Of a stretch of 40,444 nt of DNA, positions 1 through 40,444 are shown in pieces (the stretch's first letter is position 1; every line of letters begins with the position of its first letter). The stretch lies in the NCBI RefSeq assembly GCF_000373365.1, contig NZ_KB891239.1, forward strand, positions 1 through 40,444. Direction: 5' to 3'. The notes under the pieces are model-generated. The model made no database searches. It was not told the DNA's origin and saw only the letters and a program-made list of their open reading frames with translations. The DNA is from Parafrankia discariae. Its GTDB lineage: Bacteria > Actinomycetota > Actinomycetes > Frankiales > Frankiaceae. Both the position numbers and the translations under genes were made by a program.

Positions 1-279
1 ACGATCAACCGCGCGGAAACGATCTACCTCTACGCCGACAAGGGCTACGTCGGCGGCGAGAGCGATCTGCTCCTCGTGCCCCGTAAGAAGCCCGCGAACG
101 GCGAACTTTCCGACGGCCTCAAGGAGAGCAACCGCGTCCTCGCGGCCACCCGCGCACCCGGCGAACGCGGCTTCGCGGTCCTGAAGAACTGGCGCGTGCT
201 CAGCCGTTTCCGCGGCTGCCCACGCCGGGTCGGCGAGTTCACCCAGGCCGTCTTCGTCCTGGAACAGGAGGGAATCTAG
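1..279 (+). mobile_element. IS5-family DDE transposase, C-terminal part (cut by window start)
   Basis: An open frame enters from the window edge and ends at the TAG at 277-279. It reads as the last part of a DDE_Tnp_4-type (IS5-family) transposase: an ADKGY block, then a stretch of basic residues, then the APGERGFAVLKNWR region (the conserved glutamate-arginine block of this family) and a hydrophobic tail. The N-terminal two thirds and left terminal repeat lie outside the window. The IS end should fall near 280-305, directly against the broken DUF262 gene on the other strand. Family assignment rests on motif recall, not a search. Confidence 0.8.
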
Positions 280-301
280 AAAAACAAACTTTGAAAATGC
301 T

Positions 302-478
302 CGCTATGTCGTTACGATCGAGTCGACGAACCAACCCTTCGACATCGAAGTCAGTGCCGGAGTAGGAGACAGGTTCGGCTCGTACCTCCGCTTTTGCCTG
401 TTCCTCGACCTCTTCTTCAGTGAGAAGAACAGGCTCCGACAACGCGTCGTCGGCGCCCGGGCCCTGTGGCACGCTCAT
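302..478 (-). pseudogene. DUF262 (GmrSD/ParB-like) protein, N-terminal remnant cut by the IS
   Basis: From the ATG at 478 leftward the frame gives about 58 residues: an acidic leader rich in Glu, then YSGTDFDVEGLVRRLDRNDI. That last stretch is what I expect at the start of DUF262 proteins, the nuclease-like domain of GmrSD-type restriction enzymes and relatives. After about position 302 the frame runs into AT-richer DNA and then backward through the transposase, so nothing after the first 60 residues is DUF262. I read this as an insertion that removed the catalytic part. It lies 185 nt downstream of the gamma-glutamylcyclotransferase-like gene on the same strand and may have been the last gene of that operon. 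No good ribosome-binding site is seen before 478. Confidence 0.6.
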
Positions 479-576
479 GTAGATCACCGTATCGCACGGC
501 AGGGAACCGGATGAGGCTCTGTGCAGCGAGACCAGTTTATGGATCATCGAGTGAGTCGCGACGCGCCGGTGAGCAC

Positions 577-610
577 GGCCCGCCAGGGCCGCGCGCAGCC
601 GTCGCGCGGC
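577..610. terminator. GC-rich hairpins downstream of the leftward XRE operon
   Basis: Positions 588-595 and 603-610 form a perfect 8-bp stem (GCCGCGCG with CGCGCGGC, 7-nt loop). An alternative overlapping stem pairs 577-581 with 586-590. There is no T-tract. It sits about 55 nt past the stop of the cyclotransferase-like gene. Apart from this, 479-662 shows no gene. Confidence 0.4.
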
Positions 611-662
611 GCGGCACCTGCGCGGGCTTGATCCTAAAATGAGAGTTTCGGCAACGTACGGG

Positions 663-1151
663 CTACCTACCTTGCTCGTAGCGGTGGCGCCATGCGGTGC
701 AACGCTCCACGTAGCTGGGCAGGTGGTCGCGGGCGAACTCGTCCGGGCTCCATAGCTGGGCGGGGAGGAACTCGGCGGGCTCGGTGCAGGCGTAGGCCCA
801 TGCGTGGTGGCCGTGCTCCAGGTCGACGCGGCTGACGGTGTAAAAGTCGGCCTCGAACGCGTCGAGGGTGCTCCACTCGGCTTCCGTGAGGTCGTCGAAT
901 AGGTGTCCCGTGGCGGTGGCGGCCTGGTCGCGAATGAGTCCTGGGTAGATCCGCTCTGGGAGGGCGATGACCCGCCATCCGGTGACGGTGACGGGGATGC
1001 GGTGGGGGTCGCGGTCGATGAGGGCGCGCAGGACGTCAGGGAAGAGGAGGCTTCCGTAGACGAAGAGGGGTGCCGGGTCCGCCGATGCGGGGTCCAGTCG
1101 GCCAGAGTTGGGTGAGTTGGTGCGGGGTGCTGGGCTGGGTGTAGACGGCAC
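663..1151 (-). CDS. gamma-glutamylcyclotransferase (AIG2)-family protein
   Basis: The C-terminal 130 residues match the gamma-glutamylcyclotransferase/AIG2 fold: FVYGSLL near the start (the substrate-loop motif), then VTVTGWRVIALP, GHLFDDLTEAEW and LDAFEADFY, where the glutamate of the LDxFE block is the expected catalytic acid. Such enzymes cyclise gamma-glutamyl amines to 5-oxoproline; the substrate here is unknown. The start is uncertain: the first GTG that keeps the domain is at 1151, inside the end of the upstream gene (116-nt overlap), giving 162 residues. The only other in-frame start lies much further upstream. A translationally coupled non-standard start nearer the YGSLL block is possible. 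It is the third gene of a leftward operon behind an XRE regulator. Confidence 0.7.
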   Translation of the reverse strand: MPSTPSPAPRTNSPNSGRLDPASADPAPLFVYGSLLFPDVLRALIDRDPHRIPVTVTGWRVIALPERIYPGLIRDQAATATGHLFDDLTEAEWSTLDAFEADFYTVSRVDLEHGHHAWAYACTEPAEFLPAQLWSPDEFARDHLPSYVERCTAWRHRYEQGR

Positions 1152-2232
1152 GGAAGACCTTCCCCACGGTTTCGGTGTCGGCGGTGTCGGCAAGGTTGAC
1201 GAACCAGTCGATGCCGGCGGGGTAGGCCCACAGGTAGCTGCGTAGCTGGGGGTCGTTGCCGCGGTCGGTGAGGATGTCGGCGATGGCGTCTGCGGTCCAG
1301 AACGGGACGCAGGCGCGGGCATGGTCCGCGCAGTCCGCGACCGGCACACCGGCGTTGATGGCGCGGTGCAGGTCGGCGCGGACAAGCTGTAGGTAGTGGT
1401 CCAGGCGGACTCGCACGGTCACGGCGGTGTCGTCGGGGGTGACGAACAGCGGCATGGCCTGCGCGATGCCTTCCAACAGCACCTGATAGGGCACGTGGAC
1501 CGACAGCAGGCGCGGCCACGGAACATCGGTACGGCTGGCGGTGGCGGTGTAGCTGGCGCTCTGGAGGGCGTGTCCGAGGATCTCGTGTAGGGCGAACTGG
1601 CGTAGGCGGACCTTGGTGAAGGCCGCGTTGCGCAGGTTGAACCGGAGACGTACGTCCTGGCCGGTGCCGTCGAGCCAGTAGGCCCAGTAGGCGTCGACGT
1701 CGGCGGTCGTGATCTCCAGGGTGTACGGGGCGTCCGTTTCGGCAAGGGCCCGGACGGCAGGCTCTGCCTCGCTGGCGGCGGCGCGGATCATCTCGGGTGC
1801 GTCGGCGGCCTCGACTGGTCCTTCGGCGTCGCGGAGCTGGCGGTCGGTGGTGGCATCCCAGGAAACCCCGATTTCGGCCAGTGCCGTGCGGGCGCGTTCA
1901 CCGACAGCCGTCACGTACTCCTCGGGCCATCCGGCCGCCGAGCATCCCTGGGTGGCGGTCAGGTAGTCGTCGAGTGGGGGCCGTTCGCCGAGCAGCGCGC
2001 CGAGATAGGCCAGGTGGGCGCGGAGCTGCTCGGCGCAGACCTGGTCGCCGTCGCGCTCGGCTCGCTCGTAGAGCTGGGCGAGCGTGCTGTGGACGTCCAG
2101 GCGGCTCGGGGCCGCTGTCACCTTGGCCGCGGTCGGCGCGCAGTCGAAGTCGATGACCGGCGACGCCTTCCGGGCCTTCTCGTAGGCGTCCCATGCCCGT
2201 AGCGTCTGCTCGATCTCGTCACGTAGACGCAT
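1036..2232 (-). CDS. putative zinc metallopeptidase with HExxGH motif
   Basis: A 398-residue protein whose centre reads FALHEILGHALQ: His216-Glu217 and His221, an HExxGH arrangement like that of M49 and some other gluzincins. A plausible third ligand, Glu254, lies in VLLEGIAQAM. No signal peptide or membrane segment is seen, so it should be cytoplasmic. The N-terminal 170 residues are mostly helical by composition and unrecognised. The ATG at 2232 overlaps the stop of the XRE gene by 14 nt, indicating coupled translation, and its 3' end overlaps the cyclotransferase-like gene. I do not recognise a named family; peptidase activity is inferred from the motif only. Confidence 0.65.
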   Translation of the reverse strand: MRLRDEIEQTLRAWDAYEKARKASPVIDFDCAPTAAKVTAAPSRLDVHSTLAQLYERAERDGDQVCAEQLRAHLAYLGALLGERPPLDDYLTATQGCSAAGWPEEYVTAVGERARTALAEIGVSWDATTDRQLRDAEGPVEAADAPEMIRAAASEAEPAVRALAETDAPYTLEITTADVDAYWAYWLDGTGQDVRLRFNLRNAAFTKVRLRQFALHEILGHALQSASYTATASRTDVPWPRLLSVHVPYQVLLEGIAQAMPLFVTPDDTAVTVRVRLDHYLQLVRADLHRAINAGVPVADCADHARACVPFWTADAIADILTDRGNDPQLRSYLWAYPAGIDWFVNLADTADTETVGKVFRAVYTQPSTPHQLTQLWPTGPRIGGPGTPLRLRKPPLP

Positions 2233-3202
2233 GCGCGGTGTCCCATCGCAGCGTCACGAACTGGTTCGGCCGTAGGTTCCGGCGGGTCAGCTCGATGACG
2301 ACTCCGGCCTCGTCGCGGGCGAAGGACAGACCCTCGGTCGCCGAGATCTCCGACCCGTCCGGCCGGTCCTCGGTCGCCGAGCATCGGGTCAGCGACGTGA
2401 CGCCCTGGTGGCGAAGCCGGATCGTGAGCGTTCCGGTGGGGCGGACGATCGACTGACGCCAGTAGTGGTCGTAGACGAACCGTCCACCGGTGCTGCGGTA
2501 GCCGACGGTCGCGGACTCTCCGGGCTGGATGGCGGGGAAGACCTGGCAGGCGAAGCGGGCGCTGAGCTTGGTGTCGTGGACGCGCTGAATGATGATGTTG
2601 CGGTCGGGGGAGGGCAGGGCCTCAATCTCCAACGGGCCGTTGGTGGTCTCGAACCACAGTTCCCTGTTGAGCCTGGTGAACGGCGTCGCCGTGCCGTTGT
2701 ACAGCTCATGCCGGTAGGTCAGCGTCGCCCATCCGTCTTCGGCAACCTCGATGTCGATGGTCAGGCTGCGGTCCTCGACGTCTCCGGCCGGCTCGCGGGG
2801 CGCCGGCATGCTCACGCCTGCGGTCGTGGTCGCGTAGGCGTTGGCGCGGTGATGGTCGCCGATGCCGGCAAGGGCGGGGGAGGGCGGCGCGTCGGCTCTG
2901 GTCGTCTCGGCTTCCCAGGGGCGGGGCGCGAGCCGGAAGTAGGCACCGGGGATGCGGAGCGCGTCGGCGATGCGCTCGACCAGGTCGAGTGAGGTGATGT
3001 TGCTTTCGCCGCTCATGACCCGGCTGACCCGGCTTTGGGTGAGGCCGCGGACGGGGGAGGACACCCGGTCCTGGCTGGCGCCGTCGTACTTGCGCATCAG
3101 GCGGAAGATCGCCTGGAAGTCCAGGGTCTCGCAGGCGGCGCGGAACTCCTCGCGGGCGAGGAGATCGGGCGAGACGGTGTAGGGAGGGGCGGGCTGGGCC
3201 AT
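2219..3202 (-). CDS. XRE-family helix-turn-helix regulator with large C-terminal domain
   Basis: Residues about 33-95 form an XRE/Cro-type helix-turn-helix (LTQSRVSRVMSGESNITSLD is the recognition region). A proline/alanine linker follows, then a beta-rich domain of about 180 residues (145-327), which I do not recognise. It contains alternating hydrophobic strands and several aromatic residues, possibly a sensor domain. It is first in a leftward operon with the HExxGH protein and the cyclotransferase-like protein. The ATG at 3202 is preceded by GGAGATGG within 15 nt. A sequence 75-92 nt upstream (3277-3294) matches one before the second XRE gene of the element, which suggests shared control. 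Confidence 0.75.
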   Translation of the reverse strand: MAQPAPPYTVSPDLLAREEFRAACETLDFQAIFRLMRKYDGASQDRVSSPVRGLTQSRVSRVMSGESNITSLDLVERIADALRIPGAYFRLAPRPWEAETTRADAPPSPALAGIGDHHRANAYATTTAGVSMPAPREPAGDVEDRSLTIDIEVAEDGWATLTYRHELYNGTATPFTRLNRELWFETTNGPLEIEALPSPDRNIIIQRVHDTKLSARFACQVFPAIQPGESATVGYRSTGGRFVYDHYWRQSIVRPTGTLTIRLRHQGVTSLTRCSATEDRPDGSEISATEGLSFARDEAGVVIELTRRNLRPNQFVTLRWDTAHAST

Positions 3203-3276
3203 CCGCCATCTCCTCGGGTGCGGGCCGACAGCCAGGGTCAGCGGGTGGTCAGGTCGCTACGCAGAGACTAGCGCCA

Positions 3277-3294
3277 CCATGCCACCTTGGTATG
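3277..3294. promoter_or_regulatory. candidate operator, copy 1 (CCATGCCACCTTGGTATG)
   Basis: This 18-mer matches 15 of 18 positions of 4553-4570. Both lie upstream of leftward XRE-type genes. The copy sits in an imperfect inverted repeat, with CCACCAT at 3274-3280 facing ATGGGTGG at 3292-3299. The rest of the 3203-3559 divergent region shows no gene. Confidence 0.5.
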
Positions 3295-3559
3295 GGTGGT
3301 TCGCCGCTGATCTGACGCTTTGGCGCTCGGATGGCGCCTGACAGCCACTCGGCAGGCGGTGAACCGGCCGGATTCCATGCACACCGTGCCTTGCCAACTT
3401 GACGTTTCGTGACGCATCGGATGCGGACGAGTCTTGTTCGCAGGCCACCCCGCTCCGCGTCGAGTCGGGATCTCCGCGGGGCGGGGTGGCGTCCAGGCCG
3501 TGAGGCGACGTGAGCGGATGAGGGGCGCTGCGGGTGCGATGGGACATGACGGAGCAGAC

Positions 3560-4027
3560 ATGGACGGAACCTCGCGGCGGGTCCGGGGGTTCGCGATGAC
3601 GTGGGCCAGCGGCTCCTGCGAGACGGACGGGGACCCGGGCGTGGGCCTGCTGCCGTGGGGCGCGGACGCCTGGGCGCTCGTCGTACCGGCCGGCTCGTCG
3701 GCGCAGGCGCTGTACGCGGCGATGGCGGACATGCCCTCCGGCCTGCGCTTCGCCGAGTCCTTCGGGGACGTGGACACGGTCCTGGTCTACGAAGCGTCCG
3801 GGATACGGCTGTCCCGGCGGCAGCTGCCGGGCTCGTTCCTGCGCTCCATGCTCGAACTCGACCCGGCGTCGGTCGGGGAGGACAACGGCCGGCGCTGGAT
3901 GACCGAAGGAGAACGCGGGGCGTACGACGCGGGGAAGGCGGACATGGCCGACGCGCTGCGCCGGCAGGTGACCCGACGGCGACGGCGCCCACGCTCGTGG
4001 AGTCCTTCGGTACTGGAAGAGGACTGA
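3560..4027 (+). CDS. unknown AICE protein with FGDVDxVL motif (paralogue of the gene at 9695)
   Basis: 155 residues from the ATG at 3560, chosen because GGAG (3551-3554) stands 5 nt before it; an in-frame ATG at 3596 is an alternative. The middle reads ALVVPAGSSAQALYAAMADM followed by FAESFGDVDTVLVYE. This closely parallels the 99-residue protein at 9695-9994 (LLVRPGADVGDLMQVLAGLP and FTEHFGDVDAVLAF). The C-terminus is Arg-rich (RRQVTRRRRRP) and may bind nucleic acid. No signal or membrane segment. Function unknown. It faces the XRE gene at 4086 across a strong terminator. Confidence 0.65.
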   Translation: MDGTSRRVRGFAMTWASGSCETDGDPGVGLLPWGADAWALVVPAGSSAQALYAAMADMPSGLRFAESFGDVDTVLVYEASGIRLSRRQLPGSFLRSMLELDPASVGEDNGRRWMTEGERGAYDAGKADMADALRRQVTRRRRRPRSWSPSVLEED

Positions 4028-4042
4028 CAGCGCGAAGAGCTG

Positions 4043-4080
4043 CGATGGGCCGGACCTCGTCGGGGGGGTCCGGCCCATCG
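4043..4080. terminator. bidirectional terminator, 14-bp perfect stem
   Basis: Positions 4043-4056 (CGATGGGCCGGACC) pair perfectly with 4067-4080 across a 10-nt loop. It lies between the convergent genes ending at 4027 and 4086. Confidence 0.8.
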
Positions 4081-4085
4081 TCGTC

Positions 4086-4502
4086 TCAGGACGGCGTCCG
4101 GCTGTCCGCCCTGGTGACGGCCTGCTCGACGGCGGCGAGCCTGGATGTGATCTCGGTGAGCCGCTCCTCGACCCGGGCCAGGGCGGCGAGGATCTCCCGG
4201 CCCGTGGGCTCTCCGGGCGTGCCGGCGACCGGCGGCTCGGACACGAGCACCTGGATCAGGTGATCGTCGGGCCACTCCAGCGCCTGGGCGATCGCGACGA
4301 GGGTCTTGTTCTGCACCCGGCGGCCGGCGCCGTGCTGAAGCTCGCGCAGCGTCGACACGGACACTCCCGAGATGCGGGCGAGCTCCTGCTGACCGATGCG
4401 ACGGCGCGCCATCCGCTCGTTGAGCGCCGACGCGACGGCGGCCCAGTCCTCGCCGTTGACGGGCCCGCGGGCCCGGTACACCGGGGTTCTCCGGTCAGCC
4501 AT
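4086..4502 (-). CDS. small XRE-family regulator of the element
   Basis: 138 residues. Residues about 18-75 are a Cro/C1-type helix-turn-helix (IGQQELARISGVSVSTLREL followed by LVAIAQALEW). The C-terminal 40 residues (AALARVEERLTEITSRLAAV) have a heptad pattern and probably form a dimerising coiled coil. It lies opposite to the Pra/TraB/Rep gene run and has a perfect inverted repeat 47-68 nt before its start (4549-4570). It therefore sits where the transfer repressor (GntR-type KorSA in pSAM2) would act. No GntR-type gene is seen, so this may replace it; that is inference. Confidence 0.75.
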   Translation of the reverse strand: MADRRTPVYRARGPVNGEDWAAVASALNERMARRRIGQQELARISGVSVSTLRELQHGAGRRVQNKTLVAIAQALEWPDDHLIQVLVSEPPVAGTPGEPTGREILAALARVEERLTEITSRLAAVEQAVTRADSRTPS

Positions 4503-4548
4503 GCGCGCATATTAGCGGCCCGCAAAACGACGCCAGAACCCATCCCGG

Positions 4549-4570
4549 CATGCCATATCACCTTGGCATG
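4549..4570. promoter_or_regulatory. candidate operator, copy 2: CATGCCA-N8-TGGCATG
   Basis: A perfect 7-bp inverted repeat (4549-4555 and 4564-4570), placed between the leftward XRE gene and the rightward Pra operon. It shares an 18-mer with 3277-3294. It could control both directions. Confidence 0.6.
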
Positions 4571-4718
4571 AATCTATGAGCGCCTGCATGGCGCCCATGT
4601 CACGGCTACATACAACGCTGGGTTAGCGGTTGATACGCGCTTGCTGAGCGGTGGATCGTGTATCTCGTCAGCCGGAACGCACGGTTGGTTCCGGGTAAAG
4701 GCGAGTGGAGGTGGCACG

Positions 4719-5129
4719 GTGGCGGTTCCGCAACGCATTCCGGTGCGGTTCGAGGACGTGTTCCCGCACGGTGCGTTCGTGCTGGGCGTGGAGGCGGCGA
4801 GCGACTTCGACAAGGTGAGGGAGAAGGCGGCGGACGTCCAGGCTCGGGACAAGGACACCGGCGAACGGGTCTGGTCGGTGCGGGTCCTGGACGCGGACCC
4901 GATGGCCCGGAAGGCCGAACTGAAGGTGAAGATCCTCGGGGAGGTGGCGCCGGTCCTGCCGGACAACCTGCCGGGGCTCCCGTTCCGGCCGGTGATGTTC
5001 GAGCGCCTGGTGGTGGTCCCGTACGTGGACACCAACGGGCGCCAGCCGCGGCTGGCGTTCTCGCTGCGGGCGGGCGTGATGCGGCCGGTCGGCCCGGCCC
5101 GGCGGACCAACCCGGGGGTGGCGGCGTGA
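4719..5129 (+). CDS. pra: Pra-like replication, integration and excision activator
   Basis: 136 residues from the GTG at 4719, preceded by GGAGG at 4707-4711 (7-nt spacing). It matches the family annotated as plasmid replication, integration and excision activator in pSAM2-type elements: VPQRIPVRFEDVFPHGAF at the start, RDKDTGERVWSVRVLDADP in the middle, then LPGLPFRPVMFE and AFSLRAGVM. In pSAM2, Pra switches on the rep-xis-int genes. Here it opens a rightward run that continues, through a GTGA overlap, into the next gene. Recognised by motif recall. Confidence 0.75.
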   Translation: MAVPQRIPVRFEDVFPHGAFVLGVEAASDFDKVREKAADVQARDKDTGERVWSVRVLDADPMARKAELKVKILGEVAPVLPDNLPGLPFRPVMFERLVVVPYVDTNGRQPRLAFSLRAGVMRPVGPARRTNPGVAA

Positions 5130-5416
5130 GCGGGCGCGAGATGGACGGGCTGCGCTCGTCGACACACCTGGGGCTGCACGTGGGCGCGGACTGGTCGGCC
5201 CGCTGCCACACCTACCCGGACAAGCCGCCGATCCTCTCCGTCCACACGGGCCGGACGACGCTGTCCGTCTCGGCGGCCGGTAGCGCGGTGACCTCGGATC
5301 AGGTCGACTTCGCGTACGCCCTGCTCGCCGCGGTGAACGACTACCTCATTGAATGCGAGAGGTTCCGGTTCGCCGCACAGGACGCGGCCGAACTCCCGGG
5401 GCATCTCGCCGCTTAG
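5126..5416 (+). CDS. small conserved AICE protein, function unknown
   Basis: 96 residues starting at a GTG that overlaps the Pra stop by 4 nt (GTGA), so translation is coupled. It contains LHVGADWSARCHTYPD, a short strand-rich centre (TGRTTLSVSAAGS) and a helical tail. No known domain, signal or membrane helix. The position between pra and traB is typical for small helper proteins of these elements. Confidence 0.65.
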   Translation: MSGREMDGLRSSTHLGLHVGADWSARCHTYPDKPPILSVHTGRTTLSVSAAGSAVTSDQVDFAYALLAAVNDYLIECERFRFAAQDAAELPGHLAA

Positions 5417-5455
5417 CCGCTCCTCTTAGCTGCTCCGCGGTTCTCCTTCGCATCA

Positions 5456-5505
5456 GGCGGCCCGGAACCCTTCGTTCGGACGGGCGGATGGGTTCCGGGC
5501 CCGCC
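5456..5505. terminator. strong hairpin in the traB leader
   Basis: GGCCCGGAACCC (5459-5470) pairs perfectly with 5490-5501, and the stem extends by four more pairs past a one-base bulge; the loop is 19 nt. A pyrimidine-rich tract follows (5506-5540). It lies in the 158-nt gap before traB and could terminate the pra transcript or attenuate traB. Confidence 0.6.
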
Positions 5506-5574
5506 GGTCCTTCCCTCCTCTCCCCTTTCTTTCGGCTCCTGGTTTCGTGCGCTCTGAAACAGGTGGTATCTGTC

Positions 5575-7152
5575 ATGTCCAGAATCAACGGCGACCGGGG
5601 AATACCCCGCATTCCGTCCCGGCCCGACAAGATGCGGGTCCCGATGTGGATGCTGGTGCTCGCGGTGGCGGGCAAGGGGCTGGCGCTCGGGGTCCGCTGG
5701 TGCTGGCGGCACCGGGTGGCGGTGCCGGTCGCGCTCGGCCTGGCGCTGTTCACGCGCCGCTTCGGGACGCTGGGCCTGGCGGCGCTGCTCGTCGCCCTGG
5801 CCCTGGTCGCGGTGGTCTGGCGACGCCTGCACGCCCGGTCGTTCGGCTGGCTGGCCCGCTGGGTGTGGGGACGGGTGCGGCTCGGGTTCGTGTACCGGCG
5901 GCGGTGGCGGCCGGCGATGGTGCACTCGGGCCTGGCGATCCGCATGCCGGCGTCGAACGGCGATCAGGTGACCTTCGACGAGTACTTCCCGCGTATCCGT
6001 TCGATCCGCTCGACCCGGGCCGTGGACGTGCTGCGGGTGGAACTGCTCCCGGGGCAGACACCGGAACAGTGGGCGGACGCGGCCGAAGGACTGCGGCACG
6101 TCTTCCGGGCCCGGCGCTGCCAGGTGCAGGGCGAGCCGTCCCGTTTCGTCCGGCTGCACTTGCACCACCGAGACACCCTGACCACCCCGGTTGAACCGGC
6201 TGGACTCGACCCGTCCGGCCCGGTCATCGATCACGACCCGGACGGCGACGTTACGGCGACCGGCGAGCCTGACCGGCTCGTCGGGGACCTCTCGGCCGTT
6301 CGCGTCGGCCGGCGGGAGGACGGCGAGCCCTGGACGCTGCCCGTGCGGGGAACGCATCTGCTCATCGCGGGCGCCACCGGCGCGGGCAAGGGCTCGGTGC
6401 TGTGGTCGGTCATCCGCGGTCTCGGCCCGGCCGTGCGCGCCGGCCTCGTCGAGCTGTGGGTCTGCGACCCCAAGGGCGGCATGGAACTCGCGTTCGGCGA
6501 GCCGCTGTTCACCCGGTTCGCCACCACCACGGAAGCGATCGCGGATCTCCTCGACGACGCGGTGTCGGTGATGCAGGACCGCACGGCCCGGCTGCGCGGG
6601 GTGACCCGGCTCCACACTCCGACTCCGGGTGAGCCGCTGATCGTTCTGGTGGTCGACGAGATCGCCTCGTTGACGGCCTACGTCACCGACCGGGACGTCA
6701 AGAAGCGGATCGGCGCTGCGCTGCCGCTGTTGCTCTCCCAGGGCCGGGCGCCCGGGGTCGTGGTCCTGGCGGCGGTGCAGGACCCGCGCAAGGAAGTGCT
6801 GCCGTTCCGGGACCTGTTCCCGGTCCGGGTCGCACTGCGCATGACCGAAACCGAACAGGCGGATCTCGTGCTCGGCTCCGGTGCCCGTGACCGGGGCGCA
6901 CGGGCGGACGAGATCCCGGTGTCCCTGCCCGGGGTGGGCTACGTGCTCCACGAAGGACAACCGGAACCGGTCCGGGTCCGGGCCTCGTTCATCGACGACA
7001 CCGAGATCAGCCGGACCGTGTGGTCCTACCGGCCCACTCCCGCGGCCGGCACCGGCTGGACACCGGACCTCGACCCCTACCGCGACAACGACCCGGCGGA
7101 CCACGACCACGACCACTCCGGCGACGGCTCCTGGTGGGGTGAGGTGGCGTGA
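5575..7152 (+). CDS. FtsK/SpoIIIE-type DNA translocase, TraB-like conjugation protein
   Basis: 525 residues from the ATG at 5575 (AGGTGG 8 nt upstream). Two N-terminal membrane stretches (about residues 23-41 and 46-82) are followed by an FtsK-type ATPase domain: Walker A GATGAGKGS (about 266-274), Walker B LIVLVVDEIAS (about 355-365), and the QGRAPGVVVLAAVQDP block seen in FtsK-family motors. TraB-type proteins move double-stranded DNA between mycelial cells in actinomycete conjugation. The C-terminus is His/Asp-rich (DHDHDHSGD). The GTG of the next gene overlaps its stop by 4 nt. A stem-loop precedes it. I see no spd spread gene in the visible part of the element. Confidence 0.88.
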   Translation: MSRINGDRGIPRIPSRPDKMRVPMWMLVLAVAGKGLALGVRWCWRHRVAVPVALGLALFTRRFGTLGLAALLVALALVAVVWRRLHARSFGWLARWVWGRVRLGFVYRRRWRPAMVHSGLAIRMPASNGDQVTFDEYFPRIRSIRSTRAVDVLRVELLPGQTPEQWADAAEGLRHVFRARRCQVQGEPSRFVRLHLHHRDTLTTPVEPAGLDPSGPVIDHDPDGDVTATGEPDRLVGDLSAVRVGRREDGEPWTLPVRGTHLLIAGATGAGKGSVLWSVIRGLGPAVRAGLVELWVCDPKGGMELAFGEPLFTRFATTTEAIADLLDDAVSVMQDRTARLRGVTRLHTPTPGEPLIVLVVDEIASLTAYVTDRDVKKRIGAALPLLLSQGRAPGVVVLAAVQDPRKEVLPFRDLFPVRVALRMTETEQADLVLGSGARDRGARADEIPVSLPGVGYVLHEGQPEPVRVRASFIDDTEISRTVWSYRPTPAAGTGWTPDLDPYRDNDPADHDHDHSGDGSWWGEVA

Positions 7153-7385
7153 ACGGCCCGGCTGGCGAGATGCCTGACGATCTGCTCGACTCGGCCGCGC
7201 CGGTGCCCGTCCTGCCAGTCTGCGCGACCTGCGGGCACCTGCGCATCACCCACCGGCGCGGCCGATGCCGTGCGGACCTCGGCTCGGGAACCGCCTGCGG
7301 CTGCGCCTTTTTCATCACCGCGCCGGCCCGTCCGCCGGCCGGTGTGCGCCTGGACCTCGACGACCGGGAGGACCGCACCTCTTGA
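7149..7385 (+). CDS. small zinc-ribbon-like protein
   Basis: 78 residues; GTG start overlapping the traB stop and TGATG overlap with the rep gene, so it is locked into the operon. A Cys cluster (VCATCGHLRITHRRGRC, then ACGCAF) gives CxxC and CxC pairs with intervening His, a likely zinc knuckle. Proteins of this type often sit beside repSA genes in such elements, function unknown. Confidence 0.7.
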   Translation: MNGPAGEMPDDLLDSAAPVPVLPVCATCGHLRITHRRGRCRADLGSGTACGCAFFITAPARPPAGVRLDLDDREDRTS

Positions 7386-9106
7386 TGACTGGCCTCACCC
7401 CCGCCGGCCTCGACCCCTCCTCCGGCCGTGACGATCGTGACGATCGTCCGGGTTCCCGGGCGGCGCGGATGCGGATGCCGCTCGCTCGTCAGGTCGTGGA
7501 AACGGTCGCCGTGGAGAACGGCGTGTGCGTGCGGCCGATGGCGATGCGCCGGACGAACCTCGACACCGGCGAAACCGAGATCATCCCGGTGCCGTGCGGG
7601 GCCACCCTGGCGAGCAAGTGCCCGACCTGCGCGGAGCGGGCCCGGCGGCTGCGGATGGCGCAGTGCAAGGCAGGCTGGCACCTGGACGACGAACCCCTTC
7701 CCGACCCGGACCCGCCTACGGATGAGGCGAAGACCCTCGCGGGCTTCCGCGCCGATCTCGAAACCGTCCGGCTCGACGCTGAACGCGACGGGGACGCGGC
7801 CGGCGTCGCCGAGATCGACGAACTCATCGGCCAGGTGGACGAGGAACTCAACGCGCTCGGCGTGCGGGGGAAGGCGGCGCCGGACAGTCGGGATCGGCCT
7901 CGCCGTGTCCGCTCGACCCGCCGGCGGCAGGATGCCCCCGACCTGCCCCGGCTCCCGGTGGACAAGCGGACAGTCGGACGGACCTTCGAAGCGACGGACG
8001 GCACCACCTGGCGGCCGTCGATGTTCCTGACCCTGACCTGCGACTCGTACGGGCGGGTGACCAGTGAGGGAACCCCGGTAGACCCGGGCTCGTACGACTA
8101 CCGGCGGGCGGCCCGCGACGCGATCCACTTCCCGAAGCTCATCGACCGGTTCTGGCAGAACCTGCGCCGCGCGGTCGGCTGGGATGTGCAGTACTTCGCC
8201 ACCCTCGAACCGCAACGGCGGCTCGCCCCGCACCTGCACGCGGCCATCCGCGGCACCGTGCCCCGGGTCCTGCTGCGGCAGGTGGCGGCGGCCACGTATC
8301 AGCAGATCTGGTGGCCCTCGTGTGACCGGCCAGTCTATGACGACACGTGCCTCCCGGTCTGGGACGACACCGCGGCCCGCTACCTCGACCCGGACACGTC
8401 CCGACCCCTCCCGACCTGGGATGAGGCGGTGGACGCGATCGGCGACGATGACGAACCGGCCCACGTCGTCCGCTTCGGGCCACAACTCCGCGCGGACGGT
8501 GTCACGGCGAACTCGGCGAACACCGGCCGGATGATCGGCTATCTGACCAAGTACCTGGCGAAGAGCCTCGACGCCTGCCACGCGGTCACCACCGACGCGC
8601 AGCGGCGGCACGTCGATCGGCTCGCGGACGCGCTGCGCCACGAACCGTGCTCGCCTACCTGCGCGAACTGGCTGCGCTACGGCGTCCAGCCGAGAAACCC
8701 GAAACCGGGCCTCGTCCCGGGGCGGTGCCGGGGCAAGGCCCACCGGCGGGAGACCCTCGGGTTCGGCGGACGGCGGGTGCTCGTCTCGCGGCGCTGGTCC
8801 GGCAAGACCCTGACCGACCACAAGCACGACCGGGTCGCGTTCATCCGGGAGCAACTCGAAGCCCTCGGCCAAGTGGCGACCGGCCCGGCGGCCACCGGCA
8901 CCGACCCGGCACGGACGGTGTGGACGCTGCTTCGGCCCGGTGACCCGGCGGCCCCTCGCCGCGAACACCTGCTGTTGCAGGCGGTCGCGCAACGGCATGC
9001 CTGGCGCGCACAACTCGACGCGGCCCGCGCCGCCACAGCGGCCGGCACCGCCACGGCCGGCGGACTTCCGGGAACCGGCCCACCGGCGGTGGCCGACGCT
9101 GCCTGA
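7385..9106 (+). CDS. repSA: RepSA-like rolling-circle replication initiator (HUH)
   Basis: 573 residues from the ATG in the TGATG overlap at 7383-7387. Motifs of the pSAM2 RepSA family are in order: MFLTLTCDSYG (motif I, about residue 214), APHLHAAI with the HUH histidines (about 280-285) and YLTKYLAKS with the nicking tyrosine (about 386). An N-terminal Cys cluster (CGATLASKCPTCAERAR) probably binds zinc. The protein nicks its origin and starts rolling-circle replication after excision. The double-strand origin is not identified; it may lie within the gene or in the structured region 10027-10205. Xis follows 30 nt later. Confidence 0.88.
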   Translation: MTGLTPAGLDPSSGRDDRDDRPGSRAARMRMPLARQVVETVAVENGVCVRPMAMRRTNLDTGETEIIPVPCGATLASKCPTCAERARRLRMAQCKAGWHLDDEPLPDPDPPTDEAKTLAGFRADLETVRLDAERDGDAAGVAEIDELIGQVDEELNALGVRGKAAPDSRDRPRRVRSTRRRQDAPDLPRLPVDKRTVGRTFEATDGTTWRPSMFLTLTCDSYGRVTSEGTPVDPGSYDYRRAARDAIHFPKLIDRFWQNLRRAVGWDVQYFATLEPQRRLAPHLHAAIRGTVPRVLLRQVAAATYQQIWWPSCDRPVYDDTCLPVWDDTAARYLDPDTSRPLPTWDEAVDAIGDDDEPAHVVRFGPQLRADGVTANSANTGRMIGYLTKYLAKSLDACHAVTTDAQRRHVDRLADALRHEPCSPTCANWLRYGVQPRNPKPGLVPGRCRGKAHRRETLGFGGRRVLVSRRWSGKTLTDHKHDRVAFIREQLEALGQVATGPAATGTDPARTVWTLLRPGDPAAPRREHLLLQAVAQRHAWRAQLDAARAATAAGTATAGGLPGTGPPAVADAA

Positions 9107-9136
9107 GCTGTCGTCTCGATCGCCTGGAAGGCAAGG

Positions 9137-9334
9137 ATGACCAAGCTTCTCGTGACACCGGCCGAAGCCGCCGAGATCCTCGCACTCAGCCGGAGCACCG
9201 TGTACGAACTGCTCGCCGCGGGCGCCATCGAGTCCGTGCGGATCGGCCGGTCCCGGCGCATCCCGCGCGCCGCGCTCGACGCCTATGTGAACCGGCTGCG
9301 GGGCATCGACGTCGGCCACGGCGCGGCGGCGTGA
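9137..9334 (+). CDS. xis: excisionase (Xis), MerR/HTH_17-type
   Basis: 65 residues; ATG at 9137 preceded by AAGG. The sequence LVTPAEAAEILALSRSTVYE plus VRIGRSRRIPRAALDAYV is a classical winged helix-turn-helix excisionase with the basic patch before the last helix. It should direct the integrase toward excision. In pSAM2-type elements the order is rep-xis-int; here the integrase is 1.1 kb further on, with regulators between. Confidence 0.85.
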   Translation: MTKLLVTPAEAAEILALSRSTVYELLAAGAIESVRIGRSRRIPRAALDAYVNRLRGIDVGHGAAA

Positions 9335-9340
9335 GGCGGG

Positions 9341-9544
9341 CTACCGCTCGGCGGCCGGCGGAAGGTCGGGCCGGTGTTCGGCAATCCAGGCTTCGACGTC
9401 GTCGGTCTGCCAGATGTGACCGGCGGCGAGCGTGGCATGCGGCTTCGGGAAGGTCGGGTCCTCCTTCAGGAGCTGGTTCACCCGGGTCCGGCCCACCTCT
9501 AGCCGCTGCGCGATCTCCGCCGCCCCCATGAGCGGTTGTCCCAT
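9341..9544 (-). CDS. AlpA/MerR-like helix-turn-helix protein
   Basis: 67 residues on the minus strand, converging with xis only 6 nt away. LMGAAEIAQRLEVGRTRVNQ is a helix-turn-helix, followed by a wing and DDVEAWIAEHRP, as in AlpA and HTH_17 proteins. Its start at 9544 is 12 nt from the first of two near-identical palindromes (9557-9610), which could be its own operators and could control the divergent gene at 9695. It may be a second directionality factor or a repressor. Confidence 0.7.
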   Translation of the reverse strand: MGQPLMGAAEIAQRLEVGRTRVNQLLKEDPTFPKPHATLAAGHIWQTDDVEAWIAEHRPDLPPAAER

Positions 9545-9556
9545 GACCGCAGACTA

Positions 9557-9610
9557 CTGGACGACCGTCCAGACGCCCTGTACCGTTGGCGTCGCTGGAC
9601 GGTCGTCCAG
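9557..9610. promoter_or_regulatory. twin palindromic operators, CTGGACG-N2-CGTCCAG
   Basis: Copy 1 is 9557-9572 (centre AC) and copy 2 is 9595-9610 (centre GT); each has perfect 7-bp arms and the two are exact reverse complements of one another. Centres are 38 bp apart. They lie in the divergent region between the starts at 9544 and 9695. The form resembles operators of TetR-type dimers, but no TetR gene is in the element. Confidence 0.7.
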
Positions 9611-9621
9611 TCGAGATAGGC

Positions 9622-9657
9622 GGTCCCGGTGGGTGCTGCGAACACCCGACCGGGACC
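9622..9657 (+). terminator. leader stem-loop before the gene at 9695
   Basis: GGTCCCGGTGGGTG (9622-9635) pairs with 9643-9657 with one bulged G and a 7-nt loop, giving a 14-bp stem. It sits 38 nt before the ATG, in the presumed 5' leader, and could be an attenuator or an RNA control element. Confidence 0.55.
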
Positions 9658-9694
9658 TGAGATCCCACCCTGCTCACGACAGGAGCGAGACCCT

Positions 9695-9994
9695 ATGCCC
9701 ATTTTCCCGTCCGGCAGTTCCGGCGCCTGGCGCACCCCCGGTGACGGCAGATCCGCCCTCATCTCCGTGCGCCGCACCGACACCGGCTACGAACTGCTCG
9801 TCCGTCCCGGCGCGGACGTCGGCGACCTGATGCAGGTGCTCGCGGGGTTGCCCGTGGACGCCTTCTTCACCGAGCACTTCGGCGACGTTGACGCGGTCCT
9901 CGCGTTCCACCGCCTGCCCGGTCTTTCGGCAACGGTCCTGGACGGCTGGAACCCCTCGACCGGCCCGGCGGCGGCGAGCGTTCCCCGCCTGTAG
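9695..9994 (+). CDS. small unknown AICE protein, FGDVDxVL family
   Basis: 99 residues; ATG at 9695 with AGGAG at 9681-9685. The stretch ELLVRPGADVGDLMQVLAGL plus FTEHFGDVDAVLAF parallels the 155-residue protein at 3560-4027. The shared block spans about 50 residues (strand, helix, strand). No signal, no membrane segment, no known domain. Its long leader carries twin palindromes and a hairpin, so it appears to be tightly controlled. Confidence 0.65.
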   Translation: MPIFPSGSSGAWRTPGDGRSALISVRRTDTGYELLVRPGADVGDLMQVLAGLPVDAFFTEHFGDVDAVLAFHRLPGLSATVLDGWNPSTGPAAASVPRL

Positions 9995-10026
9995 CGGCTG
10001 TTCTGCCTGCTCTACCCCCATTTTTC

Positions 10027-10205
10027 TTCCGTTCTCTGGTGGCGCTTGAAGCTGTCGGGGTGTCGGACGTGTCCAGGGTCGGCCGGAGGCCGATCGCGTA
10101 GCGACGCGCAGCGCCCTGGACGCGGCCGGCGCCCCGGCAGACCATCCCAGCGCCAGAGAACGGAAACCCACCCGCACCGGGCAACGCCACCCGCGGCCCG
10201 CGTGC
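10027..10205. other. compact multi-stem inverted-repeat element (structured RNA or origin candidate)
   Basis: An outer stem pairs 10027-10039 (TTCCGTTCTCTGG) perfectly with 10153-10165. Inside it, 10068-10078 pairs with 10114-10124 (11 bp, one G-U). That stem encloses two adjacent hairpins, 10079-10084/10088-10093 and 10095-10099/10104-10108. A further hairpin, 10125-10129/10134-10138, abuts the second stem. A last one, 10174-10182/10196-10205, follows outside. The 9995-10242 stretch has no convincing gene. It could be a non-coding RNA, a leader for the gene at 10243, or a replication or transfer origin. Stems were found by eye. Confidence 0.6.
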
Positions 10206-10242
10206 ACCTGACCCGTTCTTCCGGCAAGGAGCCGACTTCGCC

Positions 10243-10452
10243 ATGCCCACGAACAGCGACAACCGCCCGACCATGAGCCTGCAACAGGCACTCCGCGAGC
10301 ACCTCGACCGTGCCCGCGCCGGACAGGGCCTGCTCTACCCACAGCCCGAAGGAGAGTCCAAGTTCGCCTGCGACATGGGCGACAGCCGGTACGGCTGCGC
10401 TTGGTGCGACAACATCGAATGGCCCGACGGCAACCCCCTGGACGCTGACTGA
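10243..10452 (+). CDS. small Cys-containing protein upstream of the integrase
   Basis: 69 residues from the ATG at 10243, with AAGGAG at 10225-10230. The stop overlaps the integrase start (TGATG), so the two are co-translated. The C-terminal half (FACDMGDSRYGCAWCDNIEW) has three Cys, perhaps a metal site. No family recognised. Its place before int, in the same transcript, suggests a role in recombination control. Confidence 0.6.
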   Translation: MPTNSDNRPTMSLQQALREHLDRARAGQGLLYPQPEGESKFACDMGDSRYGCAWCDNIEWPDGNPLDAD

Positions 10453-11732
10453 TGGCCGCGCGCAAGGGTCGGCGCGGCGCTGGTGAGGGCGCGATCTACA
10501 AGGACGCTTCCGGCCGCTGGCGGGCGACCGTGGATCTCGGCTGGAAGGCCGGGAAGCGGCAACGGAAGTACCTGTCCGGGAAGACCCGGGCGGAGGTCGC
10601 GGAGAAGCTGCGGTCGCTGCGTCGTGAGCAGGAAGACGGTGTGGCGATCGTGACCGGTGCGAAGCCGCTGACGATGGAACAGTGGCTGACGTTCTGGCTG
10701 GACACGATCGCGGCCAGGAAGGTGCGGCCGTCGACGCTGGCGACGTACCGGGGGTACGTGCGGAACCGGATCGTTCCGGCGCTCGGCGCGGTCCGGCTCG
10801 ACCGGCTCACCCCGGAGCATCTGGAGGCGTTCTACCGCCGATGCGAGACGGAGGGCCTGGCGGCGGCGTCCGTGCTCCAGATGCACCGGATCGTCTCCCG
10901 GGCGCTGAAGGTCGCGCACCGGCGGGGGAGAGTCGCCCGAAACGTGGCGACGCTGGTCGATCCTCCCTCGGTTGACCGTGAGGAGGTCCGGCCGCTGACC
11001 GCGTCGGACGCGCGGGCTGTCCTGGACACGGCGAAGGGGCAGCGCAACGCGGCCCGGTGGTCGGTCGCGCTGGCGCTCGGCCTGCGGCAGGGTGAGGCGC
11101 TGGGGCTGCCCTGGGATGCCGTCGACCTGGACGCGACACCGGCCACGCTGACGGTGCGGCAGGCGCTGCAACGGCGGCCCTGGGAGCACGGCTGCGCCGA
11201 TCCGAAGACCTGCGGGACCGCGCGCCGGTGCCCTCATCGGACCGGCGGGGGCCTGGTGATCGTGCGGCCGAAGAGCCGTGCTGGCCGGCGGACGATCGTG
11301 ATTCCGCCGAACCTGGCGGTCAGCCTGCGGGCTCATCGTGCCACGCAGCGTGCTGAGTGCGGTGCGGCCGGCGGCGAGTGGGTCAACGAACACGACCTCG
11401 TGTTCGTCCAGCCGAACGGACGTCCGCTCGATCCCCGTGCGGACCACCGGGCCTGGCAGGACCTGCTGTCTCAGGCCGGTGTGCGGGCGGCCCGGCTCCA
11501 CGACGCGCGGCACACGATGGCGAGCCTGCTGCTGGCCCAGGGCGTTCATCCACGGGTGGTCATGGAGATCATGGGTCACTCGCAGATCAGTCTGACTCTG
11601 GGCACGTACAGCCACGTGGCGCCGGAGCTGTCCACCGACGCGGCCGACCGGATGGGCGCGGCCCTTTGGGGCACCGCAGCGCCGGCCACCGACAGCGACG
11701 ATGACCGGAAGAAGGAAGTAGAAGGGGATTGA
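10452..11732 (+). CDS. int: site-specific tyrosine recombinase (integrase)
   Basis: 426 residues. N-terminal AP2-like arm-binding region (GAIYKDASGRWRATVDLGWK), SAM-like core-binding domain (about 75-170), and catalytic domain with Arg in LALGLRQGEALGL (about 212), HDARHT (about 350-354) and the nucleophile Tyr in TLGTYSH (about 386). A Cys-rich insert (HGCADPKTCGTARRCPH, about 237-253) is typical of actinomycete pSAM2-like integrases. Only 88 nt separate the stop from the 3' end of tRNA-Lys, which faces it, as expected for integration into that gene. Confidence 0.92.
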   Translation: MAARKGRRGAGEGAIYKDASGRWRATVDLGWKAGKRQRKYLSGKTRAEVAEKLRSLRREQEDGVAIVTGAKPLTMEQWLTFWLDTIAARKVRPSTLATYRGYVRNRIVPALGAVRLDRLTPEHLEAFYRRCETEGLAAASVLQMHRIVSRALKVAHRRGRVARNVATLVDPPSVDREEVRPLTASDARAVLDTAKGQRNAARWSVALALGLRQGEALGLPWDAVDLDATPATLTVRQALQRRPWEHGCADPKTCGTARRCPHRTGGGLVIVRPKSRAGRRTIVIPPNLAVSLRAHRATQRAECGAAGGEWVNEHDLVFVQPNGRPLDPRADHRAWQDLLSQAGVRAARLHDARHTMASLLLAQGVHPRVVMEIMGHSQISLTLGTYSHVAPELSTDAADRMGAALWGTAAPATDSDDDRKKEVEGD

Positions 11733-11747
11733 TGCGTTGCGCGCCCG

Positions 11748-11768
11748 TGGCTGCCAGCATGGCTGCCA
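11748..11768. repeat. TGGCTGCCA direct repeats next to the att site
   Basis: Two copies of TGGCTGCCA (11748-11756 and 11760-11768), 12 bp apart, sit between the int stop and the tRNA. Each is itself a near-palindrome. Possible arm-type binding sites for Int or Xis. A weaker stem (11778-11783 with 11804-11809) lies between them and the tRNA. Confidence 0.45.
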
Positions 11769-11820
11769 CAATGAAAACAGCGGCCCCATCCAAAAGGAAG
11801 AAACCGCTGGTAGCTACGGG

Positions 11821-11893
11821 TGCGCCGCCAGGGACTTGAACCCCGAACCCGCGGATTAAGAGTCCGCTGCTCTGCCAATTGAGCTAGCGGCGC
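11821..11893 (-). tRNA. tRNA-Lys (anticodon CUU)
   Basis: The minus strand folds as a tRNA: acceptor GCGCCGC/GCGGCGC, D-loop GCTCAATTGGCAGAGC, anticodon stem GCGGA/TCCGC around loop CTCTTAA (anticodon CTT), T-loop GGTTCAAGTCC and discriminator A. CCA is not encoded. The 3' end points at the integrase, and it is the likely attachment site of the AICE. Confidence 0.97.
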
Positions 11894-12355
11894 GTGCCTC
11901 CGCGTTCCCGCGGCGACGTAGACAACCCTACCAGCTCCGCGGAGGTACTGACGCGGGGGGTCGCAGTCCTGTTCATGTCGATCTGTCCCACTCCAGCTGG
12001 CCCGGTCGTCAGGGGCCGGGCTCCGGAGGGTCTGGGGTCGGCTGGGAATCCGGGGTGCCCGTGGCGTCGATCGCCTCCGGGGTTCGAGATGCTGGTATGG
12101 GCCCGCGGTGGCAGCTCGATGTCGCCCCAGCGGCTCGAGCTGCACCGTCCGCTACCGATCGTCTGTCGGTGTGAGCCCTGCCATAGGACGGGTTCGATCC
12201 TGTTCCGTCGTGCTGTGATCGTTTTTCCGTGGTGCGCGGTGATCTTCTGTCGACGGTCGTGGTGATCTCCAACCTGGAGTGCGTCGGGGATCTTCAGCGG
12301 CGGCGCGGGGTCAGACCGTCATCTATCGGACGAAAGGTTCAAAGCGCCGGGTGGC

Positions 12356-12449
12356 CTGCTCGCCTTTTAGTTTCCTTCTTGTCGTTTGGGGTCGGAGTTC
12401 GGCCAGATCTGCCCCCGAAGCGGCGAGGAAGAAACTAAAGGGCGAGCAG
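12356..12449. repeat. long inverted repeat, 19-bp arms with one mismatch
   Basis: CTGCTCGCCTTTTAGTTTC (12356-12374) faces 12431-12449. The 56-nt centre can pair further (TTTGGGG with CCCCCGAA). The AT-rich arm core is unlike the surroundings. It could be a terminator or a small mobile repeat (MITE-like) remnant. Confidence 0.6.
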
Positions 12450-12510
12450 CTGAGCCGGGTTCCCGGCCAGCTACCGAGGCCAGGCTCGCCTCTGGTTCCG
12501 CGGGCAGGCC

Positions 12511-12572
12511 CTGGCGGCCCCGGGACCTGGCAGCCCCGGGACCTGGCAGCCCCGGGGGACCTGGCGGCCCCG
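12511..12572. repeat. 16-bp tandem repeat, about 3.8 copies
   Basis: Units CTGGCGGCCCCGGGAC at 12511, 12527 and 12543 (the third with a GG insertion) and a partial copy at 12561. Noncoding, just past the end of the SGNH hydrolase gene. Confidence 0.75.
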
Positions 12573-12682
12573 TCCTCGTGGGAGCGGGCGCAGGTCGCAG
12601 CGCCGGTGGCGCTGCCGGCAGCACCACCGCCCGCACCCTGGGCCTGGCGGACAGACCTGGGGCTCTCGTCGCCTCCGCAGGG

Positions 12683-13378
12683 TCAGGGGGCGCGGGCGGC
12701 GTCGGCCAGGGCGCGCCCGTAGCGTTCCGCGCCGGGGGCCCGGATCGGGCACACCGTCATCGCCGGTTGGGCGATCGGGCAGAAGTGGACGCCGTCCGGG
12801 CTGCGGACGGCCACCTTGCCGTCGGGGTCGCAGGGCTCGCCGGGCAGGCACGGCAGCCTCGGGACGAACCGTCCGTGGTCGGTGAGGACCTCCCCGGCCG
12901 GCGCGACCCGGACATGGGAGTTCCCGGCGGCGACCTCGCGCCAGACCCGGTCGAGCTCGGTGAGGCCGTCCGGCCCGACGGGCTGGTCCTCGCGCGGCGG
13001 GGCGTCCACGAGGACGACCTCGATGCCCCGGCGGGTGAGGATGTCGACGGCCTTGGCGGCGTCCTCCCGATAGGCGGTGATCACGTCCCGGCCCTGCATG
13101 CACTCGGAGGCGGTGTTGCCGGAGAAGGACAGGACCGCCACGGTGGGATCCCAGCGCCGGGCCTGGTTGCGCATGTCGGTGAACCAGTCGCACAGGGCCG
13201 TGCCGCCCCAGGTCCGCGTGGTGGCCTGGGTGACCCCGTCCTTCTCGGCGGCCGTGGTGAAGGAGTCGCGTGCCTCCCAGGCGAGCGAGTCGCCCCAGAG
13301 CGCGGCCCTCGGTTCGTCCCGCTCGTGCCGCCCGGCTGTCAGCGCGATCGTGGCCAGGACGACCGCGCCCGCGAACAT
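12683..13378 (-). CDS. secreted or anchored SGNH/GDSL-family hydrolase
   Basis: 231 residues. Block I ALWGDSLAWEA supplies the Ser (about residue 30), the block with Asn is LSFSGNTAS, and block V SPDGVHFCP supplies Asp and His, so the SGNH esterase/acyltransferase triad is complete. Five to six Cys may form disulfides. The N-terminus (MFAGAVVLATIALTAG) is a short signal or anchor segment. A good Shine-Dalgarno (GGGAGGAG) lies before an in-frame CTG at 13411, which would add 11 residues and give a more complete signal sequence; the true start may be there. Substrate unknown; similar proteins are O-acyl-modifying enzymes of the cell surface. Confidence 0.75.
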   Translation of the reverse strand: MFAGAVVLATIALTAGRHERDEPRAALWGDSLAWEARDSFTTAAEKDGVTQATTRTWGGTALCDWFTDMRNQARRWDPTVAVLSFSGNTASECMQGRDVITAYREDAAKAVDILTRRGIEVVLVDAPPREDQPVGPDGLTELDRVWREVAAGNSHVRVAPAGEVLTDHGRFVPRLPCLPGEPCDPDGKVAVRSPDGVHFCPIAQPAMTVCPIRAPGAERYGRALADAARAP

Positions 13379-13411
13379 CCAGCCGATGACGCCCAGACGT
13401 GGCGTGCTCAG

Positions 13412-13715
13412 CGCAGCTCCTCCCGACGGGTGCCGGCATGGACGGCACAGGCGCCGAGGACCCGCGAGCCGTCCGATCCGGCTGTGGCCTCGTTCTCACG
13501 GTTCCGGACACGTCCCGGGGACATCGTGCTGCATCGTCGTGGGATGGCCGCGCGCCGGGTGCGGTCCGCGTCGGATGTCCACCGGGACCCGCGGGGTCAT
13601 GAGCGGCCGTTGTCGGAGTCGGCGCCCGCGCGGGCTTGCTGGTGTTACGCCGGCCCGGCCGCGCGGCCCTTTCTCCCGCGCGGCGGGGCTGCGCGCCGCC
13701 TCCGGGCCGGGCGGA
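13412..13715. other. intergenic region between the SGNH and phospholipase D-like genes
   Basis: 304 bp without a convincing gene. It holds the SGNH upstream region and, near 13659-13683, the likely terminator of the phospholipase D-like gene. Confidence 0.6.
13659..13683 (-). terminator. GC-rich hairpin after the phospholipase D-like gene
   Basis: CCGCGCGG at 13659-13666 and again at 13676-13683; the octamer is self-complementary, so the copies form an 8-bp stem with a 9-nt loop, 33 nt past the stop. Confidence 0.45.
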
Positions 13716-15434
13716 TCACCAGGCGTTGTCGCGGCGCATCCGGCGGGGACGGCCGTCCGGGTCGTAGATGGCGTGGTAGAGCGGCGCGGACCAGCCGCGG
13801 GTCAGCCGGTCCAGGCGCTGCGGCTGGTGTGGCCGGACCCGGCCCGGCGGGCGCGGGCCGGCCTGGCCGCCGCGGTGCCAGGCGTCGAGTTCCTCGGCGC
13901 GCCGCCGGAACGCCTTGAACCCGGCCTCGGGGTCGATGAGCTCCTCGTCGTCGCCGTCCCAGTCGAGGTGCTCGCGCCAGAGCTCGAGACGCAGGTCGCG
14001 GGCGAAGACCCGGGCGCCGTCCCCGAGGCCGCCGGGGTCGCGTGGCTCGCGCGGGTCGAGGGTGGTGTCGATGGTGGCGATGGCGAGCTCCGAGTCGTGG
14101 CTCCAGGACCGCCGGTTGAGGTTGTCCGAGCCGATGGAGGTCCAGACGTCGTCGATCGTCACGGCCTTCGAGTGGACGTAGACGGGCGTCCCAGCGTGGT
14201 TCTCGACGTCGTAGACGCCGACGCGGTCGCCGCCGGCCGCGCGGCAGATCTCCAGGGCCTTCTCCCGCCCGACGAGGTTGGGCGGCAGCGAGAAACGGCC
14301 GCCCTGGGTCGGGAACCGCGGGACGACGATCACCAGGTGCAGCTCGGGCTCACGGCGCAGCGCGTCCGCGAACAGCCGGGCCACCTCGGTGGACCACATG
14401 TACTGGTCCTCCAGGTAGATCAGCCGCCGGGCGCGGCGCAGCACCTTGCGGTAGGCGCGCGCGATGGAGCGCTCGCCCTTGCGCGCGAACGGGTAGTGCG
14501 GGCGCCGTCGCGGGTAGGTGCGCAGGATCTGGACGGCGTGCGGGCCGACCGGGGCCGGGTCGGGTGCCTGCGGCGGGAGGCCGTCCGGGTTCGTCTCGAC
14601 CGGGCGGATCCGGTAGAAGGCCTGCCGGACGGGGTTGGGGTTGTCCAGCGCGGACGGGTCCTCCCAGCGTTCCCGGAAGGTCAGTTCGAGATCGCCCACA
14701 GCCGGCCCGCGCACCTCGGCCTGGATGTCGTGCCAGGGCGGGGCGGCACCGTAGGCGTCGGCGATCGGCTGGCTCTGCGGGTCGCCGGCGTGCGCGGCGT
14801 CGTCGCGGCGGCTGTAGCAGAGATCGATGCCGCCGGCGAAGGCCACGGCGTCCCCAGCCACGGCGTCCCCCGCCACCGCGTCTCCCGCCACCGCGGCGCG
14901 GCGGGCGATGACCAGCTTCTGGTGGTGCGAGCCGTTGCGGTGCACCCGGTGGTCGAGGACCACCTGGGCGCCGGCGATGTTCAGCTCCTCGGCCAGCCGG
15001 CGGTTCGGGCGCGAGCTGAACGACAGCAGCTCCAGGTGCGAGCGCCACATCAGGCCACGCACCACGGCGCCCCGGCCGGCGGCGCGGCCCAGCACCTGCC
15101 CGACCTCGGAGCCGGCGCCGTCCAGCCGCTGGTCGAGATCGCCGCGCCAGTCGGTGAACAGGAGAAGGTCGTTCTCGCCGAGGGTCTCGACGACCTCGAG
15201 CAGGCGGGAGAAGTAGGCCCGCCCGTGCACCAGCGGGCGGACGAGGTTCCCGGTGGTCCACGCCCGGCCGTCCGGATGGCGGACGTCCAGCGCCGTGTCC
15301 GGGTTGCCGCGCTCCTCGGCGGTCAGGAACCACTCCTCGAACATCGCGTCTCCGGGCGCGCTCCCCTCGGGCGGGGTTCCCTCGGACGCGGTCTCCAGGG
15401 GCATGGTCTCCTCGGACGCCGTGTCCTCGGGCAT
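13716..15434 (-). CDS. phospholipase D-family protein with two HKD motifs
   Basis: 572 residues from the ATG at 15434, chosen for AAGGAGG 9 nt upstream. HKD motif 1 is HHQKLVI (His171, Lys173) and motif 2 is VHSKAVTIDDVWTSIGSDNLN, complete with Asp and the following Gly-Ser-Asn. In motif 1 the position where HxK(x)4D expects Asp holds Arg. Directly after it, four near-copies of a 15-bp unit insert a repeated GDAVA sequence before FAGGIDLC. The enzyme family hydrolyses or transfers phosphodiesters of phospholipids. No signal peptide is seen; the N-terminal 30 residues are Glu/Thr/Pro-rich. Confidence 0.82.
   Translation of the reverse strand: MPEDTASEETMPLETASEGTPPEGSAPGDAMFEEWFLTAEERGNPDTALDVRHPDGRAWTTGNLVRPLVHGRAYFSRLLEVVETLGENDLLLFTDWRGDLDQRLDGAGSEVGQVLGRAAGRGAVVRGLMWRSHLELLSFSSRPNRRLAEELNIAGAQVVLDHRVHRNGSHHQKLVIARRAAVAGDAVAGDAVAGDAVAFAGGIDLCYSRRDDAAHAGDPQSQPIADAYGAAPPWHDIQAEVRGPAVGDLELTFRERWEDPSALDNPNPVRQAFYRIRPVETNPDGLPPQAPDPAPVGPHAVQILRTYPRRRPHYPFARKGERSIARAYRKVLRRARRLIYLEDQYMWSTEVARLFADALRREPELHLVIVVPRFPTQGGRFSLPPNLVGREKALEICRAAGGDRVGVYDVENHAGTPVYVHSKAVTIDDVWTSIGSDNLNRRSWSHDSELAIATIDTTLDPREPRDPGGLGDGARVFARDLRLELWREHLDWDGDDEELIDPEAGFKAFRRRAEELDAWHRGGQAGPRPPGRVRPHQPQRLDRLTRGWSAPLYHAIYDPDGRPRRMRRDNAW
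14842..14898 (-). repeat. 15-bp tandem repeat inside the phospholipase D-like gene
   Basis: Units at 14842, 14857 and 14872 plus a partial one at 14887, in frame, encoding repeats of GDAVA right behind the first HKD motif. Confidence 0.8.
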
Positions 15435-15728
15435 CGTGCCGGTCCTCCTTCTTCTGGCGACGCCCGGTCCGGGCACCGCGCCGGCGCGACGCGTGCCGGG
15501 GCCCTGCTGCGGATGGGACGAGCCCGTGGCCCGGGAGCGACCGGCGTTCACACGATGAATCGTGAAGCGCCGGAAGCCCACCGGAAGGTCACGGATCGTC
15601 CCGGGAGCTCCCTTCCCTCCCGCGGGACGTCCGAACCAGCGAGCCGGGACACGGTAATGGCCGGACCACGGCGACGGGCGGTGCGCGTGCCACCGGGGGG
15701 TGGCGCGCGGTGTGGCACAGTGTCCGTC

Positions 15729-16502
15729 ATGGTGCGGTCCGGCACGGGGCGGCGGGAGACGGGGCGGTGGGCCGCCGGTGGCACGGTCATGGCGCTCGGC
15801 GCACTGGCCTACGGCCTGCCCTCACTGGCCACCTTCCGCCGGCTGCGCACCCGGGTCACCCCGGGGCTCGCCGGGGTGGGCCGGACCGACCACATCGCGC
15901 TCACGTTCGACGACGGTCCCGACCCCGCCTCGACGCCGCGCTTCCTCGACGTGCTCGACGCCCTCGAGATCCGCTCGACGTTCTTCGTGCTCGGCGGGAT
16001 GCTCGAGCGCGCCCCCGGCCTGGCCCGGGAGATGACCGCGGCCGGGCACGAGCTGGCCGTCCACGGGTGGGATCACCGGCCCATGCTGCTGCGCGGGCCG
16101 GCGTCCACCTACGACCAGCTCGCGCGCACCCGGGACCTGATCGCCGAGACCACCGGCCGGGTGCCGGCCTACGTCCGCCCGCCGCACGGGGTGCTCTCGG
16201 CCGGCGTGCTCGCCGCCGCGCGCCGCCTCGACCTCACCCCCGTCCTGTGGACGGCGTGGGGCCGGGACTGGACGGCGACGGCGACCCCGGCCGGCGTGCT
16301 GGCGACGCTCGCCCCCGATCTGCGTGGCGGCGCGACGGTGCTGCTGCACGACAGCGACTGCACGTCCGCCCCGGGGGCGTGGCGCAGCGCGCTGGGCGCC
16401 CTGCCCGAGCTGGCGGCCCGCTGCGACGACGCCGGCCTGCGCCTCGGGCCGCTCGCCGAGCACGGCCTGCGCCCCGCCCCGCCCCGCGGCGGCGGGACCT
16501 GA
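15729..16502 (+). CDS. membrane-anchored polysaccharide deacetylase (NodB domain, CE4)
   Basis: 257 residues from the ATG at 15729. A hydrophobic N-terminal segment (about 16-35) is a signal or anchor. The NodB domain has motif 1 TFDDGPD (Asp61, Asp62), motif 2 HGWDH (His112, His116), motif 3 RPPHG (150-154), the Trp-rich motif 4 (WTAWGRDW) and motif 5 LLHDSD. Metal-binding and catalytic residues are present, so an active deacetylase of chitin-like, peptidoglycan or exopolysaccharide substrates is likely, acting outside the membrane. It diverges from the phospholipase D-like gene across 294 bp and converges with the aldehyde dehydrogenase gene. Confidence 0.85.
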   Translation: MVRSGTGRRETGRWAAGGTVMALGALAYGLPSLATFRRLRTRVTPGLAGVGRTDHIALTFDDGPDPASTPRFLDVLDALEIRSTFFVLGGMLERAPGLAREMTAAGHELAVHGWDHRPMLLRGPASTYDQLARTRDLIAETTGRVPAYVRPPHGVLSAGVLAAARRLDLTPVLWTAWGRDWTATATPAGVLATLAPDLRGGATVLLHDSDCTSAPGAWRSALGALPELAARCDDAGLRLGPLAEHGLRPAPPRGGGT

Positions 16503-16577
16503 TCAGGTCTCCGGTGGCCCTGTCAGGTCTTCGGTGGCCCCGGTCAGGTCCCGGGTGGCCCGGTCAGGTCTCCGGGT
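16503..16577. repeat. 20-bp tandem repeat over the aldehyde dehydrogenase stop codon
   Basis: Four units beginning TCAGGTC at 16503, 16523, 16544 and 16564 between two convergent genes. The last unit contains the real stop codon, so the array looks like duplications of the 3' end of that gene. Confidence 0.8.
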
Positions 16578-18135
16578 ACAGCGAGTAGGACGGGAAGTTG
16601 CCGTAGAGGCGCTCGGCCGGGTCCGCGCCGACGGTGACCGCGCGGACGAGGTGCTCCCCGCCGACGAACGCCCCCTTCCACGACGCCCCGCGCCCACCGA
16701 ACGGCTCGGACCGGTCGCCACGCGAGCGGGGCTTGTTGACCCCGACCTTGAAGGCGGCGAGCTCGCCGGCGAGCCGTCGGGCCGTGGCGTCGTCGTCGCA
16801 GGCCAGTGAGGCGACGAGCGCGCCGTTCGAGGCGTTCATCGCGGACAGCAGCTCGGCCTCGGAGTCGACGACCACGATGCTGTCGACCGGCCCGAACGGC
16901 TCGGCGTGGTGCAGGGCGGCCGACGGCGGCGGGTTGAGGATCGCCACCGGCGGGACGTAGGCGGTCCGGTCCTGGTCGGGCAGGAACCGGCCGTCGGCGA
17001 GGTCGCCGCGGTAGAGCGGCACGCCGCCCTTGGTGACGGCCTCGTCGATCTTGGCGGCGAGCTCTGTCGCCTTCTCCGCGGTGATCACCGGCCCGAAGTC
17101 GAGGTCGGGCAGCGGGTCGGAGTCGTCGGCCACGGCGAGCGGGTGCCCGAACCGTACCGAGGAGACCACCGGCAGGTACATCTCCAGGAACTTGTCGAAG
17201 AGCTGGCGCTGGACGACGTAGCGCGGGTAGGCGGTGCAGCGCTGCTTGCCGTACTCGAAGCCCTTGCGCAGGTGGCCGGCCAGCAGGTCCCACTGGGAGA
17301 AGTCCCAGATGCCCCAGGCGTTGAGGCCCTCCTGCTCGAGGAAGTGCCGCTTGCCGGTGTCGACGAGCGCGGCCGCCACCTGGCCGCCGGCCGAACGCCC
17401 GCCCACGAAGGCCAGGCAGCCGATCTCCGGCGCCCGGACCAGCGCCGCCGACAGCCGCGATCCCGACCCGGAGACCAGCGACACCGGCAGGCCGGCCCGG
17501 CGCGCCAGCGCGCAGGCCAGGGTCAGGCAGGCCGCCCCGCCGTCGGTCGGCGTCTTGGCGATCGCCGCGTTGCCGGCGAGCACCTGGACGAGCATGGCGT
17601 GCATGAGCACGCTCATCGGGTAGTTCCAGCTCGCGATGTTGCTGACCGGGCCGGGCAGGGCCGTCCGGTCGCCGATCATGGAGTCGATCTCGTCGACGTA
17701 CCAGCGCACGCCGTCCAGGGCGCGGTCGACGTCGGTGCGGGCCAGCCGCCACGGCTTGCCGATCTCCCAGACCAGCAGCAGCGCGAGCAGGTCGCGGTGC
17801 TCCTCCATCGCCTCGATGGCGGCGGTCACCCGGGCCTTGCGGTCGGCCAGTGGGACGTCGCGCCATTCCTTGTGGTCGTCGAGTGTGGCCCGGATGGCCT
17901 CGCGGGCCTCGTCGGGTTCGATCATCGGCGGGCCGGCGATCGGGGCGCCGTCCACCGGGGTGAGGCTGTGCAGTGGGTTGCCGGTCCGGCGCCACTGACC
18001 GCCCCACAGGTTGAGCAGGCGGTCCTCGTGGAATGCTTCGGGGGCCTCCTGCCGGGCGCGGGAGTAGGCGTCGGCCCAGGCGGTGCCCGGCTTGAGGTGC
18101 AGTCGGGACGGGGGGGTGCTGGCTGCGGCGTCCAT
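16564..18135 (-). CDS. aldehyde dehydrogenase-family protein
   Basis: 523 residues from the ATG at 18135. The fold is recognisable: VSNIASWNYPMSVLMHAML (cofactor region), AGNAAIAKTPTDGG (Lys that contacts NAD(P)), the glutamate in FLEQEGLNAWG (about 266), the catalytic Cys in GKQRCTAYPRY (about 300) and AEPFGPVDSIVVVDS near the C-terminus. The usual LELGG reads LEQEGLN, and the Cys context differs from the common GQxC, so it belongs to a divergent branch; the substrate cannot be named. Soluble. An in-frame upstream ATG at 18207 lacks a ribosome site. It stands alone, convergent with the deacetylase. Confidence 0.85.
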   Translation of the reverse strand: MDAAASTPPSRLHLKPGTAWADAYSRARQEAPEAFHEDRLLNLWGGQWRRTGNPLHSLTPVDGAPIAGPPMIEPDEAREAIRATLDDHKEWRDVPLADRKARVTAAIEAMEEHRDLLALLLVWEIGKPWRLARTDVDRALDGVRWYVDEIDSMIGDRTALPGPVSNIASWNYPMSVLMHAMLVQVLAGNAAIAKTPTDGGAACLTLACALARRAGLPVSLVSGSGSRLSAALVRAPEIGCLAFVGGRSAGGQVAAALVDTGKRHFLEQEGLNAWGIWDFSQWDLLAGHLRKGFEYGKQRCTAYPRYVVQRQLFDKFLEMYLPVVSSVRFGHPLAVADDSDPLPDLDFGPVITAEKATELAAKIDEAVTKGGVPLYRGDLADGRFLPDQDRTAYVPPVAILNPPPSAALHHAEPFGPVDSIVVVDSEAELLSAMNASNGALVASLACDDDATARRLAGELAAFKVGVNKPRSRGDRSEPFGGRGASWKGAFVGGEHLVRAVTVGADPAERLYGNFPSYSLYPET

Positions 18136-18598
18136 CTGACGAGGGTCTCTCTGATCCGATCGCGGCGCCACCAAACAGCCTTCAATGCCGTCGCATACGC
18201 GGTACATCCAGGAGACTCAGATAACTGGTTATGAAGCACCCGTTACCCGCGTCGTGTTGCTACCGCGCGTCGTTGCCTGGTTGTGCTGAGCAGCCGGATG
18301 AATGAGCCCGCCGGCGCCGTGGGTGGACGTCCGCACAGCTCGCGAGCCTGCCCGCCGGCCGGGGCCGCGTCGCGGATGGGGAGCAGAACGTCCCACTACG
18401 TCGAACTGGCGGCGAACCCGCGTACTATTTCCAGTATGTCGGATGCGTTAAGGACATGGAAGTCGGAGGTGACTTCAGCGCGCCCGCGACCTCATGTGTG
18501 TAGTGCATCACGTAGAGTGGGCAGGTGTCCGAACCGGCTTTCGCCTGCGGCGGAGAAGCCGCCTGGCGGAAAAACCGAACCCGATTTCCGGATGTGTG
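18136..18598. other. divergent promoter region without gene
   Basis: 463 bp between the aldehyde dehydrogenase and response regulator starts. Two small hairpins are visible: GAAGTC (18459-18464) with GACTTC (18471-18476), and GCGGC (18547-18551) with GCCGC (18558-18562); the second lies in the response-regulator leader. Confidence 0.5.
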
Positions 18599-19315
18599 AT
18601 GACGGCCAGTGTGGTGCCGCCGTCGGCCGCTGATGCCGACCCGACCCGTGACGTGACGCCGATACGGGTTCTCGTCGTGGACGATCACGAGCTCTTCCTT
18701 CAGGGCCTGCAGACCGTGCTGGAGACCGAGGAGGACATTTCGGTGGTCGGGCGCGCGGCGGACGGCCAGGAGGCGCTGACCCTGGCGTCCGGCACGACGC
18801 CGGACATCGTCCTCATGGACGTGCGGATGCCGGGCCGCGACGGCATCGCCGCCGCCGGTGCCATCAAACGCGCGGTGCCGCGCACCAGGATCGTCATGCT
18901 CACCGTGTCGGACGAGGAGTCCGACCTGTTCGAGGCGATCAAGGCCGGGGCCGTCGGCTACCTGCTGAAGTCGATCCCGCCGCACGAGGTGGCCGACGCG
19001 GTGCGCGCCGTGCACAACGGCCAGAGCCTGATCAGCCCCTCGATGGCCTCGAAGCTCATGGTCGAGTTCGCGACGATGGCCCGCGGTGGGGAGGACCGTC
19101 CGCGCGCGCACGCGCCCCACCTCACCGCCCGGGAGCTCGAGGTCCTCAAGCTGGTCGCCGAAGGCCGGGCGAACCGCGAGATCGCGCGGAAGCTCTTCAT
19201 CAGTGAGAACACCGTGAAGAACCATGTTCGCAATATTCTTGACAAGCTTCAGCTGCACTCCCGCATGGAAGCGGTGATGTACGCCGTTCGTCAGGGCCTG
19301 TTCGACATCGAATAA
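18599..19315 (+). CDS. NarL/FixJ-family response regulator (orphan)
   Basis: 238 residues from the ATG at 18599 (GTG directly before it is an alternative). Receiver domain: acidic pair Asp28-Asp29, phospho-acceptor Asp74 in VLMDVRMPG, Thr102 in MLTVSDEES and Lys124 in GYLLKS. The C-terminal LuxR/GerE helix-turn-helix is LTARELEVLKLVAEGRANRE through ENTVKNHVRNILDKL (about 175-220). All signalling residues are conserved, so it is a standard DNA-binding output regulator. No histidine kinase lies next to it. Confidence 0.92.
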   Translation: MTASVVPPSAADADPTRDVTPIRVLVVDDHELFLQGLQTVLETEEDISVVGRAADGQEALTLASGTTPDIVLMDVRMPGRDGIAAAGAIKRAVPRTRIVMLTVSDEESDLFEAIKAGAVGYLLKSIPPHEVADAVRAVHNGQSLISPSMASKLMVEFATMARGGEDRPRAHAPHLTARELEVLKLVAEGRANREIARKLFISENTVKNHVRNILDKLQLHSRMEAVMYAVRQGLFDIE

Positions 19316-20097
19316 GTGGTTCCGGTGGGCGGTGGGAGTGTGTTCGGTGTGAATGGAGTCGTGTGGCCGACCCCGTCGGCTGGGAGCGGCGGGTTCGTCG
19401 GGCTCTCCGTCAAGTGATCCTCGAGTGGCCTCCGGTTGTGGCCGGTGCGTGCCGGTGGGAGCACTGACGGGCCACGTCTGACACGGTCTTCCGTACTCAG
19501 TGCGTCTTCTTCGTGACGGCGGGCCCCATAACACTTTCCCGTAATGGGTGAATTGTCCGTTCTGGAAATCCGGTGCCGCCCAGGCCGCGACCGGTGGCGA
19601 CCACGAATGGCGTTGGCGGCCCGGTCGCGGGGAAGAGGCAGGTGGGAAGCCTGGCAGGCGCTGAGGAGCGGGTGTCGGTCCAGGGCGAAAGCCGCGGCGG
19701 CGCGGGAGATGGCCGGATCTGGAAGGGCTCGGCGTGCCAGACCACCCGGCGCGAGTCGCACTTCCGGGCCGGTGGTGTATCCACAACCTGTTCAGCGCGA
19801 GACCTGGCAGACAGAGTTGTGCGGTCCTTTCCTTCATTCCACCCCATACGATGTCGATGTTGGCTAGCGTCATCCGTCGACCAGCACGCTCGGATGCCCG
19901 GCACGCTCGATCGAGCAGCTCGAACGCCGGGACAGCGCCATCGGGGAGGTGAGGAGCCCGGTCCTCGGCGAGGGCCACGTCCTAGGCCGGATTTTCCGGC
20001 CCGCGATCTGCCAGCGTCCGTCAGGTTCGTCGAGCGCTGGCCGTCCGCGCGACCGCTCGTCCCACGGTTCGTCCTGACCGGGGAGGTGAGTTCACCG
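19316..20097. other. 782-bp stretch without a convincing gene
   Basis: Open frames on both strands have no recognisable domain and no good ribosome site. It is lower in GC than the neighbours. I see no RNA gene or repeat in it. Confidence 0.5.
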
Positions 20098-20301
20098 GTG
20101 ACCACAGCGGAGCAGCCGTCCGGGGCCGACACAAGCCCGGGGCGGCCGAGCATCATCAATCAGATCTGCCTCACCTGCCGAGGCGGGCGAGCTGTCTTCG
20201 AGCTTCGCGCCGCCGACCAGGGTGGCACGGCGCCGCACCTCGAGCCCTGCCGCCACTGCGCGGGGAAGGGCCGACACGTAGGCCTCATCCCGCCGGTATA
20301 A
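20098..20301 (+). CDS. small zinc-ribbon-like protein
   Basis: 67 residues from the GTG at 20098 (GGGAGG 11 nt upstream; GTG at 20086 is an alternative). Two CxxC pairs (CLTCRGGRAVF and CRHCAGKGRH), about 31 residues apart, frame a strand-rich region, the pattern of a zinc ribbon. No paralogue in the window. Function unknown; a stand-alone gene upstream of tRNA-His in the opposite direction. Confidence 0.6.
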   Translation: MTTAEQPSGADTSPGRPSIINQICLTCRGGRAVFELRAADQGGTAPHLEPCRHCAGKGRHVGLIPPV

Positions 20302-20620
20302 CCATATTTCCGGTGCTGTGAACCCGGGATTCCCGGTGCTGTGAACCTGGCTCCGGTGGCCACGGAGGCCGGTCACCCAGACGCCTCCGCGGTCGCCGGA
20401 GCGCCGGGCCGGCGGCTCTGGGTTGAGGCGCGCCCACGATGCCGTCCACGGGCCCGCCCGGTGAGGTTTGCGACGAGGCCGGTAGGGCCGCGCGGCGTCC
20501 GGGCGAGGACCCGGCGGTGGCCGGGGCTGGCCGGCCTGCGGGCGCGACCGAAGTGCCGCAACGGGCAAAGGAAGCCGAGTGAGGGGAGGCGAGCCGCCGC
20601 AAACGACGGCCCCCTCTAAC
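20302..20620. other. intergenic region with 15-bp direct repeat
   Basis: 319 bp without a convincing gene. It begins with two copies of CCGGTGCTGTGAACC (20310-20324 and 20333-20347), 23 bp apart, immediately after the stop of the zinc-ribbon gene. It ends with a terminator-like hairpin for tRNA-His. Confidence 0.55.
20581..20616 (-). terminator. terminator-like hairpin after tRNA-His
   Basis: GAGGGG (20581-20586) pairs with CCCCTC (20611-20616), with inner pairing GCCG (20593-20596) and CGGC (20607-20610). It lies directly downstream of the tRNA on its strand. Confidence 0.5.
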
Positions 20621-20697
20621 TGGGGTGAGTGACGGGACTTGAACCCGCGGCACCCGGGACCACAACCCGGTGCTCTACCAACTGAGCTACACCCACC
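20621..20697 (-). tRNA. tRNA-His (anticodon GUG)
   Basis: The minus strand gives acceptor GTGGGTG/CACTCAC (one G-U), anticodon stem CCGGG/CCCGG around TTGTGGT (anticodon GTG), T-loop GGTTCAAGTCC, and the His-specific extra 5' G (20697) opposite C73. CCA is encoded (20621-20623). Confidence 0.97.
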
Positions 20698-20826
20698 ATC
20701 GCCCGGTTCTCACCGGGCGCAGCCATCGTACCGGGTGAACGTGCCGGTGCGGCGGCCGGGTCACGACCGAGGGCCGAAATCCGACCAATTCCCGCCCGGC
20801 GACCCGGCAGCCGGGAGGCGCGGCTG

Positions 20827-21459
20827 TCAGGAGGCGCGGATCGCGGCGGCCGCCGCGCGGGCGGCGTCGGTGGTCGGGCCGGGCTGGGGCACGAAGAGGA
20901 TCTCGCGGTAGTACCGCAGCTCCTCGATGCTCTCCCGGATGTCGGCCAGGGCGCGGTGCCCGCCCGACTTCACCGGGGCCGCGTAGTACGCCCGCGGGTA
21001 CCAGCGCCGGGCCAGTTCCTTGATCGAGGAGACGTCGATCATGCGGTAGTGCAGGAAGGTGTCGAGCTGGGGCAGGTAGCGGGCGATGAACGTCCGGTCG
21101 GTCGCGATCGAGTTGCCGCACAGCGGGGCCTTGCGCGCCTCCGGGACGAACCGGCGCAGGTAGCTGAGGAGCTGTTCCTCGGCGTCGTCGAGCTTGAGGT
21201 CGGAGCCACGCACGGCCTCGGTGAGCCCGGAGGTCTCGTGCATCTCGCGGACGACCGGGAGCATCTGGTCGAGGGCCGCGTCCGGGGCCGCCAGCACGAG
21301 GTCGATGCCCTCGTCCAGCACGGTGAGCTCGCTGTCGGTCACCAGGCAGGCGACCTCGAGCAGCAGGTCGGAACCGGCATCCAGGCCGGTCATCTCGCAG
21401 TCGATCCAAACCAGGCGATCCATCCCGTTCACATTAGGGATTTCCGTCGCTGTCGTCAC
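20827..21459 (-). CDS. orn: oligoribonuclease
   Basis: 210 residues from the GTG at 21459, which has GGAGG 6 nt upstream; an internal ATG (residue 13) is the more usual family start. DEDDh exonuclease motifs are complete: [10 protein letters not shown] (Asp, Glu), [12 protein letters not shown] (Asp), and [14 protein letters not shown] (His, Asp). It degrades two- to five-nucleotide RNA ends and pGpG from cyclic-di-GMP turnover. Family length (about 200) agrees. It lies 130 nt from tRNA-His, the usual neighbour in actinomycetes. Confidence 0.95.
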
Positions 21460-21552
21460 GTACGGCCTCCGGTTCCGGCCTCGCGCTCCGCGTCGCGCCC
21501 CGGCCTGGCTCCCATAGTCACCGTGCGGTGGGGCGGGTTCCAGTCATGGGGC

Positions 21553-22131
21553 TCACGCCGGCGACCGGCTCGTGACCGGCCCGGTGCCGGGCCTCGGGAC
21601 CGCCGCGCCGGCGGAGGAGCCGGCACCGGCGTCGGCCGGGGTGGAGTTCTGGATCCGGAAGGTGATGCTGCGTGCGGGCACGCCCGGGCGTTCGGAGCGG
21701 GCCTCGAGAGAGTAGACGCCGTCGATCACGGCGCTGGTCTCCCAGCCGGTCTGGTGCGGGGCGAACAGGTAGGGCGCCACGCTCGCCGTCATGGGGTAGC
21801 GGCTGCCGGTCGGGCCGGTCAGCGTGTAGTGGATCTCGCCGAGATCACCGGTCGTCTCCAGGCTGATGTGCCGGAAGCCGCGCAGCGTCTCGCCCTCCAG
21901 AACGCCGTTGAACCCCACGATGACGCCGGGGGGCACCGTGCGCGGTGGCGTCGTACCGGTCACCGGCGGGATGATGCTCTCCGCGTCGATCCCGTGGTAC
22001 CGGGCGTCGTCGGCCAGACGGCTGTGGTACTCGACCACCAGCACCGGCATCATGATCAGCGCGGCGAGGAACAGCGCCAGGCCGACCCAGCCGCGCCGGA
22101 AGGCGTCCACGCCGTGTGCACCTTTCGCCAC
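21553..22131 (-). CDS. single-pass membrane protein, unknown
   Basis: 192 residues from the GTG at 22131. One membrane helix (about residues 14-35, GLALFLAALIMMPVLVV) is followed by an extracytoplasmic beta-rich domain (GEIHYTLTGPTGSRYPM, YSLEARSERPGVPARSITF) and an Ala/Pro tail. The topology suggests an exported, anchored protein. No named family. Located upstream of orn on the same strand, 93 nt apart. Confidence 0.65.
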   Translation of the reverse strand: MAKGAHGVDAFRRGWVGLALFLAALIMMPVLVVEYHSRLADDARYHGIDAESIIPPVTGTTPPRTVPPGVIVGFNGVLEGETLRGFRHISLETTGDLGEIHYTLTGPTGSRYPMTASVAPYLFAPHQTGWETSAVIDGVYSLEARSERPGVPARSITFRIQNSTPADAGAGSSAGAAVPRPGTGPVTSRSPA

Positions 22132-22453
22132 GGTTGCGGGGAAGCACCGAGTCTAGCCCGTGCGTGACCGCCACCCCGGCTGAGGTGACCGGAGTCGAGC
22201 TGACCAGATCAGCGGGGTCTGCGACCCGGTGGTCTGGTCGGTCTGCGCCCGGGGCCGCGGTTGTCCCGCGGACGCTGGCGTCCCCGTAGTCGACTCACTG
22301 CCAGGATGCGCTCCTGTGCGACGCGCTCCTGCCGAAGGCACCGGCCTCGATCCACGCCCCGAAGGTAGCGGGCCGGACAGCCCTTCGTGGGCGCCGTCAC
22401 AAGGTGTTAACCGAACTGCCGGCGTGTCGCGCATGCTCGCGCCGGCGCGCCGC
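22132..22453. other. intergenic region between the membrane protein and lon
   Basis: No convincing gene. A nested stem at 22202-22239 pairs GACCAGA (22202-22208) with TCTGGTC (22233-22239) around a GGGTC/GACCC hairpin. Confidence 0.5.
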
Positions 22454-22515
22454 GGCGGCCCGTAGGTGCCACCGCCGTCGTTGTGAGAGACGGCGGCGGC
22501 ACCCAACGGGCCGCC
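22454..22515 (-). terminator. 24-bp imperfect hairpin after lon
   Basis: Three stem segments stack: 22454-22463 with 22506-22515, 22465-22470 with 22498-22503, and 22472-22479 with 22489-22496, with single mismatches between and a 9-nt loop. It ends 12 nt past the lon stop. Confidence 0.8.
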
Positions 22516-22526
22516 AACGGACAGTC

Positions 22527-25049
22527 TCAGGCCGCCATCGCGCGGTTGTGCGTCGGGTCGAACGCCGGTTCCAGCGCCAGCTCAAGCACTTCCCGGACGT
22601 CCGCGACCAGATGCACCGTCAGCGCCTCGCGGACCGCGCTCGGGACGTCGTCAAGGTCTGGGCCGTTGCGCGCCGGCAGGAGCACCGTTGTGATGCCGGC
22701 GCGATGCGCGGCGAGCAACTTCTGCTTGACCCCACCAATGGGTAGTACCCGACCGGTGAGGGAGACCTCTCCGGTCATCGCGACGTCCGCCCGCACCGGG
22801 CGCCCGGAGAGCAGCGACGCGAGCGCGGTGGTCATCGTGACCCCGGCGCTCGGCCCGTCCTTGGGCACCGCGCCCGCCGGGACGTGGATGTGCACCCCGC
22901 GGTCCCGCAGGTCCCCGACCGGCAGCTCCAGCTCCACCCCGCGCGAGCGAAGGTAGGACAGCGCGATCTGCGCCGACTCCTTCATGACGTCGCCGAGCTG
23001 CCCGGTCAGCGTCACCCCGCTGGCCCCGGTCTCCGGGTCGGCCAGGGACGCCTCGACGAACAGGACGTCCCCGCCGGCCCCGGTGACCGCGAGCCCGGTC
23101 GCCACCCCCGGCAGCGCGGTGCGCTCCGCCGACTCCGGGGTGTGCCGCGGCCGGCCGAGGTAGCCGGTCAGGTCGCCGGCGCCGATCGTGACCGGCAGCG
23201 CCACCTCGTCCAGGGCGACCTTCGCGACGACCTTGCGCAGCACCCGGGCGGTCGCCCGCTCCAGGTCGCGCACGCCGGCCTCGCGGGTGTACTCGCCGGC
23301 CAGCAGCCGCAGCGCGCCGTCGTCCACGGTGACGTCGTCGGCGGTCAGCCCGGCCCGCTCGAGCTGACGCGGGAGCAGGTGGTCGCGGGCGATGGTGACC
23401 TTCTCCTCCTCGGTGTAGCCGTCGAGCAGGATCAGCTCCATCCGGTCCAGCAGCGGCGCCGGGATGGAGTCCAGCGCGTTCGCGGTGGCCAGGAACAGCA
23501 CGTCCGACAGGTCGAGCTCGACCTCCAGGTAGTGGTCGCGGAAGGTGTGGTTCTGCGCCGGGTCGAGGACCTCCAGCAGCGCCGCCGTCGGGTCGCCGCG
23601 GTAGTCGGAGCCGACCTTGTCGACCTCGTCGAGCAGGATCACCGGGTTCATCGAGCCGGCCTCGCGGATCGCCCGCACGATGCGACCGGGCTGCGCGCCG
23701 ACGTAGGTGCGCCGGTGGCCGCGGATCTCCGCCTCGTCGCGGACGCCGCCGAGCGCCACCCGGGCGAACCTGCGGCCCATGGCGCGGGCCACGGACTCGC
23801 CCAGCGAGGTCTTGCCGACCCCGGGCGGCCCGGCCAGCGCGAGCACGGCGCCGCTGCGCCGCCCGCCGACGACCCCCAGCCCGGCGTCGGCCCGCCGGCG
23901 GCGGACCGCCAGGTACTCGACGATCCGGTCCTTGACGTCGCTGAGTCCGGCGTGGTCGGCGTCCAGCACGGCCCGCGCGGAGGCGATGTCGTAGGTGTCC
24001 GCCGCGTGCTCGTTCCACGGCAACTCCAGGACGGTGTCCAGCCAGGTGCGGATCCAGCCGACCTCGGGGGAGGACTCGGCCGTCCGCTCCAGCTTGTCGA
24101 CCTCCTTGAGCGCCGCGGCGCGGACCTTCTCCGGCAGGTCGGCGGCCTCGACCCGGGCCCGGTAGTCCTCCTCCTCGGAGGCCGCGGGGGACCCGTCCAG
24201 CTCGGCCAGCTCCTTGCGGACGGCCTCCAGCTGACGGCGCAGCAGGAACTCCCGCTGCTGACGGTCGACGCCCTCCTGGACGTCGCGCCGGATGGTCTCG
24301 GCCACGTCGACCTCGGCGGCGTGCTCCCGCGTCCACGGGACGAGCAGCTCCAGCCGGGCGGCCACGTCGGCGGTGCGCAGCAGCTCCAGCTTCCGCGCGG
24401 TCGACAGGTAGGACGAGTAGCCGGCGGTGTCGGCCAGCGTGTCGGGGTTCTCGATCGCCTCGACGGTGTCGGCGACCTGGCCGACCCCGCGGGCGCGCAG
24501 CACCCCGGTCACCAGCGTGCGGTACTCGCGGGCGAGCTCGACCAGCCGGGCGGCCGCGCCGTCGGGGTCGGCGGCGGTGCCGGTGCCGGTGGAACCAGGC
24601 GTGCCCGCGGTCGTGGTCGCGCTGATCGTGCCGGTGAAGCCGGGCGGCAGGACCGGCTCGACGGGAATCGCCTCGGCCCACACGACACCGGTGTCGGCGG
24701 CGCCGGGCGGCGTCGGGGCGCTGCCCACCCGGGCCCGGGAGACCGCCCTCACGAGCGCGGCTGTCCCGCCGTCGGGCAGCCGGCCGATCTGGTCGACGAC
24801 GGCGAGGACACCCATGTCGGCGAGCTCGCCGTCCACCCGGGGGACGAGCAGGATCTCGGCGGCGCGCTGGAAGGAACGGCTGGAGATGCCCGGCGCCCTG
24901 GCGTCGGGTGTGGAGTCGGGTCTGCCGCCGCGGGCCGCGTCCACGGCGGCGCGGGTCCCGGCGTCCGACAGGTCGAGCGGAACCACCATGCCGGGCAGGA
25001 CGACCGCGTCGTCCAGCGGCAGCAGCGGGAGGAGCCTGGTGTGTGACAT
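22527..25049 (-). CDS. lon: ATP-dependent protease Lon
   Basis: 840 residues from the ATG at 25049, matching the family start (LLPLLPLDDAVVLPGMVVPL). N-terminal LON substrate-binding domain (1 to about 210), coiled region, AAA+ module with Walker A GPPGVGKTS (about 405) and Walker B VILLDEVDKV, sensor region, and a C-terminal protease domain with catalytic Ser in PKDGPSAGV (about 735) and Lys in GGVKQKLLAAHRAG (about 777). It degrades damaged and regulatory proteins in the cytosol. A perfect inverted repeat of HAIR type lies 43-63 nt upstream, so HspR heat-shock repression is likely, as described for lon of Streptomyces. Confidence 0.96.
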   Translation of the reverse strand: MSHTRLLPLLPLDDAVVLPGMVVPLDLSDAGTRAAVDAARGGRPDSTPDARAPGISSRSFQRAAEILLVPRVDGELADMGVLAVVDQIGRLPDGGTAALVRAVSRARVGSAPTPPGAADTGVVWAEAIPVEPVLPPGFTGTISATTTAGTPGSTGTGTAADPDGAAARLVELAREYRTLVTGVLRARGVGQVADTVEAIENPDTLADTAGYSSYLSTARKLELLRTADVAARLELLVPWTREHAAEVDVAETIRRDVQEGVDRQQREFLLRRQLEAVRKELAELDGSPAASEEEDYRARVEAADLPEKVRAAALKEVDKLERTAESSPEVGWIRTWLDTVLELPWNEHAADTYDIASARAVLDADHAGLSDVKDRIVEYLAVRRRRADAGLGVVGGRRSGAVLALAGPPGVGKTSLGESVARAMGRRFARVALGGVRDEAEIRGHRRTYVGAQPGRIVRAIREAGSMNPVILLDEVDKVGSDYRGDPTAALLEVLDPAQNHTFRDHYLEVELDLSDVLFLATANALDSIPAPLLDRMELILLDGYTEEEKVTIARDHLLPRQLERAGLTADDVTVDDGALRLLAGEYTREAGVRDLERATARVLRKVVAKVALDEVALPVTIGAGDLTGYLGRPRHTPESAERTALPGVATGLAVTGAGGDVLFVEASLADPETGASGVTLTGQLGDVMKESAQIALSYLRSRGVELELPVGDLRDRGVHIHVPAGAVPKDGPSAGVTMTTALASLLSGRPVRADVAMTGEVSLTGRVLPIGGVKQKLLAAHRAGITTVLLPARNGPDLDDVPSAVREALTVHLVADVREVLELALEPAFDPTHNRAMAA

Positions 25050-25091
25050 GCGGCCTTCATCCCTCGTGTCGAGCGGCTTGGGCCCACTCTC

Positions 25092-25112
25092 ATTGAGCCT
25101 GTCGTGCTCAAT
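25092..25112. promoter_or_regulatory. HAIR-type HspR operator upstream of lon
   Basis: ATTGAGC-N7-GCTCAAT, perfect 7-bp arms. It matches the HAIR consensus CTTGAGT-N7-ACTCAAG in the TTGAG-N9-CTCAA core. Placed 43 nt before the lon start, where promoter overlap is expected. Confidence 0.8.
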
Positions 25113-25245
25113 GCATCGGAGTGGACCGTTGTTCCCGAACCTGATCGCTCTGGGCGAACGCCGCTGTCGGCGCGGGACCGGCGCGGGAACCGAAGGCGCG
25201 CGACGCGTCGGGAAGAGCCAGGTGGTCCGGCGGGTTGAGGGAGGT

Positions 25246-25261
25246 AGTTGCATCAGCAACT
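25246..25261. promoter_or_regulatory. palindromic operator candidate AGTTGC-ATCA-GCAACT
   Basis: A perfect 6-bp inverted repeat about 85 nt before the pirin start. It looks like MarR-family operators (TTGC...GCAA type); no MarR gene is in the window. The rest of 25050-25347 shows no gene. Confidence 0.5.
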
Positions 25262-25347
25262 GTTGGGTCGGGTGGGAGCGAGGTCTCACCCCGTCGACCG
25301 GGCAGGGGTCCGATGAGAGGATCCGCCTGGTTCCGTAGGAGGTCACC

Positions 25348-26316
25348 ATGCCAGCCGTCACCGCCGACGCCCTCACGTTGCCGAGGCTGTCCGTGCCGGG
25401 TCTCGGCGATGTCGAGCGCCCGGTGAAGAAGGTCGTCACCGCTCCGTCCGGGCTGGAGGGGGAGGGGTTCCCCGTCCGCCGGATGTTCGCCGGGGTGAGC
25501 CTGGCCGACCGCGACCCCTTCGTCCACGCCGACCAGATGGGTGAGATCGACTACGCCCCCGGTGAGCCCAAGGGCACGCCGTGGCACCCGCACCGCGGCT
25601 TCGAGACCGTCACCTACATGATCGACGGCACCTTCCAACACCAGGACTCGCACGGCGGCGGCGGCCTGATCGCCGACGGCGCCACCCAGTGGATGACGGC
25701 CGGCTCCGGCATCCTGCACATCGAGACCCCGCCCGAGGCGCTCGTCGTCAGCGGCGGCCGGTTCCACGGCGTCCAGCTCTGGGTGAACCTGCCGGCGAAG
25801 GACAAGTTCAGCGCGCCCCGCTACCAGAGCATCGAAGGCGAGGAGGTCTCGCTGATCGCCTCCCCGGACGGCGGCAGCCTGGTCCGGATCATCGCCGGTG
25901 ACGTCGGTGGCTTCCGCGGCCCCGGGGCGACCCACACGCCGATCGGGGTGGTCCACACCACGGTCAGCCCGGGCGCGAGGGTCAGCCTGCCCTGGAACCC
26001 GGAGTACAACGCACTGGTCTACGTTCTGGCCGGCCAGGGCACCGTCGGCGCCGACGACGCGCCCGTGCGCCTCGGCCAGACAGCCGTGCTGGGCGCGGGG
26101 GACCGCGTCACCCTCGCGGCGAGCGCGGCGCAGGACTCGCACACCCCGAACCTGGAGGTCCTGCTGCTCGGCGGCCGGCCGATCCGCGAGCACGTCGAGA
26201 TGTACGGGCCGTTCGTCATGAACACCAAGGACGAGCTCCGCCAGGCGATCGAGGACTTCCAGGCCGGCCGCCTGGGGGTGATCCCCGAGAACGCCCTGAT
26301 GCCGCACCGCGTCTGA
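25348..26316 (+). CDS. pirin-family protein
   Basis: 322 residues; ATG at 25348 with AGGAGG 7 nt upstream. Bicupin: the N-terminal pirin cupin has VHADQMGEIDYAPG, HPHRGFETVTYMIDG with the metal-binding His residues, HGGGGLIADGATQWMTAGSG and HGVQLWVNLP. The C-terminal cupin (about 170-290) ends with GRPIREHVEMYGPFVMNT. Pirins are iron-binding cytosolic proteins; some oxidise quercetin or modulate redox regulators, and the activity of this one is unknown. The full family length is present. A MarR-like palindrome upstream hints at redox-linked control. Confidence 0.92.
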   Translation: MPAVTADALTLPRLSVPGLGDVERPVKKVVTAPSGLEGEGFPVRRMFAGVSLADRDPFVHADQMGEIDYAPGEPKGTPWHPHRGFETVTYMIDGTFQHQDSHGGGGLIADGATQWMTAGSGILHIETPPEALVVSGGRFHGVQLWVNLPAKDKFSAPRYQSIEGEEVSLIASPDGGSLVRIIAGDVGGFRGPGATHTPIGVVHTTVSPGARVSLPWNPEYNALVYVLAGQGTVGADDAPVRLGQTAVLGAGDRVTLAASAAQDSHTPNLEVLLLGGRPIREHVEMYGPFVMNTKDELRQAIEDFQAGRLGVIPENALMPHRV

Positions 26317-26476
26317 CCGGCTCGGGGCGACACGATTTAACCGGTGAGTCCGGCGTACCGCACCCGGTCGTGCACGCAGGGGAACCGCCGTGGTGGTATC
26401 AACCGGTACATCAGGCAATCGTGGATCATCGGTCGGGCTCCGGCATGGGCGGCACCCGGCGGCGAGGGGGCGGACC

Positions 26477-27217
26477 ATGGTTCGGGAGATCGGCCGGACC
26501 GGTTCGGAGCAGCAGGGCCCACGCCGGCGGGACTGGCCGTCGACCACCCTGCTCGGGCGGCTGCCCGAGCAGACCCGGGCGGCCTTCGTCGGCCTGGGCC
26601 CCTACCGTGAGTACGCCAGCGAGGAGATCGTCCTGCGGGAGGGCGACACCACCAACTTCGTCGTGCTGCTGCTGAACGGGTGGGTCAAGGTCACCGCCTC
26701 CACCGAGAACGGCGGTTTCGCCCTGCTCGCCATCCGTCACGGTGGTGACCTCGTCGGCGAGCAGGCCGGCCTCGACGGCGAGCCGCGGTCGGCGACGGTC
26801 ACCGCGGCCGGGGCGGTGCTGGCGAAGGTGATCGCGCTCGAGACGTTCCTCGCCTTTCTGCGGTCGCATCCCGACGCGGGACCCCCGGTCCTGCAGTCCG
26901 TCAGCGCCAAGCTGCGTAACGCGACCCGGCGCCGCGTCGAGTTCGGTGGATGCTCGGTGGCCGTCCGGCTGGCCCGGGTGATCGTCGAGCTCGAGCGCTC
27001 CTACGGAGCGGACGCGACGGACGGCCCGGGGCGTCGGGTGCAGATCGCCCTCACCCAGCCCGAGCTCGCCGCGCTGGTCGGCGCGGCCGAGCCGACGGTG
27101 CACAAGGTCCTGCGCGAGCTGCGCCAGCAGGGAATCGTGGACACCCGCTACCGCTCCATCGTGATCCGCGACGTCGAGGCCCTGTACCGGGCCGCCGGGA
27201 CGACACGCCCCCGCTGA
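26477..27217 (+). CDS. Crp/Fnr-family transcription regulator
   Basis: 246 residues; ATG at 26477 with GAGGGGGCGG just upstream. Cyclic-nucleotide-binding domain (about 25-145: YREYASEEIVLREGDTTNFV, GGDLVGEQAGLDGEPRSATV), a dimerisation helix, then a winged helix-turn-helix (LTQPELAALVGAAEPTVHKV, about 191-215). The phosphate-binding cassette segment (GDLVGEQAGLDGEPRSATV) has the Glu and Arg-Ser pattern of cAMP-type binders. Followed at 114 nt by a cyclase-like gene in the same direction, which may be functionally linked. Confidence 0.9.
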   Translation: MVREIGRTGSEQQGPRRRDWPSTTLLGRLPEQTRAAFVGLGPYREYASEEIVLREGDTTNFVVLLLNGWVKVTASTENGGFALLAIRHGGDLVGEQAGLDGEPRSATVTAAGAVLAKVIALETFLAFLRSHPDAGPPVLQSVSAKLRNATRRRVEFGGCSVAVRLARVIVELERSYGADATDGPGRRVQIALTQPELAALVGAAEPTVHKVLRELRQQGIVDTRYRSIVIRDVEALYRAAGTTRPR

Positions 27218-27330
27218 CGTTGCCCGGGGCCGCTCGTCGTCGCTCGGACAATCCCATCGCATGACGATGTGTTCCGTGTCCACAGCGTGAACAGTTACCT
27301 CCGACGGACCGTGACCATCGGAGGCTGAGC

Positions 27331-28062
27331 GTGAACGAGACGATGCCCGGCATCCGGCGGCTGTGTATCGCCGTCGCCGCCCACGGCAACGACGACAACG
27401 GCCGGGTGGGCCCGCTCCCCGCGGTCCCGCCGGTCCCGCCGTCACTGGGGGCCGTGCTGGACGAGACCTGCGCCGCGGCCGAGATCCGGTGCGCGCACTG
27501 GGTGAACCGGCCGTCCGGGGGTGAGCTGGCGGTGTTCCCGCCCGGCATCGACGAGGGTCGGGTGGTCTCCGACTTCGTCCGGGAGCTGCGCCGCACCCTG
27601 GCGCGGGTGAACGCGCGGCCGGCACCGCGGCTGCGGCTGCGGGTCGCGCTGCACCAGGGCATCACCCGGGTCGACGAGCAGGGCTACGGGGGGCGCGCGA
27701 TCGTGAAGGCGGGCCGGCTGCGCGACGCCGACGTCCTTGACCGGGAGCTCGCCGAGCACCCGGAGTCCGACCTGGTGCTCATCGTCTCCGGTGAGCTGTT
27801 CGACGACCTGACCGGCGACCTGACCGGCGACACCGCGGCGGGTGACCACGCGTTCGGTTTCGGCGCGCCGGGCGACGGCGACCGGGGTGACCAACCGTCG
27901 GACCTGCGCCGCGTCGACTTCCGTCCGGTGACTCTGGACGTGCCCGACAGCGGCCAGCGCTCGCTGGCGTGGGTGCTGGCGCCCGCCCCGCCACCGGTCC
28001 GCCCCGCCCTCGCCGGGCGGCGCCCCGCCCGGCGCGACGCCTCCAGCCGCGCGGGGGCCTGA
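27331..28062 (+). CDS. degenerate nucleotide-cyclase-like protein
   Basis: 243 residues; GTG at 27331 with GGAGG 6 nt upstream. The layout resembles a class III cyclase homology domain found widely in actinomycetes: an opening strand (RRLCIAVAAHGND), SGGELAVFPPGIDEGRVVSDF, LRLRVALHQGITRVDEQGYGG, then VLIVSGELFDD. The two positions where active cyclases carry metal-binding Asp read Ala-Ala-His and Gly-Gly-Glu, so catalysis is doubtful. A DLTG repeat (27805-27828) sits near the end of the domain, followed by a disordered tail. Placement behind a Crp/Fnr gene suggests a nucleotide-linked switch. Assigned from pattern only. Confidence 0.5.
   Translation: MNETMPGIRRLCIAVAAHGNDDNGRVGPLPAVPPVPPSLGAVLDETCAAAEIRCAHWVNRPSGGELAVFPPGIDEGRVVSDFVRELRRTLARVNARPAPRLRLRVALHQGITRVDEQGYGGRAIVKAGRLRDADVLDRELAEHPESDLVLIVSGELFDDLTGDLTGDTAAGDHAFGFGAPGDGDRGDQPSDLRRVDFRPVTLDVPDSGQRSLAWVLAPAPPPVRPALAGRRPARRDASSRAGA
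27805..27828 (+). repeat. 12-bp tandem pair inside the cyclase-like gene
   Basis: Two copies of GACCTGACCGGC (coding for DLTG DLTG). The 11-mer GACCTGACCGG recurs in tandem at 16540-16570 and 37849-37877 and singly at 23164-23174 on the other strand. Confidence 0.7.
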
Positions 28063-28202
28063 CACACGGAACATGGACGTCCGGCCCGAACCGGGGACGC
28101 CCACGCGCAGGTCGGGGGCGCGGCGCACCGGAACCGGGGTGCCGCGGTTCCCCCGGCCGCCCGGCTCACCGGGCCGGCCCGGCCGGCGGGCATGCTGGTG
28201 CG

Positions 28203-29048
28203 GTGCTTCGTCATGTCCTCGCGACCCGCTACGCCACGCCCCTGCGGGAGGGCGGCAGTCTGCCCGGCGTCATGGAGGGCGACGACCTCGGAACGTGGGT
28301 GGTGAAGTTCACCGGCGCCGGGCAGGGGCCCAAGGCGCTCGTCGCCGAGGTGATCGTCGGGGAGCTCGCGCGCGGCCTGGGCCTGGCCGTGCCCGAGCTG
28401 GTCCTCGTCGACGTCGACCCGGACCTCGGCCGGACCGAGCCCGACCAGGAGGTCCAGGACCTGCTCCGGGCGAGCCCCGGCCGCAACCTCGGCATGGACT
28501 ACCTGCCCGGCTCGATCACCTACGACCCGCTGGCGTTCCCGGTGGAGCCGGCGCTCGCCGCCCGGGTCATCTGGCTCGACGCGTTCACGCTGAACGTCGA
28601 CCGGTCCTGGCGGAACCCGAACCTGCTGGTGTGGGGGGCCCGGCTGTGGCTGATCGATCACGGGGCGGCCCTGTACCCGCACCATGACTGGGCGGGAGCC
28701 GCCGCGGCGGTCGACCGGCCGCTGCCCGGCTTCGCCGACCACGTCCTGCTGCCCGTGCTGGGGGCGGACGCGCCGGACCTGCTCGCCGCCGTGGACCGGG
28801 AGCTCGCGCCCGCGGTCACGGCGGAGTTGCTGTCCCGGATCGTCGGGCTGGTGCCGCCGGAGTGGGCGGAGGTTCCCGGTTCGGCCTACGTCGACTGGCT
28901 GCTCTCCCGGGTCTCGGGGGAGCGTCCCTGGCTGGCGGCGATGCTGGCCCCCACCGAACCGCTCGTCACCAGGAGTGAGCCGGCGCGGCGGGCGGCCGGG
29001 CGGGGCACCGGGCGTCCCGACTGGCTGCGGGGAGGCTCCGGTGCCTGA
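28203..29048 (+). CDS. HipA-like kinase-fold protein
   Basis: 281 residues from the GTG at 28203. It matches the stand-alone HipA-family proteins of actinomycetes: TPLREGGSLPGVMEGDD (nucleotide loop), TWVVKFTGAGQG with the ATP-binding Lys, KALVAEVIVGELARGLGL, then DAFTLNVDRSWRNPN (catalytic Asp and Asn) and LIDHGAALYPHH (DHG in place of DFG). Key residues of the protein-kinase-like fold are present. Its 3' end overlaps the DUF3037 gene by 8 nt, the usual partner. No HipB-type antitoxin is adjacent, so a classical HipBA toxin role is not supported. Confidence 0.82.
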   Translation: MLRHVLATRYATPLREGGSLPGVMEGDDLGTWVVKFTGAGQGPKALVAEVIVGELARGLGLAVPELVLVDVDPDLGRTEPDQEVQDLLRASPGRNLGMDYLPGSITYDPLAFPVEPALAARVIWLDAFTLNVDRSWRNPNLLVWGARLWLIDHGAALYPHHDWAGAAAAVDRPLPGFADHVLLPVLGADAPDLLAAVDRELAPAVTAELLSRIVGLVPPEWAEVPGSAYVDWLLSRVSGERPWLAAMLAPTEPLVTRSEPARRAAGRGTGRPDWLRGGSGA

Positions 29049-29439
29049 TCTGTTCGAGTACGCGATGATCCGCGTCGTGCCGCGGGTCGAGCGTGGCGAG
29101 TGCGCCAACGTCGGTGTCCTGCTGTGGTGCCAGCGGGCCGGCTTCCTCGGCTGCCGGTGCGTCATCGACCGTGAGCGGCTCGCCAGTCTCGATCCGTTCC
29201 TCGACCAGGACGCGGTGTCGGCGAGCCTCGGCGCCCTGCACCGGGTCTGTGCCGGTGGCCTCGACGCCGGTCCGCCCGGCCGGCTCTCCGGCGGGGAACG
29301 GTTCCGGTGGTTGACGGCCCCGCGCAGCACCGTGGTGCAGACGTCGGCCGTCCACACCGGGTTCACCGAGGACCCCGCCGCCGAGCTCGACCGGCTGGTC
29401 GAGCTGCTGGTGGCGACGCCCGGCCCACCGCGGGGCTGA
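29041..29439 (+). CDS. DUF3037 protein, partner of the HipA-like gene
   Basis: 132 residues; GTG at 29041 inside the end of the HipA-like gene (translation coupled). Family features: FEYAMIRVVPRVERGECANVGVLLWC at the start and FRWLTAPRSTVVQTSAVHTGF near the end, then DPAAELDRLVELLV. Biochemistry unknown; pairing with HipA-like proteins is common in actinomycetes. Confidence 0.85.
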   Translation: MPDLFEYAMIRVVPRVERGECANVGVLLWCQRAGFLGCRCVIDRERLASLDPFLDQDAVSASLGALHRVCAGGLDAGPPGRLSGGERFRWLTAPRSTVVQTSAVHTGFTEDPAAELDRLVELLVATPGPPRG

Positions 29440-29444
29440 GGCGA

Positions 29445-29481
29445 CGTCGCTCGCGGGCCCCCCACGTGCCCGCGAGCGACG
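29445..29481. terminator. 14-bp perfect hairpin between convergent genes
   Basis: CGTCGCTCGCGGGC (29445-29458) pairs perfectly with 29468-29481, 9-nt loop. It begins 6 nt after the DUF3037 stop. Confidence 0.8.
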
Positions 29482-29501
29482 CGCCGGTCGAGGCCGGCCG
29501 C

Positions 29502-29545
29502 GGCGCCTGGCCCCCGGTGATCCTCCACACCGGGGGACAGGCGCC
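29502..29545. terminator. second strong hairpin, 17 bp with one mismatch
   Basis: GGCGCCTG (29502-29509) with CAGGCGCC (29538-29545), and CCCCCGGTG (29511-29519) with CACCGGGGG (29528-29536); loop 8 nt. Likely terminates the leftward glycoside hydrolase gene that ends at 29612. Confidence 0.75.
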
Positions 29546-29611
29546 GCGCCGCCGGGGCGCGGGCGTCTCCGGCCGGTCGGCCGGAGGCCCCGCCCTGGTC
29601 ACCGGCCAGTT

Positions 29612-31348
29612 CTAAGGGCTGCTCCACAGTTCGGTGTAGCGCTGGGCGGAGGCGTTGTTGATGAAGAGGCAGGACGGCCCGAGCGGCCGGTACAGGTTGG
29701 ACCCGACATTCGGCGGCTCACAGGTGCTGTAGTAGTTCTCGTAGTACAGACCCTGGCCGGCGCGCGCATCCATCCAGTCGCGCATGAATGTGATGAAGTT
29801 CGGGTTGTCCCCGGCACCGTTCTCGTTACGTCCGCTCACGACCCCCCATTCGCCGATACCGAAAAGCTTGTTGTGGGAGCGGGCGAAGTTGTACAGCCAG
29901 GTGATGCCGCCGATCGCGTTCGCCTGGTTGTTGAACTCGGCGAGGGTGCGGGACGGCGGATAGTGGTCGTAGGCGTCGATGCCCACGATGTCCACCCAGG
30001 CGTCGCCCGGGTACAGGTCGAGCGGGTTATGGCTCGCGGGGTTCTGCGAGTAGTGCGCGTTGATGGTCCAGTCGAGCAGCGGGTCAGGCTCGGCCGTGGA
30101 GTTGATGGCGTCGGCGATCCGCCGCCAGCAGCCCACATAGGCGGACGGGTTGCTTCCCGACCACTGGTACCAGTTCCCGTTCGCCTCCCACGCGATACGG
30201 ATGATCGAGTTCTGCCGTCCGGTGGAGTTCAGTGTCTGGCCGAACGTGCGCCACTGCGAGTCGTAGGCACCCGACGCGCAGGCGGTGAGTGTGGCCCCCG
30301 AGTTCTCGGGGAAGGGAGGCACCGAGATGACGAGACGACCCGGCCAACCGGCGAAGTTGGCCTGGGTCCAGGACGGTTGAACGATGTTCTGCCAGTTGTT
30401 ACGGGAGACGAACACGTGGGCGAGATCGCATGGACTGCCCCGGCGCTCGCAGAACGCGTCCACGTTCTCCGCGTTCTGGATCGGATCCCCGTTCGCCCCG
30501 GAGAGCCAGGGTCGTGGTTCTGGCTGGCTCTGCTCGACGAACACCTCGGCCCGGTCGAACGCGACCCGGACACCACTGGAGTTCGGGTTGCGCCAACCGA
30601 TGTTGACGATCACCGCGGTGTGGATCCCGGGATTGAGGAGCCCGGAGTGGTAGATACGGTTCACGGCGCCGATCGCCGCGTACGTGTCGACGGCGGTCGG
30701 TGTCCCGCCGTCGACACCGATCGTCGCGACGCCCCCGGAGGGCCCCAGGACGCTGTAGATGTCGATCTGTGTCCCGGAGAACCGGAGCACCGCGCCGCTC
30801 GAGGGCTGGACCGACTCCCGGTAGCTGTTGTTGGGCGTGGCCGGGCTGCAACCCGTACACGCCGACCAGTCGCCGAAGTAGCTGACCTGGGAGATCCCCG
30901 AACCGATCGCGGTGTCCTCGATGACCGGCCCCGGCACCGTGACGGCCTGCGCGCCGTCGCCGCCGGTCACCGTCCCGGCCAACAGGGTCGGCGCGAGCAC
31001 GGCGAGACGCAGCATCGTCGATCGCAGGCGGGTCCGCCGCCGGCGACCGGCCGGGGCGCGGACGACCCGCTGACCGGTGTCGGTGGTCCCGGCGCCGCCG
31101 GCTTTCCAAACGTGGCTTCTCCCGCGGTTCTCCGTAGCGCTGGTGGTCGATTCGACCTGGTGTCCGGCGGGCGGCCCGCCGGCACGTGACTCCCGGCCGC
31201 CCGGACTCCCGGGCTGGGCCCGGGCCCGGTTCAGCCAGAGCGTGGAACGCCTGTGGCGACCGCGTCGCGCATGCTTCGGGTGGCGTTCGCCGGAGTTGGC
31301 AGCCTCCTGAGGCGATGTTCCCCGATCCGAAGTGATTTGTTGTGGCAC
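29612..31348 (-). CDS. secreted GH26-type glycoside hydrolase (mannanase-like)
   Basis: 578 residues from the GTG at 31348. An unusual 110-residue Arg-rich N-terminal stretch precedes a signal or anchor segment (MLRLAVLAPTLLAGTVTGG, 112-130); an ATG at 31015 would start directly at that signal, but the codon bias upstream looks coding. Next comes a carbohydrate-binding-like beta domain (about 150-265). The catalytic domain carries the expected acid/base Glu in RIAWEANGNWYQW (about 387) and nucleophile Glu in FGIGEWGVVSG (about 498), the GH26 pattern. Several Cys suggest disulfides. It is downstream of the AftD-like gene in a polysaccharide cluster, so it may trim the polymer. The GH26 assignment is from motifs. 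Confidence 0.75.
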   Translation of the reverse strand: MPQQITSDRGTSPQEAANSGERHPKHARRGRHRRSTLWLNRARAQPGSPGGRESRAGGPPAGHQVESTTSATENRGRSHVWKAGGAGTTDTGQRVVRAPAGRRRRTRLRSTMLRLAVLAPTLLAGTVTGGDGAQAVTVPGPVIEDTAIGSGISQVSYFGDWSACTGCSPATPNNSYRESVQPSSGAVLRFSGTQIDIYSVLGPSGGVATIGVDGGTPTAVDTYAAIGAVNRIYHSGLLNPGIHTAVIVNIGWRNPNSSGVRVAFDRAEVFVEQSQPEPRPWLSGANGDPIQNAENVDAFCERRGSPCDLAHVFVSRNNWQNIVQPSWTQANFAGWPGRLVISVPPFPENSGATLTACASGAYDSQWRTFGQTLNSTGRQNSIIRIAWEANGNWYQWSGSNPSAYVGCWRRIADAINSTAEPDPLLDWTINAHYSQNPASHNPLDLYPGDAWVDIVGIDAYDHYPPSRTLAEFNNQANAIGGITWLYNFARSHNKLFGIGEWGVVSGRNENGAGDNPNFITFMRDWMDARAGQGLYYENYYSTCEPPNVGSNLYRPLGPSCLFINNASAQRYTELWSSP

Positions 31349-31450
31349 CCCCGCGCCTCATCCCTTCGTCAGGGCCCGTGGTCGGCAAGCTCGTCGACCA
31401 GAGCCGCTCGTAGCCGATGACGCGGTGATGCTATACGGGGAGTGAGTGGA

Positions 31451-31470
31451 GACTACTCTCGGTGACTACT
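31451..31470. promoter_or_regulatory. GACTACT direct repeats upstream of the GH26 gene
   Basis: GACTACT at 31451-31457 and 31464-31470, 13 bp apart, about 105 nt before the start. A TATAGC on the minus strand (31430-31435) lies between them and the gene and could be the -10 box. Confidence 0.35.
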
Positions 31471-31518
31471 TGGCCGGAGATTCGGGGTGCCGTACCGGAC
31501 ATGCCCCGTCGGGCTTGG

Positions 31519-34500
31519 TCAGGTGCTGTGGCGGGGAGTGGGCGGGGGGGAGTACGGGTCGGGGGCGCCGGTCGCGGCGGTGCCGGTCGGCTCGGCCGGG
31601 GAGCCCTGGGGAGCGGGGGCGGCAGATCCGGGGATGGTTCCCGAAGAGGTCCGGGCGGCGGCGCGGGCCCGGACCAGAGAGACGATCATGTCGGCGGCCA
31701 GCAGGAGGACCGTGAGCCAGGAGACCACGGCGACCCGGTCGAACGCCGCCACCCACGAGCCGTTGGCCGGCAGGTCATGCCGGGCCTGCACCTGGAGGAC
31801 GTAGAGCGCGCTGAGGGCCAGGCACGCGGCGGGGGCGACGCGCAGCAGCAGCCGGGCGCGGGAGTTCCGCAGCGCCGCGGCGGTGAGCACGGCGACCACG
31901 AGACCCGCCGCCGGGCCGACCAGCACCGCGCTCGCCGCCCCGGTGGCCAGGGTCGTGAGCAGCGTCGACCGGCCTGAAACCCGGACGACCGGGCCCGACC
32001 CGGCCCGCCAGGGATCCGCCGTCGGCAGATCAGCCGGGCGGCCGGGCCCGGCGTTGCCCGCCGGGAGGTACTGGTAGCCGACGAGATGACGCCAGCTTCG
32101 GCCGCGGCGGCGCCGGTAGGCCCCGACCAGCAGGATCGCCAGGCTCAGGACGCCGGTCACGACCGACAGTTTCACGGCGATGCCGACGACGTGCTGCGGT
32201 GCCCAGTCGAGGACGACGGTGAAGCTCCCGGCGCTCGGGTCGATCCGCCAGCCGTTCGTGTACCCGTCGACCAGGTGGGATTCGCCGAGGTCCCGGCCGT
32301 CGACGCGGGCCGTCCAACCGGGGGAGCGGCTCTCGCCCAGCACGAGCCAGAACGACTTGCCCGGGGTCGCGGCGCTGACGTCCACCCGGAACGAGGTGTC
32401 GCTGGTCGCCTCGGCCCGCACGGTCGGTGCGGTCCCGCCCTGACCGCCGCTCGCGGCGGCCGCGGCGCCACCCGCGCCAGCGCCGGTGGCGGACGTGCCT
32501 GCCGCGGCGGCCGCGCCGGTGGCGTCGAGCCAGGCTCCACCGCCGGCCTCGGAGGCCAGCAGCAGCCGGTCGACGTCGATCCCGGTCAGCGCGCCGTTCG
32601 AGGTGCGCACCACGTGGTCGCCCGCGTTGAGGGTGATCGGCGTCCCGCAGGCCCGCACCGTCAGCCCGTCGCGGCCGGCGGCGTCCTTGATACTTCCGGT
32701 GACCTGGATCCCGACCGGTGCGCCGTCGATGGTCAGCAGGTCGGTGCGGCAGGGAGCGGGGATGTCCGCGGGGCCGGCCGCCGCCGTCGCGGCGACCCCG
32801 GGAACCGCGGTGATCGTCAGGCCGGCGGTGGCACCGATGACCGCGCCGGCGGCGTCACCGGTGGCGGTGGCGGTGGCGGGTGCGCCGGCGGCGCCGGGGG
32901 CGGTGGTCGCGGCGGAGGCGCGGCCCGTTCCGCCAGCGGTGCCGTCCAGACCCGGCACGGCGACCTCGGCGATGCCGACCGGGAGGTCCATCACCGCGCG
33001 GCTGATGGTGTCGACGCTGGTGACCGTGCGGACGTCGTCCACCACCAGCCGGATGGTGCTGCCGGTGACCGCGGGGAAGGTGAGGTTGACGGTCTGGGTG
33101 GCGTTGCGGGTCTGCGAGCTGACCGGCGAGTCGATGACCTGCGGGACGGCGACCGCGCCGACCCGGCGGCCGTCCACCATGATGCCGATCCTCGTCGGGA
33201 CGGAGTGCCGCCCGTCGGCGACGAGGGCGAGGTTCATCGCGGAGAACGTGACCGGGGTCGGCGAGGTGACCTGGAGCCACGAGCCGATCTGGTCACCGAT
33301 GCCGGGGCTCCACGCCGTGGTGGTGTCGCCGTCGAACGCGCTCGACGCGCGCGCGCCGAGCGTGCCGGGCAGCCGGCCGGACGAGGTCATCGTGGGCGCG
33401 GCCCCGGCGCGGCCCAGGGTCGCGTCGACGAGCTGGTCGGAGGCGTAGGCGGAGATCCGGGCGGTACCGGTGAGCGCGAACGTGCGGGCCGTGGGCAGCG
33501 TGAACGAGCGGGCCATCGTCGGCTCGGGGTCGCGGCGGAACGGCTCGGACGGGTTCGCCCGGTCGCGGGACACCTGCAGGCTCAGCCGGTGATCGAGAGA
33601 GGAGGCGCCGGCGGCGTCGAGGGTGTCGGTGGGCAGGCGCAGCACCTCCTCGGCGGTCAGCGGCTTCCCGTCGGTGCCGGGGATCTCCACCTCGGCGAAG
33701 CCGACGGCGGACAGCCCGTCGTAGGTGCGGCGCACGCCGAAGTTCGTGGCGTCGACGTGGACGCGCAGCGTGGTGAACGTCCGGGACGGGAAGTCGATGG
33801 TCTGGCCGGCCTGGGTGCGGGAGGAGTCCCGCAGGTCGACGGTGACGGGGGAGCCGCCGTCGAAGGTCAGGGTGACCTTGGTGATCCACCGGTTGCGCGG
33901 GCCGTTGAGCGGCTGGACGACCCGGATGTGGTCGGTGGTCGTCGGCTTCGCCAGGTCGACCTGCCAGGCGGCGCCCGCCGGGTCGGTGAACGCGCCGACC
34001 CGCCAGGCCGAGTCCAGGCTGCCGTCGATGCCCAGCACCGGGCGGTCGGAGACCCCGTAGGAGAAGGTGTTGCCGTAGTCGGTGGCGCGGACGTCCGCGA
34101 CCTGCGCCGCGGAGCCGGGGGCGTGCAGCTGGGCGACGGTCTGCGCCGAGTGGCCTGCGTCGGGGAAGAGCACCAGCCGGTTGTCGTTGGGGTCCTTCGC
34201 CAGCGGGGCGACACCGGGCTGCTCGACGTAGCCGAAGTTCTCCCGGATGCCCGTCCAGCGTTCGGCGCGCAGCCGGTTGGTGTCGCTGACCAGCAGCTCG
34301 GCGCCGTCGTCGAGAGCCTGGCGCAGCCGCTGCGGGTCGCCGGCGAGCTCACCGGCGTAGAGGACGGTGCGCCCGTCGTTGAGCACCGCGTCGAGCTGGC
34401 CGGTGGCCGCCGCGTCGACGAGGGCCTCACCGTTGCCGCTGACCAGCAGCGGGGCGTCGGTGCGCTCGGTGCGCACGATCGAGTGCGGGTCGTCCACGGC

Positions 34501-36564
34501 GAAGTCGGCGAGGGCCGGCGGGTCGATGACGTCGGCGTCGGTGCCCAGGGTGATCTCGTCGGTGTAGGGGATGCCCGGGTCCTCCAGCACCGGTGGCCCG
34601 AACGCGCGCGGCTCGGCCAGCCCGGCGGGGCGCTGGTTGGCGACGAGGTCCCAGGTCGCGCGCGGGCGCGGGGTCCGGAACCGTTCGTAGGCCAGGTTGC
34701 TGCGCAGCACGACGTCACCGGCGCTCATCAGCCGGGCGATGTCGGGGATCGAGGCCGGGTCGAGCACGCCCTCCTGCATCCGCCGGTCCAGCGAGCGCAG
34801 CAGGTCCACGGAGCCGGCGTCGCCGTAGGGGATGAGTTCGCGGACCACCGACGGGCGGTCCATCAGCCCGGACATCACCGGGTCGAGCGTCGTACCCCAG
34901 CGGTAGTGCGCGAAGTCCGCGCCGGGCAGCTCCAGCACCCGGGTCTGTTCCCCGGTCGCGTCGGGGGCCACGGCGTCCAGCGCGCTGGCCAGCTCCTGCT
35001 CGTAGCCGGGGATGTCCTCGGGTCGGTCCAGCAGCGGCTCGATGAAGTGCCCGCGGAACAGCGGCGACATGTTCAGCACCAGCAGCAGCGCCACTCCGCC
35101 GAACGCCAGCGCCGGCACCGCGTGCCCGCGCAGCCGCAGCCGCAGCGCACCGGCCCCGGACCGCGAGATACCGGCCGCGGACGACGGGCCCGCCCCGGCC
35201 CGGGCCCGGCGGGCCGCGTACCACTGGTCCAGCACGGCGAGCCCGCCGGCGAGCAGCACCGACAGCCCCAGGACGACCATCGGCACGGCCCGTGGCAGCG
35301 ACCGCAGGGCCAGGCCCGCGGTGGAGCCCTCGGCGAAGTCGCGGAACAGCCGGCCCAGCGGCGACGGATGGTCGTACGGGTACACGCCGACCGAGATCGT
35401 CGTGCCCAGCGTGATCAGCGCCACGAAGTAGGCGCGCTGCCCCCACCGCAGGCAGGAAGCCGCGACCAGGGCCAGGATCGGCACCGCGAAGCTGATCGTG
35501 ATGATCACCAGGCTGCCGGTGTAGTCCCTGGCCGGGCCGATCCACAGGCCGAGCGCGTCCTCGCCGTAGAAGAACCAGTTACCCAGGCCGCGCAGCACCT
35601 CGGACGCCTGCGAGCTGCTCGCCACGGTCTTCACCGTCTCGGTGAAGGCGAGCACGTTCAGCCCGTAGCCGGCCTGGGTGTACAGACCGGCCATCCACCA
35701 CGCGGACGTCACGATGATCAACAGGACCGCCCGCCCGCACAGGGTGAGGGCGGTGCCGAGGCGGACCTCCCGGGTGCCCCACACCGCGAACGGCACCCAC
35801 AGCAGCGGCGCGAACAGGATGAAGATCAGGCTGGACGCGTTGATGCTGCCGATCAGGGTGACCATCAGCGCGAACGCCGCCGGCCAGCGCCAGCCCGTGC
35901 GCCAGCGCACCAGGCGCGGGGTGTCCGCGGGGCGGGAGCGGTGGTCCGCGCCGGCCTCGCGCAGACCCCGCACGGTGATGCCGATCAGCCAGCCCAGGCC
36001 GGCGTACGGCAGCAGGATGGCCGAGATCCGCGCCTCGTACTCCAGCGTGTACGGGGTGAGCATGTACCCGAGGGCCGCGATGAACGCGAAGCGGTTCGCC
36101 CAGCCGAACGTGCGCAGCAGGAACAGCACGCCGGCGCCGGCGCCGAACAGGATCGAGCCCGTCCACAGCCGCTGCGCCACCCAGTCGGGCAGCCCGGCGA
36201 GCTGGGCGAGCCAGTAGAAGGCACCCTGCGGGAACAGATAGCCGATGTTCTGGTGGGTGACGGTCCCCATGCCGACGTCGGGGTCCCACATCGACACCGC
36301 GCGGGCCAGCATCCGGCCCGGGTCGAGGTAGAGGTAGGCCTTCGTGTCGGCGCCGATCCGCCCCGGCGCCGTCGCCAGCAGCGGGATGTAGGCCAGCGCG
36401 GCGAGCACCAGCGCCGGCCAGGACGGCAGCAGCCGGCGGACCCGGCCGAGCCGCCCCTGGTGGCGCGGGTGGCCGGAGGGCGGCGCGCCGCCGGGGCCCG
36501 TCGTGGCGCCCGGGGCCGGCCCGTCGGGATGGGCGGCTCCGGACGCCGGAGCGGTCAAGGTCAC
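31519..36564 (-). CDS. aftD: AftD-like alpha-(1->3)-arabinofuranosyltransferase
   Basis: 1,681 residues. The GTG at 36564 overlaps the GT4 stop (GTGA), fixing the start although the frame stays open upstream. An N-terminal GT-C domain with about ten membrane helices (residues about 45-450) carries the loop GRIGADTKAYLYLDPGRML with acidic residues, the DUF3367 signature of AftD. A long extracytoplasmic part follows with two or three discoidin/CBM-like beta domains (TDHIRVVQPLNGPRNRWIT and later repeats), a Gly/Ala-rich linker (GAGAGGAAAAASGGQGG) and C-terminal membrane helices. Mycobacterial AftD adds arabinose branches to arabinogalactan and lipoarabinomannan from decaprenyl-phosphoarabinose. 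Here it closes a flippase-GT4-AftD operon. The length exceeds mycobacterial AftD (about 1,400). Confidence 0.88.
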   Translation of the reverse strand: MTLTAPASGAAHPDGPAPGATTGPGGAPPSGHPRHQGRLGRVRRLLPSWPALVLAALAYIPLLATAPGRIGADTKAYLYLDPGRMLARAVSMWDPDVGMGTVTHQNIGYLFPQGAFYWLAQLAGLPDWVAQRLWTGSILFGAGAGVLFLLRTFGWANRFAFIAALGYMLTPYTLEYEARISAILLPYAGLGWLIGITVRGLREAGADHRSRPADTPRLVRWRTGWRWPAAFALMVTLIGSINASSLIFILFAPLLWVPFAVWGTREVRLGTALTLCGRAVLLIIVTSAWWMAGLYTQAGYGLNVLAFTETVKTVASSSQASEVLRGLGNWFFYGEDALGLWIGPARDYTGSLVIITISFAVPILALVAASCLRWGQRAYFVALITLGTTISVGVYPYDHPSPLGRLFRDFAEGSTAGLALRSLPRAVPMVVLGLSVLLAGGLAVLDQWYAARRARAGAGPSSAAGISRSGAGALRLRLRGHAVPALAFGGVALLLVLNMSPLFRGHFIEPLLDRPEDIPGYEQELASALDAVAPDATGEQTRVLELPGADFAHYRWGTTLDPVMSGLMDRPSVVRELIPYGDAGSVDLLRSLDRRMQEGVLDPASIPDIARLMSAGDVVLRSNLAYERFRTPRPRATWDLVANQRPAGLAEPRAFGPPVLEDPGIPYTDEITLGTDADVIDPPALADFAVDDPHSIVRTERTDAPLLVSGNGEALVDAAATGQLDAVLNDGRTVLYAGELAGDPQRLRQALDDGAELLVSDTNRLRAERWTGIRENFGYVEQPGVAPLAKDPNDNRLVLFPDAGHSAQTVAQLHAPGSAAQVADVRATDYGNTFSYGVSDRPVLGIDGSLDSAWRVGAFTDPAGAAWQVDLAKPTTTDHIRVVQPLNGPRNRWITKVTLTFDGGSPVTVDLRDSSRTQAGQTIDFPSRTFTTLRVHVDATNFGVRRTYDGLSAVGFAEVEIPGTDGKPLTAEEVLRLPTDTLDAAGASSLDHRLSLQVSRDRANPSEPFRRDPEPTMARSFTLPTARTFALTGTARISAYASDQLVDATLGRAGAAPTMTSSGRLPGTLGARASSAFDGDTTTAWSPGIGDQIGSWLQVTSPTPVTFSAMNLALVADGRHSVPTRIGIMVDGRRVGAVAVPQVIDSPVSSQTRNATQTVNLTFPAVTGSTIRLVVDDVRTVTSVDTISRAVMDLPVGIAEVAVPGLDGTAGGTGRASAATTAPGAAGAPATATATGDAAGAVIGATAGLTITAVPGVAATAAAGPADIPAPCRTDLLTIDGAPVGIQVTGSIKDAAGRDGLTVRACGTPITLNAGDHVVRTSNGALTGIDVDRLLLASEAGGGAWLDATGAAAAAGTSATGAGAGGAAAAASGGQGGTAPTVRAEATSDTSFRVDVSAATPGKSFWLVLGESRSPGWTARVDGRDLGESHLVDGYTNGWRIDPSAGSFTVVLDWAPQHVVGIAVKLSVVTGVLSLAILLVGAYRRRRGRSWRHLVGYQYLPAGNAGPGRPADLPTADPWRAGSGPVVRVSGRSTLLTTLATGAASAVLVGPAAGLVVAVLTAAALRNSRARLLLRVAPAACLALSALYVLQVQARHDLPANGSWVAAFDRVAVVSWLTVLLLAADMIVSLVRARAAARTSSGTIPGSAAPAPQGSPAEPTGTAATGAPDPYSPPPTPRHST

Positions 36565-37901
36565 CGGGGCGCGCCCGAGCGCGAGCTCGGGGCGGGGCGG
36601 CGGACGAGTCGACGGCGGGCGGCCTCGTTGACCAGCGCGAGGTAGGTCGAGCGGGCGGTGTGCTCCCAGGTGAAGGTCGCCGCGTGCGCGAGCGCGCCGG
36701 CGGAGAGCCGGGTCCGCAGCTCGGGGTCGGACAGCACCCCGGCCAGGGTCTTGCCCAGGTCGTTCGGGTCCTCGACCAGCAGACCGGACACGCCGTCCGC
36801 GACGGCGTCGGTGTGCCCGGCGATCTTCGTCGCGACGGACGGCGTCCCGCAGGCGGCCGCCTCGGTGATCGTCATGCCCCAACCCTCTCTGGCGGAGGCC
36901 GAGGTGAGCACCCAGGCGCGCCGGTAGAGGTCGAGAAGACCCGCGTCGTCCACCCGGCCGACCAGGCGCAGCCAGCCGCTCGCGCCCGCCGCGGCGATGC
37001 GGGCCTCGAGCGCCGGGCGCTCGTAGCCCTCGCCGACGATCACGGCCTCCATCGCCGGGTGCTCGTCGTGCGCCCGGATCAGCGAGTCGATCAGCACGTC
37101 GAACCGCTTCACCGGCACCAGCCGGCCGACGGCGAGCACCAGCGGGCGTGCCGAGCGCTCCCCGGCGGGGCTGAACGAGGAGTCGATGCCCGGGGGGATC
37201 ACCGAGATGTTGCCCGCCGGCAGGCCGAGCAGCTCGATGATCTCGTCCCGGGACGACTGGGAGAGGGTGAGGATGCGGGTCCGCCGGTACAGCGGCGGCG
37301 CCAGCTTGAACTCGATGGTCTCGCCGACCTGGGCCAGCCCCCGGGAGAGCACCATCCGCCACATCGCGCCGTGCACGTGGTGCAGGAACACCACCCGCGG
37401 GCAGCGCGCCCAGACGGGGGAGAAGAACGGCATCCCGTTCCAGATCTCGACCAGGCCGTCCCACGGGCCGGTGCGGCCCAGCGCGCCGGAGGTGGCCGTC
37501 CGCGGGAACACCGAGTACCGGCCGGCCTTGCGGACGATCTGGTAACCGTTGCGCCGGGTGGTCTCGGGGTGGCCGGGTGCCTCGGCGGTGCGCAGGCTGA
37601 CGTCGACGCCCGCGGCGGCCCACCGCTCGGCGACCTTGTCGGCGTGCAGCTCGGAGCCACCCGCCTCGGGGTCGTCCAGATCCCGCCAGGCCAGCATGTG
37701 GATGCGGCGCATCCCCGAGGTCTCGACGAGCTCGGCCAGTGTGGGCTGCGCGGGCAGCGCGTCGGCGAGGCCGGCCAGCAGCCGCTCGGACGCCGCCGAC
37801 GGGGCGAACTGCCGGCTCAACGCGGACGTCTCGGTCAGGCCGGGTGTTCCGGTCAGGTCGGGTGTTCCGGTCAGGTCGGAGGTCCCGGGCAGCGTGCTCA
37901 C
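36561..37901 (-). CDS. GT4-family glycosyltransferase
   Basis: 446 residues from the GTG at 37901, which overlaps the flippase stop (GTGA). The first 65 residues are a poorly ordered leader containing repeats of DLTGTP. The GT-B fold starts at RRIHMLAWRDLDDPEAGGSE (acceptor domain). The C-terminal nucleotide-sugar domain has LVLAVGRLVPVKRFDVLIDS, then the EX7E-type region SAREGWGMTITEAAACGTPS. Cytosolic retaining enzyme; the donor is probably a GDP- or UDP-sugar. Placed between the flippase and aftD. Confidence 0.92.
   Translation of the reverse strand: MSTLPGTSDLTGTPDLTGTPGLTETSALSRQFAPSAASERLLAGLADALPAQPTLAELVETSGMRRIHMLAWRDLDDPEAGGSELHADKVAERWAAAGVDVSLRTAEAPGHPETTRRNGYQIVRKAGRYSVFPRTATSGALGRTGPWDGLVEIWNGMPFFSPVWARCPRVVFLHHVHGAMWRMVLSRGLAQVGETIEFKLAPPLYRRTRILTLSQSSRDEIIELLGLPAGNISVIPPGIDSSFSPAGERSARPLVLAVGRLVPVKRFDVLIDSLIRAHDEHPAMEAVIVGEGYERPALEARIAAAGASGWLRLVGRVDDAGLLDLYRRAWVLTSASAREGWGMTITEAAACGTPSVATKIAGHTDAVADGVSGLLVEDPNDLGKTLAGVLSDPELRTRLSAGALAHAATFTWEHTARSTYLALVNEAARRRLVRRPAPSSRSGAPR
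37834..37887 (-). repeat. 18-bp tandem repeat at the start of the GT4 gene
   Basis: Units at 37834, 37852 and 37870 (GTCAGGTCGGGTGTTCCG type), in frame, encoding the DLTGTP-like leader. It contains the CCGGTCAGGTC word seen at three other loci. Confidence 0.85.
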
Positions 37902-39484
37902 GCGCGGGCCGTCCGGCGGGCGGCGGCGAGCACCATCAGCCCGGTGACGACGGCGAGCACGGCCTGGCAGCCGAAGTTCGCCCGCGCGGTCGACACGGGG
38001 GATCCCTGCGCCCAGGCCATGAGGGCGACGGCGGTGCCGGTCGCGACGGCGAGCACGGCGAGCACGGCGCGTTCGCCGAGTGCCAGCAGGTAGTGGGAGA
38101 ACAACACGGTCGCTCCGAGACAGGTCATAGCTCCGGCCAGCGGGAGGAGGGCGCCGGAGGCACTGGTGAAACGCGGCCCGAAAGCCAGCGACAGCAGTGT
38201 GTCGGGTGCGATCGCCGCTACGGTGAGCAGCCCCACCGCGGGCACCGCGAGTATCGCCAGCGTCGCACCGAGCTGATGCAGCGCATGCTGCCCGAGATGG
38301 TTGCGGTCCGCCGCCTCGGGCAGGAGGAACCCGGCGAGGACGATCGCGGCCAGCACGATCACCTTCGCCGCGACCGAGACGGCCGCGTACGAGCCGGACT
38401 CGTCCGGGGCGAGCCGGCCCTGCAGCAGCACGTCGATGTTCTGCAGCACACCGAGGAACACCAGCGTCACCAGCGCGGCGCCGACCTCGACGGCGAGCCG
38501 CCGCGGCTCCACGGTGGCCGCCGGCCCGGCGACCGGCAGCGGCAGCGTCGTCGCCCCGGTGTCGGCGTGGAGCCTGGCGGGGGCCGGCGGAGCCTCGGGT
38601 CGGGTCGGGTCTGCCTGCATGATCGCCGACGGGTGCCGGCGCAGGCTGTAACGGGTGTGCGCGAGCGCGGCGAGCACCCCGAGCAGTACGGCGATGGCCG
38701 CGCCGGCCTCGTCCAGCCCGGCCAGGACCAGGGCGATCGTCGAACCGCTCTTGACCGCCGCGTCCACCAGCAGGTTCGCGGCCAGCGACGGGTAGAGCCG
38801 CCCGCACTGCATCAGGCCGCGGTCCACGCACAGCAGGCACCAGGCCGCCCCGGCGATGATGATCTCGGCGACACCGCCGGCTCCGGGCAGTGAGAGCTCC
38901 CGGGCGACGAACCCGCGCGCGATGATCGCCAGCACCGCGACGGCGAGGACCATGATGACGCCGGCCCGGCGGACCCGGCCGATCCACTCGTCGATCAGGT
39001 CGGCCTGGCCGGTGTGCTGCCAGTTCGTGATCCGCCGGACGACCCCGACGAGCAGGGCGCTGCCGGGCATCGAGACGACGAAGAAGATCGCGAAGAGCTG
39101 TGCGACGGCGCCGTAGGAACGGGTGCTCATGGCCCGCGCGATGACCAGGGTGACCCCGAGGTTGGCCGCGTTGGCGATCAGCCCGGCGAGGGCGAGGGGG
39201 ATCGCCCCCCGCATGGCCGCCCGGATCCGGTCGCTCTGGCCGCGCAGCCGCTCGGGCGCCAGGCTGGCGAGCCCGGGGAACGCCGCGAGGCTCGGGTGCT
39301 GCCGGCGCGGCGGCGTCGGCTGCCCGGGAGCCGCCTCCGCACCGGGAGCCGCCTCCGCACCGGGAGCCGCCTCCGCACCGGGAGCCGTCTCCGGCCCGGG
39401 AGCCGCCTCCGCACCGGGACGGCTTGACCGGTGCCGCCCGCGCGTCTGCGGGGGAAGAGACCCGGTGGCCGGACCTGTGTTCAT
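37898..39484 (-). CDS. Wzx-type polysaccharide flippase (MOP superfamily)
   Basis: 528 residues from the ATG at 39484 (GGGGGA 7 nt upstream). A 75-residue cytoplasmic leader with a (AEAAPG)n repeat is followed by about 12-14 membrane helices: the first at GAIPLALAGLIANAANLGVT, later VFLGVLQNIDVLLQGRLAP with the LQNIDVLL pattern of PST flippases, and SLAFGPRFTSASGALLPLAG. It should translocate lipid-linked saccharides across the membrane. The GTGA overlap with the GT4 gene shows it is in the operon. No Wzy-type polymerase is visible in the window. Confidence 0.85.
   Translation of the reverse strand: MNTGPATGSLPPQTRGRHRSSRPGAEAAPGPETAPGAEAAPGAEAAPGAEAAPGQPTPPRRQHPSLAAFPGLASLAPERLRGQSDRIRAAMRGAIPLALAGLIANAANLGVTLVIARAMSTRSYGAVAQLFAIFFVVSMPGSALLVGVVRRITNWQHTGQADLIDEWIGRVRRAGVIMVLAVAVLAIIARGFVARELSLPGAGGVAEIIIAGAAWCLLCVDRGLMQCGRLYPSLAANLLVDAAVKSGSTIALVLAGLDEAGAAIAVLLGVLAALAHTRYSLRRHPSAIMQADPTRPEAPPAPARLHADTGATTLPLPVAGPAATVEPRRLAVEVGAALVTLVFLGVLQNIDVLLQGRLAPDESGSYAAVSVAAKVIVLAAIVLAGFLLPEAADRNHLGQHALHQLGATLAILAVPAVGLLTVAAIAPDTLLSLAFGPRFTSASGALLPLAGAMTCLGATVLFSHYLLALGERAVLAVLAVATGTAVALMAWAQGSPVSTARANFGCQAVLAVVTGLMVLAAARRTARA
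39325..39414 (-). repeat. 18-bp tandem repeat, five copies, in the flippase leader
   Basis: Units CGGGAGCCGCCTCCGCAC from 39325 in steps of 18; the fourth copy has diverged. In frame, encoding AEAAPG repeats. Confidence 0.9.
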
Positions 39485-39649
39485 CGGTTGTCCCCCGGAG
39501 TCGCGCACGCGCGTACCCTCCCCATCACACGGCGTGACATGCACCCGGGTGCGTATTCACCCGCGCCAGGTCTCGGCGCGGGCCGCACGGTCCGCGCCAG
39601 CCGTGTGGGCGGGTCGGCGGGCACCCGGGGGACGTCGGTCACCGGTTGG

Positions 39650-40444
<795 letters not shown>

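Follow-up and report, generated by a model that had tools for sequence, protein, structure and literature searches.

What is the function of the nested complementary segments that lie between small genes of an AICE in Parafrankia discariae? The window, i.e. the whole stretch of DNA analyzed here, comprises 40,444 nucleotides and contains the FtsK-like, RepSA and integrase genes of this element together with a tRNA-Lys gene (Table 1). An earlier note had described a nested multi-stem structure at positions 10027-10205 and had offered three explanations: a new structured RNA of pSAM2-type elements, a leader that regulates int and the gene at 10243, or an origin, either for replication or for transfer. 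The structure was indeed found between an ORF ending at 9994 and an ORF starting at 10243; longer mechanical ORFs in the ORF listing, however, overlap positions 10027-10165. Two further copies, 98% and 92% identical, are present in the same genome.

Table 1. Features of the folded element and of the surrounding AICE genes in the window.
Feature	Position	Strand	Remarks
FtsK-like transfer protein	5353-7152		AICE part in the window
RepSA rolling-circle replication initiator	7265-9106	+	PF20199, E 5e-104; strand of the element
Small HTH protein	from 9137		between RepSA and Frankia-40 gene
Small gene with Frankia-40 domain	9629-9994	+	TIGR03917, E 2.8e-18; directly upstream of the element; ORF as listed, internal ATG start possible
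Outer 13-bp stem, 5' arm	10027-10039	+	partner 10153-10165; perfect pairing
Internal loop (12 by 12), 5' side	10040-10051	+	
Inner stem (about 26 bp including junction stem), 5' arm	10052-10070	+	A10067 mismatched
Junction stem P1, 5' arm, GTCCAGGG	10071-10078	+	partner 10114-10121
Apical hairpin 1	10079-10093	+	C(GGA)G triloop
Apical hairpin 2	10094-10104	+	C(GTA)G triloop
Apical hairpin 3	10105-10113	+	C(GCA)G triloop
Junction stem P1, 3' arm, CCCTGGAC	10114-10121	+	
Inner stem, 3' arm	10122-10140	+	10122-10124 plus 10126-10140; G10125 opposite A10067
Internal loop, 3' side	10141-10152	+	
Outer 13-bp stem, 3' arm	10153-10165	+	partner 10027-10039
Small gene	from 10243		between element and integrase
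Tyrosine integrase of the AICE	10452-11732	+	PF00589
tRNA-Lys	11819-11893	-	ARAGORN; likely att site of the AICE, judged from its position

The element proper covers about 139 nt and forms 52 pairs in the window: 13 in the outer stem, 15 plus 3 in the inner stem, 8 in the junction stem and 6, 4 and 3 in the apical hairpins. The outer stem was confirmed as a perfect helix. The inner stem had been described with 11 bp and one G-U pair; it proved to be longer and to contain more wobbles, with a first block of 15 pairs (10052-10066/10126-10140), three of them T·G, followed by an A·G mismatch (10067/10125) and three further pairs (10068-10070/10122-10124). The apex carries three hairpins instead of the two that had been placed inside this stem, and the bases 10126-10140 belong to its 3' arm; no hairpin starts at 10125, and an abutment at 10124/10125 is not supported. 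The other abutment, at 10078/10079, is real: the junction stem ends where hairpin 1 begins. The four-way junction is perfect, without a single unpaired base between its four helices. Stability of the fold was determined as RNA over positions 10017-10215 (z = -6.7) and as DNA over positions 10017-10175 (z = -8.3); in both cases none of 200 shuffled sequences was as stable.

Covariation in homologues, which the earlier note had proposed as a check, was found. An alignment of the core from 24 sequences showed two-sided changes at 13 of 21 pairs with 97.6% of the cells paired, and one pair of the junction stem P1 was A-T in 12 and C-G in 11 of these sequences. In a full-length alignment of 21 relatives (23 minus L026 and L027), two-sided changes were observed at 20 of 52 pairs with 94.8% of the cells paired; the outer stem contributed changes at 7 of its 13 pairs and had 90% of its cells paired. 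Neither pair count was reached in any of 500 shuffles, and the control slides were far lower as well. The 5' side of the internal loop in distant members often contains a CGATA/CGTAG...GCCG motif, as seen by eye and uncounted. A hairpin after position 10170 had been counted as part of the structure; the sequence carrying it is similar among 12 close relatives, but elsewhere the element was not observed to include it. An apparent inversion of the apex in certain relatives vanished once the loci were oriented by their loops.

The element is widely distributed, and the elements counted across our analyses are not independent of one another. DNA relatives were found in 29 of 58 related genomes. 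The first BLAST matches in plasmids covered chiefly the junction core; a covariance model of the junction matched 76 of 296 genomes of the class and 37 of the 58 relatives at E-values up to 0.001, and with E-values up to 1e-5 a covariance model matched 11 of 246 genomes of the phylum. A degenerate 25-mer retrieved 83 stretches from the species-genome collection, and the 80 titles listed all read as Actinomycetota. This one exact pattern gave no match in viral contigs. A phage origin was rejected on the same ground and on the lack of a phage match at E-values up to 0.01. Two plasmids of Acetobacteraceae (Alphaproteobacteria), from Acidiphilium and Lichenicola (L038, L039), carry the core. The smallest carrier plasmids mentioned have 1378 bp (L110) and 1579 bp (L107), and beneath most of the high-scoring plasmid matches listed no gene is annotated. 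Restriction to pSAM2-type elements, as first suggested, does not hold, since the element also occurs on plasmids that encode different Rep families and relaxases of the MOBF or MOBP type.

Does the element act as RNA or as DNA? The window and 89 loci, 90 sources in all, supplied 139 matches for the loop survey, corresponding to 93 places and 79 distinct elements. Three apical hairpins are present in 66 of these 79. C(GNA)G accounts for 173 of 219 apical loops and C(TNC)G for a single one, a count to be read with the fact that the covariance model R1 was seeded with GNA-looped sequences and hence favors GNA members; outside the elements, the same loci contain 3504 triloop hairpins with stems of at least 4, and 135 of these are C(GNA)G. 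With longer loops allowed, C(GNA)G accounted for 169 and C(GNNA)G for 10 of 221 loops. PMC4686876 describes GNA and GNNA loops closed by G-C pairs as extraordinarily stable DNA mini-hairpins.

The strand that folds was deduced from isolated mismatches in the outer arms. A strand-symmetric alignment of 78 elements contained 86 G·T, 26 A·C and 168 transversion mismatches; counted by element in a strand-symmetric test, G·T prevailed over A·C in 44 versus 8 cases. Because a cruciform would yield no such bias, the excess of G·T indicates that the GNA strand folds alone. This strand is the more stable one in 70 of 79 elements with DNA parameters and in 57 of 79 with RNA parameters, and the three-hairpin fold of the core was recovered in 56 of 79 with DNA parameters versus 30 of 79 with RNA parameters.

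These data also bear on the proposal of a structured RNA, which would be a non-coding regulator, antisense RNA or RNA scaffold made from the rep-sense strand. Strong covariation and a tolerance of G·T on one strand suit an RNA as well, and the agreement with the RepSA strand described below is partly expected since AICE genes are often co-oriented. RNA-type loops are rare, however: only 3 of the 10 GNNA loops are GNRA. The fold is recovered better with DNA than with RNA parameters, and in the outer stems transversion mismatches outnumber G·T. Over positions 10027-10205, Rfam returned nothing above its gathering threshold and no match up to an E-value of 10. An RNA acting as a leader fares no better, as the next gene lies on the strand of the element in just 8 of 25 annotated plasmid loci (L109 and L110 excluded). 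The possibility that int and the gene at 10243 are governed by a leader or riboswitch was rejected: the directions of flanking genes vary, and the core is found beside unrelated genes. Of the proposed new structured RNA, the structure itself is real and covaries; an independent RNA is unlikely, and the element reads better as folded single-stranded DNA, its action as DNA being suggested by the loops.

Elements and RepSA genes were located through separate searches and then compared. Taking the relatives and the listed matches of the class together, 56 elements have a RepSA gene above the Pfam cut-off within 20 kb, and 53 of them lie on the RepSA strand. For the relatives (133 RepSA rows including fragments and matches below the cut-off, 89 listed elements), RepSA is within 20 kb of 46 of 89 elements and the strand is shared in 43 of these 46, or in 40 of 46 when three RepSA matches below the cut-off are counted. 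For the class, among the matches listed (96 elements and 33 RepSA places, in genomes with a listed element), 10 of 96 elements are near RepSA, and all 10 are on its strand. The three opposite cases comprise one in which another element on the same strand is nearer to that rep gene (G005), one in which the partner RepSA is a fragment of 225 bases (G028), and one weak element match of 39 bits (G001).

Position is far less constant than strand. Among the same-strand cases, 32 elements lie within 3 kb downstream of RepSA, 20 at 3-20 kb upstream and one less than 3 kb upstream; the upstream group is about 6-17 kb from RepSA. All 32 downstream cases belong to the window's own family (f1) and may represent one lineage. 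At one locus (L096), both predicted flanking genes run against the element, and RepSA shares its strand. The element was also found on the rep strand of plasmids with other rolling-circle initiators, namely Rep_1 (L035) and Rep_OBD/RepB_C (L110), as well as with a Rep_trans match below the cut-off (L107) and with a 'protein rep' known from annotation only (L036). Two Rothia plasmids that encode a theta-type Rep (replicase or primase-type) are in conflict: L108 has the element on the same strand, L109 on the opposite one.

The RepSA-sense strand, which carries the element, is presumably the displaced strand. A strand fixed to rep combined with a flexible position matches the description of single-strand origins (sso), which, according to a passage of PMC5703833, work on the leading strand only, cannot be reversed and are flexible in their position relative to rep. 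It is therefore probable that the element is an sso, i.e. the site of lagging or complementary-strand initiation of an actinobacterial rolling-circle mobile element, and most likely it constitutes a new structural class of sso. Thus, the origin branch of the earlier proposals is favored by the strand tied to rep, the free position and the DNA-type loops.

A site acting in double-stranded DNA, such as a cruciform, a double-strand origin (dso), a transfer site (clt) or the end of a transposon-like unit, appears very unlikely. For a dso, a link with a single Rep family and a place close to its rep gene would be expected, whereas several families and distances of up to about 17 kb were found; the mismatch bias reveals selection on one strand, which is not expected of a cruciform. 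Inverted pairs of elements flanking cargo genes in some genomes speak for such a site. A double-strand origin or TraB transfer site was rejected as a candidate in view of the several Rep families and of the relaxase plasmids that also carry the element.

Outward-facing inverted pairs of elements around cargo were observed in G167, G158, G170 and Actinomadura. Such outward-facing pairs at eight loci (L086, L088, L089, L087, L090, L113, L175, L183) are about 0.2-3.7 kb apart; the cargo among those scanned included NmrA-like, GntR-UTRA and DUF222 genes. In G167, the pair lies inside inverted repeats of 400-500 bp with differing cargo between them. It is possible that such pairs delimit an unrecognised cassette or mobile unit; on the chromosome, they find no explanation under the reading as sso.

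Furthermore, one protein cluster, which includes a DUF222 (13E12-type) member at L140, accompanies the element at 14 of 80 genome loci; as a rule it lies on the 5' side of the element and on the opposite strand. DUF222 (13E12-type) genes adjoining the element are located at L113:2751-3983, L140:5938-7734 and L175:3308-4894, those at L113 and L175 being cargo. Defence-like neighbours, a PLD-helicase-DUF3427 protein and a GmrSD-type protein, were seen at L105:4590-7736 and L092:2138-3916. Three tandem copies of the element within 7 kb (L091:2805-9821) are near repeats whose translation reads as EPRGFEPLTSCLQ-like text, as does L097:4173-4235; we take these repeats to be a tRNA-derived att-like sequence, and both loci may be small islands without an integrase of their own. 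The copies in inverted pairs and beside DUF222 genes may be remnants or users of single-stranded mobile intermediates.

Additionally, the element was found on conjugative plasmids. Among the genome matches listed, it is opposite mobF in all 4 MOBF carriers with mobF within 10 kb, and the same holds for the three MOBF plasmids with mobF in view (L043, L111, L201), giving 7 of 7; L006, L038, L042 and L199 are typed MOBF with mobF outside the view and were left uncounted. If mobF enters last in these carriers, as it does in F, the strand opposite mobF would be the one transferred. In MOBP carriers the element was found on the relaxase strand in 10 of 10 cases examined (L037, L041, L044, L112, L202-L206, G108); given the similar gene order of these plasmids, this agreement may reflect single descent. 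When the regions upstream of mobC from nine MOBP plasmids were aligned, the AGCAAGC side, the most conserved oriT motif, was invariant, which suggests that the transferred strand would be opposite to the element strand. A further relaxase cluster in the genome loci (member L136, PF03432) was on the same strand in four cases and on the opposite strand in one. In six of nine MOBP plasmids (L041, L112, L202, L203, L204, L205) a 'recombinase family' gene ends about 70 bases or less before the element or match. One of these, the mobilizable plasmid pTZC1 of Cutibacterium acnes with erm(50) (L204), carries the element upstream of its mobC-relaxase genes.

The MOBF carriers, with the element on the strand that would be transferred in the F/R388 arrangement, would be expected if the element were a single-stranded-DNA promoter that drives early genes on incoming DNA, whether or not it also has a role in priming. 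The F-plasmid Frpo is itself a stem-loop promoter (PMC9849209), and Frpo and ssi promoters share with the element a folded single-stranded DNA on mobile DNA, as passages of PMC9849209 and PMC11541004 describe. Frpo, however, rebuilds -35 and -10 boxes, and no such pair at a spacing of about 17 bp was recognised by eye in the element. The directions of neighbouring genes vary, the MOBP carriers apparently have the element on the other strand, and small cryptic plasmids hold few genes to be expressed. We consider a promoter of this type quite unlikely. The MOBP plasmids, as well as the chromosomal copies and the inverted pairs, do not fit simply with an sso.

How does the putative sso compare with known systems? 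The complementary-strand origin of G4-type phages places primase by means of three hairpins on single-stranded DNA; likened by description, the element shares this feature. The TAGCG in hairpin 2 presumably recalls the CS-6 motif of ssoA. The sso of Gram-positive plasmids (ssoA, ssoU, ssoT, ssoW, ssoL), as far as passages of PMC5703833 describe them, likewise form a large fold of single-stranded DNA (about 160 nt for ssoA versus 139 nt here), act on one strand, are independent of rep in their position and occur in varied plasmid families. The element differs by its four-way junction with three GNA triloops, by being G+C-rich and by its occurrence mostly in Actinomycetota. The sti of pIJ101 is also an sso of an actinobacterial rolling-circle plasmid and lies beyond rep and the small gene spdA (PMC4170104), but the covariance model matched it poorly: membership was rejected with a best match of 14.9 bits and an E-value of 0.024 for the whole plasmid with filters off. 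The sso1 of ICEBs1, which has three stem-loops when single-stranded and is orientation-specific, demonstrates that an integrative conjugative element can carry an sso; it belongs to a Firmicute sequence class related to pBAA1 (PMC4595007). No published description of the element was found in the open-access literature, in which subscription journals are thinly covered, and in PMC3218068, which surveys the ICEs of actinobacteria, the terms 'sso' and 'secondary structure' do not occur.

The fold and its covariation, the strand that folds, the loop rule and the link between this strand and rep are observations; on them we base a model in which the displaced strand, the priming step and its enzyme are predicted. 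A Rep protein, here RepSA, would nick the plus strand as expected from its family, and rolling-circle synthesis would displace single-stranded DNA. On this strand the element would fold into its long two-part stem and the four-way junction with three GNA mini-hairpins. The host priming machinery, either DnaG primase or RNA polymerase, may then recognise the fold and lay an RNA primer, so that the circle becomes double-stranded. Judged from carriage and strand, plasmids with other Rep proteins would share this module, and so perhaps would conjugative MOBF plasmids, in which the transferred strand arrives in single-stranded form. More tentatively, and with some doubt on our side, this DNA-only fold might be used generally in actinobacterial mobile DNA as a module for single-strand initiation that serves AICEs, several rolling-circle Reps, MOBF and MOBP plasmids and plasmids of Acetobacteraceae and is also the end module of the inverted-pair cassettes.

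The conversion of single-stranded intermediates of AICEs and many actinobacterial plasmids to duplex DNA is poorly documented in the literature searched. If the reading as sso is true, the element would be remarkable in that covariation has preserved a fold whose action is that of DNA and not of RNA, which is uncommon. Its findable signature would allow the annotation of sso across the phylum; it would also point to the priming enzyme and provide a stability module for actinobacterial vectors.
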